Assembly: GCF_037201975.1 (NCBI RefSeq)
Contig: NZ_CP147520.1
Location: 4,154,001 to 4,218,000 of the forward strand
Origin: Streptomyces sp. TG1A-60
GTDB taxonomy: Bacteria > Actinomycetota > Actinomycetes > Streptomycetales > Streptomycetaceae
Direction of reading: 5' to 3'
Length of the DNA stretch: 64,000 nt
How positions within the stretch are numbered: position 1 is the first letter of the stretch; each line of letters begins with the position of its first letter. The notes under the pieces were generated by a model. That model ran no database searches. It was not told the DNA's origin and saw only the letters and a program-made list of their open reading frames with translations. The position numbers and the translations under genes were made by a program. Of the stretch, positions 1 to 64,000 are shown piece by piece.

Positions 1-632
1 GGGCCGGGGTAGTCGCCCCGGGGCAGCTTCTCGGCGCGCCGGACGATGCCGGGCCACCGCTTGCCGAGAGGGCCGCGCCAGGCGAGCTCGGGCAGCAGGG
101 GTGTGTGCAGCAGGTAGACGTACCAGGCCTTGGCGCCCTGGCCGAGGAGCTGGCCGATCCGGCGCGGGGTCGGGCGCTTCACCCGCCGCTTGATCCAGTG
201 CCCCATGTGGTCGAGGGAGGGTCCGGACATCGAGGTGAACGACGCGATGCGCCCCTCGGTGCGTTCGACCGTCACGAACTCCCAGCCCTGCACCGAACCC
301 CAGTCGTGCCCCACCAGATGCACAGGCCGGTCGGGGCTGACCGCGTCCACGACGGCCAGGAAGTCGTCCGTCAGCTTCTCCAGCGTGAATCCGCCGCGCA
401 ACGGCTTCGGCGCCGTCGACCCGCCGTGGCCGCGCACGTCGTACAGCACCACGTGGAAGCGCTCCGCGAGCCGTACGGCGACCTCGGACCAGACCTCCTT
501 GGAATCGGGATAGCCGTGCACGAGCAACACGGTCGGCTGCGCGGGGTCACCCAGCTCGGCGACGCACAACTCGACCCCGTCCGCCCGCACCCGGCGCTCC
601 CGCGCGTCTTCGAGCGCCACCGCACCCGTCAT
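1..632 (-). CDS. alpha/beta-hydrolase-fold protein, N-terminal part (runs off the window)
   Basis: The first 210 or so residues are an alpha/beta hydrolase. An HGYPDS oxyanion-region motif lies near residue 39 and a nucleophile elbow GHDWG places Asp110 as the nucleophile, as in epoxide-hydrolase and haloalkane-dehalogenase type enzymes. The 3' end is outside the window. In streptomycetes this domain is often fused to a C-terminal short-chain dehydrogenase, which cannot be checked here. I chose ATG at 632 because a strong AAGGGGGAG sits just upstream. An in-frame ATG at 650 would give a 4-bp ATGA overlap with the upstream M24 peptidase gene. Either way the two genes are co-transcribed. The substrate is unknown. 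Confidence 0.8.
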   Translation of the reverse strand, partial: MTGAVALEDARERRVRADGVELCVAELGDPAQPTVLLVHGYPDSKEVWSEVAVRLAERFHVVLYDVRGHGGSTAPKPLRGGFTLEKLTDDFLAVVDAVSPDRPVHLVGHDWGSVQGWEFVTVERTEGRIASFTSMSGPSLDHMGHWIKRRVKRPTPRRIGQLLGQGAKAWYVYLLHTPLLPELAWRGPLGKRWPGIVRRAEKLPRGDYPG

Positions 633-646
633 GTCTCCCCCTTGGC

Positions 647-1495
647 TCATCGGCACGTGTCCTCCGCCCACCGCCGGACGTGCGGCAGGTCGTCGTCCAG
701 CCAGAACGCGCTCTCCTCGGGGTCCTTGGAATCGGTGACAACCAGGATTTCCTCGAACTTCGCGCCCGTGCCCCGGAAACCGAGGTGGGGCTCCACCGCC
801 CACAGCCCCGGCTGCGGCGGGTGGTCGGAGAACCGGTACGGCGACCACAGCGGTGACCAGCCGTCGCGGTGCCCGCGCAGCGCGTCGGCCGCCAGGCCCT
901 TCAGCGACTGGGTGCCGAACCCGAACACATGCGGTGACCACCGGCGCTCCTTCACCCGGCCCACCTTGTGCGCGATGACACCGAAGGGATATGCGCGATG
1001 TCGGTTGGCGTACCCCTGGCGGACCATGAGCCGGTCCACGTCCTCGTAGATCTCGCGCAGCGAGCGGCGTTCGCGTACCTCGCGCAGGATCAGCTCGCGG
1101 TGCGCCCGGAGGTCCGCCATCAGCTTCTCGTGCAGAGGGCTCGGCCCGAGACAGCCCGAGTAGCCGATGTCCGCCGTGCAGCCCTTGTACAGGGGGGCCA
1201 TGTCGAGGATGAACGGCATGCCCGCTTCGAGGCGGCGGTCGGTGGGGAAGAACTGCAGCGGTATGCGGAAGTTCACGAACGCCGTGCGGTCGCCGAACCA
1301 GGCGAAGGGCAGGTGGAACCAGTCCCGCACGCCGCGCTCGCGCAGCCAGTGGCGCTGCATCCGCGCCGCCTCGCGCTCGGTCACGCCAGGCTTCAGCTGG
1401 GCCGCGACCGCTTCCGCGCACTCGTACGCGAGGGCCTGCACCTGCCTGAAACCCCGCAGGTCCGCGGTGAGGCCGCCTGTCAGTGCCGAGGTCAT
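647..1495 (-). CDS. M24-family metallopeptidase
   Basis: This 282-aa protein has the pita-bread fold of the M24 family (methionine aminopeptidase, Xaa-Pro dipeptidase, creatinase). The expected metal ligands are visible: two Asp in ILDMAPLYKGCTADIG, His in SPHVFGFG, Glu in VEPHLGF and Glu in FEEILVV. It has no N-terminal creatinase-like domain, so it is a short, single-domain form. It is the first gene of a two-gene unit with the downstream hydrolase. Family membership is clear but the substrate is not: creatinase-like or dipeptidase activity are both possible. Confidence 0.85.
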   Translation of the reverse strand: MTSALTGGLTADLRGFRQVQALAYECAEAVAAQLKPGVTEREAARMQRHWLRERGVRDWFHLPFAWFGDRTAFVNFRIPLQFFPTDRRLEAGMPFILDMAPLYKGCTADIGYSGCLGPSPLHEKLMADLRAHRELILREVRERRSLREIYEDVDRLMVRQGYANRHRAYPFGVIAHKVGRVKERRWSPHVFGFGTQSLKGLAADALRGHRDGWSPLWSPYRFSDHPPQPGLWAVEPHLGFRGTGAKFEEILVVTDSKDPEESAFWLDDDLPHVRRWAEDTCR

Positions 1496-1540
1496 GTCAC
1501 TGCCCCACCTGTCTTCATCGACTACGGTCCGTGTTCATGA

Positions 1541-1562
1541 TGTGACATTGGTGAATGTGACA
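1541..1562. promoter_or_regulatory. direct repeat TGTGACA upstream of the M24 gene
   Basis: Two exact TGTGACA copies at 1541-1547 and 1556-1562 are 15 bp apart, in the gap between the divergent M24 peptidase and ABC transporter genes. The spacing is one and a half helical turns. They could be an operator for either gene. No regulator is known to me for this motif in this context. Confidence 0.25.
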
Positions 1563-1816
1563 GTGATGGGCGGCTGCGTCAAGAGTGGTGTACGCGGGCT
1601 GTGGAAAACCGGCGGACACGGAGACGGGCACGAAACTGCGGCGCAGGCCGTTCTCTCTCACGGCGGCCGTTGACGTGCGGCTCGGGCCCGTCGGCTGTTC
1701 GACCTCAGGGCGACCCCCTAGGGGGACCAGCGGCTGACGCCCCCTACGGGCCCGTACGACTCGAGAGTGAGACGGAGACAGCTCTGCGGGGTGACGACCA
1801 CGGCGGCCCGCGCCCC

Positions 1817-1830
1817 TAATGTCTAAGTCG
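1817..1830 (+). promoter_or_regulatory. possible leaderless promoter of the ABC operon (-10 TAATGT)
   Basis: TAATGT at 1817-1822 fits the TANNNT -10 element and ends 7 bp before the GTG start at 1830. No Shine-Dalgarno sequence precedes that GTG. Together this suggests transcription starting at the start codon itself, a common arrangement in Streptomyces. This is inferred from spacing only. Confidence 0.35.
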
Positions 1831-2825
1831 TGACTGTGATCGCGACCGAAAGCCTGAGCAAGCGGTTCCCGAGGGTGACCGCTCTTGACCGGCTCTCCAT
1901 GGACATCGGACCCGGTGTGACGGGACTCGTCGGTGCCAATGGCGCCGGCAAGTCCACCCTGATCAAGATCCTGCTGGGTCTGTCCCCCGCATCGGAGGGC
2001 CGTGCCGCGGTGCTCGGCCTCGACGTCGCCACCGAGGGCGGCGCCATCCGCGAGCGCGTGGGGTACATGCCGGAGCACGACTGCCTGCCGCCCGACGTCT
2101 CGGCCACCGAGTTCGTCGTGCACATGGCCCGCATGTCCGGCCTCCCGCCGACCGCCGCGCGCGAACGCACCGCGGACACCCTGCGCCACGTTGGCCTGTA
2201 CGAGGAGCGGTACCGCCCCATCGGCGGCTACTCCACGGGCATGAAGCAACGGGTGAAGCTCGCCCAGGCCCTGGTGCACGACCCGCAGCTGGTCTTCCTG
2301 GACGAGCCGACCAACGGCCTGGACCCGGTCGGGCGGGACGAGATGCTCGGCCTGATCCGCCGCATCCACACCGACTTCGGTATCTCGGTCCTGGTCACCT
2401 CCCACCTGCTCGGCGAGTTGGAGCGCACCTGCGACCATGTCGTCGTGGTCGACGGCGGCAAGCTCCTGCGGTCCAGCTCGACCGGCGACTTCACCCAGAG
2501 CACGGCGATCCTCGCGATCGAGGTCACCGACACCGACGAACACCCCGACGGCACCGGCGCGCTGCGCGAGGCGCTCCACGCGCACGGGGTGACCGTCTCC
2601 GACGGCAGCGGTCTCCCGGGCGCAGGGCACATCCTGCTGCTCACCGCCCAGGGCGAGGAGACCTACGACCTGGTCCGCGACGTGGTCGCCGACCTCGGTC
2701 TCGGCCTGGTCCGCATGGAGCAGCGCAGGCACCACATCGCCGAGGTCTTCAAGGACAACGACGAGCAGACGGACACCCGGAGCCCCCAGGACGCAGGGAA
2801 GGAGGCGGTCGGCCATGGCGGTTGA
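1830..2825 (+). CDS. ABC transporter ATP-binding protein (first copy)
   Basis: This 331-aa nucleotide-binding subunit has Walker A GANGAGKST near residue 38, signature YSTGMKQR near residue 135 and Walker B LVFLDEPTNGLDP, followed by a C-terminal extension of about 100 residues typical of ABC-2 exporters. It opens a four-gene operon in the order ATPase, permease, ATPase, permease. Its last 11 bases overlap the start of the permease at 2815. Exporters of this layout are bacitracin/antibiotic-type or gliding-type, and the substrate cannot be read from sequence. Confidence 0.9.
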   Translation: MTVIATESLSKRFPRVTALDRLSMDIGPGVTGLVGANGAGKSTLIKILLGLSPASEGRAAVLGLDVATEGGAIRERVGYMPEHDCLPPDVSATEFVVHMARMSGLPPTAARERTADTLRHVGLYEERYRPIGGYSTGMKQRVKLAQALVHDPQLVFLDEPTNGLDPVGRDEMLGLIRRIHTDFGISVLVTSHLLGELERTCDHVVVVDGGKLLRSSSTGDFTQSTAILAIEVTDTDEHPDGTGALREALHAHGVTVSDGSGLPGAGHILLLTAQGEETYDLVRDVVADLGLGLVRMEQRRHHIAEVFKDNDEQTDTRSPQDAGKEAVGHGG

Positions 2826-3753
2826 GCAGCCCGGTGCGCAGGCATCGGCCCTCGCCGGTGGGCAGCCCGCGCGCGCGGGCGAACAGAGTCGCATCCACAA
2901 CATCGGATACCGCTCCTACGACGGCCCCCGCCTGGGCCGCGCCTACGCCCGCCGCGCGCTGTACTCGCAGTCCCTGCGCGGCGCGTACGGACTGGGCCGC
3001 TCGGCCAAGTCCAAGGTACTGCCCATGCTGCTCTTCGCGGTGATGTGCGTACCGGCGGCCATCATGGTGGCGGTCTCGGTCGCCACCCAGGCCAACGACC
3101 TGCCCATCAAGTACACCGACTACGCGGTCATCATGCAGGCCGTCATCGGTCTGTACGTCGCCTCCCAGGCACCGCAGTCCGTCTCGCGCGACCTGCGCTT
3201 CAAGACCGTTCCGCTGTACTTCTCGCGCCCGATCGAGACCGCCGACTACGTCCGCGCGAAGTTCGCGGCGCTGACCTCGGCGCTCTTCATCCTCACCGCG
3301 GTGCCCCTGCTCGTGCTCTATGCGGGCGCGCTGTTGGCCGAGCTCGACTTCACGGACCAGACCGAGGGACTCGCGCAGGGACTGGTGTCCGTGGCACTGC
3401 TGTCGCTCCTCTTCGCCGGCATCGGCCTGGTGATCTCTGCGGTCACCCCGCGCCGCGGCTTCGGTATCGCGGCCGTCATCGCCGTCCTGACGATCTCCTA
3501 CGGAGCCGTGTCCGTCGTCCAGGCCATCGCCGACGTGCAGTCCAGCTCCGGCGCGGTGCCCTGGCTCGGCCTCTTCTCGCCCATCACGCTGATAGACGGT
3601 GTGCAGACCGCCTTCCTGGGCGCCACCTCCGCCTTCCCCGGCGGGCACGGGCCCTCCAGCGGGCAGGGAGTCGTCTACCTCCTCGTCGTCCTGGGTCTCA
3701 TCGCCGGCTGCTACGGCCTGCTGATGCGCCGCTACCGAAAGGTCGGGCTGTGA
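2815..3753 (+). CDS. ABC-2 type transporter permease (first copy)
   Basis: This 312-aa integral membrane protein has about six hydrophobic segments, the first near residues 64-82 (VLPMLLFAVMCVPAAIMVAV) and the last just before the C-terminal RRYRKVGL. The N-terminal 40 residues are soluble and alanine/glutamine-rich. It is translationally coupled on both sides: it starts inside the upstream ATPase gene and its TGA overlaps the GTG of the next ATPase. It should form the channel with the two ATPases of the operon. Confidence 0.87.
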   Translation: MAVEQPGAQASALAGGQPARAGEQSRIHNIGYRSYDGPRLGRAYARRALYSQSLRGAYGLGRSAKSKVLPMLLFAVMCVPAAIMVAVSVATQANDLPIKYTDYAVIMQAVIGLYVASQAPQSVSRDLRFKTVPLYFSRPIETADYVRAKFAALTSALFILTAVPLLVLYAGALLAELDFTDQTEGLAQGLVSVALLSLLFAGIGLVISAVTPRRGFGIAAVIAVLTISYGAVSVVQAIADVQSSSGAVPWLGLFSPITLIDGVQTAFLGATSAFPGGHGPSSGQGVVYLLVVLGLIAGCYGLLMRRYRKVGL

Positions 3754-4661
3754 CCACCCTCAACATCGACCACGTCTCGCGTTGGTTCGGCAACGTGGTG
3801 GCGGTCAACGACGTCACGATGACGATCGGCCCCGGTGTCACCGGCCTGCTCGGCCCGAACGGCGCCGGCAAGTCCACCCTCATCAACATGATGGGCGGCT
3901 TCCTCGCTCCCTCCACCGGCTCCGTCACCCTCGACGGCAAACCGGTGTGGCGCAACGAACAGATCTACAAGCACATCGGCATCGTCCCCGAACGCGAGGC
4001 GATGTACGACTTCCTCACGGGCCGCGAATTCGTCGTCGCCAACGCCGAGTTGCACGGCCTCGGGGCGAAGGCCGCCCAGCGGGCGCTCGCCACGGTGGAG
4101 ATGGAGTACGCGCAGGACCGCCAGATCTCGACGTACTCCAAGGGCATGCGCCAGCGCGTGAAGATGGCGTCCGCGCTGGTCCACGAACCGTCCCTGCTCC
4201 TGCTGGACGAACCGTTCAACGGCATGGACCCGCGCCAGCGCATGCAGCTCATGGACCTGCTGCGGCGCATGGGCGACGAGGGCCGCACGGTGCTGTTCTC
4301 CTCCCACATCCTCGAAGAGGTCGAGCAGTTGGCCGCCCACATCGAGGTGATCGTCGCCGGACGGCATGCGGCGAGCGGTGACTTCCGGCGCATCCGCCGC
4401 CTGATGACCGACCGCCCGCACCGCTACCTGGTGCGCTCCAGCGACGACCGGGCCCTGGCCGCCGCGCTGATCGCCGACCCGTCGACCGCCGGGATCGAAG
4501 TGGATCTGGCCGAGGGCGCGTTGCGCGTCCAGGCCGTCGACTTCGGCCGCTTCACGGCCCTGTTGCCGAGGGTGGCCCGGGACCACGGCGTCCGTCTGCT
4601 CACGGTCTCGCCGTCGGACGAGTCCCTCGAGTCCGTCTTCTCGTATCTCGTCGCGGCGTAG
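3750..4661 (+). CDS. ABC transporter ATP-binding protein (second copy)
   Basis: This 303-aa ATPase has Walker A GPNGAGKST, signature YSKGMRQR and Walker B LLLDEPFNGMDP, with the H-loop in SSHILEEVEQ. The start is GTG at 3750, which overlaps the permease stop as GTGA. The open frame extends upstream to 3045, but that part is out-of-frame permease sequence. It is a paralogue of the ATPase at 1830. Two different ATPases with two different permeases suggests either a heteromeric complex or two stacked transporters. Confidence 0.9.
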   Translation: MTTLNIDHVSRWFGNVVAVNDVTMTIGPGVTGLLGPNGAGKSTLINMMGGFLAPSTGSVTLDGKPVWRNEQIYKHIGIVPEREAMYDFLTGREFVVANAELHGLGAKAAQRALATVEMEYAQDRQISTYSKGMRQRVKMASALVHEPSLLLLDEPFNGMDPRQRMQLMDLLRRMGDEGRTVLFSSHILEEVEQLAAHIEVIVAGRHAASGDFRRIRRLMTDRPHRYLVRSSDDRALAAALIADPSTAGIEVDLAEGALRVQAVDFGRFTALLPRVARDHGVRLLTVSPSDESLESVFSYLVAA

Positions 4662-4671
4662 GAGGCCGAAG

Positions 4672-5391
4672 ATGTATGACCCCACAGTCGCCCGGCTCAC
4701 CTACCGGGCCCTGCTCGGCCGCCGCAGGGCCCTCATCCTCAGCGCGCTGCCCGCTCTGCTGATCGTGCTCTCCGTGGCCGTGCGCGTCCTGAGCGGCGCC
4801 GACGACCAGGTGGCCGCGGACCTTCTCGGCGGGTTCGCGCTCGCCACGATGGTGCCGATCATCGGCGTCATCGCGGGAACGGGCGCGATCGGGCCGGAGA
4901 TCGACGACGGCTCGGTGGTGTATCTGCTGGCCAAGCCGATCAAGCGACCGACGATCATCTGCACGAAGCTGATCGTGGCGATCGCGGTCACGATGGCGTT
5001 CTCCGCCATACCGACACTGATCGCGGGCCTGATCCTGAACGGCAACGGACAGCAGATCGCGGTCGCCTACACGGTGGCGGCGCTGGTCGCCTCGATCGCG
5101 TACGCGGCGATGTTCCTGCTCCTCGGGACGGTCACCCGGCACGCGGTCGTCTTCGGGCTCGTGTACGCGCTTGTCTGGGAGACGCTCTTCGGGTCCCTGG
5201 TGGAGGGCGCGCGCACGCTCAGCGTCCAGCAGTGGGCACTCGCCGTGGCCCAGAAGGTCACGGACGGGGGCCTTGTGACCTCCGACGTGGGGTTGCCCAC
5301 CGCGGTGGTTCTGCTGACGGCTGTCACGGCGGGCACGACGTGGTACGCGGGGCAGAAGCTGCGGACGCTGAAGCTGGCCGGCGAGGAGTGA
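4672..5391 (+). CDS. ABC-2 type transporter permease (second copy)
   Basis: This 239-aa membrane protein of the ABC-2 permease type (ABC2_membrane_2-like) has a first helix at residues 19-39 and about six helices in all. The segment GPEIDDGSVVYLLAKPI between helices two and three is a typical ABC-2 permease cytoplasmic loop. It begins 10 bp after the second ATPase gene with GGAGG just upstream, so it is the last gene of the operon. A strong hairpin follows at 5398. Confidence 0.88.
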   Translation: MYDPTVARLTYRALLGRRRALILSALPALLIVLSVAVRVLSGADDQVAADLLGGFALATMVPIIGVIAGTGAIGPEIDDGSVVYLLAKPIKRPTIICTKLIVAIAVTMAFSAIPTLIAGLILNGNGQQIAVAYTVAALVASIAYAAMFLLLGTVTRHAVVFGLVYALVWETLFGSLVEGARTLSVQQWALAVAQKVTDGGLVTSDVGLPTAVVLLTAVTAGTTWYAGQKLRTLKLAGEE

Positions 5392-5397
5392 CGGAAC

Positions 5398-5422
5398 CCT
5401 CCGGGGCGCTCGGCCCCGGAGG
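5398..5422 (+). terminator. hairpin terminator of the ABC operon
   Basis: A perfect 10-bp stem (CCTCCGGGGC / GCCCCGGAGG) with a 5-nt loop lies 6 bp after the last permease stop. It has no T-tract, which is usual in streptomycetes. Confidence 0.7.
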
Positions 5423-5547
5423 ACCACCGCCCTCTTGACCTTGACAGGGGCTTCACGGGGGTCCGGGCACACTGGGCGAGGCGAAACGACGGGGCGAACG
5501 GAATGTACGCGGCCAGGAGGGGCGGCCAGGAGGCAGGAGGGACGGGA

Positions 5548-5946
5548 ATGGCAGCGAACGTGTCGCCCGACGGCGGCGAGACGCAGGGTGCGGTGACCGA
5601 CGGCACGGCAGGGGCCGGAACGGGGCCCGGGGCGGGTGCCGGGGCCGGAGCCGGACCGGGCGCCGGAGGTGGGCCGAGCGCCACGGGCGGCTCCGGATCC
5701 TTTCCGGGGCCGGGAGCCGGGCCCGAGACCGGTGTCGGGAGCGGGGCTGAGGATGTCTGGGACGAGGTCGTCCTGGACGAGGACTTCATACGGTCCGCCG
5801 AGACGGCCGAGCCGTCGGCGCGGGCCCGGATGCTCACGGCGCGCTGGCGGCGGAAGGCACCCGACCCCCAGCCCTGGCGGTCGGACGAGCCGCCCGCCGG
5901 ATGGTTCTTCAGCAAGGCGCGACGACGCAGGTGGCGCCGCCGGTGA
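5548..5946 (+). CDS. small conserved hypothetical protein with Gly/Ala-rich N-terminus
   Basis: This is a 132-aa protein of unknown function. The first half is low-complexity Gly/Ala/Pro (residues about 10-65). The second half is more regular, with an acidic DEVVLDEDFIRSAE segment followed by a basic tail ending in KARRRRWRRR. I chose ATG at 5548 because AGGAGG lies about 7 bp upstream; an in-frame ATG at 5503 lacks a ribosome site. No membrane segment or catalytic motif is visible. The conserved-looking acidic then basic C-terminal half suggests a binding role, but this is a guess. Confidence 0.6.
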   Translation: MAANVSPDGGETQGAVTDGTAGAGTGPGAGAGAGAGPGAGGGPSATGGSGSFPGPGAGPETGVGSGAEDVWDEVVLDEDFIRSAETAEPSARARMLTARWRRKAPDPQPWRSDEPPAGWFFSKARRRRWRRR

Positions 5947-6231
5947 CCGACCCGTGCGGCGGTGGCCGGTGCGGTGGATATTCGGTGGCGGGCGGCTCGG
6001 CCTCCGGGCACAGTGGTTGATGTCCAGGTCGCCGGGTCGCGCCGGTGTCGTGTTCTGGGAGAGGAGCCCGACGATGCTGTCCTTCAGGCGCAGTACGTCG
6101 AGTTCCCGGCAGGGCAGCCGACGACGGACTCCGGAGTAGTCACCCCTCCGTCGAGTCCGTCCCCCGCAGCGGGGAGTTGCCCGGGGCGGCCGCTTCGAGC
6201 ACGCGAATCGCTTCGCGTGGGCCGCCCACCC

Positions 6232-6315
<84 letters not shown>

Positions 6316-6972
6316 CCGTTTCGCTGTCGCTGTGACTTGGCCGGATTCTGGGCCCGAGGGTGCGTGCGGGGAGGTACTGGGGCTGTGCATGAGCCCCGAC
6401 GCATCCTGGTTGCTCGGCGGCTGATGCCGGGAGGGGTGGGTTTCGCTCACCGGCGCTCGCAGGGTGCCGCCCGCGCTCACCCGGGCCGCCCCAGCGGCAC
6501 GACTGCCCGCAGTTGGGGCCAGCGGTGCAGGTGGTTGGGGCCGGCGGGAAGCGGCAGGGGCTAGCCGGGCAGTGGTCGTGTGTGTGGGCGGGGGGCCGGC
6601 TGGGGCAGGTCGGGCGGTGCCAGGGCCGAGCAGTGCGGTGGCTGTGGCGAGCGGAGCAGTGACTGGGCCGACCCGATGGCGTCCCGCCGGGTGGCGTAGC
6701 CGATCAGGGCGCCGGAAACCGCAGGTCAGGGACGGTGGCTCCGTCGGACCAGGGGTTCAACTCGCCTCAGCAGGACGCCTCGTGGGCTGCCGCCTCTGCG
6801 GAGATCGTCAGAGGCCTCGTACCGGAACGTATAACGCTTGATCCCCTACACCACGACGCGGGACGCGACCGCCGGCCCGGCAGTGACTGCGGCGGCCGGG
6901 GCCGTGGAGGGGGTCAGCCCGGCGGTGAGTGGGGCGAGTGGAGGGGGCCGTGGTGTTGCCGTACTGCGTGGC
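6316..6972. other. non-coding stretch after tRNA-Ser
   Basis: I see no convincing gene in this stretch of about 650 bp. The open frames have poor codon-position bias. It contains one copy of a dispersed GC-rich palindromic repeat (6434-6530) that recurs at 10911-11030. Confidence 0.5.
6434..6530. repeat. dispersed intergenic repeat, copy A
   Basis: The segment contains CACCGGCGCTCGC followed by GCCGCCCCAGCGGCACG, and matches 10911-11030 with small gaps. Both copies lie between genes and contain short inverted repeats. It looks like a REP-like element of the genus. Copy A is the more degenerate. Confidence 0.55.
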
Positions 6973-7914
6973 TCACTGGTTCGCGGGTCGGCTCAGCAAT
7001 CGCTCCAGCACCCTCGCGATGCCGTCGTCGTCGTTGGAGGAGGTCACTTCGTCGGCGATCGCCTTGAGGTCTGCATGGGCGTTGGCCATGGCTACGCCAT
7101 GGGTGGACCAGGTGAACATGGGGATGTCGTTGGGCATGTCGCCGAAGGCGATGGTGTCGGTGCGCTTCGCACCGAGGCGGCGGGCGGCGAGGGAGAGACC
7201 GGTGGCCTTGGTGAGACCGAGAGGGAGGAGTTCGACGATGCCCTCGCCGGCCATGGCGACCGTGACGAAACCGCCGGCGGCCTGACGGGAGGCTTCGGCG
7301 AGTTCGTCGGAGGTCAGGGTGGGGTGCTGTACGTACAGCTTGTTCAGCGGGGCGGCCCACAGGTCGGACACGTCCGTGAACGGGGTGGTCGGCAGGGGGC
7401 CGTTCAGGGCGTAGCCGGGGCCGACCAGTACCTCGCCGTCCAGGCCGGCGCGGCTGGCGGCCAGGTACAGCGCACCGACCTCCGCCTCGATTTTGGCGAG
7501 GGCCACGGCTGCGAGCTGCCGGTCCAGGGTGACGGCCGTGAGCAGGCGGTGCTCTCCGGCGTCGTAGACCTGGGCGCCCTGGCCGCAGACGGCCAGTCCC
7601 CGGTAGCCGAGGTCGTCGAGGACGTGGCGGGTCCAGGGGACGGCCCGGCCGGTGACGACGATGTGGGCGGCGCCCGCCGCGGTGGCCGCGGCGAGCGCCT
7701 CACGGGTGCGTCGGGAGACCGAGTGGTCGGAGCGCAGGAGCGTTCCGTCGAGGTCGGTCGCGATCAGCTTGTACGGGAAGCCCGAGAGTTCCGCGGGCCC
7801 CGAGGACTCCTTGGACCGCATGGGCCCCGCGGACCGCACGGGTTCCGTGGACTGCGAGGACTCCTTGGATCCCATTGGTTTCCTGGGGCCCTCGGCGGCA
7901 GCCGCTTCACTCAC
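6973..7914 (-). CDS. HAD-superfamily hydrolase (Cof-like)
   Basis: This 313-aa protein has a HAD core starting near residue 48: motif I is [10 protein letters not shown], motif II is VVTGR, and motif III/IV is [11 protein letters not shown], with a Cof-type cap between. The first 47 residues are a low-complexity Ser/Gly/Pro tail that may be unstructured or wrongly included. The GTG start overlaps the serS stop as GTGA, so it is translationally coupled to serS. Members of this family dephosphorylate sugar phosphates or nucleotides; the substrate here is unknown. Confidence 0.85.
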
Positions 7915-9188
7915 TTGGCTACCGGCTCCAGGACCTCACGGCCGCCCAGGTACGGGCGGAGGATCTCGGGGACGCGGACGGAGCCGTCGGCCTGCTGGTG
8001 GTTCTCCAGGATCGCGACGATCGTGCGCGGGACGGCGCACAGTGTGCCGTTGAGCGTGGCGAGGGGCTTGACCTGCTTGCCGTCACGGACGCGGATCTGC
8101 AGGCGGCGCGACTGGAACTCCGTGCAGTCGGAGGTCGAGGTCAGCTCGCGGTACTTGCCCTGGGTCGGGATCCACGCCTCGCAGTCGAACTTGCGCGAGG
8201 CCGAGGAGCCGAGGTCGGCGGAGGCGACGTCGATGACCCTGAACGGCAGTTCGAGCGACGTCAGCCACTGCTTTTCCCAGTCCAGCAGGCGTTGGTGCTC
8301 GGCCTGCGAGTCCTCCGGCGCGACGTACGAGAACATCTCGACCTTGTCGAACTGGTGGACGCGGAAGATACCCCGGGTGTCCTTGCCGTGCGAACCGGCT
8401 TCGCGGCGGAAACAGGGGGAGAAGCCCGCGTACCGCAGGGGCAGGCGGTCGGCGTCGATGATCTCGTCCATGTGGTACGCCGCCAGGGCCACCTCGGAGG
8501 TGCCGACCAGGTACAGGTCGTCCTTGTCGAGGTGGTAGACGTCCTGGGAGGCCTGGCCGAGGAAGCCGGTGCCGGCCATCGACTGCGGGCGGACCAGCGC
8601 CGGGGTCAGCATCGGGGTGAAGCCGGCCGCGGTGGCCTGGGCCATCGCCGCGTTGACCAGGGCGAGTTCGAGGAGGGCGCCGACACCCGTCAGGAAGTAG
8701 AAACGCGAGCCGGAGACCTTGGCGCCGCGCTCGGTGTCGATGGCGCCGAGGATCGTGCCGAGCTCCAGATGGTCCTTCGGCTCGAAGCCCTCCGCCGTGA
8801 AGTCACGGATCTCGCCGTGCGTCTCCAGCGTGACGAAGTCCTCCTCGCCGCCGACGGGAACGTCCGGGTGCACGAGGTTGCCGAGCTGGAGGAGGAGCTC
8901 CTGGGTCTCGGTGTCGGCCGCGTCGCGCTCGGCGTCGGCGGCCTTGACGTCGGCCTTGAGCTGTTCCGCGCGCTTGAGCAGTTCGGCCTTCTCGGCGGGG
9001 GAGGACTTGGGGATCAGCTTGCCGAGCGACTTCTGCTCGGCGCGGAGTTCGTCGAAGCGGACGCCGGAGGACCTGCGCCGCTCGTCGGCGGACAGGAGGG
9101 CGTCGACGAGCGTGACGTTCTCTCCACGGGCGCGCTGGGAGGCGCGCGCACGGTCGGGGTCCTCACGGAGCAGGCGAAGGTCAATCAC
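7911..9188 (-). CDS. serS: seryl-tRNA synthetase
   Basis: This 425-aa cytosolic enzyme charges tRNA-Ser. Residues 1-110 form the N-terminal antiparallel coiled coil ([20 protein letters not shown]) that binds the long variable arm. The class II catalytic core follows, with motif 2 [21 protein letters not shown] and motif 3 near [17 protein letters not shown]. Length and start ([11 protein letters not shown]) are standard for the family. No T-box leader is visible upstream. Three tRNA-Ser genes also lie in this window, though not adjacent. Confidence 0.97.
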
Positions 9189-9411
9189 CCCACAAGGCTA
9201 CCGGTGCGTGGTTCCGGCCCACGACATGAATTCGCGCTGCGCCGCTTCTGTGACGTCTTGCCCTGAATGTTGATCACGGTGACGGGCGATGGTGGGCGGG
9301 AACGAGCGTCGGTGAAAGTCAATGAATGGGGACCCGTCCCCCTGAAAGGGGGCATGGATGTGGCACCTGGTTGACTCGACTCCCTTGTGTCGTACGGGAC
9401 TTGGAGATCAA

Positions 9412-9732
9412 CAGTCCACAGAGGTCCACGGCGCCGCAAAGTTATCCACAGGCTGTGCGAAAGATCTGTGGACTTCGGGGAAGATCGCTGGGGAAGACGG
9501 GCGCAGAGTTGAGGATTCCCGACTCGAACCACCTTCACGCCCGCTTCAGGTGGATTCGTGTTGAAATGGTCCGCTCCAAAGGGTTACCCAGAGGGAACGC
9601 GTGGACGAAGGGTGACCTACGGGGTTGTGGACATGGCGGGGCCTTCGAAGGAGATTTGTCGACCGAGTGGCGTTGTGTTGTCGACTTGTCCCCAGGTCGA
9701 GAAGCCCACCTGTGGATAACTTCTGTGGATAA
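9412..9732. promoter_or_regulatory. cluster of DnaA-box-like sites between serS and pheA
   Basis: Three exact TTATCCACA boxes occur at 9442-9450 (plus), 9711-9719 (minus) and 9724-9732 (minus). Near matches are CAGTCCACA (9412), AAGTCCACA (minus, 9467), ATGTCCACA (minus, 9626) and TTGTCCCCA (9686). The 663-bp gap holding them has no credible gene. There is no dnaA or dnaN nearby, so this is not oriC. DnaA-box clusters outside oriC that control replication are known in S. coelicolor; whether this is the same locus I cannot say. Confidence 0.65.
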
Positions 9733-9851
9733 AGAAAATAGGCAGGTAGGACCGGTGGCGATGCCGCCGAGCAGCCTGGAAGCGGCTGAGAGTGACCTGG
9801 AACTGGGCTGGGAGTGAGCTGGAAGGGGCCTGACAACGGCCTGGGGACGGC

Positions 9852-10787
9852 TTAGAAGCGGCCGTCCTGGCAGCGTGCCACCCAGTCCGCCGCGGCCACG
9901 AACTCGGTGTCGGACGTTCCCGGCAGAGTGGGCCGGACCTTCGCGGTGGCGGCGTCGGCACGCGGATAGGAACCGAGGAAGCGCACCTGGAGGCAGATCC
10001 GCTTCAGACCCATCAGGGCCTCGGCCACGCGGCGGTCGGAGATGTGGCCCTCGGCGTCGATGGCGAAGCAGTAGTTGCCGATGCCCTCGCCGGTCGGGCG
10101 GGACTGCAGCAGCATGAGGTTGACGCCGCGGACGGCGAACTCGCCGAGCAGGTCGCGCAGTCCGCCGGGGTGGTCGTCGCGCTGCCAGATGACGACGGAG
10201 GTCTTGTCGGCGCCGGTCGGGGCGGCGGGGCGGGCGGGGCGGCCGACCAGGACGAACCGGGTCTGGGCGTTCTCCGCGTCGTGGATCTCGGTCTCCAGTG
10301 CCTCCAGGCCGTACCGCGAGGCCGCGAACTCGCCGGCGAAGGCGGCGTCGTAGCGACCCTCCTGGACGAGGCGGGCGCCGTCGGCGTTCGAGGCGGCGGA
10401 TTCCCAGACGACGTCGGGCGGGAGGTTGGCCTTCATCCAATTGCGGACCTGCGGCTGGGCGGCCGGGTGCGCGGTGACCGTCTTGATCTCGGAGAGCTTG
10501 GTGCCGGGGCGGACCAGCAGCGCGAAGGTGATCGAGAGGAGCACCTCGCGGTAGATCATCAGTGGGGCGCCGACGACCAGCTCGTCGAGCGTGGTGGTGA
10601 TGCCGCCCTCCACGGAGTTCTCGATCGGGACGAACGCGGCCTCGGCCTCACCGTTGCGGACGGCGTCGAGGGCGGCGGGCACGGAGACCATCGGGACGAG
10701 CTCGCGGGTCGCGGACTCCGGCAGCGTGCGTAGGGCGACCTCGGTGAAGGTGCCCTCGGGGCCGAGGTACACGTAGCTGGCTGGCAT
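9852..10787 (-). CDS. pheA: prephenate dehydratase
   Basis: This 311-aa enzyme converts prephenate to phenylpyruvate in phenylalanine synthesis. The catalytic domain occupies residues 1-185 (YLGPEGTFTEVAL start, ENSVEGGITTTLDEL, and a TRFVLVGR segment). A C-terminal ACT domain (GVNLMLLQSRPTGEGIGNYCF) senses phenylalanine. It is the monofunctional form with no chorismate mutase. It stands alone, with a long non-coding region on each side. Confidence 0.95.
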   Translation of the reverse strand: MPASYVYLGPEGTFTEVALRTLPESATRELVPMVSVPAALDAVRNGEAEAAFVPIENSVEGGITTTLDELVVGAPLMIYREVLLSITFALLVRPGTKLSEIKTVTAHPAAQPQVRNWMKANLPPDVVWESAASNADGARLVQEGRYDAAFAGEFAASRYGLEALETEIHDAENAQTRFVLVGRPARPAAPTGADKTSVVIWQRDDHPGGLRDLLGEFAVRGVNLMLLQSRPTGEGIGNYCFAIDAEGHISDRRVAEALMGLKRICLQVRFLGSYPRADAATAKVRPTLPGTSDTEFVAAADWVARCQDGRF

Positions 10788-11265
10788 GGGCTCACCCTAA
10801 TGGGCCGCGCGCGCGTGCGGCGCACGTGTTTCGCCGCACCACCCGTGAGAGCGACGTGCCTCCGTGGGGGCGCCTCACGCCTTCCTCGGCACCCGGCGGC
10901 TGGGCGGGCGGGTGGGCTTGGCCCACCGGCGCTCGCCGGGTGCGCCCACCCGTGCCGCCCCCCAGCGGCACGGGTGCCCAAAGCAAGGGCGGCGGGCAGC
11001 GGGGGTGGGCAAGCCCGGCGAGGCCGCGACGCGGCGGGGGCAGCGGGGCGGGTAGGACGGAGAAGCAGTGAAGACGGCGGATGGCGGCGAGGAGCGACTG
11101 CTGTGGCAAGGGCACCGAAGCGCGGCGAGTACGGCGGTGGCCGTCGGGGCGGTGAGGCCCGCGACGGTGGTGGGAACGGCGTCGGGGCGGTGGAAGGGGG
11201 CGAGGGCCGGGGAGGGGGCGGCCGTAGCCGGGGCGGGGGTTGTTGGTTCGCCGGTTTGCCCAGGG
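10788..11265. other. non-coding gap between pheA and dtpA with a dispersed repeat
   Basis: No gene is supported here. Positions 10911-11030 hold a copy of the GC-rich intergenic repeat also found at 6434. The rest is G-rich low complexity with open frames on both strands that look like composition artefacts. Confidence 0.5.
10911..11030. repeat. dispersed intergenic repeat, copy B
   Basis: This is the better preserved copy. GGTGGGCTTGGCCCACC is an inverted repeat, and CCGTGCCGCCCCCCAGCGGCACGG forms a second hairpin. It aligns with 6434-6530. It lies downstream of dtpA and upstream of pheA, where it could act as a transcription end or mRNA stabiliser. Confidence 0.6.
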
Positions 11266-12714
11266 TCAGCCCTCCAGCAACGCCTCCCCCACGTACCCGC
11301 CCTCCGTCGCGCCCCCCGGCACCGCGAAGAGGGCGCTCGACTCGTGGCGGATGTACTGGGAGAGGGCGTCGCCTCGGTCGAGTTTGCGCTGGACGGTGAC
11401 GAAGCCGCGGAGGGGGTCGGCCTGCCAGCAGACGAAGAGGAGGCCCGCGTCGGGGACGCCCTTCGCGTCGATGCCGTCGTGGAAGGAGAAGGGGCGGCGG
11501 AGCATGGCCGCGCCGCCGTTCTGATCGGGCCGGGTGATACGGGCGTGCGCGTTGATCGGGACGAGGAGATTGCCCTGGGCGTCGGTCTTCTCCAGGTCCA
11601 TCGCGGTCGTCTCGGTCGCCTTCGTCCCCCCGCTCAGCGGCGCCCCGTCGGACTTCCGGCGCCCGATGACGTCCTGCTGCTCCTTGACCGAGAGCCGCTC
11701 CCAGTCGTCGAGGAGCATGCGGATGCGGCGTACGACGGCATAGGAGCCGTTCGCCATCCACGCGGGGTCGCCGGAGGTGTCGGGTGAGGCGGACGCGGGC
11801 ACGAAGATCCGCTCGTCGAAGTCGGGCTCGGCCGGTTTGGGGTTGCGCGTGCCGTCGATCTGCCCCATCAGGTTCCGTGCCGTCATGGGGTGGGCGGTGG
11901 CGCCCGGCGAACGGTTGAACCCGTTCATCTGCCAGCGCACCCGGGCCGCGCTGCCCGCGTCCTTCTGGATCGCGCGCAGGGCGTGGAAGGCGACGAGCGC
12001 GTCGTCGGCCCCGATCTGCACCCACAGGTCGCCGTTGCTGCGCGCCCTGTCGAGCTGGTCGGAGGAGAAGTCGGGCAGCGGGTCCAGGGAGTCCGGGCGC
12101 TGCTTCTCCAGTTGGGTACGGGTGAAGAAGCTGTGCCCGAAGCCGAAGGTGACCGTCAGGGACGACGGTCCCGCGTCCCGGGCGATATCCGTGTCGTCCT
12201 GGGCCGCGGCCTCGCCCGCCATCAGCCGCCGGGCCGTCTCCGACCAGCGGCGCAGCAGGGCCGTCGCCTCCTTGCGCCCCGCCCCGGCCGCCAGGTCGAA
12301 CGCGAGAAGGTGGCCGCGGGCCTGGAGGGGGGTGGTGATCCCCGGTTGATGTTTCCCGTGAAACATCACCTCCCCCGCGCCGAGGGAGGACAGCGGCGCG
12401 GCCCGCCCCGCCGAGGAGGACGGGGAAGAGGACGCCGCCGCGTATCCGGCGGCGCCGCCTGCCGCGCCCAGCGCGAGGCCGGTCGCGCCGGCGGTGCCGA
12501 GCAGACGGCGCCGGGAGATCGTTCCGTTCGCCAGGTTCCCGGGTGAGGGGTCGCTCTCCCGCCCTGGCTCCGCACTGCCGGACGGCGGCGACGAGTCGTT
12601 CGTGGTCGCTCGCGCGGTTCCCCGTGCCCCACGGAGGGTGGAGCCTGTGTCGACAGCACTGTCCCCCGTGGTGTCGTTCCCGTCGGAAGGGACAGTCGTG
12701 GACTGGTCAGCCAT
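11266..12714 (-). CDS. dtpA: Tat-exported DyP-type haem peroxidase (DtpA-like)
   Basis: This 482-aa dye-decolourising peroxidase starts with a long N-terminal region and a twin-arginine signal (ISRRRLLGTAG near residues 67-77) followed by a hydrophobic alanine-rich stretch. The DyP signature GQIDGTRNP is present and the C-terminal haem-binding half follows. It is the last gene of the copper operon, 8 bp after copCD. In S. lividans the homologue DtpA is a Tat substrate needed for maturation of the copper oxidase GlxA. The true start may lie downstream of residue 1. A one-mismatch parS site lies inside the gene. Confidence 0.88.
   Translation of the reverse strand: MADQSTTVPSDGNDTTGDSAVDTGSTLRGARGTARATTNDSSPPSGSAEPGRESDPSPGNLANGTISRRRLLGTAGATGLALGAAGGAAGYAAASSSPSSSAGRAAPLSSLGAGEVMFHGKHQPGITTPLQARGHLLAFDLAAGAGRKEATALLRRWSETARRLMAGEAAAQDDTDIARDAGPSSLTVTFGFGHSFFTRTQLEKQRPDSLDPLPDFSSDQLDRARSNGDLWVQIGADDALVAFHALRAIQKDAGSAARVRWQMNGFNRSPGATAHPMTARNLMGQIDGTRNPKPAEPDFDERIFVPASASPDTSGDPAWMANGSYAVVRRIRMLLDDWERLSVKEQQDVIGRRKSDGAPLSGGTKATETTAMDLEKTDAQGNLLVPINAHARITRPDQNGGAAMLRRPFSFHDGIDAKGVPDAGLLFVCWQADPLRGFVTVQRKLDRGDALSQYIRHESSALFAVPGGATEGGYVGEALLEG
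12351..12364. promoter_or_regulatory. parS: parS-like ParB site (one mismatch) inside dtpA
   Basis: GTTTCCCGTGAAAC differs from the Streptomyces parS consensus GTTTCACGTGAAAC at one base. The flanks extend the inverted repeat (GAT...ATC). It is coding sequence of dtpA. Confidence 0.6.
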
Positions 12715-12722
12715 GGTGTGTT

Positions 12723-14981
12723 TCAGCCGATCTTCGCGTTCTTGCTGACGGTCACCTGATCGATGTCGGATGTCCGTACGGTGATCTCGGTCTTCCAGTC
12801 GCCCGCCATGGGGATCTGCACGCCGTCCGCCGTCCAGTGGCCGGCGGTGATGCGGTCGGGGATCACGGGCAGGGGGCCGATCTTCTTGGCCTCCAGGGTG
12901 AAGGCGACCTTCACCTCGGGGATGTCGAAGGGCTTGCCGTCGGGCCGCTGGACGTAGAGGTGCAACTCGTTGCCGCCCACACGCGCGGGGTCGATCTCCA
13001 ACCGGGCCACCCCCTTGCCGTCCTCGCCTCCCGTGTCGAACGAGATGTCGAGCGCCAGCGCCCCGCTCTGCTCGGCCTCCTGCGCCAGGGCCGCGTTGGC
13101 CGCCTTGGCCTCCTCCACCGTGCGCCCCGGTTCGGTGGCCGTCAGCGCCGTCGTGACGGCGAGGAGTACGACGGCGACGCCCGCCTCCGCCAGCACCGAC
13201 CGACGCAGACCCGTACGTCCCGGATCGGCGTTCCGCATCCGCTTCTCACGCGCGTTCGCCATCGCCGCCCGCTGCCGCGCGAGCTGGGCGACCCGCTCGG
13301 CACCACCAACGGACTCCCGGTCCGCCGTGCGTTCGGAACCGCTGCCGGACTCCCCACCGGCTGTGCCTTCGGCACCACCACCGGACTCCCCGTCCGCCGT
13401 GCGTTCGGAACCACCGCCACCGGCGCGCACGGCCGCCGGCTCCTTCTCCGGCACGGCTTCCGTCTTCACCGCGGCTTCCGTCTTCACCGCGGCTTCCGTC
13501 TTCACCGCGGCTTCCGTCTTCACCGCGGCTTCCGTCTTCACCGCGGCTTCCGCCTCCGCCGCCGTCGGCGCCTCCGCCAGCCGCGCGGTCCACCGGCGCG
13601 AGATCCACGCGATCCCGACGAGTACGGCGATCAGGCCGATCTTCACGAGCAGCAGTTGCCCGTACGACGTGCCGGTCAGCGCCGACCAGGTGCCGACCTG
13701 ACGCCACGACTGGTAGATCCCGGTCCCGGTCAGCACGAGGACGCTGCCGAAGGCGACCCGCGAGAACCGACGTACGGCCTCGGTCTCGATCTGCGCCTCG
13801 ACGGGCGCCCGGAACAGGGCCACGAGCAGGGTCGCCAGGCCCCCCAGCCAGGCGGCGACCGCCAGCAGGTGCAGGACGTCCAGGGGCATCGAGATGCCTG
13901 TCTGGATGCCGGTCGAGGCGTGCTCGGCCATTGCCCAGCTCGCGGCGAGACCGGCGGAGACCACGCTCCCGCCGACGGCGAGCCCGAAGGTGAGGTCCCG
14001 CCGGAGGGACTCGTCGTCGGCGGCGTCCTCAGACCCCTCGGCGTCCTCAGGCCCCTCATCATCCGCCGAGGCCGCCGAGGCCGCCGAATCCTCAGCGCAC
14101 CCCGGCCCCTCGGCGATGCCGGTGCCGGCACCGGTCTTGCCGGCCTCGCTCGACACGCCGGTCTTGGCGAGCGGCCCGTCGGCCTCCCGGGCCTCCTCGC
14201 CCTCGATCTCCTCGTCCCGCCGGGCGAACGCCCCGAACAGCACCGCGATGAACAGGGCCGCCGCGGCGAGCAGCAGGAGCCGGGAGACCAGGGCCGCGCC
14301 CGTCTTCGTCTGGAGGACCTGGCTGAGGAGGTCCAGGTCGAAGACGTCGCCGAGCTCGCCGGAGCCGGCGTAGGAGCCCCGTATGAGCAGCATCGAGAGG
14401 GTGGCGGTGGTCAGCGTGAGCCAGCCGGAGACCACGAGCCGCTGCACGGGCCGTACCCCGGCACCGCGCTGCCAGCAGGCCAGCACGAAGGCCGCGCCGC
14501 CGACCAGCAGGATGAAACCGGCGTACGAGAGATAGCGTGCGAACCCGTAGAGGCCGCCGACGATCCCGCCACCGGCCTCCTGCTCGGGTACGACCGTCGT
14601 CTTGGAGGGCGCCCCCACGGAGAAGGTGAAGGCGCCGGAGACGGGGTGGCTGTCGGCCGAGACGACCTGGTAGGTGACGGTGAACGTGCCGTCGGGCAGG
14701 CCCGAGTGCAGCTCCACCCCGTAGCTGTTGCCGCCCAGATCGGTGACGTCGCCGGTGTCCGCCTGCTTGCCCTTGGGGTCGTACACCCGCACCGAGTGGT
14801 CGGACAGCGCGACCTTCTCGGAGAAGGTGAGCGACACCTGGGCCGGTGCCTCCTGGACCACCGACCCCTGCTGCGGGTCGCTGCCCGTCAGCGCGGCGTG
14901 CGCGGAGACGGGCACGGCACCGGCGAGCAGCGCTCCGACGGTGGCGAACAACAGCAACAGCAAGGGCCTCAACCGGCTCAA
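12723..14981 (-). CDS. CopC-CopD fusion copper-import protein
   Basis: This 752-aa protein has a signal peptide (residues 1-28) and a CopC domain starting with the Cu-binding His of HAALTGSDP, with a second His in DSHPVSG. About eight or nine transmembrane helices of the CopD/YcnJ type follow. The C-terminal 110 residues form an extracytoplasmic FixH/YtkA-like beta domain. Two charged cytoplasmic linkers interrupt the membrane part. The second contains five exact EAAVKT repeats encoded by an 18-bp tandem array at 13457-13546. It lies between the PCu(A)C chaperone and dtpA genes and probably moves copper across the membrane. Confidence 0.88.
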   Translation of the reverse strand: MSRLRPLLLLLFATVGALLAGAVPVSAHAALTGSDPQQGSVVQEAPAQVSLTFSEKVALSDHSVRVYDPKGKQADTGDVTDLGGNSYGVELHSGLPDGTFTVTYQVVSADSHPVSGAFTFSVGAPSKTTVVPEQEAGGGIVGGLYGFARYLSYAGFILLVGGAAFVLACWQRGAGVRPVQRLVVSGWLTLTTATLSMLLIRGSYAGSGELGDVFDLDLLSQVLQTKTGAALVSRLLLLAAAALFIAVLFGAFARRDEEIEGEEAREADGPLAKTGVSSEAGKTGAGTGIAEGPGCAEDSAASAASADDEGPEDAEGSEDAADDESLRRDLTFGLAVGGSVVSAGLAASWAMAEHASTGIQTGISMPLDVLHLLAVAAWLGGLATLLVALFRAPVEAQIETEAVRRFSRVAFGSVLVLTGTGIYQSWRQVGTWSALTGTSYGQLLLVKIGLIAVLVGIAWISRRWTARLAEAPTAAEAEAAVKTEAAVKTEAAVKTEAAVKTEAAVKTEAVPEKEPAAVRAGGGGSERTADGESGGGAEGTAGGESGSGSERTADRESVGGAERVAQLARQRAAMANAREKRMRNADPGRTGLRRSVLAEAGVAVVLLAVTTALTATEPGRTVEEAKAANAALAQEAEQSGALALDISFDTGGEDGKGVARLEIDPARVGGNELHLYVQRPDGKPFDIPEVKVAFTLEAKKIGPLPVIPDRITAGHWTADGVQIPMAGDWKTEITVRTSDIDQVTVSKNAKIG
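13457..13546. repeat. five perfect 18-bp tandem repeats in copCD
   Basis: Unit CTTCCGTCTTCACCGCGG (plus strand) is repeated five times without change. In the minus-strand gene it encodes EAAVKT repeats in a cytoplasmic linker. Units are 18 bp, so copy-number change keeps the frame. Confidence 0.95.
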
Positions 14982-14995
14982 CGGAGCTACCTCCC

Positions 14996-15484
14996 TCAGT
15001 GCCCGCTGGTCGGCTGGTACGTCGCCGACCTCACGGGCATCTCGACCGTGATGGCCCCGGACTTGGTGAAGTTCAACCGCAGGGACACCGTCTCGCCTTC
15101 CTTCGGCTTGCGCTTCAGGTTCTCGAACATCAGGTGGTCTCCGCCGCTCTTGAGCACGAGTTCGCCGCCGGCCGGGATCTTCAGGGCCGCGACCTCCTGC
15201 ATGGACTGCCCGGTCGTCTCGTGGACGGTGACGTCCTGGGCGATGTCGCTGGTGACGGAGGTCAGTTCGTCCGCCGTAGTGCCGTCGTTGGCGAGGACGA
15301 GGAAACCGGCGGCCATGGAGTCCGAGACGGGCTGCGGCATATAGGCGGCCCTCACGGACAGCTTGGCGTCGGAGGCGGAAGAGGAACCAGAGGAGTCAGA
15401 GGAACCCGACGAACCGCACCCGGTGACGACGAGGGCGGTGGCGGTGGCGGTGACCAGGGCAGGTCCGGCGAGTCGGCGCCTCAC
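14996..15484 (-). CDS. ecuC: periplasmic copper chaperone PCu(A)C (ECuC-like) lipoprotein
   Basis: This 162-aa protein has a lipoprotein signal ending in VVTGC near residue 20, then a Ser-rich linker and a PCu(A)C domain. The copper motif H-x(n)-M is visible as VHETTGQSMQEV, with further Met and His in GGDHLMFENL. The GTG start at 15484 overlaps the sco stop as GTGA. In S. lividans the homologues ECuC and Sco deliver copper to oxidases. The open frame extends upstream but is out of frame with sco there. Confidence 0.88.
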   Translation of the reverse strand: MRRRLAGPALVTATATALVVTGCGSSGSSDSSGSSSASDAKLSVRAAYMPQPVSDSMAAGFLVLANDGTTADELTSVTSDIAQDVTVHETTGQSMQEVAALKIPAGGELVLKSGGDHLMFENLKRKPKEGETVSLRLNFTKSGAITVEMPVRSATYQPTSGH

Positions 15485-16155
15485 GGCTTCTCGCCCTTGA
15501 GCAGCTTCGGCAGGTCCTTCTCGTAGTCCTGCACGGTCGCGCCCTCGCCGTACAGCACATAGCCCCCGTCGGTCTTCGGTGAGAACGCGATGACCTGGGT
15601 GCCGTGCTCGGAGACGGTCTTGCCGTTCTTGTCCTTGGTCGGCGGGCTGATGGAGATGCCGAGGGTACGGGCGCCGGACTGGATCTCGTCGAAGTCGCCG
15701 GTCAGGCCGACGATCTCGGAGTCGATGCCCTTGAGCCACTTGCCGAGCTCCGCCGGGGTGTCCCGCTCCGGGTCGGTGGTGACGAAGACCAGGCGCAGGT
15801 TCGCCATCTCCGCCTTCGGCAGCTTCTTCGACACCTCCTTCTTCGCGACCGCGAGGTTGTTCATGGTCAGCGGGCAGACGTCGGGGCAGTTGGTGTAGCC
15901 GAAGTAGATCAATGTCGGCTTGCCGTCGGTCTCCTTGCGGAGGTCGTACGACGTGCCGTTCGTGTCGGTGAGGACCAGGTCCGGTTTGGTGAACGGCCGG
16001 TCGAGGACCGTGGCGGCCTTCCGCGGACCGGTGTCGGAGACCTCGGCGACCGACGTCGTGGAGCCGTCGCCCGTGCCGCAGGCGGAGAGGGTGAGAGCGG
16101 CGGCGGCGAGGAGGGCGCCGGCCGCGAACGTCTTCTTCTTCGTGTTCGTGCGCAT
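15481..16155 (-). CDS. sco: SCO1/SenC-type copper metallochaperone
   Basis: This 224-aa lipoprotein has a signal sequence ending in LTLSAC, followed by a thioredoxin-like domain. The Cu-binding CxxxC motif is NCPDVCPLT, and the distal His is in VSEHGTQVI. The start is ATG at 16155 (MRTNTKKK), which gives a normal signal peptide. It is in an operon with ycnI upstream and ecuC overlapping downstream. The role is copper delivery to cytochrome oxidase or extracytoplasmic copper oxidases. Confidence 0.92.
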   Translation of the reverse strand: MRTNTKKKTFAAGALLAAAALTLSACGTGDGSTTSVAEVSDTGPRKAATVLDRPFTKPDLVLTDTNGTSYDLRKETDGKPTLIYFGYTNCPDVCPLTMNNLAVAKKEVSKKLPKAEMANLRLVFVTTDPERDTPAELGKWLKGIDSEIVGLTGDFDEIQSGARTLGISISPPTKDKNGKTVSEHGTQVIAFSPKTDGGYVLYGEGATVQDYEKDLPKLLKGEKP

Positions 16156-16294
16156 AGAGAAATGTCCCAGATGTTCGGACCCCGGCGCGCACGGGGCGTA
16201 CGCCGTCGCAGACAGCGGTGTACGTACGGGGACTGCCGTCCGTACGGCCCGTGCGCGCCGAGAGGAGGGAGGCGGGAAGCCGGAGGCCGGGGCC

Positions 16295-17038
16295 TCAGGC
16301 GTTCGTGCGCTGACGGCCTGCGAGGACGCCGTACGCCACGCCCGCGACGCCGATGACGATGCCGGCGACGCCGAGCACGCGGGCGGTGGTGTCACTGGAG
16401 TCGGCGGGGGCGGCGGTCTCGTTCGACGCGGCCTCGGCGTCCTCGGCGTCCGCCGGTTCCTCGGCGGAGGCCGTGTCGGACGACGAGCCGTGGTGGTCGT
16501 CGGACGCGGCGGACAGCGCGAGCACGGGCGCCGGGTGGTCGGGGTCCTCCTCGCCCTCCTTCGGGACCTCGATCCAGCGGACGACCTCCTTGTTGGAGTA
16601 CGTCTGGAGGGCCTTGAAGACCAGTTCGTCGGTGTTCTCGGGGAGCTGGCCGATGGAGACCGGGAACTTCTGGAAGAAGCCCGTCGCGACGCCGTCGCCG
16701 GTGGCGGTCCAGGTGATCTTGGAGACGGCCTCGTCGATCTGCTCGCCGTGCAGGTCGACCGGCTTGTCGAGCTTGGACCTGGTCACCTGGATCTTCCAAC
16801 CGGGCACGGCCTCCGGCTGCGCCGAGGCGAGCGGGTGGTCGGTCGGGAAGTTCACTTCGAGCTTGGTGGTCGTGGCGTCGTCGCGCTCGTTGGGCACCTT
16901 GAAGTTGACGGTCGCGTACCCGCCCTTGGCCGCCGTACCCTCGGCCGCCACGCTGACGTGCGCGAAAGCGGGGCCGGACAGGATGAAGACGGCCGAACCG
17001 GCGAGGGCGCCGACGGCGGCGACACGAGAAACCTTCAT
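16295..17038 (-). CDS. YcnI-family (DUF1775) copper-associated membrane-anchored protein
   Basis: This 247-aa protein has a signal peptide with cleavage after PAFA, so that the mature N-terminus is His-Val, the Cu-binding His typical of YcnI. A DUF1775 beta-sandwich covers residues about 27-170, followed by an acidic Asp/Ala/Glu linker, a transmembrane helix (VLGVAGIVIGVAGVAYGVL) and a short basic tail. I start it at ATG 17038 with GGAG upstream rather than GTG 17050. It is the first of the copper genes in transcription order after the 17145 gene. Confidence 0.88.
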   Translation of the reverse strand: MKVSRVAAVGALAGSAVFILSGPAFAHVSVAAEGTAAKGGYATVNFKVPNERDDATTTKLEVNFPTDHPLASAQPEAVPGWKIQVTRSKLDKPVDLHGEQIDEAVSKITWTATGDGVATGFFQKFPVSIGQLPENTDELVFKALQTYSNKEVVRWIEVPKEGEEDPDHPAPVLALSAASDDHHGSSSDTASAEEPADAEDAEAASNETAAPADSSDTTARVLGVAGIVIGVAGVAYGVLAGRQRTNA

Positions 17039-17144
17039 GACTGGTGACACTCCACGGTGAGTGAGGTGGATGACAGGAGGAGGGACGGCGCCTTACGACG
17101 GCGTCCCTCCTCCGGATGTGCGTGGAGTGGGTGCGCGCGTCGTG

Positions 17145-17939
17145 TCAGGCGGCGAGGGCGAAGGCGGGCGTGGCGGGCGGGGGGCCGCGCCGGATGAGCG
17201 TGTGCTGGAGCGCGGCCGTCCGCAGGGTCGCGGGCGCCGCGTACACGGCGCGCACGGCGCCCGGCACGGGCTGCGGCGCACTCGGGAGGCCGGACCGCAG
17301 GACCCGCGCCAGCGCGAGCGCCCCGCGCAGGGAGCGTACGACCGGTTCCTGGGCGGACAGCCGGACGAGGCGCAGCAGCGCCAGGTCGCCGTGGCGGAGT
17401 GCCCACCCGGTGGCGACGGCCGCGAGTACGTGGCCGAGCAGCATGGGCAGCGACGGCAGGAGTGCGGCGGAGGAGTCCGCCGCGGTCGTCATGGCGTCCG
17501 CCGGGTGGTGCGTGGTGGGCAGGCCGACCCCGGAGTCCATGAGGATCCGCCGGGCCTGCGCGGGGCTCAGGGCCGCCGCGCTCGTACCGCACACGAACCG
17601 GGCGGCCTGTGCGACGAGGGTCGCGTCCAGGGCCTCGGTGGTGCGTGACGCGGCCGTCGTCCCGTGCTGGCCCAGCCCGAAGAGGGTGTGCAGCACGGTC
17701 TGGCCCACCGCCAGCGTGGCCGCGATGCCCGGCAGCGAGTGCTCCCGTCCGGCCAGGGCGACCGCGACGGCGAAGACACCGGCGAACCCGGCGCCCAGGC
17801 TCCACAGCGGGATGGTCGCGCACGAGGCGACCGCGTGCCCGGCCCCGGCCAGCACGACGCAGACCGCGGCGAACACCGCGGCCCGCAGAACCCGGAGATC
17901 AGCTCCGGCGCGCGACCGGCGCGGGTGGGGGGCTTTCAT
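17145..17939 (-). CDS. integral membrane protein in the copper gene cluster
   Basis: This 264-aa protein of unknown function has hydrophobic segments near residues 17-37, 46-64, 69-89 and around 160-180. The C-terminal third is soluble and basic. A single His-containing GLGQHG and a THHPAD segment could bind metal, but no known motif is recognised. It precedes ycnI on the same strand with about a 100-bp gap, so it may be the head of the copper operon. The function is not assigned. Confidence 0.7.
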
Positions 17940-18393
17940 GGCGGGCTCATCATCCCACCGGGGCGCTCCGCTGGGTTGGGCGGGTTCATGTCGGGAGGTA
18001 CGGCGGGACGAGGGCCGGTGTTCAGATGGGGGTTGGGCGCGAAGGGGGTGGGGGGTGAGATGCGTGGGGCGGGTGCGGGTCGTGGGGGCTTGTCGCGCAC
18101 TTCCCCGCGCCCCTCAAAGACGCGGCTTCCCGCGCCCCCCGGGGGGCGCAGCCCCCGTGCCCCGAAGAACGCAGCCCCTCGCACCCCGGAAGGTCGCCGT
18201 TCCCCGGGTCCGCAAAAGATGTGGACCGGAGATGGTGGAGTTGTGGGTGATTCTAGAGGGTTTGGTTCGCATACACGGATTGCGGGGTGGGCGCATCCGC
18301 CGTATGGGCGGAGAGACGGCTTCCGGGCGATTGCGTACGGCACTCGGCGGCAATACGTAACGGTATGTCGAGCCGCGGCCTGGAGGCTGGAGC
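17940..18393. other. intergenic region with a dispersed streptomycete repeat
   Basis: This divergent gap has no gene. Positions 18088-18210 hold a GC-rich repeat with nested hairpins (TTCCCCGCGCCCCTCA ... GCAGCCCC), a form seen at many intergenic sites in streptomycetes. The 18370-18390 part supplies the upstream region of the ATPase gene. Confidence 0.5.
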
Positions 18394-18840
18394 ATGAGCA
18401 TCTGGTGGTCACTCCATCTGCGGCGCGAGGCTGCGAGCGTGCCGCTCGCCCGGCGACTGCTGATGGGCACGATGGAGACGGCGGGTGTCGACCCGGACAT
18501 CTCCTACGATCTCTCGGTCGCTCTCAGCGAGGCCTGTGCCAACGCGGTCGAGCACGGAGGCGCCGTCTCGGCGGGCGGCTCCTCGGAGGCGTACCGGGTC
18601 ACCGCCTACCTCGACGGCGAGAAGTGCCGCATCGAGGTCGCCGACTCCGGCCCCGGCTTCCCGCACCGCCAGCCGGTCCGCCCGGCGCACTCCGACTCCG
18701 AGGACGGCCGCGGCCTCTGCCTCATCCGTGAACTCGCCGACCACGTCCACATCGGCAACAATCCGGGCCGCGGCGGCGCGATCGTCAGCTTCGACAAGAT
18801 CCTCAAGTGGCGCGAGGGCGCGCCGCTGGTGGCGGTGTAG
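18394..18840 (+). CDS. RsbW-like anti-sigma-type ATP-binding protein
   Basis: This 148-aa protein consists only of a GHKL ATPase domain. The N-box is SEACANAVEHG, the G1 box is DSGPGFP and the G2 box is GRGLCLI. Such small proteins act as serine kinases or anti-sigma factors and are very numerous in Streptomyces. No partner anti-anti-sigma or sigma gene is adjacent. A second RsbW-like gene is at 25987 and a SpoIIE-like phosphatase is at 20942, a possible but unproven partner-switching set. Confidence 0.85.
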   Translation: MSIWWSLHLRREAASVPLARRLLMGTMETAGVDPDISYDLSVALSEACANAVEHGGAVSAGGSSEAYRVTAYLDGEKCRIEVADSGPGFPHRQPVRPAHSDSEDGRGLCLIRELADHVHIGNNPGRGGAIVSFDKILKWREGAPLVAV

Positions 18841-19100
18841 CCGCCCCGCTTCCTCGGATTCCGCACGGGATCCCCTGGGTCCGGATCCCTCAGGTCCGGA
18901 TCCCTCAGGGCCTCCGGTCTGGCGCCCGAACCCTGGCACGCACGCTCGCCGCGTTGCCGGAGCAGGACGCCTGGCGGGACTGCCACGGCCATCCGGCGCA
19001 CCCCCGGCTCACCGAGGGCGAGGCCGACGCGTGGCAGGCCTCGCTGACCGCCGCGTGGGCCTGGATCCGCCGCGACCGGAGGTCACCCGACAGGCTCTGA
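18807..19100 (+). CDS. possible small ORF or gene remnant after the RsbW-like gene
   Basis: The last 55 or so codons (LAALPEQDAWRDCHGHPAHP...AWAWIRRDR) have strong G/C third-position bias and look coding. The only in-frame start I find is a GTG inside the preceding gene. The stretch in between has a short direct repeat (GGTCCGGATCCCTCA). It may be a short protein with an unusual start or the tail of a decayed gene. Confidence 0.3.
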   Translation: MARGRAAGGGVAAPLPRIPHGIPWVRIPQVRIPQGLRSGARTLARTLAALPEQDAWRDCHGHPAHPRLTEGEADAWQASLTAAWAWIRRDRRSPDRL

Positions 19101-19210
19101 GCTGAGAACTCGGAGGTCGGGGTGTGTGTCGGCGGGTGCGCGTTCGTTGCGGTTGATCGCGCGGTTCCCCGCGCGGCCGGCCACGGACTTCCCGCGGCCG
19201 AACGACTTCC

Positions 19211-20692
19211 TCAGGCCCGCGGCCCCCTGAGGGACGCCATCCACAGCTCGACCTCGTCGGACCGGCGCGGCAGCCCGGCGCTGAGGTTCCGGTTGCCGTC
19301 CTCCGTCACCAGGATGTCGTCCTCGATACGGATGCCGATGCCCCGGTACTCCTCGGGCACGGTGAGGTCGTCCGACTGGAAGTAGAGGCCGGGCTCGACC
19401 GTCAGAACCATCCCCGGCTCCAGCGTCCCGGCCACATACGACTCCACGCGTGCCGCAGCGCAGTCGTGGACGTCCATGCCGAGCATGTGCCCGGTGCCGT
19501 GCAGCGTCCACCGGCGCTGAAGGCCCAACTCCAGGACCCGCTCCACCGGCCCCTCCACCAGCCCCCACTCCACCAGCCGCTCGGCCAGCACGCGCTGCGC
19601 GGCGTCGTGGAAGTCCCGGTACTTGCCGCCCGGCCGCACGGCGTCGATACCGGCCTCCTGGGCGTCGTACACGGCGTCGTAGATCTTCCTCTGGATCTCG
19701 CTGTACGTGCCGCTGACCGGCAACGTGCGCGTGACGTCGGCGGTGTAGTACGTGTGCGTCTCGACGCCCGCGTCCAGCAGGAGGAGGTCACCGGCGCGGA
19801 CCGGGCCGTCGTTGCGGACCCAGTGCAGGGTGCAGGCGTGCGGGCCGGCGGCGCAGATGGAGCCGTAGCCGACATCGTTGCCCTCCACGCGCGCGCGGAG
19901 GAAGAACGTGCCCTCGATGTAGCGCTCGGAGGTCGCCTCGGCCTTGTCCAGCACGCGGACGACGTCCTCGAAGCCGCGCACGGTCGAGTCGACCGCCTTC
20001 TGCAGTTCGCCGATCTCGAACCCGTCCTTGACCAGCCGCGCCTCGGAGAGGAAGACCCGCAGCTCCTCGTCGCGCTCGGCGGTGACCTTGTCGGTGAGCG
20101 CCGCCTCGATGCCGGCGTCGTACCCGCGGACGACCCGGACCGGGCCGGTGGCCTCGCGCAGGAAGTCGGCGAGTTCGCGCACGTCGGCGGCGGGGATCCC
20201 GTACAGCTGCGCCGACTCCGTCAGCGAGTGCCGGCGCCCGACCCACAGCTCGCCGTGGCCGGACAGCCAGAACTCGCCGTTCTCCCGGTCGGAGCGCGGC
20301 AGGAGGTAGATCGTCGCCTCGTGCCCCTCACCGCCCGTGGGCTCCAGGACCAGTACGCCGTCCTCGGTCTGGTTGCCGGTGAGGTACGCGTACTCGACCG
20401 ACGCCCGGAAGGGGTACTCGGTGTCGTTCGAGCGGGTTTTCAGGTTGCCCGAGGGGATGACCAGGCGCTCGCCCGGGAAGCGTGCGGAGAGCGCGGCGCG
20501 GCGGGTGGCGGTCTCGGCGGCCTGGGCGATCGGCTCCAGGCCGTGCAGCTCGGTGTCGGCCCAGCCCGACTTCATGTTCTCGGCCAGCTCGTCGGACACG
20601 TCCGGATACAGCCCGTTCTTCCGCTGCTTGATCGGTTCCTCGGCTTCGGTGGTCTCGGTCTCCGGGGTCGCCGGTTCGAGCTCGTCCGCCAC
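19211..20692 (-). CDS. pepP: Xaa-Pro aminopeptidase (aminopeptidase P family)
   Basis: This 493-aa M24B enzyme removes an N-terminal residue before proline. Residues 20-190 are the N-terminal AMP_N domain. In the catalytic domain the dinuclear metal ligands are in DAGVETHTYYTADVTR (two Asp), HGTGHMLGMDVHDC (His), TVEPGLYF (Glu) and RIEDDILV (Glu). I place the start at GTG 20692, 6 bp after AGGAGG. ATG at 20698 directly abuts that site, and longer frames reach 20788. It is monocistronic. Confidence 0.92.
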   Translation of the reverse strand: MADELEPATPETETTEAEEPIKQRKNGLYPDVSDELAENMKSGWADTELHGLEPIAQAAETATRRAALSARFPGERLVIPSGNLKTRSNDTEYPFRASVEYAYLTGNQTEDGVLVLEPTGGEGHEATIYLLPRSDRENGEFWLSGHGELWVGRRHSLTESAQLYGIPAADVRELADFLREATGPVRVVRGYDAGIEAALTDKVTAERDEELRVFLSEARLVKDGFEIGELQKAVDSTVRGFEDVVRVLDKAEATSERYIEGTFFLRARVEGNDVGYGSICAAGPHACTLHWVRNDGPVRAGDLLLLDAGVETHTYYTADVTRTLPVSGTYSEIQRKIYDAVYDAQEAGIDAVRPGGKYRDFHDAAQRVLAERLVEWGLVEGPVERVLELGLQRRWTLHGTGHMLGMDVHDCAAARVESYVAGTLEPGMVLTVEPGLYFQSDDLTVPEEYRGIGIRIEDDILVTEDGNRNLSAGLPRRSDEVELWMASLRGPRA

Positions 20693-20941
20693 GGTCATCC
20701 TCCTAGGTACGGCACTGGACCCCCTCCATCGTACGGTCGCACCGCGGAGCGCCCAGGGCACGAACGGCTCCTCACCACCGGTCACCACACCCTCACGGCA
20801 AGCAAGCCGCGAAGCAGCTGAGAAGCAGTTATGGAGCAGCCGTAGAGCAACCAGGAAGCAGCCGTGGAGAACTCCCTGCGAGCACGCGGGAGCCGTGCGG
20901 GCCGGGACGGGAGCAGGCCGGCCGCGTCCGCCGTGGGCGGC

Positions 20942-22474
20942 CTACTCGAACCGCGCCGCCAGCAGCACCACGTCCTCGGTGCCACCGGCCTCGTCAAGCC
21001 CGTCGGGCAGGACGGTGCGCAGGACGTGGTCGGCGATGGCGCCGGGGTCGGTACGCAGGGCCCGGGGGACGCCGGCCGCTGCCGCGTGGAGGCGGGCGAA
21101 GGAGCGGTCGACGCTCTCGCCGGTGCGCTGGAGGAGGCCGTCGGTGTACAGCAAAACGGTTTCTCCTGGCAGGGCGGCCAGCTCCACGCCGGGCGCCTCC
21201 CAGCAGGCGAGCATGCCGAGCGGCGCCGACAGGGACGTCTCCACGTACTCGATGCGCCGATCGCCGATCACCAGAGGCGGGCTGTGCCCGGCCCCGGCCA
21301 GCGTGATCCTGCGCAGCGCGGGTTCCACGTAGGCGAAGAGAGCGGTGGCGGAGCGGGCGGGTTCGGTGAGGCGCATCAGCAGTTCCAGGTCGGAGAGGAC
21401 GGCGACGGGGTCCTCGCCCTCCATCACGGCGTACGCGCGCAGCGAGGCCCGCAGCCGGCCCATCGCGGCGATCGCGCTGGGCCCGGACCCGGTCACCGAC
21501 CCGACCGCGAGGCCGAGCGCGGCGTCCGGCAGCGGCAGCGCGTCGTACCAGTCGCCGCCGCCTCGCGGTCCGGTGCGGTGCCGGGCGGCGAGCTGGACGC
21601 CGGCGACCCGGGGCAGCCGGGAGGGGAGCAGTTCCTCGGCGATCGTCGCCATGCACGTGCGCGTGCGCTCGACCTCGACGAGTCGCGCGAGGTGCTCGGC
21701 GGCGTACCGCGTGTACAGCCCGACGAGATGCCGCTGCCGCTCGACCGGTTCCGCGGGTTCGTCGTACAGCCATACGGCGGCGCCGAGCCGGCCGGCGGCC
21801 TCCGTGGACAGCGGGAGCGCGTAACTCGCCGCGTAGCCCAGCCGGGCGGCCACCTCGCGGTGGCGGGGGTCGAGTCCGTCCTCGGCGAACAGGTCGGGCT
21901 GGGCGAGCTCGCCGTCACCGCCCGGCAGCCCGTCGAGGATGCGGCCGTACGGCAGGGAACTGCGCGGCACCGTCTCGATGTGCCCCAGGTCGGCGCGGCC
22001 GAGGCCGAGGCCGACGGTGGTTTCCGGGCCGAGGCCGTCGCCCGGTTCCAGGACGACGAGTCCGCGGCGGGCGCCGACGAGGGCGGCTCCGGCGTGCACG
22101 GCTTCCTTCAGGGCGCTGTCGAGCGAGCCCGTGCGGGCCAGACGTTCGGTGAGTTCGTGCAGCGTCGTGAGGTCCGAGACCCAGCCCGCGAGTCTGTCCT
22201 GCAGAACGGCCCCGGGGGCGGTGCGCGGTTCTGTGACGGGCGTGGCGGAAGTGGCCGATGGGGTGCCGGAGGTGGCAGGCGCGGGCGCGACAGTGTGTGC
22301 GGGGGAGGGAACCGTGGAATCGATTCCGGCCACTTTCGGAGGGTGAGGGGCGTTCATGGTGTCCGGCTTTCCGACCGGTGCGTATTGCTCAAAAGCATCG
22401 CAAACCCCCATGTCATTCTGCGCCGCTAGCAGTGTCTCCACATGTACACGCACTCGTGAGGAGATGTCCAGCAT
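20942..22474 (-). CDS. GAF/PP2C (SpoIIE-type) serine phosphatase with altered metal motif
   Basis: This 510-aa protein has a disordered region, a GAF domain (about residues 100-270) and a C-terminal SpoIIE-like PP2C domain. The first metal motif GGGDWYDAL is intact. The second, normally GDVxGHG, reads GSVTGSG, so an Asp metal ligand and a His are replaced by Ser. The end TEDVVLL keeps the last acidic pair. It may be weakly active or a pseudophosphatase. I use ATG 22474 with AGGA upstream; GTG 22537 is possible. Confidence 0.82.
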   Translation of the reverse strand: MLDISSRVRVHVETLLAAQNDMGVCDAFEQYAPVGKPDTMNAPHPPKVAGIDSTVPSPAHTVAPAPATSGTPSATSATPVTEPRTAPGAVLQDRLAGWVSDLTTLHELTERLARTGSLDSALKEAVHAGAALVGARRGLVVLEPGDGLGPETTVGLGLGRADLGHIETVPRSSLPYGRILDGLPGGDGELAQPDLFAEDGLDPRHREVAARLGYAASYALPLSTEAAGRLGAAVWLYDEPAEPVERQRHLVGLYTRYAAEHLARLVEVERTRTCMATIAEELLPSRLPRVAGVQLAARHRTGPRGGGDWYDALPLPDAALGLAVGSVTGSGPSAIAAMGRLRASLRAYAVMEGEDPVAVLSDLELLMRLTEPARSATALFAYVEPALRRITLAGAGHSPPLVIGDRRIEYVETSLSAPLGMLACWEAPGVELAALPGETVLLYTDGLLQRTGESVDRSFARLHAAAAGVPRALRTDPGAIADHVLRTVLPDGLDEAGGTEDVVLLAARFE

Positions 22475-22987
22475 TGTCCTGCCGGGATATCTGGTGTCCG
22501 TGAGGTGCCGGTGGGCGTTCGTGGTCTTCTTGTCCACTCCTCGGGAAAAGGTAAAATTGGCTTAAAAATGTTGTGGTGAACGGTGTATTGAGGTCGACTG
22601 GCCTTGTTCAACAGAGCGTCACAGCGGTCGTGATGGGTACGTACCCGGTGAAGACCAGGGGCGGCGGGAGCCGCCCGGAACCTGGCGACCGAACCGGGCG
22701 TCCTATCCACCGACGACCGAGCCCCATCCTCCCGTGGCGGAGGCGGCGAGCACATGCGAGACGGCAAAACGCCAGGCGCCGCCACCCTTACGCCATGCCC
22801 ATGCTTTTGGCAGACGCAAGTCGACGCAAGCGATGGACGCGGACGTAACCGAGCTCTGCCCACCGGGGTTCCCCTTGTCCGCGACAGGGGTGTGATGCGC
22901 CATCAGGTACGCACAGTGAAGTGAACGACACATGTTGTGATGTGACCCACGGTGTTGCCATGCGTGCAACGGAAAGGACGAGCGCTC
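22475..22987. other. divergent promoter region between phosphatase and Prim-Pol genes
   Basis: About 500 bp without a supported gene. It includes an AT-richer patch (22550-22580, TAAAATTGGCTTAAAAATG) that probably holds the phosphatase promoter. Open frames here have no coding bias. Confidence 0.45.
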
Positions 22988-23653
22988 ATGCGCGAGATTC
23001 CCGGAAGGCGACGCAGGCTCCTGTCCAAGCGCAACGGCGGGAGGCCGGAGCTGCTCGACCAGGCCCTGACGTTCGCGACGCAATGGCAGTGGCCCGTACT
23101 CCCGGGCGTGGCGCCGGACCCGCAGGGGTGTGCCCGCTGCGGCTGCCCGGACCCGGAGTGCGTGGTGCCCGGCGCTCACCCCTTCGACCCCGGTCTGCTC
23201 GCCGCCACCACGGACGAGCGCATGGTCCGCTGGTGGTGGACCAACCGGCCGACCGCGCCGATCGTGCTGGCCACCGGAGGCGGCGCCCCCTGCGCGGTGA
23301 GCCTGCCGGCCCTGGCGGCCTCCCGGGCCCTCGCCGCGCTCGACCGCACCGGCATGCGCCTCGGCCCCGTCGTGGCCGCCCCGCACCGCTGGGCGATCCT
23401 CGTCGCGCCGTACTCCATGGAGCAGTTGGGCGAGCTGCTCTACGCCAAGGATTTCGTGCCCGGCTCCCTGCGCTTCCACGGCGAGGGCGGCTATCTGGCA
23501 CTGCCCCCCTCCGAGACCGGACACGGCGCGATCCGCTGGGAGCGGGCGCCGCTTCCCGGTTCGGCCGCGCCCTGGGTGCCCGGCGTCGAGGCGGTCGTGG
23601 ACGCGGTCGTCGACGCCCTCACTCGTACGGGTGTGAGCGCGCCCGAGTTCTGA
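22988..23653 (+). CDS. bifunctional DNA primase/polymerase N-terminal (Prim-Pol) domain protein
   Basis: This 221-aa protein matches the Prim-Pol domain found in archaeal plasmid and phage replication proteins. Cys residues in CARCGCPDPEC form a zinc-knuckle-like cluster near residues 39-49. No helicase domain is present, so it is a stand-alone domain as commonly found in Streptomyces chromosomes. I chose ATG 22988 (MREIPGRRRRLL), preceded by GGAAAGGACGAG; the longer frame to 22952 is less likely. The function is unknown, and DNA repair or priming is only an inference. Confidence 0.78.
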   Translation: MREIPGRRRRLLSKRNGGRPELLDQALTFATQWQWPVLPGVAPDPQGCARCGCPDPECVVPGAHPFDPGLLAATTDERMVRWWWTNRPTAPIVLATGGGAPCAVSLPALAASRALAALDRTGMRLGPVVAAPHRWAILVAPYSMEQLGELLYAKDFVPGSLRFHGEGGYLALPPSETGHGAIRWERAPLPGSAAPWVPGVEAVVDAVVDALTRTGVSAPEF

Positions 23654-23708
23654 GCCCGCCCGGCGCGCGTGGGGCCGGGCGGGCCCGGTCGGTCGTTACC
23701 TTTCGGAC

Positions 23709-24487
23709 ATGCGTCTTCCCGGGGACGGCACACCGTCGCCGGGTGGCCGCCACAGCGCTCCCCCGTCCCGGAGCCATCGAGCACCCGGGCCGGAGCGCGG
23801 CGGGCCGGATCAGCGTCGGCTCCGGCTGGCGGGACTGGCGCAGCGGTGGCCGTCGCGCCGGGCCTGCCGCTCGCCGCCTCCACCGACCCGCTCGGCGACG
23901 TCCGTCCGTCCGAACGCGCCCTCACCTCCGAACGCGACCGTGCCGCCGGGCGGCGCCGGTGAGGTCGCCGGGCTCGGCGGCGGGCAGGTCGGGCGCGCGG
24001 GCAGGGCCGACGAGGCCGGCGAGGACGCCGAGAAGGCTTCCGGGCGCGTCGACCCGAAGGCGGGCGGGGCGGACGCGCAGACAGCGGACGGTGCCGACGC
24101 GGCGGACGACGCCGCGCGTTCGTCGCGCCCCGGGCCCGGCCTCGGACCCGCCACCGCCACCCGCTGCGGCCCCGAGCTCGCCTCCCCCGACGGCATCGAG
24201 GCGCAGACGTGTGTCCTCACGCAGGGTGAGGAGACCTGGGCGCGCACGTACTACCGCAACACCGCCGGGCGGGAGCTCGGTTCGGTCCTCGGCATGATGG
24301 CGCCCGGCGGACGCACCGTACGCACGCACTGCGCCTCGGGCCCGCGGGGCGAGCCGGGGTGTGCGAGACGCCCAGGGGGCGTACGCGGGGCGGGACGGGG
24401 GCGTACACGGCGGTGGCGGAGTTCGCGGCGCCTGACGGCACCGGGCCGCTGCTTCTGCGCTCGTGGAGCAACTCCGCCCGGCCGTAA
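23709..24487 (+). pseudogene. hypothetical protein gene with a frameshift near 24351-24359
   Basis: The frame from ATG 23709 runs through a low-complexity Pro/Arg/Ala part into a well-formed segment (CGPELASPDGIEAQTCVLTQ...SVLGMM) and then loses coding sense at GGGGCGAGCCGGGG. A second frame resumes at GTG 24359 (CETPRGR... AYTAVAEFAAPDGTGPLLLRSWSN) and stops with TAA at 24485. Joined, they give a protein of about 257 aa. The break is in a G-rich tract, so a sequencing indel is as likely as a real mutation. The function is unknown. Confidence 0.6.
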
Positions 24488-24549
24488 GGGCGTTGACGGA
24501 GAGGAGGGTTCCGTCCAGCGAAGGGGACCGGAACCCGGGCATGAGAAGA

Positions 24550-24587
24550 CCCGGTTGCTGGCGACGGGGGATGCACCAGCAACCGGG
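24550..24587 (+). terminator. strong hairpin terminator after the frameshifted gene
   Basis: A perfect 12-bp stem (CCCGGTTGCTGG / CCAGCAACCGGG) with a 14-nt loop lies between convergent genes. Confidence 0.8.
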
Positions 24588-24654
24588 CTGATGGAACCGT
24601 AACAAGAGATCGGCGCTTCGCAAATTCGATCTCGGCTATTCGGACACGAATTCG

Positions 24655-24681
24655 CCTGTCACGTAGGGGAGTTGTGACAGG
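24655..24681. repeat. 8-bp inverted repeat CCTGTCAC/GTGACAGG
   Basis: A perfect 8+8 inverted repeat with an 11-bp spacer lies in the convergent gap before the DUF5926 stop. It may be a second terminator for the minus strand or a protein site. Confidence 0.4.
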
Positions 24682-24741
24682 AGTCACCATACGTCGAACG
24701 CACTCGATCAGCTGGCCGCCCGGTCAGCCCGCGACCGCGGG

Positions 24742-25731
24742 TCAGCTCAGCGTGACCTGCCGGTTGGTGAGTCCGCCGCGTGCCCGGCGCTCGTCCGCGG
24801 TGAGCGGGGACTCGTCGGCCAGGGCGGCGGCGAGCCGCTCGGCGAACTCGGTCGCCGGCTTCTCGACATCGTCCGCGCCGACCCCGCCGGGGAGATCCCA
24901 GACCGGCACCGCGAGGCCGTGAGCACGGAAGGAGCCCACCAGCCGGGTGCCCTCGCCGAGGCTGGAGCGCCCCGCCGCGTGCAGCCGCGCGAGAGCGTCC
25001 AGAAGCCGCTCCTCGGCGTGCGGCATGACCCAGCGCAGGTGGTTCTTCTCCGGGGTCTCGCACCAGTACGCCGCGTCGACGCCCGCGAGCTTCACCGTCG
25101 GGATGGCCGCGGAGTTGGCCCGCTCCAGGGAGGCGGTCACCTCCGGAGTCACGTTCTCCGTGTCCGGGACCCAGAACTCGAAGCCCGAGTGCACAACTGG
25201 CTCGAACTCACCTTCGGGGTCGAGCAGATCCTGCAGCCGGGGGACGTCGGCCGGGGCGCGCCGGCCCTGAACCGGAGTGCCCGGGTCGGCGACGAGGGCG
25301 CGCTGGAGGGTGTCGGCGAGGTCGCGGCTGATGTCGCCCGACGCCGTGTCGTTCTGCAGGCCGATCAGCACTGAGCCGTCGTCGCGGCGCAGTGCGGGCC
25401 AGGCCATCGGCAGGACGGTGGCGAGCGTGACCGACGGGACGCCCTCGGGGAGCGCGTCCTTCAGCTTGAGCTCGACGGTTGCGGCGGGGACCAGCTCGCG
25501 CAGCGCGATCCAGTCGCACTCGCCCGGCAGTCCCTCGAAGGGGCGCTGCACCAGCTCGGTCACCGCCTGGGCGGCGGCCCGGCCGTGACAGGCCTTGTAG
25601 CGGCGCCCGCTGCCGCAGGGGCATTGCTCGCGCGCGCCGACAACCGGAACCTGCCCATCAGCGCCTGCGGCGCCGCCTCCGCCGGTGCCCTGCGGGCGCT
25701 TGGCCTTCGTGTGGGGTCGCTTCTTGGCCAT
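24742..25731 (-). CDS. DUF5926 family protein with SEC-C zinc motif
   Basis: This 329-aa protein starts with a lysine-rich tail (MAKKRPHTKAKRP), then a Gly/Ala linker and an N-terminal SEC-C motif CPCGSGRRYKACHG, which is a zinc-binding module named after SecA. The remainder is a conserved actinobacterial domain without known activity. I start at ATG 25731 since MAKKRPHTK is typical of the family; the open frame to 25815 is non-coding. It is probably cytosolic, and the function is unknown. Confidence 0.85.
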   Translation of the reverse strand: MAKKRPHTKAKRPQGTGGGGAAGADGQVPVVGAREQCPCGSGRRYKACHGRAAAQAVTELVQRPFEGLPGECDWIALRELVPAATVELKLKDALPEGVPSVTLATVLPMAWPALRRDDGSVLIGLQNDTASGDISRDLADTLQRALVADPGTPVQGRRAPADVPRLQDLLDPEGEFEPVVHSGFEFWVPDTENVTPEVTASLERANSAAIPTVKLAGVDAAYWCETPEKNHLRWVMPHAEERLLDALARLHAAGRSSLGEGTRLVGSFRAHGLAVPVWDLPGGVGADDVEKPATEFAERLAAALADESPLTADERRARGGLTNRQVTLS

Positions 25732-25862
25732 CGTGGGTGTCTCCCGATCACGGCTCGTCTCGTACTGGCGCGAGCCTAGCCGCTCGTACGACGCCCGACG
25801 GGACCCTGTGGACAACGCACCGAGTCGTCCCGGAACCGGTGGTTCAGGCCAGGTTGTTCACG

Positions 25863-25910
25863 CCTGGCCGCCTGGCCGCCTGGCCGCCTGGCCGCCTGGC
25901 CGCCTGGCCG
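25863..25910. repeat. six perfect 8-bp tandem repeats (CCTGGCCG)
   Basis: Six uninterrupted CCTGGCCG units lie in the gap between the RsbW-like gene stop and the DUF5926 start. A unit length of 8 is not a multiple of 3, consistent with a non-coding, slippage-prone site. Confidence 0.95.
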
Positions 25911-25986
25911 CTGGGCTGCCGGTCGGTGAGCCATGGTGCCGGTGTGCCGGTGAGCCCTTGTGCCGCCGGGCTCGGGTGCCGACCGG

Positions 25987-26616
25987 TCAGTCCATGTCCT
26001 CGAAGGCGTCCGTGAAGTCCAGATCGGGGAGGGTGGGGACCGACGGGGCGACGACGCGGGTCGCGAAGTCGTCCCGTCGGTGGGCACGGTAGACGTCGTC
26101 CTGGACGACGACCCACACCGTGACCTCGCCGCGGGCGTCGTCGCGCACGCCCCAGTCGTCGGCCAGTGCCGTGACGATGCTCAGCCCGCGGCCACCGTGT
26201 GCGGTGACCGAGGGCGTGGACGGCGCAGGGCGGGTCGGACCACCGCCGTCCGTCACCTCGACCGTGAGCCGCCCCGAGAGGTCCACGCGCCAGGCACAGC
26301 GCACATCACCGTCACCGGCCAGCGCGTCGCCAAGCGGCCTGCCGTGTTTGCAGGCATTGCTGAGCAGTTCGGAAAGGATCAGTAGGGCGTCGTCGATGAC
26401 CGATTCCGACACACCACCGTCGCGCAACTGATCGCGCATCCGGTGCCTCGCTTCCCCCACGCCCGCAGGGCCATGGGGTACGGCCATGCTCGACGACGTG
26501 GGCACCTCCTGTGCCACCACCAACGCCACCCCCGAGACCTCCTTCGCCCCACGCCACGGTGTGAATGCCCCTTTGGGCTGGACTGGAAACCGGCCCACAC
26601 ATGTGCTCTGGCGCAC
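25987..26616 (-). CDS. RsbW-like ATP-binding regulatory protein
   Basis: This 209-aa protein has a GHKL ATPase domain from about residue 50 to 170: N-box ELLSNACKHG, G1 box DGGGPTRP and G2 box GRGLSIV. An acidic C-terminal tail (LPDLDFTDAFEDMD) may be a partner-binding segment. The start GTG 26616 is the longest frame; internal starts near residue 28 are possible because the first 27 residues look unconserved. The role is probably anti-sigma or a related serine kinase. Confidence 0.8.
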   Translation of the reverse strand: MRQSTCVGRFPVQPKGAFTPWRGAKEVSGVALVVAQEVPTSSSMAVPHGPAGVGEARHRMRDQLRDGGVSESVIDDALLILSELLSNACKHGRPLGDALAGDGDVRCAWRVDLSGRLTVEVTDGGGPTRPAPSTPSVTAHGGRGLSIVTALADDWGVRDDARGEVTVWVVVQDDVYRAHRRDDFATRVVAPSVPTLPDLDFTDAFEDMD

Positions 26617-26977
26617 TCCCTGCGATCGAACACGTACCGAACGCGCCGGTGCACTAACCGTGATCGATCGGCTGAATTTCGCCCTTGATATATTGATTTG
26701 CCCTCAGGCGTAGATCGGCCGACTTGGCGGAATTCTTACCTCGTCAAGGGCCGCTCCGGGTGCGGCGACCGGGCGTGGCGGTGTGGTCGCAGGTGTGAAC
26801 AGCGGCGTGTTCGGAGCTGCCGCGGCACAGTCGTGTGCGGAGTTGTCGGGGTCGGTGTGTTCGAAGTTGTCGAAGCCGGTGCGATCGCTGTCGCGATCGC
26901 CGTCGCCGTCGGCTCGCTCTCGGTCTCGGTGTGTCCCTTTGGTGCGGTCAGGGGCCGAGGGGTGTCCGGTGGTGCCG
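26617..26977. other. gap between RsbW-like gene and GDPD gene
   Basis: No supported gene. The part at 26665-26705 is AT-rich (TTGATATATTGATTTG) and probably holds the promoter of the minus-strand RsbW-like gene. The rest is low complexity (TCGCGATCGCCGTCGCCG). Confidence 0.45.
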
Positions 26978-27787
26978 TCAGCGGCCGAGTTGGTGGAGAA
27001 CCGCGCGGGGGCGGTTGGTGATGATGGCGTCGACGCCCAGGCCGACGCAGAGGTCGACGTCCTGCGGCTCGTTCACGGTCCACACGTGCACCTGGTGCCC
27101 GGCCTTCTTCAGGCGCTCGACGTACGCCGGGTGGTTGCGCACGATCCGGATCGAGGGGCCCGCGATCCGGACGCCGGTCGGCAGCCGTCCGTCGCGCAGC
27201 CGGGGCGAGACGAACTGCATCAGATAGACGGATGGCAGGGTCGGGGACGCGGCCCGGACGCGGTGCAGTGAGCGCGCCGAGAAGCTCATGATCCGTACCG
27301 GCGACTCGGTGGCCGACTCCGGCGCGTCCAGGCCGAACCGCTTCAGCAGAGCCAGCAGCCGTTCCTCGACCTGCCCGGCCCAGCGCGTGGGGTGCTTGGT
27401 CTCGATGGCCAGCTCCACCCGGCGCTCCGCATCGGCGACGAGTTCGAGCAGGCGTTCGAGGGTGAGGACGGAGGTGTCCGCCCGGTCCTCAGGGGTGACC
27501 TCCCAGTCCGGGGCCTCGTCGCCGTGCTTCCAGGAACCGAAGTCCAGGGCGGCCAGATCGGCGAGCTCCAGGGCGGAGACCGCGCCCCGGCCGTTCGACG
27601 TACGGTTGACGCGCCGGTCGTGGACACAGACGAGGTGGCCGTCCGCGGTCAGCCGGACATCGCATTCGAGGGCGTCCGCACCGTCCTCGATCGCCTTCTT
27701 GTATGCGGCCAGGGTGTGCTCGGGGGCTTCGTCGGAGGCCCCGCGGTGGGCGACCACCTGAATCGGGAGCTGTCGTGCGTGGGTCAC
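26978..27787 (-). CDS. glycerophosphodiester phosphodiesterase
   Basis: This 269-aa cytosolic GDPD has a TIM barrel. HRGASDEAPEHT carries the catalytic His and Arg plus the Glu ligand, LECDVRLTADGHLVCVHD gives the second Glu/Asp pair and the second His, and IETKHP follows in the barrel. It hydrolyses deacylated phospholipids to glycerol-3-phosphate and an alcohol. It has no signal peptide. It is divergent from the htrA-like gene with a 253-bp shared promoter region. Confidence 0.93.
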   Translation of the reverse strand: MTHARQLPIQVVAHRGASDEAPEHTLAAYKKAIEDGADALECDVRLTADGHLVCVHDRRVNRTSNGRGAVSALELADLAALDFGSWKHGDEAPDWEVTPEDRADTSVLTLERLLELVADAERRVELAIETKHPTRWAGQVEERLLALLKRFGLDAPESATESPVRIMSFSARSLHRVRAASPTLPSVYLMQFVSPRLRDGRLPTGVRIAGPSIRIVRNHPAYVERLKKAGHQVHVWTVNEPQDVDLCVGLGVDAIITNRPRAVLHQLGR

Positions 27788-28040
27788 CGCGTCATGGTGC
27801 CACCCTGGCGGGGTACGCGTGGGGGTGGTGACCGTGGACGCCTGGCTTTACACGGACAGTACGCGCCAATAGCCCGATAATTGCCATATAAAGAATCAAG
27901 CCGGACCCACAGTCACCGCTTATGGTGCCCTGACGGCTCGTGGGAAAAGCTGACCGCATACAAACTCACGCACAGCCTGATGTGCGACAAAGAACAGCCG
28001 ACCGCCGACAAGGTGAAGCCGTGGATCGAGGAGAAAAGCT

Positions 28041-29861
28041 GTGAGCACCGAGAACGAGGGCACCGTACCCCCGGCCCCGTCCGCACCTCCCGTGCCGGTG
28101 GAAACTCCCGCTGCCTCCGCGCCGGCCCCGGCGCACGAGCCGAGCGCGGCACCGGCGGAGAGCCCCGCCCCGGCGGCCCCGACCGCGCCCCCCGCTCAGG
28201 CGGCCCCGGCCGGAACCACCGCGGAGAACGCGCAGACGGCCCAGCTTCCACCGGTCCCGCCGACGGCACCGCGGTCTGCCGAGACCGCGACCCCGGCACA
28301 GTCGCAGCCGTCGCAGCCACTGCATTCGCCGGATTCACCGTATTCACAGCAGGCGGAGCAGCCGACGGCACAGCAGCCGCATCCGGAGCTGGTGTCGACG
28401 GGTGCGCCTGGTTACGCGGCGGCGGGCCAGGGGCATGGGCAGGTCCCGGGGGTCGGCGGTGACCATGGACAGGCACCAGGCGGGGGCGGTGGGGTCGGTG
28501 GATCCTCCGCGCCCGACGCCGCCTGGCCTCCCCCGGCGCCGTCGGCCGTCCCGTCGTACGCGGACAACGGCAACGCGGGCGGGTACGCGGACGGCACTGG
28601 CGCCTACGGACCGGCCGGGGGAACCGGCGCGGCCGGAGGCGCCGCCGGCACCGGTGGCCCCGGCGGTCCTGGCGGTCCTGGCGACGGAGGCTGGGGCTCC
28701 TCGTGGCAGCAGACCCAGCAGCCGGCCCCCAAGCCGACGGGCAACAAGCGCGGCGGCCTCATCGCGGCGGTCCTCGTGGCCGCGCTGGCCGCGGGCGGAG
28801 TCGGCGGCGGCATCGGCTACACCCTGGCCGACCGCAACGACACCTCCACCGGCTCCACGACCATCTCGGCCAACCAGAACGGCGGCGACGTCAAGCGCGC
28901 GGCCGGTACGGTCGCCGCGGTGGCCTCCGCGGCGCTGCCGAGCACGGTCACCATCGAGGCGTCGGGCAGCGGCGGCGAGGGAGGCACGGGCACCGGCTTC
29001 GTGTTCGACAGGGAAGGCCACATCGTCACCAACAACCACGTGGTGGCGGAAGCCGTCGACGGCGGCAAGGTGACGGCCACCTTCCCGAACGGCAAGAAGT
29101 ACGACGCCGAGGTCGTCGGCCACGCGCAGGGCTACGACGTCGCGGTCATCAAGCTGAAGAACGCCCCGTCGGACCTCAAGCCGCTGACTCTGGGCGACTC
29201 GGACAAGGTGGCCGTGGGCGACTCGACGATCGCGATCGGCGCGCCCTTCGGCCTCTCCAACACGGTCACCACGGGCATCATCAGTGCCAAGAACCGCCCG
29301 GTGGCCTCCAGCGACGGCTCCTCCGGCAGCAAGGCCTCCTACATGAGCGCGTTGCAGACGGACGCGTCGATCAACCCGGGCAACTCCGGCGGCCCCCTCC
29401 TCGACGCCCGGGGCAACGTCATCGGCATCAACTCGGCCATCCAGTCCGCCAGCAACGGCAGCTTCGGCTCCGGCCAGGCGGGCTCCATCGGCCTCGGCTT
29501 CGCCATCCCGATCAACCAGGCCAAGAACGTGGCCCAGCAGCTGATCAAGACAGGCGAGCCGGTGTACCCGGTGATCGGCGCCTCCGTCTCCCTCGAAGAG
29601 GGCACAGGCGGCGCCAAGATCACGGAGTCGGGCGAGGGTGGCGCGAACTCCGTCACTCCCAACGGCCCCGCCGACAGGGCCGGCCTCAAGCCCGGCGACG
29701 TCATCACCAAGCTCGACGACCACGTCATCGACAGCGGCCCCGCCCTCATCGGCCAGATCTGGACCCACCTCCCCGGCGACAAGGTCACCCTCACCTACAT
29801 CCGCGACGGCAAGACCCACACGGCGGAAGTAAGCCTGGGCGAACGCGAGGGCGACAGCTGA
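28041..29861 (+). CDS. HtrA/DegP-type membrane-anchored serine protease with PDZ domain
   Basis: This 606-aa protein has a disordered cytoplasmic N-terminus of about 235 residues rich in Pro/Ala/Gly/Gln, one transmembrane helix (LIAAVLVAALAAGGVGGGIGYTL) and an extracytoplasmic trypsin-like domain with triad His333 (TNNHVV), Asp366 (GYDVAVIK) and Ser449 (PGNSGGPL). A C-terminal PDZ domain follows (GPADRAGLKPGDVI). The start is GTG 28041 with GAGGAG upstream. It degrades or senses misfolded envelope proteins. It ends 26 bp before a 17-bp-stem terminator. Confidence 0.94.
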   Translation: MSTENEGTVPPAPSAPPVPVETPAASAPAPAHEPSAAPAESPAPAAPTAPPAQAAPAGTTAENAQTAQLPPVPPTAPRSAETATPAQSQPSQPLHSPDSPYSQQAEQPTAQQPHPELVSTGAPGYAAAGQGHGQVPGVGGDHGQAPGGGGGVGGSSAPDAAWPPPAPSAVPSYADNGNAGGYADGTGAYGPAGGTGAAGGAAGTGGPGGPGGPGDGGWGSSWQQTQQPAPKPTGNKRGGLIAAVLVAALAAGGVGGGIGYTLADRNDTSTGSTTISANQNGGDVKRAAGTVAAVASAALPSTVTIEASGSGGEGGTGTGFVFDREGHIVTNNHVVAEAVDGGKVTATFPNGKKYDAEVVGHAQGYDVAVIKLKNAPSDLKPLTLGDSDKVAVGDSTIAIGAPFGLSNTVTTGIISAKNRPVASSDGSSGSKASYMSALQTDASINPGNSGGPLLDARGNVIGINSAIQSASNGSFGSGQAGSIGLGFAIPINQAKNVAQQLIKTGEPVYPVIGASVSLEEGTGGAKITESGEGGANSVTPNGPADRAGLKPGDVITKLDDHVIDSGPALIGQIWTHLPGDKVTLTYIRDGKTHTAEVSLGEREGDS

Positions 29862-29887
29862 CAGGGGACGCCGACAGCGTCTCTTGC

Positions 29888-29932
29888 CCCTGTGCCGGAG
29901 CACCCCTGAACCGCAGGTGCTCCGGCACAGGG
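29888..29932 (+). terminator. terminator of the HtrA-type protease gene
   Basis: A perfect 17-bp stem (CCCTGTGCCGGAGCACC / GGTGCTCCGGCACAGGG) with an 11-nt loop. Confidence 0.85.
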
Positions 29933-30239
29933 CTGCAGGCAGTAGGACGTCTCGACAGCCGCCGCAGTGGAACACTGAGTGGGGCCAGGCCTGGACCAGG
30001 GGCCGGTGAGACAGGAACCGCGTACTGCCGGTCAGCGGCTCTCCGTGGCCCGGAGCGTGGCTGAGTGTCCTACGCCGAGAGTTCGTTGGGGAGAACCAAG
30101 CGACGCACTCCTACAGCATGCGAAAGCATGAAGCATGTGACCGGACGACTGGCACCTCACCGAAGACATCGACGACTTCCTCACCCGGGCCGGAGATTTC
30201 CTGCGCTCGCGCCCCGCCCTGCACACCACGCCGCTGTCA

Positions 30240-31013
30240 GTGACCGAGAAACTACGCACACTCGGGACGGCCGCACACGACGGTCAGTTCCCCGTCTTCG
30301 GCCGACTGGAGCGAGCGGGCGAGGTCCACGCCGTCTTCTACCGCTTCCCGTCCCGCGGGCTGACCGTCACCTCTCTCACTCCCGAGCAGGCCGACACGCT
30401 CGCCGCCCACCTGGTTGCCCTCGGTTACTCCCTTCCCTACTTCACCGCGGACGACAGCACCGCCGCTGCTTTCGCCGAGGCATGGCAGCGGCCCACAGGC
30501 GCAACGGCGACACTCCGCGTTCGGCTCTGCCTGTACCGCCTCGGCACGCTCTCCCCGCCGGAGTCGGCCCCAGCGGGCCGGGGCCGACTCGTGGGCGATC
30601 GGGATCATGAGCACCTCATGCGCTGGTGCCGTGAGTTCGCCGCGGACGTCGGGGAAGTCGTCTCCATCGACGCCGGCTCCTGGGCGGGCACACGCTTCGT
30701 CGAGAAGCGCTATACCTACTGGGAGACCCTGGACGACACGTCCGTCTCCATGGCGGGCGTCAACCCGATGGTCGCCGGCCAGGTCCGGGTGGACCCCGTC
30801 TACACCCCGGCCCACCTGCGCGGTCGCGGCTACGCGGGCGCCGTGACGGTCGAGGTCACCCGCACCGCACTCGCCGCAGGCGCCAAGGAGGTCGTGCTGT
30901 ACACGAACGCGGCCAACCCCACCAGCAACGCCCTCTACCAGCGCATCGGGTACACCCCGCTCACCGACTTCGCCGTGTACGACTTCGCGTATGCCGCACC
31001 GCAAGCCAGTTAG
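30240..31013 (+). CDS. GNAT-family N-acetyltransferase, N-terminus probably lost by frameshift
   Basis: This 257-aa acyltransferase has the acetyl-CoA loop VDPVYTPAHLRGRGYAGAV and a C-terminal LYTNAANPTSNALYQRIGY, both typical of GNAT. Coding-like sequence in the same frame begins upstream at 30141 (PDDWHLTEDIDDFLTRAGDFL), which looks like the true N-terminus, but the frame there is preceded by TGA with no start codon. A GTG at 30137 lies in another frame, two bases off. Either a 2-bp loss broke the start, or translation begins at the internal GTG 30240. Confidence 0.75.
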   Translation: MTEKLRTLGTAAHDGQFPVFGRLERAGEVHAVFYRFPSRGLTVTSLTPEQADTLAAHLVALGYSLPYFTADDSTAAAFAEAWQRPTGATATLRVRLCLYRLGTLSPPESAPAGRGRLVGDRDHEHLMRWCREFAADVGEVVSIDAGSWAGTRFVEKRYTYWETLDDTSVSMAGVNPMVAGQVRVDPVYTPAHLRGRGYAGAVTVEVTRTALAAGAKEVVLYTNAANPTSNALYQRIGYTPLTDFAVYDFAYAAPQAS

Positions 31014-31270
31014 GAACCCTGCAGTCGCCTCGGTCTCCGTCAGCACGGGGAGTCGGGAGCCTTCCCCGCCTGCTCATGTTCCTTGGCCAGGATGTGGCCG
31101 CCCCGGGCCGCACGAAACAGTTCGACCGTCCTCGGCCGTTGCCGCACACTGGCCGGAGCGGCGATCTGACGCAGCGGACCGGAGCCAGTGGACCCGTGTG
31201 GACCGTGTACCCAGCGCGAATCAGGGGCCGGTACGCTGTACCCGCTCCGCCCCAGGTGGGATGGGGCCAA

Positions 31271-31358
31271 GGTGGGTTGCCCGAGCGGCCTAAGGGAACG
31301 GTCTTGAAAACCGTCGTGGCGCGAGTCACCGTGGGTTCAAATCCCACACCCACCGCCA
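31271..31358 (+). tRNA. tRNA-Ser (TGA)
   Basis: The acceptor is GGTGGGT/ACCCACC, the anticodon loop CTTGAAA gives TGA, the variable arm is long and the T-arm is GTGGG-TTCAAAT-CCCAC. CCA is encoded. It reads UCN codons. It marks the left side of the accessory island. Confidence 0.95.
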
Positions 31359-31365
31359 GGTGAAA

Positions 31366-31398
31366 CGGCCTCTGACCAGGCATCTAGGTCAGGGGCCG
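31366..31398 (+). terminator. terminator of tRNA-Ser (TGA)
   Basis: A 12-bp stem with one wobble (CGGCCTCTGACC / GGTCAGGGGCCG) follows the tRNA after 7 bp. Confidence 0.7.
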
Positions 31399-31552
31399 TG
31401 CTGTTGTTCGGTCCCCGCCAACGACCGCCGTTCCCGTGGTTTACCGCTCGATCGGGCACGGATGGGGCACGGCCGACTGACCCGTAGCGTGGGCAGAACG
31501 GCCCGCAGCGGAAGACCAGCCGGCTGGACCGACTCCATACCAGGATGAGGGC

Positions 31553-31819
31553 ATGCAGCCCGTAGACGTGCACAGCAATCTGCGCTTCCTACTTAACGAG
31601 TGGGATCCGATCGGCGTCGCTGATGACGTCCAGGATGAGTACGACTGTCTCATCGCTCCCCTCCTCACCCGTCTGCACGCTGGAGCCGGGCGGGCAGCGA
31701 TTGGCGAGTTCCTGGGGTCTGAGCTGGAAGATCACTTTGGCCTCGACCCTCAGCCCCAAGAAGTTGACCAGCTGGCGGACAAGCTTGTGGCCTGGTGGTC
31801 CACCGTCGGCACTGCTTGA
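31553..31819 (+). CDS. small conserved hypothetical protein (possibly DUF1871-like)
   Basis: This 88-aa acidic protein has the pattern LLNEWDPIGVADDVQDEYDCLI followed by a helical half. The WDPIGV start and the DEYD segment resemble DUF1871 proteins of Bacillus, but I cannot confirm this without a search. There is no membrane segment or signal. It starts at ATG 31553 about 155 bp after the tRNA terminator. It has moderate GC bias and is the last intact gene before the transposon remnants. Confidence 0.65.
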   Translation: MQPVDVHSNLRFLLNEWDPIGVADDVQDEYDCLIAPLLTRLHAGAGRAAIGEFLGSELEDHFGLDPQPQEVDQLADKLVAWWSTVGTA

Positions 31820-32079
31820 AGTCAGGTCGGCCAGTCTCAATGGCGAGGCAAGACATGTCTTCTTGCCCTGGGTCTTGTCGGGGCATCTTGGTGAGCTGGG
31901 TTTTTGCTGGTCAGGGGTGGTGGGACCGTGCTCCTGGTGGTCGTCCTTGGTCGTCGTTGGCCACTGGTGAGCGGCCTCGGACGGCCCAGGCACGGCCCGG
32001 CTTTGCCCGGTGGGGGGCGTTCGGTTCGTGAGCGTGCTGCTGGTGGCCTGCTCCGCGGTCATGTGCCGGGGCCCGGTCC
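31820..32079. other. unassigned sequence left of the ISAs1 remnant
   Basis: About 260 bp without a supported gene. It does not contain a recognisable ISAs1 left terminal repeat, so the left part of that element has been lost or replaced. Confidence 0.4.
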
Positions 32080-32266
32080 TTCGCAGCGATCGGACAGTGG
32101 GTGCAACCGTCGACGGCCTGGACTTCCCGCACGCCGCCCAGGTCGCCCGGGTCGTACGCCATCGCACCTGTCTGACGACCGGCAGGCGCAGCCGCGAGAC
32201 GGTCTATGTCATCACCGGCCTGAACAGCCAGGAAGGCTCCCCGCAGCGACTGGCGAAGATCATTAG
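32080..32266 (+). pseudogene. ISAs1-family transposase fragment, left of the composite insertion
   Basis: The frame encodes TVDGLDFPHAAQVARVVRH...SPQRLAKII, the central part of an ISAs1 (DDE) transposase. Its 5' part is missing. The frame is cut at 32266 by the IS1380-type segment. The C-terminal part continues at 41369, beginning SSQWLIESRLHFVRD. Joining the two across one copy of TTAG gives an uninterrupted reading frame, so they are two halves of one gene. Confidence 0.85.
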
Positions 32267-32594
32267 CCTCGGGCTTTCACGTGGTGGGCTGTCCGAAGCG
32301 TGATCGAAAATGCGAGAAGTGCTTCTGACCTGCAACGATAGGACTTGTCGAGGGTCCAGATCGTGCCGTGGAAGGAAGCACTTCTCAGGTGAAGAAGCGT
32401 ATCGGGTCGTACCCGCGTGTCCGCATCGAGGGCGGTGGCCGGGCGGTGGTCTCCCAGGCAGGGGGCGTGCTGCTGGTCGAGACCGTCCGCAAGTCCGGCT
32501 TGGGCTCCGCGATATCAGCGGCACTGGCGCCGTGGCGGAAGGCTCGGGCGGTGCACGATCCGGGCGAGACAGTGCTGGATGTGGCCCTCGCGGG
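32267..32594 (+). pseudogene. truncated left IS1380 copy (left end and transposase N-terminus)
   Basis: It carries the left terminal repeat, the leader and the first 65 or so codons of an IS1380 transposase from GTG 32389 (KKRIGSYPRVRIEGGG). Similarity to the complete copy at 39705 ends at about 32594, after LDVALA. The two copies differ at many residues, so they are diverged relatives rather than a recent duplication. The frame stays open to 32910 through unrelated sequence, giving a chimeric ORF. Confidence 0.8.
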
Positions 32595-33551
32595 CCGTCC
32601 CGGCGCAGCCGGCCCGCCGGGTACCGGCCAGGGCGAAGCATCCGGCAGGGGGTGCGCCGCCATCGGCGTCGGCCCGGAAGCTGGCCGGGAGGCTGGCGGC
32701 GAAGCAGCGGCGGACGTACGCGCCCCGCCGAAGCGGACGGCCCCCCGGAAGCCGGCCCCGCGTTGGACTGCCCCGCAGCGCAAGGCAGTTGAGGGCCCGC
32801 GGTACTCGGTCCCGGCGAAGCAGCAGATTGACCCGGGGTTCATGTGCGACCTGGCGAGGGGGTCCGTGGACAAGAAGTTGCAAGCGGCCTGTGACAAGAG
32901 TTGGAAGTGATTTTGCGCCGCCCGTGACGCCCTGGCGAGGAGCGGCGAAGCGCTGCCGCTCCTCGCCCTGTTCGCCCCAGTTACGCATGTAAAGTTCGGA
33001 CTGGCAGCAGCAATTTTCGCGTCCCACGTCGGCGAACCGGCTGTCGAGCTTTCCGACTATGCCTGATCGGTTGGGATGCACCGCGACTGTCTCGGTCGAA
33101 TCGAACAAGGCGGGTCAGGATCCGGCGTAGTGGCTGCCGCCGTCGGCGCAGGCGCTCTGCCGATACGGCGCGGAGGGGACCGTCAGGAAGCTCCGGCGGG
33201 TCGGTCTGGCGGAGAGCTGGAACGAGATCGGATGGGGAGCCGAGGTCGAACGGTCCTCCCGCACGGCCGCTCCTGCCAGGGTTTTCCGTCCGCGCGGCCA
33301 TCCGCCGGGCGTTCCGGGCCGACATGGAGGACGAGCTGCCGTTTTGTGCTCCGGCGCACGACACCAGGCCGGTACGCGCCAATTGTGGGTGGTATGCGCC
33401 TTCGCTGACTTGGTCGGCCTGGGCGACTCTGGAACGTCTTGTCGCTGCGACGGGTGGGGACGCCGTGCTGGGAAGAGTGGGGCAGCCGCGCTCAGCCCGG
33501 GTTCCACCAGCTTCCAGTCGCCGGCTCCAGTGCGCTGAACGGAGAGTTATT
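32595..33551. other. unassigned DNA between IS1380 fragment and class II cyclase gene
   Basis: About 950 bp with no gene I can support. The chimeric frame to 32910 ends in a lysine-rich stretch (APQRKAVEGPRYSVPAKQQ) that may be a remnant. The part at 33348-33410 is an inverted copy of 38811-38875. The last 100 bp should include the promoter of the terpene genes. Confidence 0.4.
33348..33410. repeat. left copy of a 65-bp inverted repeat bracketing the terpene genes
   Basis: The sequence CTCCGGCGCACGAC...TACGCGCCAATTGTGGGT...GCGCCTTCGC matches the reverse complement of 38811-38875 at most positions. It flanks the terpene genes and SulP remnant inside the larger transposon. Confidence 0.6.
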
Positions 33552-35153
33552 GTGCATGCCGAATCCGCCCCTCCCCGTGCTGTCGCTCCGCTGCCGCGTT
33601 CCCGCCGGGCGGGTTCGGGTGTGGGAATGGAGGCCGCCCGGGTCTGCCGGGACCTGGTGAGCCGGCTCGCGGCGCAGGTGACGCCGGACGGCTGTGCGCC
33701 GGGGCCGTGCGCGAGCCGGGTTCTGGAGTCGGCGCTGCTGCTGGCGCTGCTGCGCCGGGAGGGACAGCACCCTGGTGTGCAGAAGGGGCTCGAGGGCTTC
33801 TTGTCACGGGATACCGGTGGTGGCGGGAGTCGCTTCGACTCGGCACTGAGCGACGCGGTACTCACGGGCCGGCAGGCCGACGCGGACTGGGTGCATGCGG
33901 AGCTTCTCGCCGGCTTCGACCACTTCACCTTCGCCCGCAAGCGGTTGTTCTTCGATGTGTGTCTCGCGGCCGTCGGAGCGATCGACTTCCACCCGGGGAT
34001 GCGGCCGGAGCGCATCGACAGCGGGAACCGGGCACCCTGGGTTCAGATGATCATGCTGGCGCTCAAGGTGACGATCGCCCACGGACTGCGGCGGCCTGAG
34101 GCTGTCACCGCCGTCGAGCACGAACGGCTGGTGACGCTCCTGCGTGAAGGCCAGCGCCGCGGCGTGTGGGAGAACCACGTCACAGCGCACCTGCTGGCGC
34201 TCCTGGCCGTCAGCGCGGTCGCACCCCGCAGTGCCGACGTCGCCAAGGGCCTGCGTCTGCTGGTGGAGTGCGTGAACCCCGACGGCGGCCTACCCAGTAT
34301 CGCGAACCTGTCCGTGTTCTGCACCGGCGTCGCGGGTCTTGCCCTGGCCAGGGCGGGAGCTGATCGCCAGGTGACCGAGCGCATGGGCGACTACCTTGCG
34401 GCCAGGCAGGGCCCGGACGGCGGCTGGCCGTTCGGCGAGCACATGATGCAAAGCGACGTGGACACCACCTCCTACGCCCTCGCCTTCCTCGCCTTCCTCG
34501 ATACCGGGCGCTACGCCAAACCCCTCCAGCGGGCCGGGATCTACCTGTCTGCGATCGCGGGCCAGGACGGGGGCTTTCCCACCTACGTCGCGGGGGACCC
34601 GTCCGAGGTGGGAATGACCGGCGGGGCCGCCAGCGCCTTGGGCTGGGCCGGGGAGACACATGCCGGTCTGCTGGAGAACGCCGCGCGCTACCTGCTCGGG
34701 GCGCAGAAGCCTGATGGCACGTTCGAGCGCAGCTGGACGTTGAGCGAGGCGAACACCATCTGGCGGGCCATGTGGGCCCTGCACTCGCTGCCCCCTTCCC
34801 GCCTGCCGCAGCTACGTGCCGCTCGCGAACAGGCGGTGGCTCGCTCACACCGTTTCCTCGACCTGGCGCAGAACGGCGACGGAGGCTGGGGATACCGCCT
34901 CGGGGATGCGAGCGACACCACCAGTACCGCCTACTCGCTGCTTGCCCTGTCCGCGATGGGGCGGCCCGCCGGCACAGACGTCACCGCACGCCGCGGCGTC
35001 CTCCACCTCCTGGCCCGCCAGGAGGCCGATGGAGGATTCACCGCCCTACCCGACCAGGTCGCCCCCCGGCCGCTGCTCTTTGACGCCCCCGTCTTCGCCG
35101 ACATCTGGGCACTGCTCGCGCTCGGCGCCTGTGACGAGAGCCGGCGCTGGTGA
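33552..35153 (+). CDS. class II terpene (diterpene) cyclase, squalene-hopene/copalyl-diphosphate-synthase-like
   Basis: This 533-aa protein consists of prenyltransferase/squalene-oxidase type alpha-barrel repeats. The catalytic DxD(D/T)T acid motif is D302-V-D304-T-T-S. QW-like repeats are visible (QGPDGGWPF, GQDGGFPTY, QNGDGGWGY, RQEADGGFTAL). Such enzymes protonate and cyclise a prenyl diphosphate, most often GGPP, to a bicyclic diphosphate. The start GTG 33552 follows GGAGAG by 5 bp and gives a normal family length; the open frame to 33324 is non-coding. It is the first gene of the set with the class I synthase and P450. Product unknown. Confidence 0.87.
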   Translation: MHAESAPPRAVAPLPRSRRAGSGVGMEAARVCRDLVSRLAAQVTPDGCAPGPCASRVLESALLLALLRREGQHPGVQKGLEGFLSRDTGGGGSRFDSALSDAVLTGRQADADWVHAELLAGFDHFTFARKRLFFDVCLAAVGAIDFHPGMRPERIDSGNRAPWVQMIMLALKVTIAHGLRRPEAVTAVEHERLVTLLREGQRRGVWENHVTAHLLALLAVSAVAPRSADVAKGLRLLVECVNPDGGLPSIANLSVFCTGVAGLALARAGADRQVTERMGDYLAARQGPDGGWPFGEHMMQSDVDTTSYALAFLAFLDTGRYAKPLQRAGIYLSAIAGQDGGFPTYVAGDPSEVGMTGGAASALGWAGETHAGLLENAARYLLGAQKPDGTFERSWTLSEANTIWRAMWALHSLPPSRLPQLRAAREQAVARSHRFLDLAQNGDGGWGYRLGDASDTTSTAYSLLALSAMGRPAGTDVTARRGVLHLLARQEADGGFTALPDQVAPRPLLFDAPVFADIWALLALGACDESRRW

Positions 35154-35553
35154 CCAAGGCCGGCGACTGCCACACCGGGCACCGTAGGCATGCCACGCAT
35201 CGGACGACCAGCCGTGGGGCACCGCAGGGTGCTCTTCCCTTCCCGCCGCCGGGACGGCCACCAGCCACGCCTAGGGTCGGGCAGGAGATGAGCCGCTGTG
35301 AGGCTCGCATGGGCTGCTCCCCGACCCGCCGAGTGTGCGCGGCCGGTCAGGATGCGCCTGGAAACCCGCGCGGGATACGTCCACCCGCTCGGTACCGCAA
35401 GCCTGCGCCGAATCAGACCGGCTCCCGACCCCGGGCGCAGGGCTTGGCCCACGCGATGCTCCACAGCCCCCTGCGCCACTCCCACGCCGCCGCACGCCTG
35501 AGCCCGCCAGCGTCAGCGGCGCCCCGCACCTCGCCGTCAGCGAAAGGGAACCG
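35154..35553. other. 400-bp gap between cyclase and terpene synthase genes
   Basis: Open frames on both strands lack coding bias and no motif is recognised. The length is unusual for an operon, so the synthase may have its own promoter. The terminal CGAAAGGGAACCG is the ribosome site of the next gene. Confidence 0.4.
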
Positions 35554-36516
35554 ATGACCGAGCCGACCGGGGCCCCAGGACTGCTCACGTACGACTTCGG
35601 CATCCTTGTTCCCCACCGGATCCACCCGCGAGCCGAACACGTCGGCAACCGCCTGGCCGCGTGGGCGATGCGGATGGGCCTGACGGCCAGCACCGCTGAG
35701 GACACACGCCTGCGCCGTTCCGCATTCCACCTGGTGGCCGCCCGCTTCCTGCCCGACGAAGCCGAGACGGACGTCGAACTCTTCGCCCAATGGGTCGCCT
35801 GGCTCTTCCACCTCGACGACGAGCAGGACGAAGGCGCGATGGGCCGCTCACCCCAGAGAGTGCACGCCACCTACACAGCTGTCACTGCCGTCATCCAAGG
35901 CCGCCCCACACCCGCCGCAGGTCCGCCCGCGGTCAGGGCACTGGCCGACCTGTGGCCCCGCACCGCCGCGCGGATGTCCCCGGCGTGGCACGAGCGGATC
36001 CTGGGCCACGTCCACCGCCACCGCGACGCCTTCCTCACCCAGGCCACCCACCGGCAGGCCGGCACCTTCCCCACCCCGCAGGAGTATCCGAGCCTGCGCC
36101 GGGACGCCAACGGCATGTTCATGTACGACCTCGTCGAAGTCGCCTGCCGCACCGAAATCCCCCCGCACCTGGCCGCCAGCGCGGACTGGAACGAACTGTG
36201 CGCGGCTTCCAGCGACATCACCGCCTGGTGCAACGACGTCGTCTCCCTGCCCCGCGAACGGGCCAACAACGAACCCACCAACTACGTCACCGTCCTGCGC
36301 CACGCCCAAGGCTGCACCGAGCAGGAAGCCGTCGAGCAGGTCCGCGCACACATCACCCGACGGCTGCAGGACCTCCGCGAAACCGAGCGCGCTGTCCTCA
36401 CCGCGGCATACCAGGAAGAGCACGCCTCAGACCGGTTCCATCGCGTCGTGCGCATCATCGGTGACATGCCAGGCACCCACCTCGGCTGGATGCTCGCTTC
36501 CGGTCGCTACCTCTAG
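35554..36516 (+). CDS. class I terpene synthase
   Basis: This 320-aa single alpha-domain terpene synthase has the Mg-binding motif D88-D-E-Q-D92-E in FHLDDEQDE and the NSE triad N227-D-V-V-S231-L-P-R-E235. A late RxxRxxxDMP region appears as FHRVVRIIGDMPG. The class I active site ionises the diphosphate that the class II enzyme leaves intact, so the two probably act in sequence on one diterpene. The start ATG 35554 has AAAGGGAA upstream. A direct sesquiterpene role cannot be excluded. Confidence 0.87.
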   Translation: MTEPTGAPGLLTYDFGILVPHRIHPRAEHVGNRLAAWAMRMGLTASTAEDTRLRRSAFHLVAARFLPDEAETDVELFAQWVAWLFHLDDEQDEGAMGRSPQRVHATYTAVTAVIQGRPTPAAGPPAVRALADLWPRTAARMSPAWHERILGHVHRHRDAFLTQATHRQAGTFPTPQEYPSLRRDANGMFMYDLVEVACRTEIPPHLAASADWNELCAASSDITAWCNDVVSLPRERANNEPTNYVTVLRHAQGCTEQEAVEQVRAHITRRLQDLRETERAVLTAAYQEEHASDRFHRVVRIIGDMPGTHLGWMLASGRYL

Positions 36517-36604
36517 CTGCCGACTCCCCCCCCGTGTGGCGGCAGTCGGGAAACCGGCTGTCGCCACCGCACAAACCAGGTGAGCGGACCGGAGGACGGC
36601 ACAG

Positions 36605-37834
36605 ATGAAAGATGAGACCCGCACCGCACCGATCACGGCACTGCCCAGCAGACGCCGCTGCCCCATGGACCCACCGGACGAATACGCCCGCCTGCGGACC
36701 GAACACCCCGTGGCACGCCTGGCCTTCCCCGACGGCCCCCCAGGCTGGTTGGTCACCCGCTACGACGACGTCCGCGCCGGCCTGGCCGACCTGCGGCTCA
36801 GCTCCCGCCGACCCCACCTCAACTCCCAGGTCAGACCCAGTCTCATCACCGAAGCGGAGATGGCGCAGTTCCGGACATCGGACCTGCTGACCACCGACCC
36901 GCCCGAACACACACGGCTGCGGCATCCGCTCATCGGACAGTTCTCCATGCGCCGCATCCGCACGCTGCGCCCGCGCATCGAGCAGTACGTGGACGAACGC
37001 CTGAACGCCATCGCGGCAACGCCCGCCCGGCCGGTCGACCTTGTTGCCGCCCTCGCCCTGCCCGTGCCCTCCCTGGTGATCTGCGAACTGCTGGGCATCC
37101 CCTACGCCGACCACGACCACTTCCAGCGCCTCACCGGAGAGCTACTGGATCTGAACCGGACCCGACAGCAACTGCTGGCCAGCAAGAAGGCCATGCACAC
37201 CTACCTGCGCAGCCTGGTGGAGGCCAAGCGGCAAGACCCGGCCGACGACCTCCTCAGCGTGCTGACCCAGCACCGTCCGCCCAGCGGCCCGCCACTGGCC
37301 ATCGACGAGATCGTCTCCCTCGGCCAACTGATGCTCATCGCCGGTCACGAGACCTCGGCGAACATGATCTCCCTCGGCATCTTGACCCTGCTGCGCTCAC
37401 CCGCCCTCTGGCAGGGCCTGCGAGCAGACCCGTCGCTCATCGAGAACGCCATCGAGGAACTGCTGCGCTACCACACCATCCTGCAGTTCGGACTGCTCAG
37501 GGTCGCCCGTGCAGCACTCGTTATCGGGGGACAGCGGATCGAACCCGGAGAACGCGTTGTCCTCCACATGCCTGCCGCGAACCGTGATCCGCTGAAGTTC
37601 CCCGATCCCGACCGCCTCGACCTCCACCGCCCCAACAGCCGCCAGCACCTCAGCTTCGGCCACGGACCCCACCAGTGCATCGGCCAGCAACTAGGACGCC
37701 TCGAGATCGAAATCATCCTGACCAAGCTGCTGCACCGCTTCCCCACCCTCCAACTGCACGATGCAAGCACCCCACCTGCCACCCACGACCATGCGGTCGT
37801 CTACGGACTCCGAGCCCTGCCGGTCACCTGGTGA
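36605..37834 (+). CDS. cytochrome P450 of the terpene cluster
   Basis: This 409-aa soluble bacterial P450 has the I-helix oxygen motif AGHETSA, ExxR in EELLR and the haem loop FGHGPHQCIGQQLGR with Cys358 as the thiolate ligand. Sequence style is CYP105/107-like. It follows the class I synthase by 88 bp and should oxidise its hydrocarbon or alcohol product. No ferredoxin or reductase gene is nearby, so host electron partners are needed. Confidence 0.93.
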   Translation: MKDETRTAPITALPSRRRCPMDPPDEYARLRTEHPVARLAFPDGPPGWLVTRYDDVRAGLADLRLSSRRPHLNSQVRPSLITEAEMAQFRTSDLLTTDPPEHTRLRHPLIGQFSMRRIRTLRPRIEQYVDERLNAIAATPARPVDLVAALALPVPSLVICELLGIPYADHDHFQRLTGELLDLNRTRQQLLASKKAMHTYLRSLVEAKRQDPADDLLSVLTQHRPPSGPPLAIDEIVSLGQLMLIAGHETSANMISLGILTLLRSPALWQGLRADPSLIENAIEELLRYHTILQFGLLRVARAALVIGGQRIEPGERVVLHMPAANRDPLKFPDPDRLDLHRPNSRQHLSFGHGPHQCIGQQLGRLEIEIILTKLLHRFPTLQLHDASTPPATHDHAVVYGLRALPVTW

Positions 37835-38027
37835 TCGACCAAGGAGCGGGGAGGAAGTGTCGGCCGACTCCCGGTGGGTGCTCACGCGTGACGGTGAGGG
37901 TGATTACAGCGAAAGCGGCAGGAACGGCACTGGCCACGGCGCAACCAGCGTCAGCGGGAGGGATCGGCGACTTTCTGTCACCGGACTTCGGCGTGGCTGC
38001 TGTGACCATCACAGCCCCGCCCGCGCC

Positions 38028-38635
38028 ATGATCGGCCAGACGATGATCAACGCGAAGGTCGGCGCGTTCCTGATGGTGCTGTGCATCGTGGCCCCGTCTC
38101 CGACATCCCCATGGCCGCCCTCGTCGCCGTCATGATCATGGTGTCCTTTGCGACCTTCGACTGGCACTCCATCGCACCCAAGACACTCAAGCGGATGCCC
38201 ACCGGGGAGATCGCCGTCATGGTGATCACCGTCGCCTGGGTGGTCGCCAGCCACAACCTCGCCATCGGCGTCATCCTCGGCTCGGTCACCGCCATGGTCA
38301 TCTTCGCCAGGCGCGTCGCCCACCTTGCCGAGGTCACCGCAGTGGTCGACCCCGACGGCAAGACAGTGGTCTACCGGGTGAACGGCGAGCTGTTCTTTGC
38401 CTCATCCAACGATCTCGTCGGCCAGTTCAACTACGCCACCGACCCGAAGAAGGTCGTCATCGACCTCTCCGTCGCCCACGTCTGGGACGCTTCCTCCGTC
38501 GCCGCCCTCGACGCCATCGAGACGAAGTACGCCCAGCGATGCAAGACCGCCGAGATCACCGGCCTGAACGACCCCAGTGCCGACCTCCACGGCAAACTCA
38601 CCGGCGAACTCGTCGGCAGCCACTGTCACGGCACC
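38028..38635 (+). pseudogene. decayed SulP-family anion transporter (C-terminal part with STAS domain)
   Basis: MIGQTMINAKVGAFLMVLCIV, then after a frame change VSDIPMAALVAVMIMVSFATFDWHS and the helices to FARRVAHL, match the last membrane segments of SulP sulfate/bicarbonate transporters. A STAS domain follows (VYRVNGELFFASSNDLVGQF...VIDLSVAHVWDASS). The first two thirds of the gene are missing, an internal deletion and frameshift are present, and the normal stop has become a sense codon at GSH. It is not functional. A perfect 19-bp terminator follows. Confidence 0.82.
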
Positions 38636-38638
38636 CGA

Positions 38639-38681
38639 ACTGCGAGAGGACCCCGGCCAGGCGCCGGGGTCCTCTCGCAGT
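38639..38681 (+). terminator. very strong terminator after the SulP remnant
   Basis: A perfect 19-bp stem starting ACTGCGAGAGGACCCC with a 5-nt loop. It follows the SulP remnant and would shield downstream DNA from read-through. Confidence 0.85.
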
Positions 38682-38810
38682 GCTCCGGTGCAGGTCAGCA
38701 GTTCTGCCCCGGCGGCGAGCCGTTGGGTCGCGTTCGGCGACATGCCGGGCGACCGCGTCGAGGCCGGGGCGGGCGTACCGCTCCAGGGAGCGGACGGAGG
38801 AGTGTGGATC

Positions 38811-38875
38811 GAGTCCGCGAAGGCGCGCATTACCCACAATGGGCGCGTAACGCGACGGGCGTAGTGCGCCGGAGC
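38811..38875. repeat. right copy of the 65-bp inverted repeat
   Basis: Reverse-complement relative of 33348-33410. Its core TTACCCACAATGGGCGCGTAA is itself close to a palindrome. Confidence 0.6.
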
Positions 38876-39016
38876 TGCCGCAACCCTGCTGCTGCACCCC
38901 GGTCGCGCAGGCCGCAAAGTGCCCCGGACCTGCCGCGCCGCTGCGCATGGGGGCAACCGTCGCATGTCATCATTAACTCCGTCACTACATGTCACGATTA
39001 CATCGCGGAGAGTGAA

Positions 39017-39573
39017 ATGGGCAACGGGTTTCCGACCGAGAAATTCTTCCGCATCATCAACGAGGACACGGGGCTGTGTCTGGCTGCCGCAGACGGGGGA
39101 CGTCCTACGGCATGCAGGAGGCGCATGACCGCTGGACTGGCGAGAAGGGCTTCATCCCCTACAGCCACACCAAAGACCAGGTCCTGGTCGTGAGCCGTCC
39201 CAGGAACGCGAGGCGCGAGATCTGGTTCTTCGACGACAGGGCGAACACCTACGGCGACGAATTCTGGCACCTGGTCAACATCAACAAGGACATCCGCAGT
39301 GCGTACGCCCTCCATGTCGGGGTGGTCGGCTTCGGAGGCCCGGTTGAGGTGGGCCTGTTTGGCTGGGGCAGGCAGGACCAGACCCAGTGGAAGGCCGACG
39401 GCGGAATGTTCTGGCCGGGGTCACATGAGGACAAGGTCGTCACCGTCCTCTCGGACGGCGACGGTAACCACCGGGCCGTCGTGGCGGATCGCGGTGCCCC
39501 GAACCAGCAGTGGCGCTTCGAAGAAGTAGAGGTACCAGGCGAATCCGTCCCCACCCGCAGGAACGACACGTGA
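39017..39573 (+). pseudogene. lectin-like/unknown protein gene with a frameshift in a G5 tract
   Basis: Translation from ATG 39017 (GGAGAG upstream) gives GNGFPTEKFFRIINEDTGLCLAAADGG and then loses sense at GGGGGACGTCC. The next frame continues TSYGMQEAHDRWTGEKGF... to QQWRFEEVEVPG, ending at 39573. One extra G at 39095-39099 would join both into about 185 residues. RIINEDTGLCLAA and QQWRF resemble ricin-B-type carbohydrate-binding repeats, though only loosely. It may be a sequencing error, a slipped phase-variable gene or a true pseudogene. Confidence 0.65.
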
Positions 39574-39704
39574 GCGGCGGACCGTCACGGAGGGCACAAG
39601 CGCCGACTTACACCCAGATACTCCTCAACCTCCGCTAACTGGGTAGCCGGGGTGGGCGGTGGCGCGGTTCACTCCGCGCCGCCCCCGCAGGTGGCCAGCG
39701 TCAA

Positions 39705-41364
39705 ACTCGCGCTTTCATGAGACGGGCTGTCCGACGGGTGGTCAGGGAAGCGAAAAGTGCCTCTGACCAGCAAGAATGAGGATTGTCGAGGTCCTTGTTC
39801 CTGCCACCGTCGGAGGCACTTCCCAGGTGAAGAAGCGTATCGGGTCCTATCCCCGGGTCCGTATTGAGGGCGGTGGCCATGCGGTGGTGTCCCAGGCTGG
39901 GGCCGTGCTGCTGGTCGAGACCGCCCGCAAGGCCGGGCTGGACCGGGCGGTATCGACGGCGCTGACGCCGTGGCGACGCCCGAGGGCGGTGCACGATCCG
40001 GGCAAGATCCTGCTGGACGTGGCCCTCGCGGTCGCGCTGGGCGGGGACTGCCTCGCGGATGTCGAGATGCTGCGGGCCGAACCGGCCGTGTTCGGGCCGG
40101 TGGCCTCCGACCCGACGGTCTCCCGCCTCATCGACACACTCGCCGCCGCTGGGCCGAAGGCCCTCCACGCGATACGGGCCGCGCGGGCCGAAGCGCGCGA
40201 GCGCGTCTGGAACGTGGCCAAGAACGCGGCCCCGAACGCCGCAGGGCAGGTGATCGTGGACCTGGACGGGGTGCTCGTGCTGGCCCACTCCGAGAAGCAG
40301 GACGCCACCGCGACCTGGAAGAAGACCTTCGGACACCATCCTCTGATGGGGTTCGTCGATCACGGAAGCGGTGGCAGCGGGGAGCCGGTGGCCGGCCTGC
40401 TCAGGCCCGGCAACGCTGGCAGCAACACCGCCGCCGACCACATCGCCACGGCCCAACTCGCCCTGGCCCAGCTGCCGAAGAAGTACCGGCGTGGACGCCA
40501 GACGCTGATCCGTACCGACTCCGGAGGCGGAACACATGAGTTCGTCGCCTGGCTGGCCCAGCGGGGAAGGTGGCTGTCGTACTCGGTCGGCATGACCATC
40601 ACCGACGCCATCCACGAGGCCGTCCTCAAGGTCCCGCCCGCCGCGTGGACGGTGGCCGTCGAGCCGGGCGGCGAGATCCGCCACGGTGCCTGGGTCGCCG
40701 AACTCGACGGCGATGTACTCAAGGGCTGGCCGAAGGGGATGCGGCTGATCGTCCGCAAGGAACGGCCGCATCCGGGCGCGCAGTTGCGCTTCACCGATGC
40801 CGAAGGGCTGCGGCTCACCGGGTTCGCGACCAACACCACCGGCGTCCCGATCGCCGCACTCGAACTGCGGCACCGCCAGCGGGCACGCGCCGAGGACCGC
40901 ATCCGAAACGCCCGCGCCACCGGCCTGCGCAACCTGCCCCTGCACGACACCGCGCAGAACCAGATCTGGCTGGAGATCGTCCAGATCGCCCTCGACCTGC
41001 TGGCCTGGATGCCCATGCTCGCCCTGACCGGCAAATCCCGCAGATGGGAGCCCCGCCGTCTCCGGCTCCGCCTCTTCTCCGCCGCCGCCCAGATCGTCAC
41101 GACCGCCCGCCGCCGGCACCTGAGATTCGCGCGCCACTGGCCATGGACCGACGTCATCACCGACGCCCTGGCACAGCTCGAAGCTCTCCCGAACCCCGGC
41201 TGACCAGCACGTTCCCGTCCCTACGAGCAGCATCGCCCCGACCGGAGCTGTGGAACCCGGCGCCCACCCGACGCGACAGCCGGGCTATCAGCCTGGCCAC
41301 CACCAGCCCGAACAACCGAAACGGCCCGCCGAAGAAACCGACGGACCGTCACGAAAGATCGAGG
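39705..41364 (+). mobile_element. complete IS1380-family element (right arm of the composite)
   Basis: It runs from the left repeat ACTCGCGCTTTC (39705-39716) to the right repeat GAAAGATCGAGG (41353-41364), about 1.66 kb, and contains one transposase gene. The left repeat differs at two positions from that of the truncated copy. Confidence 0.8.
39827..41203 (+). CDS. IS1380-family transposase
   Basis: This 458-aa DDE transposase begins KKRIGSYPRVRIEGGG. The catalytic core has VIVDLDGVLVLAHS (first Asp), LIRTDSGGGTHEF (second Asp) and a later acidic residue in the C-terminal half, before DTAQNQIWLEIV. It is intact and is the only complete transposase able to mobilise the 9.1-kb composite in cis. 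GGAGG lies 10 bp before the GTG; ATG at 39776 is an alternative start giving 475 aa. Confidence 0.92.
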   Translation: MKKRIGSYPRVRIEGGGHAVVSQAGAVLLVETARKAGLDRAVSTALTPWRRPRAVHDPGKILLDVALAVALGGDCLADVEMLRAEPAVFGPVASDPTVSRLIDTLAAAGPKALHAIRAARAEARERVWNVAKNAAPNAAGQVIVDLDGVLVLAHSEKQDATATWKKTFGHHPLMGFVDHGSGGSGEPVAGLLRPGNAGSNTAADHIATAQLALAQLPKKYRRGRQTLIRTDSGGGTHEFVAWLAQRGRWLSYSVGMTITDAIHEAVLKVPPAAWTVAVEPGGEIRHGAWVAELDGDVLKGWPKGMRLIVRKERPHPGAQLRFTDAEGLRLTGFATNTTGVPIAALELRHRQRARAEDRIRNARATGLRNLPLHDTAQNQIWLEIVQIALDLLAWMPMLALTGKSRRWEPRRLRLRLFSAAAQIVTTARRRHLRFARHWPWTDVITDALAQLEALPNPG

Positions 41365-41636
41365 TTAGTTCGCAGTGGTTGATCGAAAGCAGACTCCACT
41401 TTGTCCGTGACACCGCCTTTCGCGAGGACGCATCCAAGGTCCGCACCCAGCACTGCCCGGAAAACATGGCCACCTTGCGCAGCTTCGCGATCAACCGCCT
41501 CCGCGCCGCCGGCCACCACAACATCGCCGCCGGACTCCGCGACCTGTCCTACAAGCCGTTCACTCGTCCTCTGGCTCTCCTCGGACTCCGCTGACCAGCA
41601 CGAACGCATGAACAGTCAGACTTTGGAACCGCCCTG
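41365..41636 (+). pseudogene. ISAs1-family transposase C-terminal fragment and right end
   Basis: Codons from AGT 41367 encode SSQWLIESRLHFVRD ... PFTRPLALLGLR, the C-terminal end of an ISAs1 transposase, with TGA at 41592-41594. It is the partner of the fragment at 32080-32266. The right terminal repeat GACTTTGGAACCGCCCTG is at 41619-41636. Confidence 0.85.
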
Positions 41637-41784
41637 GCGCCCCAAGCCACATGAGGCCGAGGTTAGTTGACCGGCGAACGAGCGGGACCAGATGTGGGGC
41701 GAACGACCGGCACACCCCGTGACCGGGCCGGGCTAATGTGCCCGTCGAGAACCACACTCAAAGACGGGGAAACGGGGAACTTTC

Positions 41785-42657
41785 ATGCAGAGAATTCAGA
41801 GGCGGTTCACGCTGCTTCTCGCCGCAGCGCTGGCGGCTGTCCTCACCCTTTTCACAGTCGCACCGGCCAGCGCAGTGGGCAAGCCGCCCCGGTCGAACGG
41901 GAGCAGCAACCGGGTCATCTTCGTTCACGGGTACTCCCCATTCGCCAAGCATGACTGCACCAAATACTTCGACGCCGCCCGCAAGCATTTCGCAAGCAAT
42001 GAATGGAAGGGAAACCTGCTCACCTTCGGCTACTACTCGAAGAACAAGAACTGCTCGTACAGTGCCGGCGGCAACCGTGACACGTCCATCAAGGATGTGG
42101 CCAAGAAATTCGCGAACTATGTCTCCAAGCACTACACGAAGAATAACAAGAAGGTCGACGTCGTAGCCCACTCCATGGGCGGTCTCGTCGTCCGCGCCGC
42201 TCTGCACTACACCCATAAGGGCGCCGCGGGCTTCCCGAAGAAGCTCTACATCGAGGACGTCGTCACGCTCGGCACCCCGCACGCCGGAATCACAAAGAGC
42301 AGGGTGACCCTCTGCGGAAAGGCCCAGCAGTGCAAGGACATGACGCCGGGTAGCAGCTTCCTCAGGAATCTCCCGAGCAAGATGCCGAGTACCACCAAAA
42401 ACGGCAACATGAGCACCGACTGGACCACCGTCTCCTCGTTTGACGACGGAACCGTATCCGAATCATCCGGCATCGCCGGCACTGCGAACCACGAAGTCCA
42501 GTACAACGCCGGAATCAACCACGGCGAACTCAATACCACCAGCTCCGGAAAGCACAACGGCAGGATCAAGTACTCCACGACGTGGACCAATTGGCACAAG
42601 CGCATCTCGCCTGTGGGACAGGCGCGCCTGGCGGTGTACTGGCACTCCACGACCTGA
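41785..42657 (+). CDS. secreted alpha/beta hydrolase (lipase/esterase-like)
   Basis: This 290-aa secreted enzyme has a signal peptide of about 30 residues ending in APASA. The hydrolase fold starts at VIFVHGYSP, and the nucleophile elbow is AHSMGG (catalytic Ser). It is close to the EstA/LipB-type lipases of Bacillus and Streptomyces (GTPHAGITKS). Codon use is less GC-biased than in the neighbours (for example AAGAATAACAAGAAG), which suggests recent acquisition. It lies between a right ISAs1 end (41619) and a left ISAs1 end (42690). The substrate is unknown. Confidence 0.85.
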   Translation: MQRIQRRFTLLLAAALAAVLTLFTVAPASAVGKPPRSNGSSNRVIFVHGYSPFAKHDCTKYFDAARKHFASNEWKGNLLTFGYYSKNKNCSYSAGGNRDTSIKDVAKKFANYVSKHYTKNNKKVDVVAHSMGGLVVRAALHYTHKGAAGFPKKLYIEDVVTLGTPHAGITKSRVTLCGKAQQCKDMTPGSSFLRNLPSKMPSTTKNGNMSTDWTTVSSFDDGTVSESSGIAGTANHEVQYNAGINHGELNTTSSGKHNGRIKYSTTWTNWHKRISPVGQARLAVYWHSTT

Positions 42658-42689
42658 TCTCCGCTGAGACGCAGAGTAACGGAAGATGC

Positions 42690-42810
42690 CAGGGCGGTTT
42701 CAAAGTCCCGATGATCACGTGACTGTGCAGGTCGCGACGGTATGACGATGCGTGGTCAGCCCGGTCCGTACGCAACGAAGCTCCGGTTGATGCCGGTGAC
42801 CGATCAAGTC
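42690..42810 (+). mobile_element. left-end fragment of a second ISAs1-type element
   Basis: CAGGGCGGTTTCAAAGTC at 42690-42707 is the inverse of the right end at 41619-41636 with one mismatch. About 100 bp of element follows and is then fused to the broken Prim-Pol gene. The transposase is lost except perhaps a few N-terminal codons from 42742. Confidence 0.65.
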
Positions 42811-43341
42811 GCCTGCACCGCCCGGAGCTTCGATGTGCCGTCACCGCCGGAGCCGCGGATGTCGATGCCGGGGGCGAGGCGGCTCGCGGAGTTGGGGACG
42901 GCGACGTCGGGCGGGCCGGTGAGCCAGAGGTGACGCCCGCCGCTCGGGGTCAGGACGACGACCGTTTCGGGGACCGTGAACAGGTGGCGCAGGGCCAGTT
43001 CGCGCAGGGCCGCCGAGGAGTCCGTACCGGACCTCGTGTCGAGGTCGACGCCGATGAGGTGGTGGGGGCGGAGGCCGCAGGCGATGCCGTAGCCGGTGGC
43101 CCAGGGGGCGGCTGCGAAGAGTTCGCGGATGCGGCAGGGGTCGGTGGAGGCGTCGTAGACGCCGTGGCCGACCCGGCCGCACTCGCCATGGCAAGGAGGA
43201 GGTGAGGGGGCGTTCCGGTGAGGGGAGCGCAGGGCCGGAGGTTTGGAGCGGGACAGGGGGGATTACCGCCAGGCCGCGTTCGGCGGCGGAGAGGGCGTGC
43301 GCCAGGGCCAGGGTGCTGGCCTGCCGGTCCGTGGTGGCCAT
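42810..43341 (-). pseudogene. broken Prim-Pol (DNA primase/polymerase N-terminal) gene
   Basis: On the minus strand the first frame gives TTDRQASTLALAHALSAAERGLAVIPP. After a frameshift near 43190-43200 a second frame gives CGRVGHGVYDASTDPCRIRELFAAAPWATGYGIACGL, HHLIGVDLDTRSG (the catalytic DxD of Prim-Pol) and GGRHLWLTGPP. The gene then stops at the ISAs1 left end, so the C-terminal part is missing. It is a pseudogene, and a different subfamily from the intact gene at 22988. Confidence 0.75.
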
Positions 43342-43531
43342 GCTTCTATATCCGTACGGGCGTTCGATAAGGGGAAGGGGGGGCGGAGTGCCCCTTCGGT
43401 CGTCGGGGGCCTGTTCGCAGGCTGGCCGGACATGTGTCGAAACGGTTCGCGCGGCTTCATGGGTGTTCGGGTGATCTCATCCGCGCCTCGGCGGCTTCAC
43501 GGGTCTTCGCGTGGGCGTCCCGTCGACGACC

Positions 43532-43576
43532 TTGACAGGTGGCGCGACAGTTCCTTCAATCTGACGGACAGTCAGA
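43532..43576 (+). promoter_or_regulatory. promoter with overlapping palindromic operator for the acyl-CoA hydratase operon
   Basis: TTGACA (43532-43537) and TTCAAT (43555-43560) are spaced 17 bp. The palindrome TCTGAC-ggaca-GTCAGA (43560-43576) covers the expected start of transcription. This geometry fits repression by a TetR-type regulator. No regulator gene is adjacent, so the factor is unknown. Confidence 0.5.
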
Positions 43577-43596
43577 AGGCTTTCGCAGGGGGGACG

Positions 43597-44532
43597 GTGG
43601 CGGTGACCGAGGACCTGTCGGTACGGCTCAAGGCCTACGAGGGGCGCACGGCCGTCCTCGGTGGCCGTGGCAAGGATCCCGTCAACTCGCCCATGATCCG
43701 GCACTGGTGCGAGGCCATGGGGGACACCAACCGCGCGTACACCGGCCCGGACGCCATCGCCCCGCCCACCATGCTCCAGGTCTGGACGATGGGCGGGCTG
43801 AGCGGCCACGAGACCCGTTCACCGGCGTACGACGAACTGCTCACGCTGCTCGACGACGCCGGGTACACCTCCGTCGTCGCCACCGACTGCGAGCAGGAGT
43901 ATCCGCGGGCGCTGAGGCCGGGCGACGAGGTCATGTTCGGCTCGGTCATCGAGGCGGTGTCGGAGAGGAAGACCACGAGGCTCGGCACCGGGTACTTCGT
44001 GACGACCCGCATGGATGTGCGAGTCGGCGACGAGCTCGTCGGCACCCACCGCTTCCGGATCCTCAAGTACGCGCCGGCCGCCGCACCACCGGAGAACCCC
44101 CGGCCGCAGCCGAAGGAACAACGGCCCCGGCGCCCCCGCCCCGTCGTCAACCGCGACAACGCCGGGTTCTGGGAAGGCGTCGCACGGCACCGCCTCCTCA
44201 TCCAGCGCTGCGCCGGCTGCGCCACGCTCCGCCTCCCCTGGCTGCCGGGCTGCAACGCCTGCGGCTCGCCCGAGTGGGACACGGTCGAGGCGAGCGGCGA
44301 GGGGGTCGTGTACTCGTACGTCGTCATGCATCACCCGCCCTTCCCCGCCTTCGATCCGCCGTACGCCGTCGGGCTGATCGAGCTGGCTGAGGGTGTCCGG
44401 ATGGTCAGCGGCGTCGTCGGGGTGCCGTACGACAAGGTGCGGATCGGGATGCCCGTACGGCTCGGGTTCGCGCGGTACGACGAGGAGTTGGAGCTGCCGG
44501 TGTTCCGCGCGGAGGAAGGGGTGCGGGCATGA
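43597..44532 (+). CDS. MaoC-like dehydratase/DUF35 OB-fold fusion (ChsH2-like)
   Basis: This 311-aa protein has an N-terminal hot-dog (FAS1-like dehydratase N) domain (residues 1-165), a Pro/Arg linker, then a DUF35 zinc ribbon with four Cys (CAGCATLRLPWLPGCNACG) and OB fold. In Mycobacterium and Rhodococcus the same architecture (ChsH2) pairs with ChsH1 to hydrate an enoyl-CoA side chain, and its DUF35 domain docks the aldolase Ltp2. Both partners follow here as overlapping genes. I start at GTG 43597 with a GGGGGG ribosome site; the frame upstream is non-coding. Confidence 0.85.
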   Translation: MAVTEDLSVRLKAYEGRTAVLGGRGKDPVNSPMIRHWCEAMGDTNRAYTGPDAIAPPTMLQVWTMGGLSGHETRSPAYDELLTLLDDAGYTSVVATDCEQEYPRALRPGDEVMFGSVIEAVSERKTTRLGTGYFVTTRMDVRVGDELVGTHRFRILKYAPAAAPPENPRPQPKEQRPRRPRPVVNRDNAGFWEGVARHRLLIQRCAGCATLRLPWLPGCNACGSPEWDTVEASGEGVVYSYVVMHHPPFPAFDPPYAVGLIELAEGVRMVSGVVGVPYDKVRIGMPVRLGFARYDEELELPVFRAEEGVRA

Positions 44533-44924
44533 GGGCGGGGGACGCGCTGCCGTCGCTGGAGATCGAGATCACCCGTACGCTCGTCGTCGCGGGGGCGATA
44601 GCCTCGCGCGACTACCAGGACGTGCACCACGACCCGGAGCTGGCGCGGCGACGCGGGTCGCCGGACGTCTTCATGAACATCCTGACGACGAACGGGCTGG
44701 TGGGGCGGTACGTCACCGACCACTTCGGGCCGGACGCCGTCCTCCGCAAGGTGGCCGTCCGGCTCGGCGCGCCCAACTACCCGGGCGACACGATGGTGTT
44801 GACCGGCACGGTCGAAGCGGTCGACGGGCGGACGGCCACGGTCAAGGTCATCGGCGACAACGGCGTCGGCAGACACGTCACCGGCACGGTCACGGTCACG
44901 CTTCCTGCGGAGGGCGTCGCATGA
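44529..44924 (+). CDS. MaoC-family acyl dehydratase (ChsH1-like)
   Basis: This 131-aa single hot-dog domain has the hydratase-like motif AIASRDYQDVHHDPELAR, which contains the catalytic Asp and His. It overlaps the upstream gene by 4 bp (ATGA) and the downstream thiolase-like gene by 4 bp, so the three are coupled. It probably forms an enoyl-CoA hydratase heterocomplex with the preceding fusion protein. Confidence 0.87.
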   Translation: MRAGDALPSLEIEITRTLVVAGAIASRDYQDVHHDPELARRRGSPDVFMNILTTNGLVGRYVTDHFGPDAVLRKVAVRLGAPNYPGDTMVLTGTVEAVDGRTATVKVIGDNGVGRHVTGTVTVTLPAEGVA

Positions 44925-46087
44925 GCGCACGGACCAAGGACCGGCTCGGCGGCCGGGCGGCGATCGTCGGGATCGGGGCGACAGACTTCTCCAAGGACTC
45001 GGGGCGCAGCGAGCTGCGGCTGGCCGTGGAGGCGGTGCGGGCGGCACTCGACGACGCGGGGCTGGGGCCCGGGGACGTGGACGGGATGGTGACGTTCACG
45101 ATGGACACGAGCCCGGAGATCACGGTCGCGCAGGCGGCCGGCATCGGTGAGCTGTCCTTCTTCTCCCGTGTCCACTACGGCGGCGGCGCCGCGTGCGCGA
45201 CCGTGCAGCAGGCGGCGCTCGCCGTGGCGACGGGCGTGGCGGAGGTCGTGGTCTGCTACCGGGCGTTCAACGAGCGGTCGGGGCGGCGGTTCGGGGCGGG
45301 CGTACGGCATCGGGAGCCGTCGGCGGAAGGTGTGGCGCTCGGCTGGACGCTGCCGTTCGGGCTGCTCACACCCGCGTCGTGGGTGGCGATGGCGGCTCAG
45401 CGGTACCTGTACGCGTACGGGCTGACCCCCGAGGCGTTCGGGCACGTGGCCGTGGTCGACCGCAAGCACGCGGCGACGAACCCGGCGGCGTACTTCCACG
45501 GCCGTCCCCTCACCCTCGCCGAGCACGCGGCCTCGCGCTGGATCGTCGAGCCGCTGCGGCTGCTGGACTGCTGCCAGGAGACGGACGGCGGGCAGGCGCT
45601 CGTGGTGACGTCCGTGGAGCGGGCGCGGGATCTGCCCCGGGCGCCCGCCGTGGTCGTGGCGGCGGCCCAGGGCGCGGGCCGGGCGCAGCAGCAGATGACC
45701 GGCTTCTACGACGGCGATCTCACCGGGCTGCCGGAGATGGGCGTCGTCGCCCGGCAGCTCCGGCGGACCTCGGGGCTCGGCCCGGACGACATCGACGTGG
45801 GGATCCTGTACGACCACTTCACGCCGTTCGTGCTGATGCAGCTGGAGGAGTTCGGGTTCTGCGGGCCGGGGGAGGGGGCCGACTTCGTCGCGGAGGGGCG
45901 GTTGCCGCTCAACACCCATGGCGGGCAGCTCGGGGAGGCGTACCTGCACGGGATGAACGGCATCGCGGAGGCGGTACGGCAGCTGCGCGGCACCGCGGTG
46001 AACCAGGTCCCCGGGGCGGAGCGGGTGCTGGTCACGGCGGGGACGGGGGTGCCGACCTCGGGGTTGGTGCTGGGGACGGAGGGGTGA
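44921..46087 (+). CDS. thiolase-fold lipid-transfer protein/aldolase (Ltp2-like)
   Basis: This 388-aa protein has the thiolase fold but lacks the classic nucleophilic Cys context, as in sterol-carrier-type thiolases. AAIVGIGATDFSKDSGR is the family N-terminus, HYGGGAACATVQQA and NTHGGQLGEAYLHGMNG are conserved segments. In steroid side-chain degradation Ltp2 performs a retro-aldol cleavage while bound to ChsH2's DUF35 domain. The linked genes predict the same kind of reaction; the physiological acyl-CoA is unknown. Confidence 0.87.
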   Translation: MSARTKDRLGGRAAIVGIGATDFSKDSGRSELRLAVEAVRAALDDAGLGPGDVDGMVTFTMDTSPEITVAQAAGIGELSFFSRVHYGGGAACATVQQAALAVATGVAEVVVCYRAFNERSGRRFGAGVRHREPSAEGVALGWTLPFGLLTPASWVAMAAQRYLYAYGLTPEAFGHVAVVDRKHAATNPAAYFHGRPLTLAEHAASRWIVEPLRLLDCCQETDGGQALVVTSVERARDLPRAPAVVVAAAQGAGRAQQQMTGFYDGDLTGLPEMGVVARQLRRTSGLGPDDIDVGILYDHFTPFVLMQLEEFGFCGPGEGADFVAEGRLPLNTHGGQLGEAYLHGMNGIAEAVRQLRGTAVNQVPGAERVLVTAGTGVPTSGLVLGTEG

Positions 46088-46223
46088 GTGTGCCGGGCGG
46101 GCGGTTCCTGTGTGGCTGCCGGGGCCGCCCTTCAGGCATCCTGGGCAACCCTCGGCCTCGGGGCCGTACCACCACGGCAGGTGTTTCTCAGGGGCACACC
46201 CTCAGTACCCGGGGGCTGTTCAT

Positions 46224-46252
46224 CCACCTCCAGTAGGTGGGGTCTGCCCCAC
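46224..46252 (+). promoter_or_regulatory. two overlapping alternative hairpins before the sigma factor gene
   Basis: CCACCT-ccagt-AGGTGG (46224-46240) and GTGGGG-tctg-CCCCAC (46237-46252) share four bases, so only one can form. They lie between the aldolase gene stop and the sigma factor start. They may terminate the upstream operon; a switching role is only speculation. Confidence 0.35.
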
Positions 46253-46329
46253 GCCTACAACCTGAGGGGGATTCGTCTTCGGGACCTGCGGCCGATCCGC
46301 CGGGCGGGGCCCGCTCCTAGCGTGGAGTC

Positions 46330-46926
46330 ATGACCACACCCGTCTGCACCAGCGCTTCGAAGGTCGCTGCCCCAGGGACGCGGACCCTGCCGACCTCGAC
46401 CCTGTCGACCTTGTCGAGTCTGACGAACCTTCCGTACCCGTCGTTCTCGGCGTACGTGAAGGCCCGCCAGCCGGTGCTGCTGCGGACCGCCCGGTCCCTG
46501 ACCGCGAACCCGTGCGACGCCGAGGACCTGCTGCAGACCGCGCTCGCCAAGACGTACGTGGCCTGGGAGCGCATCGAGGACCACCGGGCGCTCGACGGCT
46601 ATGTGCGCCGGGCGCTGCTGAACACACGGACGTCCCAGTGGCGCAAGCGCAAGGTGGACGAGTTCGCCTGCGACGAGCTGCCGGAGCCGCAGGGGGGCCA
46701 GGCCACCGACCCGGCCGAGCAGCAGGCGCTGCACGACGCGATGTGGCGGGCGATCATGAAACTGCCGGCCCGGCAGCGTGCGATGGTCGTCCTCAGGTAC
46801 TACGAGGATCTGAGCGAGGTCCAGACGGCCGAGATCCTCGGAGTCTCGGTCGGCACGGTGAAGTCGGCGGTGTCCCGCGCGCTGGGCAAGTTGCGCGAGG
46901 ATCCGGAGCTGGAACCCGTGCGGTAG
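46330..46926 (+). CDS. SigE-family ECF RNA polymerase sigma factor
   Basis: This 198-aa protein has region 2 (FSAYVKARQPVLLRTARSLTANPCDAEDLLQTALAKTYVAW) and region 4 (LPARQRAMVVLRYYEDLSEVQTAEILGVSVGTVKSAVSRAL). A low-complexity Thr/Ser/Leu N-terminus of 35 residues precedes the core. No anti-sigma gene is next to it. TAGCGT lies 6 bp before the ATG and GGAG lies within that gap, so transcription could be leaderless or start further upstream. Confidence 0.92.
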   Translation: MTTPVCTSASKVAAPGTRTLPTSTLSTLSSLTNLPYPSFSAYVKARQPVLLRTARSLTANPCDAEDLLQTALAKTYVAWERIEDHRALDGYVRRALLNTRTSQWRKRKVDEFACDELPEPQGGQATDPAEQQALHDAMWRAIMKLPARQRAMVVLRYYEDLSEVQTAEILGVSVGTVKSAVSRALGKLREDPELEPVR

Positions 46927-47070
46927 CTTCCTTCGTTCGTTGCCCTGCGTGAGGGTCTTCTCCCTGTCCTAAGGATCTTCGCCCTGCCGTGGGGCTCTTG
47001 GCCTTGCCCTGAGGCTCCTCGGACCCGGTTCGCCGGACGGTTCTCTGATCGATCATTTCGGGATCCAGTG

Positions 47071-47088
47071 ACATACCAATGGGTATGT
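47071..47088. promoter_or_regulatory. 18-bp palindrome ACATACC-aatg-GGTATGT upstream of the acyl-CoA ligase gene
   Basis: A perfect 7+4+7 inverted repeat lies 58 bp before the chosen GTG start of the ligase gene. ACATACCnnnnGGTATGT-type sites are bound by TetR regulators of fatty-acid and acyl-CoA genes in actinobacteria. It overlaps a GTG at 47087, which argues against that GTG being the start. Confidence 0.6.
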
Positions 47089-47146
47089 GAGCAGAATCAG
47101 CACAACCGTTACCACCGCGCAGGCAGAGCCGCCCCGGGAGGACGCC

Positions 47147-48805
<1,659 letters not shown>

Positions 48806-48815
48806 ACCTCGTACG

Positions 48816-48863
48816 CATGGCAGTGGGGCGGTGTTTCACGTGAAACACCGCCCCACTGCCATG
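48816..48863. terminator. parS: 48-bp perfect palindrome with a parS site at its centre
   Basis: The arms are 24 bp each with no spacer, centred between 48839 and 48840. The inner 14 bp GTTTCACGTGAAAC (48833-48846) is an exact parS site. It lies between the stop of the acyl-CoA ligase and the stop of the convergent sensor-kinase gene (48874), so it can act as bidirectional terminator and ParB site at once. Confidence 0.9.
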
Positions 48864-48873
48864 GTCGGCGGGT

Positions 48874-51800
48874 TCAGTTCGTGCCGATGCGTGCCAACAG
48901 GTCCACGATCCGGGTCTGGACGTCGGGGCTCGTCGAGCGTTCCGCGAGGAAGAGGACCGTCTCCCCCGAGGCCAGGCGCGGGAGTTCGGACGGGTCGACG
49001 GCGGCGGTGTAGACCACGAGCGGGGTCCGGTTCAACTGGCCGTTCGTCCGCAGCCAGTCGATGATGCCGGCCTGGCGGCGGTGTACCTGGAGCAGATCCA
49101 TCACCACGAGGTTCGGCCGCATCTGCGCGGCCAGTGTGACGGCGTCGGTGTCGGACGCGGCCCGCGCGACCTGCATGCCACGCCGCTCCAGCGTCGCGGT
49201 CAGCGCGAGCGCGATCTCCGCGTGCTCCTCGACGAGCAGGACGCGCGGCGGGTGCTGCTCGGAATCGCGCGGTGCCAGCGCCTTCAGCAGGATCGCAGGG
49301 TCGGCGCCGTACGCCGCCTCCCGTGTCGCCTGCCCGAGCCCCGCCGTCACGAGAACGGGGACCTCGGCGGCCACAGCGGCCTGGCGCAGTGACTGGAGTG
49401 CCGTGCGGGTGATGGGACCGGTCAGCGGGTCGACGAACAGCGCGGCCGGGTAGGCGGCGATCTGGGCGTCCACGTCCTCGCGGGAGTTCACGATGACGGG
49501 CCGGTAGCCCCGGTCGCTCAGCGCCTGGTGGGTCGTCATGTCCGGCGCGGGCCACACCAGCAGCCGGCGCGGGTTGTCCAGCGGTTCCGGCGGCAACTCG
49601 TCGTCCATCGGCTGCGGATGCGGCCGGTCGGGCACCTCCACCGCGCCACCGGGCCCGTCAAGCGGCTCGGGACCTTCGTCCGCGTTCTTGTCGGGCGCCC
49701 CTATGGCGTACGACCGCCCGGCCCCCTCCGTACGGCCCGCCAGCCGGGACTGCCCGGCGAGGGACGGCTGTGGGGGGAGCGGAACCTGTCCCGCGAGGGA
49801 GGGCTGTGGCGGCAGCGGGACCTGTCCGGCGAGGGAGGGCGACACCTGGGTGGGCGCCTGCGCGGTCTGCTGGGCCTGGACCGCCTGGGCCGGGGGCGTC
49901 GTCTGGGCGGGGCCGACGCCGGTGCCGTTGCTCGGAGTGCCGTTGTGCGGGGTGCCGTTGCTCGGGGTGGACTGCGGGTGTGGGCGCGCGGCCGTGTCGG
50001 AGCGGCCGGCGGCCGGCTGGGGTGGCGTCCCCAGCTTGCGGCGCCTACCGGAGCCACCGGGCTGGTTCGGTGCGGGAGTGGATCCTGTCTGGGGCTGCGC
50101 CTGCGGCTGCTGTTGCGTTTGGGCCTGGGCCCGGGACTGGACCTGAGGTCCGCCCTGGCGGGCGAAGGGGACGCCCTGGCCGAGCGTCCGCACGCTGATC
50201 GCCCGTCCCTGGGTCGAGTTGGGGTCGACGGGGGCGGAGGGAGCAGTGGGCGCGGCCGGGGCCGCGGCTTCGGCGGGCAACGGCTGCGCGGCGCGCGGCT
50301 GCTGTACGGCGACCTCCGGCGGCAGGGGGGTGCCCGAGGAAGGGGTGGACTGTGGTGGCAGCGCAGCCTGCGGCACCGGGGCGGCTGCGGGGATGCCGGA
50401 GCCGGAGGCCTCCTGGCGGGGGTCCGGCCAGGACTGGGGTTGCTGAGGGGCCGTGCCGGGGGCAGCGACCGCGCCCTGAGCGGGGGCGGGCTGCGGGGCA
50501 CCGGGCACACCCTGGGCGGGCACGGGCTGGGCGGCACCTTGGACCGCCTGCCCGGCCTGCCCGGCCTGCACACTCTGCCCGCCCTGAACTCCCGGTACGG
50601 CGACGGGCTGGGCGGGGGTCACGGCTTGCGCGGGCACGGGCTGGGGGCCACCGGGGGCTGCCTGGGGCGGTACGGCGCCATGCGCGGTGACCTGCGGTGC
50701 GGTCACATGTGGTGCGGCGGAGCCCGGCGCGGCGGAGGCTTGACCGGCGGCAGCTTGCGCGCCGGTCCCCGGAGCACCCTGCGGAGCGACGGGTTGCGCG
50801 GCAGCGACCGTAACGGAGGCGGGCCGACCGGGATTCGTTGCGGCAGCGGCCTGCGCGGGCCCCGACTGCGGGTCACCCGCAACGCCCTGCGCGGGCACCG
50901 ACTGAGCGGCGGCCATCGGTGCGCCCTGCGCGGGCACCGGCTGCCCCGGCCCTACCTGTGGAGGGATCTGCTGAACGGGAGCGCCCTGGGCCCCCTGGGC
51001 GGGAGCCACCGTGACGGCGCCGCCCCCCTGTTGCGGACCGGGCTGTCGTACGGCCCGGCGGCCCGTCGGCGTGGGCACCGGGTGGGGCAGCGGCGGTGTG
51101 TGGTCGTCGGACGGGTTGTGCCGCGCGGCGTCATGGCGACCGTCGTCCACGCCGACGGCGGGCGCATCCGGCGCACCCGGCGCCTGGCCCGCAGCGGCCA
51201 CTTGCCCCGCACCAGGGGCTTGACCCGCGCCCGCTGCCGGGGCCGCACCGTTGACCGGATCCGCGCCGACCACGTGCCCCGGCTGCCCGGCCCCTCCGGC
51301 GGGCACCGGCCCTCCGGCGGGCACGGCTCCCTCGGGAGCGGGAGGAGGCATGGGCGACCCGGCGGCGGGAGCCGTCCCCGGCCGCGGCGGCATCCCGGCC
51401 GCCCTCACTCTCGTACCCCGCCTCGCCCTGCGTGGGCGCGGTGGGAACGGCGGGTACCGGCATGGGCATGGGCAGGGGTGCGCCCGGCGTCCCCGGCCCC
51501 GCGGGCACCGGTACCGGCCCGAGCCCGGCCGCCTGCGCGTACTCGGGCCCCCGGTCGGCCTCGGCCGGCGGCAGTGCGAAGACGGCTCTCGCTCCCGGTT
51601 CGGGCCCGGGCCGCTCCTCCGCGCCGGCGAGCGCGCGCCGACGGCGTCCGGTGGGCTGCTGGGCGTCGGCCGCCTCGCCGGAAGCGGCGTCGGCGGCGGT
51701 CGCCTCGGTGCCCGGGCTGGGCCCCGCGGGCAGCGCCGGCGGCAACGCGTTCTGTGCGGGCTCCCGGCGCGCGCGCCGACCGCTGGGCGCGGGCACGCCC

Positions 51801-53964
51801 TGCGGTGGTACCGTCCCGCCCAGCCCGTTGGCGGCGGCAGCGGCACCCGCCGCGTACTCGGCCGCCGTGACGACCGCGCCCTCGGCGGCCACGAACTCCC
51901 CGGCGCCCTCGGCCGAGGCCGCCCGACCACGCCGCCGTCCGGTGCCTCCGGAGCCCTCGGGGTCAGCGACTTCCCCGGCACCGGGCGAAGCCCCAGCCGC
52001 CGGGCCCGCGACACCCGCCGCGTCCTCCGCCCGCCGCCTGCGCCGCCCGGTGGGGGCGACGGCGACCTCGGCCGCACGGCGCTCGGGGGCGTCCTCGCTC
52101 TCCAGGAACGCGTCCACCGACGCCCGCCGCGCCCGCCGCCGCCCGCCACCACCGGCGGCGGCCTGTTCGGGCAGGGCGATCTCGGCACCGGTGGCCACGG
52201 CCTCCGGCCCTGACCCGGACTCGGCGTCGACAGCCACGGCCACAACCGCCTCCGCGGGCAGCGCCTCGGCGGGCACCGCCCCGGCGCCGCCCCCCAGCGG
52301 CACCTCCAGCACATACGCGCTACCGCTCATCCCCGGCACCTCGTGCGTCTGGAGCACACCGCCGTGCGCCCGCACGATGCCCTGGACGATCGGCTGGTGC
52401 ACCGGGTCCCCCCGGCGTACGGCCCGCGCACCTCGATCCGTACGACCTCGCCGCGCTGCGCGGCGGCCACGACGACGGTGTTGTCCATGTAGCCGCCGAC
52501 GGACATGGGGCTGTTGCCCGTCGCGTCGACACCGGCCACGTCCGCGACGAGGTGCGCGAGCGCGGTCGCGAGCCGCGTCTGGTCCACCTCGGCCTCGATG
52601 GGCGGCGCGTGCACGGCGAACTGCACCCGCCCCGGCCCGACCAGCTCCACCGCCCCGTCGACACCGGCGGCGACGACCGCGTCGAGCATGACGGCCGTCC
52701 GGACGAGATCGTCCTCGCCGGAGTCGATCCGCTGGTAACCCAGCACGTTGTCGATGAGCGTCGTGATCCGCGAATACCCGGCCGTGAGGTGATGCAGCAC
52801 CTGGTTCGCCTCGGGCCACAGCTGCCCGGCGTCGTCGGCGGCGAGCGTGCCCAGCTCACCGCGGAGTTGGTCGAGCGGGCCGCGCAGCGAGGTGCCCAGC
52901 ACGGCGAGCAACTGCTCGTGCCGCCCGGACAGCGCCTCGTACCGGTCCTTCTCCCGCTCCCCGAGCGCCGCGTACCGCTCGTCCCCGGCGGCGAGTTCCT
53001 CGGCGTGCTTCTCGCTCAGCTCGGCCAGCGCGGCGGCGTGCTCCTCATGGACCTTCGCCAGCTGCTCCGCGTGCTCCTCGGCGAGCCGCGCCAGCTCCTC
53101 CGCGTGCGCCTCGGCCCCGGCGTCCTTCTCCTCGGCGAGCTTGTCGTACGGCCGCCGGTCGGTGAAGGTCATCACGGCCCCGACGAGCTGCTCCCCGTCG
53201 CGCACCGGCGCGGTCGTCAGGTCGACCGACACCTTTTCGCCGTTCTTCGACCAGAGCACCTGCCCGCGCACCCGGTGCTTGCGCCCGGACCGCAGTGTGT
53301 CCGCGAGCGGAGACTCGGTGTACGGGAAGGGGGAGCCGTCCTCGCGGGAGTGCAGCACGAGCGTGTGCAGCTCGCGTCCACCGAGGTCACTGGCCCGGTA
53401 CCCCAGTATCTGGGCGGCGGCCGGATTGACGAGGACGATCCGCCCGTCCGTGTCGGTCCCGACCACACCCTCGGACGCGGCCCGCAGGATCATCTCGGTC
53501 TGCCGTTGCGAACGCGCGAGTTCGGCCTCGGTGTCGACGGTCCCCGACAGGTCCCGGACGACCAGCATGAGCAGCTCGTCATTGGCGTAGCCGTAACCGT
53601 CGTACGCCTGCTGTCCGTTCTCCAGATTCGCGCTTGTGACCTCGACCGGGAACTCGCTGCCGTCGGTCCTGCGGGCGGTCATACGGGTCGGCTTGGTCCG
53701 CCCGGTCGGGTCCATGGTGTCGGGCCGCCGCATGGATCCCGGGATGAGCCGCGAGTCGAACTCGGGCAGCAGATCGAGCAGTCCACGCCCGACCAGAGCG
53801 GTCCCCGGCGTCTCGAAGGCCTCCAGCGCGATCGTGTTGGCGTTGACGACGGTCCCATTGGCGTTGACCAGCACCAACGCGTCGGGCAGCGCGTCCAGTA
53901 TGGCTGCGAGGCGAGCAGCGCCTCGGGATGGCCTGCTGCTCACGAGACGCTTCCTCCCTGTCAC
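48874..53964 (-). pseudogene. large PAS sensor kinase/receiver-domain protein, interrupted by two compensating frameshifts
   Basis: The minus-strand gene covers 5.09 kb. Frame A from 53964 encodes two PAS domains, a charged coiled coil (repeated AEEHAEQLAK, SEKHAEELA), a kinase-like ATPase region and stops at 52327. At the C6 run 52408-52413 one missing base moves coding to frame B (DPVHQPIVQGIVRAHGGVLQ). Frame B runs to about 51,400, then coding returns to frame A through a long Pro/Ala/Gln-rich region and a C-terminal receiver domain (RVLLVEEHAEIALALT, NLVVMDLLQV). Joined length about 1,696 aa. The fixed frame on both sides favours sequencing indels, but a pseudogene is possible. Confidence 0.75.
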
Positions 53965-54547
53965 CGCACCTTGCCGACCGCGGGGGCCATCTTGCCAACC
54001 GGTCCGCCACGTGTCACGCGAGGGAGTCTACGGGCAGAGGTTGCGCTCGCGACGCCGGATGAGAGGGAGGTCGCACACCGAACACACGGAGATGCCGTGA
54101 CCGCGCGGACGGTGATGCCGTGACCGTGTGTTTTGCCGAACGGCACGGTCGGCGGCACATATGTACGGGCTGCGCACGGGCGCCGCGAGCCTCTGCCGCG
54201 CCACTCGTCGTATGGCTCGTTTCCCTTGTACGTATCGCCCGTTTCTGTTCACGTGCCGTCGCCTCACCGATACCTCACCGGCGTGCGCCGAGCGCGACTA
54301 CAACCGGGCAGGTCGTGACGGTCGAGGACGGCGCGGCGTCTGGGCGTACCGGGACACCCGGGCCCGGCGAGCCGCCCGTTCGGTGCCCTTGTCGCGCTCG
54401 ACCATGACGCCCACAGGCCCGGCACGGTGCGGTGCGTGCCGGGGGCGCCGCCGGTGATGGAGACGGCGGGCCGGGAGGTGCGGGAGGACGAGCAGGCCGA
54501 GCACCGACGCGGCCCCCCTACTCCTGCCCGTCTGCTTCCACCCTCCG
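53965..54547. other. gap between sensor kinase and SSI-like gene
   Basis: No supported gene in 580 bp. It has the kinase promoter near 53970-54030. A hairpin at 54418-54443 (CCCGGCAC / GTGCCGGG, 10-nt loop) may end the SSI-like transcript. Confidence 0.45.
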
Positions 54548-55060
54548 CTAAGCGCGGAGGTCGGGCAGTACGGGCACCAGCGCGTCCCAGCGGGCGATCT
54601 CGCAGCCGTTCCCGCGGTCGTAGCGGGCGTCGACGGGGCGCCCCGCCCAGGTCCCGGTGACATGCGCGGTGGCCTGCCCGCCGTACTGCATCGTGCACAC
54701 GGTGCCGGGCCGGACCGGAGCGAACGGGTCCGTGCCCCAGGTGGTCCGCCGGTCGAGCCGCCCACACGCGTCGCGCACGTCCGGGTGACTGCCGCCCTGA
54801 GGATGGCAACGCAGCTCGAACGTCCCGTCCGCCCCGCCGCCCGCCTCCCGCACCGTGACGGTGAGCCGGTCGCCGGGGCCGGAGGCGGGCACGGGCAGCG
54901 CGGCAGGAGGCAGGGCCTCGGCGGCGTACGCGCCGGGCGCGAGCGGCGTGATCATGCCGGCGGTGGCCGCGGCGAGCGAGGCGGCGGCGCCGAGGAGCAG
55001 CCGGCTCGGGGCGCCCGGGCCGGAGGGCTTCTGCGCGAGGACGGGAGGGCTCTGCAACAT
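54548..55060 (-). CDS. secreted subtilisin-inhibitor-like (SSI family) protease inhibitor
   Basis: This 170-aa protein has a long signal sequence and a mature SSI domain with the four conserved Cys (LRCHPQGGSHP...DACGRL; VCTMQYGG...GNGCEIA). The reactive-site loop is CTMQ, so the P1 residue is Met and P1' is Gln, which fits subtilisin-like or chymotrypsin-like targets. The usual DPV after the loop is replaced by GGQ. I chose ATG 55060; GTG 55099 is possible. It probably inhibits the host's own extracellular proteases. Confidence 0.87.
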   Translation of the reverse strand: MLQSPPVLAQKPSGPGAPSRLLLGAAASLAAATAGMITPLAPGAYAAEALPPAALPVPASGPGDRLTVTVREAGGGADGTFELRCHPQGGSHPDVRDACGRLDRRTTWGTDPFAPVRPGTVCTMQYGGQATAHVTGTWAGRPVDARYDRGNGCEIARWDALVPVLPDLRA

Positions 55061-55259
55061 GGCCTGACTAACGCCACGTCCGCCTCGCGGTTGCGCCACG
55101 GAAGAGGAGCGCCCGAACCGCCTCCGACCCGCCCCGACGTGCCATACGGCTTTGCCCTGCGGCCTCTCCGCCTAGTAGCGTGGGAGGCGATTGGTGACAG
55201 CCCACCCGGCTGTGTCATCATCTGCACGCACCACTCGCGCTCGCGCGGGCGGTTGTGCT

Positions 55260-55353
55260 GGAGGCGTCGCCTAGTCCGGTCTATGGCGCCGCACTGCTAA
55301 TGCGGTTTGGGTCTTAAAGCCCATCGAGGGTTCAAATCCCTCCGCCTCCGCCA
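55260..55353 (+). tRNA. tRNA-Ser (GCT)
   Basis: The acceptor is GGAGGCG/CGCCTCC, the anticodon loop CTGCTAA gives GCT, the variable arm is long and the T-arm is GAGGG-TTCAAAT-CCCTC. CCA is encoded at 55351-55353. This is the regular copy; the divergent copy is at 6232. Confidence 0.95.
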
Positions 55354-55359
55354 TCTGAC

Positions 55360-55393
55360 CAGGGAGCTCGGCCGAAACAGGCTGGGCTCCCTG
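55360..55393 (+). terminator. terminator of tRNA-Ser (GCT)
   Basis: A stem CAGGGAGC.../...GCTCCCTG with two internal mismatches follows the tRNA. Confidence 0.55.
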
Positions 55394-55439
55394 AGGCGCT
55401 TTCAGGGGTGCTTTCATTGCCCGAAGGCGGCCTCTGTGC

Positions 55440-55573
55440 CGAGGTCGAGGAGCCTTGGCAGGTGGCGCGCGGCACTTCGCGCATGACGCCGCCTGGCCGT
55501 CGGGGATGAGGCCGAACCGCTGCGCGTCCTGGTGGGCGGTGAAGCGTCCGGGCCTGATGGTGAGTGACTCCAT
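55440..55573 (-). pseudogene. possible gene fragment next to tRNA-Ser
   Basis: The minus-strand frame MESLTIRPGRFTAHQDAQRFGLIPDGQ has reasonable coding bias but soon runs into antisense tRNA sequence. It may be the start of a lost mobile-element gene. The downstream part, AEAEGFEPSMGF, is a known artefact of translating tRNA antisense. Confidence 0.3.
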
Positions 55574-55707
55574 GGGGCCATGGTGAGGCTGGGGCGAATC
55601 CGCTTCTGGCGGTCGGGGTGACAGGCCCGGAGATCACAATTCCGTTTGAGTGACTTGTCCGTGTTTGGGCACTTCGTTGGAGTACGACTATAGAACGGAG
55701 CGCAAGC

Positions 55708-55986
55708 ATGATCATCAAGAGACTGCACGACATGGGCCTCCGCAGCGAACACGCCTACACCGCCGCCATAGCGTCCGTCGGCCTGTCCGTCGCGACCTGG
55801 GCCACGAGCCTCAAAGTCGAGCCCGGCATCGGCCTCGACCGCGCCGACCGGTGGGGCATCTTCGTCGGCGAATGGGCGCCCACCCTCTTCGGCCTCGGTG
55901 TCGCTCTCTCCCACTACGAACAGCAAGAAGGCACCCTGACCGCCAGCGTCCACGAACTCCGGGAGCAGAAGCAGCAGGCAGGGTGA
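55708..55986 (+). CDS. small membrane protein
   Basis: This 92-aa protein has one or two hydrophobic stretches (YTAAIASVGLSVATWATS near residues 17-34 and IFVGEWAPTLFGLGVALS near residues 51-68) and a polar C-terminus ending in EQKQQAG. A GGAGCG ribosome site is 8 bp upstream. An AT-containing ACTATAGAAC at 55685-55697 may be its -10 region. It is unknown in function. A terminator-like hairpin follows at 56086. Confidence 0.65.
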   Translation: MIIKRLHDMGLRSEHAYTAAIASVGLSVATWATSLKVEPGIGLDRADRWGIFVGEWAPTLFGLGVALSHYEQQEGTLTASVHELREQKQQAG

Positions 55987-56437
55987 CCCACCCGGAGCGC
56001 CCGTCTCGGGCGTCGAGCTCCGGTTGAACGTGGGCATCTTCGTGCCCGGGGGGTCATCTTGAGGACCTCGCGGGTCACGCAGGAAAGGGGAGCCCGGAAG
56101 CCCGTATGCCGGCCTCCGGACTCCCCTGACGGCGCGCGCTCCCCGGTCCACTCTCGACTGGTCCGCAGTCGTCGAGGATGTCGGCGAGGTGGTCGACCGG
56201 CTCGAAGGCGGGCCCCGGAGGGGCGCGGTGCCCCTCGTGCAACGTCACCGCCCGCTCGACGACGCCCCTGTCCTTGGGGTCTTGCCGTTCCCCCTTGCCG
56301 ACAGGGGGCCACAGGTCGTTTCCCCAGGTCGCAAGGGGTGTGGCAAACGGATTTCACATGGCGACGGCAGTCATGTAATGTTCTTCCTGTCGCCGCGAGC
56401 GGGCCAAAATGCCCGGGACCGGCCCAAAACAAAACAA
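55987..56437. other. non-coding or degraded sequence before tRNA-Arg
   Basis: Apart from the hairpin at 56086, a minus-strand segment at 56170-56290 has coding-like bias (KDRGVVERAVTLHEGHRAPPGPAFEPVDHLADILDDCG) but no start and only a partial frame. It may be a remnant of a mobile-element gene. I cannot name it. Confidence 0.35.
56086..56127 (+). terminator. hairpin downstream of the small membrane protein gene
   Basis: AGGGGAGCCCGGAAGCC pairs with GGCCTCCGGACTCCCCT with two mismatches and an 8-nt loop. Confidence 0.6.
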
Positions 56438-56510
56438 GCACTCGTAGCTTAACGGATAGAGCATCTGACTACGGATCAGAAGGTTGCAGGTTCGAATCCT
56501 GCCGAGTGCA
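56438..56510 (+). tRNA. tRNA-Arg (ACG)
   Basis: The acceptor is GCACTCG/CGAGTGC, the anticodon loop CTACGGA gives ACG and the T-arm is GCAGG-TTCGAAT-CCTGC. CCA is not encoded. Such tRNA genes are frequent integration sites, though I see no integrase nearby. Confidence 0.95.
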
Positions 56511-56519
56511 CAGCCCGTC

Positions 56520-56551
56520 AGAGGCCCTATGGAGTGATCCACAGGGCCTCT
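56520..56551 (+). terminator. terminator of tRNA-Arg (ACG)
   Basis: A perfect 9-bp stem AGAGGCCCT / AGGGCCTCT with a 14-nt loop, followed by GCTTTAT. Confidence 0.7.
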
Positions 56552-56836
56552 GCTTTATGCCTTGACGGCAGTGTTTGACGGCAACCGGATTCGGGGGCCG
56601 ATCAGACGGCTACCGGGACACCGGCCGCGCCGTCATCGTCGTCCGGATCGTTGCCGTCACCCCTCAGCGCGTCGCCGACGCGGTCGAAAGCGGAGCGCTG
56701 GGAGTCGAGCCGTACGAAGGTGTGGCACAGGATGGCTCGGTAGCCCGATCAGGCGAAGCGCGGGCCACGTTGGTGGCCACCAACGTGAGATCGATCAAGG
56801 AATCGCACAACGGGCGAGGGTGTCGCCGCGTGCCCG
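56552..56836. other. unassigned sequence between tRNA-Arg and the HxlR gene
   Basis: Open frames on both strands are short or biased by composition. No integrase motif is found, so this is unexplained DNA. Confidence 0.4.
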
Positions 56837-57220
56837 TCAGGCGTCGAAACGGCCGCGTGCACTCTCGATGTGACCGAGGTGCTGGTGGGTCCAGCCGCAT
56901 ATGGCGTCGACCGCGGTGCGCAGGGCCCGGCCCGGCTCGGTGAGGGTGTACTCGACCCGCGGCGGCACGGTGGGATGCACCTTCCGGTCGACCAGGCCAT
57001 TGCGCTCCAGCATGCGCAGGTTCTGGGTGAGCATCTTGTGGCTGACGCCCTCGACCTCGTTTCGCAGCTCGCTGAAGCGTAGGGTGCGCTCGCCGAGCGC
57101 CTCGATGATCAGGAGCGCCCACTTGTTGGCGACGTCCGAGAAGATCTCCCGCGCCAGGGAGTCTGCGCGCCGCAGGTCAGCGTCCTCGGGCAGGCCCTTG
57201 AGCAGTTGCTTGGTCACCAT
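56837..57220 (-). CDS. HxlR-family winged-helix regulator
   Basis: This 127-aa MarR-like winged-helix protein has the HxlR signature: KWALLIIEAL, LRFSELRNEVEGVSHKMLTQNLRMLERNGLV and PPRVEYTLTEPGRAL. It is divergently transcribed from the ridA-like gene with a 92-bp shared region holding a palindrome at 57276. No sensing Cys is seen near the N-terminus. It probably controls the ridA-like gene and itself. Confidence 0.92.
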   Translation of the reverse strand: MVTKQLLKGLPEDADLRRADSLAREIFSDVANKWALLIIEALGERTLRFSELRNEVEGVSHKMLTQNLRMLERNGLVDRKVHPTVPPRVEYTLTEPGRALRTAVDAICGWTHQHLGHIESARGRFDA

Positions 57221-57275
57221 CAGGTTCCTCAGTCACCGAAAAGTGCGTTCTTCCAGGTCAACCGTCACTCTCCTA

Positions 57276-57292
57276 TAGTTTCCGAGTAACTA
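57276..57292. promoter_or_regulatory. candidate HxlR operator TAGTT-tccgagt-AACTA
   Basis: A 5+7+5 inverted repeat lies in the divergent gap between the HxlR gene and the ridA-like gene. Its location fits autorepression and control of the neighbour. Confidence 0.55.
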
Positions 57293-57312
57293 CAAGAGAG
57301 CAGACCGGAAGG

Positions 57313-57723
57313 GTGAGCACCGTGGACACCATTGATGTCTTCAATTACAACGTGCCGGCCGAGAGCGACTTCGGCTACTCACAGGCGATCAGGTCCGGCG
57401 AGCTGATCCACGTCTCTGGACAGCTCTCGTTCGATGAGGCAGGCGAGTTCCTCTACGCGGGCGACTTCGCCGCCCAGCTCAAGCAGACCTACGCCAACAT
57501 GGACAAGGTCCTGGACCACTACGGCGCCACCCGGAACCAGGTCGTCTCGCAGACCCTGTACGTGGTGAACCTGCGGCAGAATGCCGCGGCGACGGCGGAG
57601 GGCAACCTGAGGTACTTCGGCGACCACCGCCCGGCCAGCACGGTCTTGGGCATCACTGAACTGACCTTGCCCGGCCAGGTCATCGAAATCAGCTTCGTCA
57701 TCGACACGAAACTGCCCGCTTGA
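57313..57723 (+). CDS. RidA-family enamine/imine deaminase-like protein
   Basis: This 136-aa protein is a RidA/YjgF/UK114 trimer subunit (chorismate-mutase-like fold): SGQLSFDEAGEF, FAAQLKQTYANMDKVLDHYGA and LTLPGQVIEISFV. The family Arg that binds the substrate carboxylate is replaced in the usual position by surrounding residues I cannot place with certainty, so true RidA activity is unproven. GTG 57313 has GGAAGGG upstream. The stop codon at 57721-57723 is followed immediately by the end of the Tn7-like element. Confidence 0.9.
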   Translation: MSTVDTIDVFNYNVPAESDFGYSQAIRSGELIHVSGQLSFDEAGEFLYAGDFAAQLKQTYANMDKVLDHYGATRNQVVSQTLYVVNLRQNAAATAEGNLRYFGDHRPASTVLGITELTLPGQVIEISFVIDTKLPA

Positions 57724-57813
57724 TGTCCCGTCTCATTTGATCTTGCCCACGGCCGACGCTGTGACCAGGGGTGATACAAAGAGGGGTGAGACGGATCTTT
57801 GGCGGAGTCTCAG

Positions 57814-59527
57814 CCCGGATCCACCGGCTGACGTCTGTGGACAACTTCTCCGGGAACAAGGAAGAGCCTTGTGACCTGCGATGATGGGAGTTCTTGAGGC
57901 TTCCAGCACGCACGATGACAAGGCTCTTCCGAGATGCAATCTTCCCATGCCGCCGTCCATGTCTGCGCACTCTTCGACGAGCCGAATCTGATCGCGGATG
58001 CGGGACTGCTTCCGCTGGTCGCGCTCGCCGAGCGGGTCGGCCTGCCCGGTCTGGCCGCCCAGGTCCGCATCGAGGCTGCCGACAACAGCGGCGGTGCGTA
58101 TCCGGCGGCCAAGGTGATGTCGCTGCTGGGCGCGATGTGCTCGGGGGCCGACTCCATCGATGATGCCGACCGGCTGCGGCACGGCGCGATGGACCGGGTC
58201 TTCGCCGGGATACGCGCCCCGTCCACGCTGGGCACCTTCCTGCGCTCCTTCACCCACGGCCACAACCGGCAACTCCACCGGGTGCACCGGGAGTTCCTGG
58301 CCCGCCTCGCGACCCACACCCCGCTGCTTCCCGGCGCCGGGCAGCTGATGTTCATCGATATCGACCCCACCCACCGCCGGGTCTACGGCCGGGCCAAGCA
58401 AGGCGCCGAGCACGGGCGCCTGAAGGGGCAGCGCACCCTGCACCCGATCGTGGCCACCCTGTCCACCCCGCTCGCCCGGCCGGTGATCGGTGCGGTCCGC
58501 CTGCGCCGCGGCAAGGCGGCCGATGTCCGCGGCGCGAAAAGCTTCGTCGCCCAGGCCCTGGCCATCGCGAAGGACGCGGGCGGAACCGGAATCCGGATGG
58601 TGCGGGCGGACAGCAAGTTCTACACCGCCGATGTGGCCGCCGCCTGCCACAGGGCCGGTGCCCACTTCTCCCTGACCACGGGCATGAACCCCTCCGTCGC
58701 CGCCGCGATCGGCCGCATCGCCGAGGACGCCTGGGTCCCGATCCGCTACCCCGAGGCGTTCGTGGATCCCGACACCGGCGAGATGGTCTCCGACGCCGAG
58801 GTCACCGAGACCGAGTACACCGCGTTCACCGGACGCAAGAAGGCCGAGCAGGTCACCGCCCGTCTGATCGTGCGCCGGGTGCGACGCCTGAACCCGCAAG
58901 CAGCCACCGGGCAGGGCGAGCTGTTCGACTCCTGGCGCTACCACCCCGTCTTCACCAATAGCCCCTTCGGCATGCTTCAGGCCGAACTGCACCACCGGCA
59001 ACACGCCGTCGTGGAACAGGCGATCGCGGACGGGAAGTCCTCCGCGCTCGCCCACCTGCCCTCGGGAAACTTCCAGGCGAACGCCGCCTGGCTGACCCTG
59101 TGGGCCATGTCGCACAACCTGCTGCGGGCCGCCGGCGCCCTGGCCTCGGCCTTCCACGCCAAGGCCACCACCTCCACCCTGCGCGCCCACCTGATCCACG
59201 TCCCCGCCCGACTCGCCCGCACCGCGAGGACCAAGCTGACCGCCCACCTGCCCGCCAACTGGCCCTGGCAGGGCGCCTACCAGGACTTGTTCGAAGCCGT
59301 CCACCACTCGCCATCGACACCCTGACGGCCTCCATCGACACCGCACACTGACGGCCGCACCGGCCACCGGCGACACCACCACCGCCCCAGCCCCGACTCG
59401 AAAGACACCTCGGACAGGCCGCGACCCGAGCGCGGCGGGCGCTGCACGCCCTCGAACCCGTGCCCCACACCACCATCAGCCCTCGGCGAGAAATCGGACC
59501 TCGGAAACATCAGCCGGTGGATCCGGG
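57814..59527 (+). mobile_element. IS1380-family insertion element (1.71 kb) in the Tn7-like end
   Basis: The ends CCCGGATCCACCGGCTGA (57814) and its reverse complement (59510-59527) are perfect 18-bp inverted repeats. The element is flanked by a 5-bp duplication CTCAG (57809-57813 and 59528-59532). It carries one intact transposase gene and interrupts the 3' end of tniQ. Confidence 0.88.
57934..59325 (+). CDS. IS1380-family transposase
   Basis: This 463-aa DDE transposase is intact. Features are FIDIDPTHRRVYG (first Asp), GTGIRMVRADSKFYTADV (second Asp) and the C-terminal region FQANAAWLTLWAMSHNLLRA. It is a different subgroup from the transposase at 39827, with low similarity. The start ATG 57934 lies just after the left end of the element. 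Confidence 0.93.
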   Translation: MQSSHAAVHVCALFDEPNLIADAGLLPLVALAERVGLPGLAAQVRIEAADNSGGAYPAAKVMSLLGAMCSGADSIDDADRLRHGAMDRVFAGIRAPSTLGTFLRSFTHGHNRQLHRVHREFLARLATHTPLLPGAGQLMFIDIDPTHRRVYGRAKQGAEHGRLKGQRTLHPIVATLSTPLARPVIGAVRLRRGKAADVRGAKSFVAQALAIAKDAGGTGIRMVRADSKFYTADVAAACHRAGAHFSLTTGMNPSVAAAIGRIAEDAWVPIRYPEAFVDPDTGEMVSDAEVTETEYTAFTGRKKAEQVTARLIVRRVRRLNPQAATGQGELFDSWRYHPVFTNSPFGMLQAELHHRQHAVVEQAIADGKSSALAHLPSGNFQANAAWLTLWAMSHNLLRAAGALASAFHAKATTSTLRAHLIHVPARLARTARTKLTAHLPANWPWQGAYQDLFEAVHHSPSTP

Positions 59528-60831
59528 CTCAGCTGGTGTTGTCTCCCAGTAGCACTTCCACAGGGTTGTCTCACTTGACGTTGTCGGTCATTCGTCTTCG
59601 ATCGCCGTGCGTCGGCGGAAGGCGGCCTGGCGGCAGCGCCCGAGCAGTAGCGAGCGTCATGACGTCGATCCGTGCCGGTCGTCCAGGTGACCCCGCAGAC
59701 TGGGCACTCCCTCTTCTCCATGCGGGAGGCCGCGTCACGCAGCGTGCGTTGGTGCTGCTGTCGCCTCCAGCCGCGTGATCTGCATGCGGTTGAGCAGAAC
59801 CGCATCCTCGGGTTGGCATCCTTCAATCGGGTGCCGCAGCTGGCGCAATGACCCAGCTCGTCGGATTCGGGAGCGAGGATGGCGTTGAGTCTGCGGGTGA
59901 GATCTTCCACGGTGTCCGGGTTGTGTGTCCGGGGCTCGTTCGGCATCGGGAATGGGTGGTTGGGGAGGGTGCGGTAGTAGCGCTCTTCCTCGATCCAGCG
60001 GACGAGCGGATCGGTGACGCCGGCGCCTTCGTATCGGTAGCCGGGGGCGGCACGTCCGCGGACCTCGCTGATGAACAGGCGGAAGTCCTGGTCCCGGCCG
60101 GTGAAGGGCAGGTTCCGGAGCTTGGGCGAGGCCAGGAGGCCGGTGAGGGCGATGACGTCGGGGTAGCTGCTGGCGATGAGCCGGGGGTCCTCGCGATAAG
60201 TGCCGCCCCCGGGAGGAATGAGGAGTTTCAGTCTGCGGTCCCGTTGCTGACGGAACCTCCGGCTGTCCCACCAGCGCCAGCACCATCCGGCGGCCTGGCG
60301 CATGGCGAGCTCGACGGTCTGCCAGCCGTGCTCCCGGACGAGGTGGTGGTGGTCGCGTTGTGCCTGGATGATCTCGGGCAGCAGGCGGACGTCGAACTGC
60401 GCGTGGTAGGTATCAGTCCAGCGGCCGTGTCGGAGACAGAGCCGGGTGCTTTTGGGGACCCAGTGGCGGGCCTGGGAAAAGACGCCTTTGGCGGCCAGAC
60501 AGAGCGTGCAGACGGCTTGGACGTGCCAGCCGTCATCCAGCAACTGGCAGGCGGCGGGAAGCCCTCGGGCGAGATCGGAAGTCCGTAGGTCGGGCAGGGC
60601 TTTGAGGAGCCGGTCGCGCGGGTGGCCGGACAGGTGGCTGATGGCATCGAGCAATGGCAGCGGAGCGGGGTGGATCCGATGCCGGTCGTTGATGTACTCG
60701 TGGAGTTCGAGGTGGGAGATCCGATTCGCCGTCGCGAGCCGGCTGACGTAGGAGTCCCAACTTTCACGGTGGAGCGGGACGAGCGTGTGCGGGAGCTGTC
60801 GCAGCCGGGGCAGCGGCAGATGGCGGATCAT
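59476..60831 (-). CDS. tniQ: TniQ-family transposition protein, C-terminus altered by IS1380
   Basis: This 451-aa target-selection protein has an N-terminal TniQ domain (HRESWDSYVSRLATANRI) and several zinc-finger-like Cys pairs: CTLCLA, CASCGTRL, CSTAC and CPVCGVTW. The ATG overlaps the tnsC stop as ATGA. The last 17 or so codons come from the IS1380 right end. The same frame continues beyond the IS across the CTCAG duplication for about 25 codons to a TGA at 57733, so the original protein was near 460 aa. Confidence 0.85.
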   Translation of the reverse strand: MIRHLPLPRLRQLPHTLVPLHRESWDSYVSRLATANRISHLELHEYINDRHRIHPAPLPLLDAISHLSGHPRDRLLKALPDLRTSDLARGLPAACQLLDDGWHVQAVCTLCLAAKGVFSQARHWVPKSTRLCLRHGRWTDTYHAQFDVRLLPEIIQAQRDHHHLVREHGWQTVELAMRQAAGWCWRWWDSRRFRQQRDRRLKLLIPPGGGTYREDPRLIASSYPDVIALTGLLASPKLRNLPFTGRDQDFRLFISEVRGRAAPGYRYEGAGVTDPLVRWIEEERYYRTLPNHPFPMPNEPRTHNPDTVEDLTRRLNAILAPESDELGHCASCGTRLKDANPRMRFCSTACRSRGWRRQQHQRTLRDAASRMEKRECPVCGVTWTTGTDRRHDARYCSGAAARPPSADARRSKTNDRQRQVRQPCGSATGRQHQLSPDPPADVSEVRFLAEG

Positions 60832-61874
60832 GCTGCGTCTCCGACCTCGCCGTCCTCAGCGTCGGCCGTGCCGGAGCTGCCGGACTGGGTGTTGTGATCG
60901 ACAGGGATGGACCCGAGTAGCGGGCGGGTGACGCGTTCGCTTCCATCGGCGATGGCGCTGATCGCCGCCGCGCGGACGAGGTGCGACAGACTGCTGATGC
61001 TGCCGCCGGTGCGGGTGTGCAGATACTTCGCCAGCCGGACCAGCGTGCCGGGCTCATGGTGGTGCAGCCGTAGGGAATCCTCCATCAGCGCGATCATCGA
61101 GCGCCATTCGGCCTGGTAGGGGAAGTTCCCGGTGTACTTCATCACGCAGCGGGCGGCGATCTGCTTGCCTCGGACCCCGGTGAACAGGCCCTCGCGCTGG
61201 ACGTTGATGCCGGCGTAGACGAACGTGGCGGGGATGTGCTCTGCGAAATACTTCAGGTGGTCGGACAGGTCTTTGCCGGTGGATGTGGCCATGTTGATGT
61301 TGTGGATCTCGTCGACCAACACCAGGTCGCAACGGGCGTCAGTGAGGATTTCGCAGGCCGCGTCGGCGATGTCCATCTCGTTGTGCCGGGCTTTCATGGG
61401 CAGGCCCAGGAAGTGCGCGAAGCGGGTGGCGAGCTTGCGGGGGGAGCCGTTGGGAGGGGCGGATACGTAGACGATCGGAATGCGGTCGTGGTCTGGGAAG
61501 CGCTGACGCACTCGCAGTTCGTGGGCCCGCCCGAGCTGCTTGAGGGCGGTGGACTTGCCCGTTGCCCAGGGCCCGGAGACGATCAGGCCGCGGCGGGCGC
61601 TGATCTCCCGCCGATTGACCAGAGTCAGCAGCCGACCCTGGTGGAGGACGTCGCGAACCGTCGGAGTTTCCACGATGATCAGCTCGGAGTGGTAGTTGAC
61701 CCGGCCCTCGTCGTACTCGTCCCGGGCCTTGGGATTGAGGTCCTTCCACTCGTCCTCGGTCAGAAGGTCGAAGGCAATCGGGTCTTCGTCGACGAACCGG
61801 CGCCAGCCCTCCAGCGTGGTTGTGGGCATCCGCCGGTCCTCGGGCAGACCGAACTCGGGCGTGTTCACCACCAT
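60828..61874 (-). CDS. tnsC: TnsC/TniB-type AAA+ transposition regulator
   Basis: This 348-aa ATPase has Walker A GPWATGKST (residues 101-109), Walker B DLVLVDEIHN and an AAA+ small domain. It bridges target DNA or TniQ to the transposase. I start at ATG 61874, 7 bp after AAGGAGG and overlapping the tnsB stop by 10 bp; the open frame extends to 62006 in tnsB sequence. Neighbours are tnsB upstream and tniQ downstream, coupled by overlaps. Confidence 0.9.
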   Translation of the reverse strand: MVVNTPEFGLPEDRRMPTTTLEGWRRFVDEDPIAFDLLTEDEWKDLNPKARDEYDEGRVNYHSELIIVETPTVRDVLHQGRLLTLVNRREISARRGLIVSGPWATGKSTALKQLGRAHELRVRQRFPDHDRIPIVYVSAPPNGSPRKLATRFAHFLGLPMKARHNEMDIADAACEILTDARCDLVLVDEIHNINMATSTGKDLSDHLKYFAEHIPATFVYAGINVQREGLFTGVRGKQIAARCVMKYTGNFPYQAEWRSMIALMEDSLRLHHHEPGTLVRLAKYLHTRTGGSISSLSHLVRAAAISAIADGSERVTRPLLGSIPVDHNTQSGSSGTADAEDGEVGDAA

Positions 61875-63964
61875 TTCCGTGCCTCCTTGCGTGCGTCGAA
61901 GACTTTCAGCGGGACGACCTCGGCGACCGCGTCTTCGTCCTCGGCCTCCCCGCCGTCCTCGGCCCGGGAGGCCGGCGCAGGCGGCGGGGGTTCGGGCCGG
62001 GGCCATGCGGGCTGGCTGGTGGCCCGGGTGCGGGCGGCGACCTTCGGGCCGCGGCCCCGACTGCCCCGGCTGCGGGCGGGTTTGGCCGGGGCCGCCTCTT
62101 CCTCGGGGCCACTGGCGGCCCGGTCGAGCAGGTCACCGACTGCCTCGGCGATGGCGTCCTCGGTGACCTGCTCGCCCTGTTCACGCAAGTCTCGGGCGGT
62201 GTGGCCCCAGGCCAGCTCACCGAAGGGGGTGGCGGTGGTGGAGAGCAGCCGCCAGGGGACAGTGATCCACTTCCCGCAGTCCCGGTGGTTGCGCAGCCAG
62301 ACGAGCCGGATGTCGTAGGGGTCGTGGCGGACCTCCCAGCGGTTCTTCCGCTGGGTGATCCCGGACTTCTCCCGCCGCAGGTCGTTGAGTTCGTCGCAGT
62401 TGTAGATTCGATGATTGATCTTGATGCCGTAGGAGTTGACGGCCTGCCAGCGGGTCGGCAGCAGTTCCAGGTAGTCCTCCGCGGATAGCGCAAGCGGTAG
62501 GAATCCAGCCATCTCCACGAGCGCGGCGTACTTCTCGTTCGGGGAGAACGTCCGCCCCGGGGCGAGCGGGTCACGTAGTGAGTCGTGGGCCCTGTTTTGC
62601 CACCTGGCACTGATCCATTGCTCCAGCAGTTCCTGGAGCTGGTGCAGGGAGAACAGCGGCTCGTCCTCGACCTTGCGGCCGCGGTATTCCGTCGACCGTC
62701 CGGTGTAGCCGGGGAGGAACTGGGCGAAGAGTGAGGCTGCTGAGCCGAGTGTTCTTTCGATGTGGGGCTTGTGCGTCGGGGTGCGGGGTGGGGCGTGGAT
62801 CACCTCGGTGCCGAACGCATTGCAGGCGGCATGGAAGTTCTTCGACAAGAAGGCCTTGCCGCCGTCGACCACAACCGTTTCCGGGATGATCAGCGGGACC
62901 GCAGCAGCGTGCCGTAGCCTCTCGTCCACCGAAAGCAGCCGCTCGTAGGGCAGTACCGAGTGTTCCATCCGCAGGGCCTCCGGCCAGCCCGGCCGCATCG
63001 GTGCCGGGGTCACCGACCGGGCCAGCAGCAAAGCGGCGTCCACCGACTTCGTGGTAGGCCGCAGCACGGCGGCAGTGATGGATCGCGTGGCGACGTCGAC
63101 CATGCCGACCAGTTCGACGCGGTCGACGACGCCGTTCTCCAGTCTCACCAGCACATCGAACGGAGTGGAGTCGATCTCCATCAGCTCGCCCGGTCGGCAG
63201 ACGGTGACCTGGTCGAAGACTCCTTCGGGCTGGTTGGCCAGTGAGCGGCGGGTGCGGGCTGAGCCGGTCGTGTGACGCCCGGCCTCCAGCCGGTTGAACA
63301 GGCGGTAGAAGGTTGCCCGCGAGGGCATCTCGACGGTTGGTTCCTCCAGCTTCTTCACCGCTTGGCCGACGCGTTCGAAGTAGTAGCTGACGGTGCGTGT
63401 CGAGCCGTCAGCGGCTTGGTCCATGAGCCGCCGCAGAACTTCCACGACCTGCGGGTCGACTTGGCCGAGGGCCGGGCGGCGCGGGGCCTGGCGTCCGTCG
63501 ACCATGCCCATCACCCCGCGCTTTTGGTAGCGACGGCGGCGCCAGCGGATAGTGTGCGGGCTGACCGGATGCCCGGTCTCGTGCGCGAGCTCGGCGGCCT
63601 TGGCCGCCTCCCGCTCGGCCAGGCTCCTGGTCGACGGGTCGTATTCGGGTCGCGGCGTTGCCCCCGCCGAGGCGTCCGGTGGCAGGCCGGTGAGTACTTC
63701 GCTCATATGCCGGTGCCACCACAGAGCCCGTTCTGCTTCGCCTGTCGGCAGCCCGTCCAGCAAGCCGGAAGGGAGCCGGCGGGCTCCGTGCGAGCCGATC
63801 ACCTCGAAGCCCGGCGAGGTCATCAGCGTCGGCAGATGCATCGCGCTGGACTGTCCGTGTTCGTCAGCCAGTCGCACCAGGACGCCGGAGAGGCCGACCA
63901 CGGTGTGCACCGTGTTGTCGAACCTCACCCGGTCACCGGGCCTGACCACCAGGGAAGCCCTCAC
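61865..63964 (-). CDS. tnsB: TnsB-type DDE transposase (Mu C-terminal family)
   Basis: This 699-aa RNase H-like transposase has an N-terminal helix-turn-helix near residues 145-175 (SPHTIRWRRRRYQKRG). The catalytic triad is Asp265 (MEIDSTPFD), Asp367 (VVDGGKAF) and Glu403 (HIERTLGS), with the DD(35)E spacing of retroviral-type integrases. A Mu-transposase C-terminal domain follows, then an Ala/Pro/Arg tail that is likely disordered and may carry the TnsC-contacting peptide. It starts at GTG 63964, overlapping the upstream gene as GTGA. Confidence 0.92.
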   Translation of the reverse strand: MRASLVVRPGDRVRFDNTVHTVVGLSGVLVRLADEHGQSSAMHLPTLMTSPGFEVIGSHGARRLPSGLLDGLPTGEAERALWWHRHMSEVLTGLPPDASAGATPRPEYDPSTRSLAEREAAKAAELAHETGHPVSPHTIRWRRRRYQKRGVMGMVDGRQAPRRPALGQVDPQVVEVLRRLMDQAADGSTRTVSYYFERVGQAVKKLEEPTVEMPSRATFYRLFNRLEAGRHTTGSARTRRSLANQPEGVFDQVTVCRPGELMEIDSTPFDVLVRLENGVVDRVELVGMVDVATRSITAAVLRPTTKSVDAALLLARSVTPAPMRPGWPEALRMEHSVLPYERLLSVDERLRHAAAVPLIIPETVVVDGGKAFLSKNFHAACNAFGTEVIHAPPRTPTHKPHIERTLGSAASLFAQFLPGYTGRSTEYRGRKVEDEPLFSLHQLQELLEQWISARWQNRAHDSLRDPLAPGRTFSPNEKYAALVEMAGFLPLALSAEDYLELLPTRWQAVNSYGIKINHRIYNCDELNDLRREKSGITQRKNRWEVRHDPYDIRLVWLRNHRDCGKWITVPWRLLSTTATPFGELAWGHTARDLREQGEQVTEDAIAEAVGDLLDRAASGPEEEAAPAKPARSRGSRGRGPKVAARTRATSQPAWPRPEPPPPAPASRAEDGGEAEDEDAVAEVVPLKVFDARKEARKWW

Positions 63965-64000
63965 CAGGTCGTCCCCGCCCGGCGGACCATGCTTCGCGCC
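63961..64000 (-). CDS. C-terminal end of an upstream gene (possibly TnsA-like)
   Basis: The last codons ...ARSMVRRAGTTW* end with a TGA that overlaps the tnsB GTG start. In Tn7-like elements the gene before tnsB is often tnsA, an endonuclease, but only about 13 codons are visible, so this is inference from position. Confidence 0.3.
   Translation of the reverse strand, partial: ARSMVRRAGTTW

Follow-up and report, generated by a model that had tools for sequence, protein, structure and literature searches.

The terpene genes in the window (the whole 64,000-nucleotide stretch of Streptomyces sp. TG1A-60 DNA analyzed here) lie in a 9,098-bp segment, positions 32267 to 41364, and the evidence supports this segment being one bounded insertion that carries terpene cargo between IS1380 ends. 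The unit begins with CCTCGGGCTTTCACGTGG and closes with the reverse complement of CCTCGATCTTTCGTGACGG, both inverted repeats of the type seen in IS1380 relatives, and its outer ends directly abut one target duplication, TTAG on each side, which fits the 4- to 5-bp duplications described for the family (PMC12116815) (Table 1). When the unit and one TTAG were removed in silico, joining 32266 to 41369, the product read ...SPQRLAKIISSQWLIESRLHFVRD..., and this joint aligned without a gap to two insertion-free ISAs1 copies, L053 (whose single open frame spans 397 residues between stops and 383 counted from the first Met) and L050 (which has a frameshift upstream of the joint). With a third insertion-free copy, L054, the alignment has small gaps no more than about 35 bases from the joint. 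Two random 4-mer ends in this IS group would agree by chance with a probability of about 0.27, and the TTAG match is by itself weak evidence for one insertion; a single insertion is indicated by the gapless ISAs1 join and not by that match. The sequence-only reading had described an IS1380-ended segment with an exact TTAG duplication and continuity once the segment and one TTAG are taken out, and both descriptions held up.

The same reading had placed the insertion in an ISAs1 transposase gene. ISAs1 sequence is indeed present on both sides and, compared with L053 and L050, runs continuously over the target site, but the target is an internally deleted relic: its 5' part is missing, and about 560 bp have been lost at 32101/32106, where the alignment jumps from 779 to 1340 of L053. 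We take the target to belong to the ISAs1 family; its two fragments gave no Pfam match, and the assignment comes from no family scan. The relic lies in a variable region opened by a tRNA-Ser gene, with the backbone resuming at 42844, as judged from synteny with three relatives (L076 to L078). Across 31481 to 42843, none of the three related genomes that are syntenic on both sides (G254, G382, and G336) matches the window, and an empty site is therefore available only from other ISAs1 copies.

Table 1. Features of the terpene unit, its target, and the related pentapeptide-repeat unit
Feature	Position	Strand	Remarks
tRNA-Ser (TGA)	31271..31358	+	ARAGORN; synteny with three relatives
ISAs1 relic, left part	32024..32266	+	internal deletion
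Left target duplication TTAG	32263..32266	.	sequence
5' relic of IS1380 element, 327 bp	32267..32593	+	outer left end intact; sequence comparison
Class II terpene cyclase, SHC-like, 508 aa	33627..35153	+	DVDTT at DxDD position
Class I terpene synthase (Terpene_syn_C_2), 320 aa	35554..36516	+	DDEQDE and NDVVSLPRE motifs in sequence
Cytochrome P450, 409 aa	36605..37834	+	family scan
C-terminal SulP/STAS fragment	38081..38625	+	81% to a stretch elsewhere on the same chromosome
165-aa ORF	39076..39573	+	no Pfam or NCBIfam match
Complete IS1380-family IS	39705..41364	+	inner left terminus ACTCGCGC (A, not C)
IS1380 transposase, 458 aa, GTG start	39827..41203	+	NF033539; length and ends like relatives
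Right target duplication TTAG	41365..41368	.	sequence
ISAs1 relic, right part	41369..41640	+	sequence comparison
Pentapeptide unit	L097 2511-5088		S. anulatus pYINM00001
Pentapeptide unit	L128 558-3142	reverse complement	genome G358

The cargo had been read as a near-complete terpene pathway. It does encode a class II cyclase, a class I synthase, and a P450, but the scan, which covered a subset of the unit's ORFs, turned up neither a prenyl diphosphate synthase nor a Nudix protein. Residues 7 to 500 of the class II cyclase are matched by solved relatives, 7xq4 and others, which we take to be drimenyl diphosphate synthases. Genes for a class II cyclase, a class I cyclase, and P450s also occur together in the cav drimane cluster of S. 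clavuligerus, which is described as having three P450s, a Nudix hydrolase, and a cyclase with a DXDD motif (PMC11035983), in contrast to the DVDTT of the cyclase here. The unit additionally holds a SulP C-terminal fragment, an ORF without a family match, and an inverted pair (33336-33410 and 38808-38875). We set aside a reading of this pair as a tyrosine-recombinase tail, the ORF at 38598-38945 having no NCBIfam match. A donor within the same genome was also rejected: 37860-39704 and 32590-33600 have no near-identical second copy there, and only the SulP stretch and short matches were recovered.

To place the two ends among their relatives, we used IS1380 loci from plasmids and from 392 genus genomes, the genome loci being examined with about 1.5 kb of flanking sequence. 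This IS1380 group is common: 123 of the 392 have a match to it at an E value of ≤1e-200. Both ends could be read in 34 IS copies, which represent 33 independent cases (L088 and L089 occupy the same site). The unit's own copy (L102, among about 30 genome loci) was left out of the relatives. Loci without a readable pair of ends (L111, L112, L117, L122, L127, L128, and L131, along with the plasmid loci L087 and L098 and the partial L099 and L101) stand outside the 34, as do L097, a composite unit, and L100, which had been fetched for another question. The flanking 4-mers of the relatives are mostly YTAR (CTAG, CTAA, or TTAG), identical on the two sides in 19 copies and nonmatching in 15.

The left copy had been described as truncated with its outer end kept and the right copy as complete. 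Both statements are correct, except that the left copy is a relic of another isoform. Over its first 18 nucleotides it is identical to L090 and L113, two IS copies that each have the same 4-mer on both sides. The relic and the right IS share 78 to 79% identity, and each is closer to other ISs than to its partner; they are different isoforms and not copies of one element, and the cargo does not have the same IS on both sides. The inner left terminus of the right IS is A, whereas the 34 relatives have C (32/34) or T (2/34), and it is preceded on the inner side by TCAA, with no YTAR there. This one-base difference may have done no more than weaken the inner end, because L093, changed at base 2, keeps matching 4-mers. 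The label "composite transposon" thus suits the unit functionally but not in the strict structural sense, given the different isoforms, the left side consisting of an end-bearing relic, and the changed inner end on the right.

The transposase frame of the right IS is intact over 458 aa and scores 333.2 bits against the IS1380 family model NF033539 (cutoff, 180) and 308 bits against Pfam DDE_Tnp_1_4. It retains every one of the 24 D/E residues that do not vary among 12 IS1380 copies (12 of 30 transposase frames, chosen for a length of 457 to 458 aa), and at three positions this transposase alone differs from the other 11. Full-length identity to the whole ISs L103, L104, L106, and L107 is 88 to 92%, ranging from 78 to 97% in 100-bp bins. 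A chimeric right IS had been suggested by identities of 65 to 75% to L048 and L088 in the last stretch while identity to L090 stayed high; we dropped this idea, as L103, L104, L106, and L107 hold 88 to 96% in the last two bins, and there is consequently no drop in identity at the right end. Some mosaicism within the IS is still allowed by dips in the inner bins (80 to 83% in two bins against L104, L106, and L107 and 78% in one against L103).

We consider it probable that the segment entered by one IS1380-driven transposition using the left end of the relic and the right end of the right IS, with the relic's left end, the cargo, and the right IS most likely forming the working unit. The complete right IS would have supplied the transposase. 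Its inner left end presumably having changed before the jump, the enzyme would have paired the right end of this IS with the distant left repeat of the relic and carried along everything between the two, including the three terpene genes. The unit would have moved whole, landing at a TTAG in the ISAs1 relic beside the tRNA-Ser hot spot. A comparable pairing of an element's own end with a distant end, moving neighboring DNA and leaving a 4- to 5-bp repeat, is described for ISEcp1/ISEc9, also of the IS1380 family (PMC12116815). The anatomy of the unit, with a single complete IS and a changed inner end, would fit such a pairing, but the distant end of ISEcp1/ISEc9 is described as resembling the right repeat only weakly (PMC12116815), and the distant end here is a genuine left repeat from a second IS1380.

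The same plan recurs on a smaller scale. A 2.58-kb unit found at two unrelated sites (L097 and L128) consists of a relic left end, a pentapeptide-repeat gene as its only passenger, and a full-length IS1380 with a degenerate inner left end, and it is bounded at both ends, as is the terpene unit. The two copies are 92.5% identical, and their homology stops no more than 2 bases from either end of the unit. At L128 the flanks form a clean CTAA/CTAA duplication; at L097 the duplication fits solely as CTGA(A), with a one-base offset. The pentapeptide gene is also present in two more genomes, G116 and G155, with no IS1380 match in the 3.7 kb examined. We tentatively extend the argument, as a possibility that we rate below even odds, to a general route in which a Streptomyces IS1380 that has lost the inner left end forms the tail of a longer transposon, the other end being an old IS1380 relic. 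If so, borrowing of ends would turn scattered IS relics into the borders of new mobile units, which could carry lone passenger genes and small biosynthetic clusters alike, with the terpene and pentapeptide units as two examples.

The best-surviving alternative, which we regard as unlikely, is assembly in place: a simple IS1380 would have made the TTAG duplication in ISAs1, and later homologous recombination with terpene DNA and another IS1380 would have left the original outer ends and duplication with the cargo between them. The unmatched flanks in 15 of the 34 single copies suggest that recombination between IS copies is frequent and could build such structures. Moreover, a single IS, L109, is similar to the left relic (93%) and also to the right IS over its final 170 bp (92%), as this model predicts; that final stretch is also matched by L104 (93%) and L099 (94%). 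However, the right IS lacks an identity drop at its right end, the left relic ends in non-IS DNA and would call for an extra deletion or illegitimate joining, and the pentapeptide unit has the same architecture in two unrelated places, in one of them flanked by a clean duplication. Far less probable is that two IS1380 elements inserted in succession at the same TTAG, with the cargo arriving between them later by another route. Given the YTAR preference, a first IS does offer a second one a target at its flank, and L091 has two left ends facing apart around a single TTAG, but TTAG would then be expected directly before the right IS, where TCAA and a changed first IS base are found, and an unrelated later insertion exactly at the joint would be needed. 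Finally, independent insertions of the two ISs, with the continuity and the TTAG match (the chance agreement given above) as coincidences, are in the main refuted by the exact adjacency of the two ISAs1 parts in insertion-free copies, which separate sites would not give.

Streptomyces sp. 378 carries the three cargo genes at a different locus with different flanks, its nucleotide identity to the cargo core being 81% (33528-35271) and 85% (35515-37871), and no IS1380 match was found in the 17.5 to 20 kb examined there. A search for the cargo with other flanks, proposed in the sequence-only reading, supported that reading, and the long conserved flanks beyond 32267 and 41364 that would have spoken against a transposon were not seen. 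A second 9.1-kb unit was found neither in the same genome nor among the 392 genus genomes searched, and movement as a unit was therefore not observed directly. No record in the plasmid collection covers 80% of the unit, and a plasmid-borne cluster was rejected, the best class II and class I matches (42% and 35%) revealing no close carrier in that collection. As had been suggested, the unit may still be mobile, judging from its intact transposase frame and outer ends, but it is present in this genome as a single copy.

How small biosynthetic clusters hop from one Streptomyces genome to another is generally deduced from islands whose borders are not clear. In the present unit, the two borders, the target, and the duplication can all be placed to the base and the transposase frame is intact, and these defined borders, together with a smaller unit of like plan at two sites, make a direct assay possible. 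The earlier view that biosynthetic genes on composite transposons are unusual in Streptomyces is softened by printed precedents. In Bacillus weihenstephanensis, the cereulide gene cluster is described as lying between two ISces of the IS6 family, forming Tnces, a marked derivative of which transposed and left a direct repeat (PMC4057527). Tnces is likewise a biosynthetic cluster in an IS-bounded unit, but it has two opposite ISces, 8-bp repeats, and a plasmid location, whereas the terpene unit is chromosomal, combines a relic end with a single complete IS1380, and has a 4-bp duplication. The enterocin (enc) cluster of a sponge-associated Streptomyces strain resembles a composite transposon, and its authors suggest transposition (PMC4018334). 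As in the terpene unit, the cluster is flanked by two related transposase genes, of which one is complete and the other truncated; those of enc are described as IS110-type, lying within imperfect direct repeats of about 1,500 nucleotides, and enc integration is described as having probably cost a reductase gene (PMC4018334), whereas the terpene unit has IS1380 ends, a 4-bp duplication, and a gapless ISAs1 target.

The left terminus of the 9.1-kb unit (32267-41364) is CCTCGGGCTTTCACGTGG and its right terminus is the complement of CCTCGATCTTTCGTGACGG; TTAG lies immediately outside each. For comparison, we used 34 related IS copies with both ends readable (33 independent, since L088 and L089 represent one site). 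Their 68 flanking 4-mers were CTAG (22), CTAA (21), TTAG (17), TTAA (5), CTGA (2), and CCAG (1), so that the 4-mers of two random ends agree by chance with a probability of 0.27; identical 4-mers were found on both flanks of 19 copies. Because such sharing is expected quite often, TTAG on both sides is weak evidence alone. In contrast, the continuity of the target site argues strongly for the insertion. Joining 32266 to 41369 yields contiguous sequence of an element that we take to be ISAs1, the family name given in the sequence-only reading; searches with its two separate fragments gave no Pfam match. The joint is gapless against two ISAs1 copies without the insertion, L053 (a single frame that stays open for 397 residues between stops) and L050 (with a frameshift upstream of the joint); the best alignment to a third copy, L054, shows small gaps at most ~35 bases from the joint. 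The target is itself a relic, lacking its 5' part and ~560 bp internally.

Judged by their sequences, the two ISs bordering the unit are different isoforms. The left IS (327 bp) is 78-79% identical to the right IS; among the sets compared, it is nearest to L109 (93%) and then L046 (87%), and the right IS is nearest to L103 (92%) and then L104 (90%). The right IS is complete, with a frame at 39827-41203 encoding a 458-aa transposase that scores 333 bits against NF033539 (cut-off, 180). This protein retains all 24 acidic residues invariant in the 12 copies compared, which were chosen from 30 by frame length, and at three positions it alone departs from the other 11. The inner left end of the right IS reads ACTCGCGC; the corresponding first base is C in 32 of 34 relatives and T in the other 2, and the preceding 4-mer, TCAA, does not fit YTAR, the target preference of the related copies. 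The relic's outer left end, by contrast, starts with 18 bases identical to those of L090 and L113, both of which are IS copies with matching flanking 4-mers.

In DDE elements, the terminal bases of the inverted repeats matter for cleavage. The most economical reading is that the inner left end of the right IS was weak or lost and that its transposase therefore paired the right end of this IS with the relic's left end. ISEcp1/ISEc9, which belongs to the same IS family (IS1380), is described in PMC12116815 as carrying neighboring DNA by pairing one of its own ends with a distant imperfect end, in a movement that leaves 4- to 5-bp repeats. The main rival, assembly in place through recombination among IS copies, is a possible account in view of the resemblance of L109 to both outer parts of the unit and of inner bins of 78-83% between the right IS and its four best whole relatives; against it, identity to those four shows no fall toward the right end. 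The same rival draws on the 15 of 34 IS copies with unmatched flanking 4-mers, which hint at frequent recombination between IS1380 copies. The unmatched 4-mers are often CTAA versus TTAG or CTAG.

A 2.58-kb unit is common to the Streptomyces anulatus plasmid pYINM00001 (L097) and genome G358 (L128), with 92.5% identity and with homology ending at most 2 bases from the unit ends. In both, a ~136-bp left-end relic comes first, then a pentapeptide-repeat gene, and lastly a full-length IS1380; the inner left end of this IS shows the same degeneration in the two. The flanks are CTAA/CTAA in G358 and CTGA(A) in the plasmid, where a 4-bp duplication fits only with a one-base offset. Although its cargo differs from that of the terpene unit, the plan of relic end, passenger, and full-length IS1380 is shared, and as it occurs at two unrelated places, the plan itself most likely moves. 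Three of the 392 genomes of the genus (G358, G116, and G155) have the pentapeptide-repeat gene, which in G116 and G155 lies in 3.7 kb of examined sequence free of IS1380 matches; a near-search of plasmids gave four records, full length only in the S. anulatus record.

Features of the terpene cargo and of the pentapeptide-repeat unit
Feature	Position	Description
Cargo core	33528-37871	class II cyclase, class I synthase, and P450
Class II cyclase		508 aa; SHC-like, with its DxDD position reading DVDTT
Class I synthase		320 aa
P450		409 aa
SulP C-terminal fragment	downstream of core	81% to another part of the chromosome
ORF	downstream of core	no family match
Pentapeptide-repeat unit	L097 2511-5088; L128 558-3142 (reverse complement)	unrelated sites

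The cargo core has 69.8% GC, nearly the value for the window (70.4%), and composition therefore gives no sign of foreign origin. The distribution of the cargo is sporadic, as with mobile genes. Streptomyces sp. 378 (taken to be G281; L044/L049) has the core, at 81% nucleotide identity over 33528-35271 and 85% over 35515-37871; its flanks differ from those of the 9.1-kb unit, no IS1380 match was found in the surrounding 17.5-20 kb, and the core and a relative of the window's right flank lie on different contigs. Our genus survey of terpene synthases scored the best few candidates per genome; among these, complete class I synthase relatives at 60% or above were found in 2 of 392 genomes, the host and G281, plus a fragment in G243. 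Some terpene synthase match occurred in 329 of the 392. In a large protein collection, sequences from Frankia and Parafrankia (56-63%) are among the closest class I relatives that follow Streptomyces sp. 378. Relatives of the class II enzyme (~58-62%) adjoin a P450 in Actinomadura rubrisoli and at three Streptomyces loci, with a class I match (32%) only at the Actinomadura locus. The relatives in plasmid records were all distant, reaching no more than 42% for the class II and 35% for the class I enzyme. A short inverted pair (33336-33410 and 38808-38875) flanks the cargo, and both members match one stretch beside the Streptomyces sp. 378 cluster. In G243, an ISAs1 element (L050, 6302-7601) lies ~2.3 kb from the partial class I synthase relative (9904-10367), near the contig end, possibly by coincidence.

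In Bacillus, a biosynthetic cluster has been shown to lie on a composite transposon, Tnces (PMC4057527), and PMC4018334 likens the enterocin cluster of sponge Streptomyces, with IS110-type transposase genes, to a composite transposon. Within a partial coverage of the literature by titles and abstract beginnings, no recognizable IS1380 unit with a biosynthetic cluster appeared for Streptomyces. What we call new relative to this known kind is the IS1380, the borrowed relic end, the base-exact borders, and the chromosomal target. The 9.1-kb unit is known from one copy, and relatives were sampled evenly rather than exhaustively; since most IS loci were compared with ~1.5-kb flanks, large units elsewhere would escape notice.

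The host chromosome is a single contig of 7.83 Mb, of which the window covers 4154001-4218000. The host is probably a Streptomyces, as it shares its listed genus with G281. Backbone common to three relatives (G254, G382, and G336) extends up to ~29870 and resumes at 42844; the tRNA-Ser at 31271-31358 is also matched in them, to 31480 in one. In this synteny comparison, 31481-42843 had no match in the three relatives, and the 9,098-bp segment lies within this variable stretch. The region 31271-42843 behaves like an insertion hot spot. From the tRNA-Ser (TGA) to 42844, the interval measures ~870 bp in G254, 3.2 kb in G382, 4.3 kb in G336, and 11.5 kb here. Beyond the 3' end of the ISAs1 relic come a lipase-like gene (41785-42657) and then a second ISAs1 5' piece (42690-42843) oriented like the relic, and a 46-nt inverted repeat (41593-41638/42688-42733) probably marks the ends of the two ISAs1 pieces. 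Elsewhere in the same chromosome (L051, 6050-6300) is a miniature element of ~250 bp derived from IS1380; it has two end-like repeats that face each other, and its flanks do not match.
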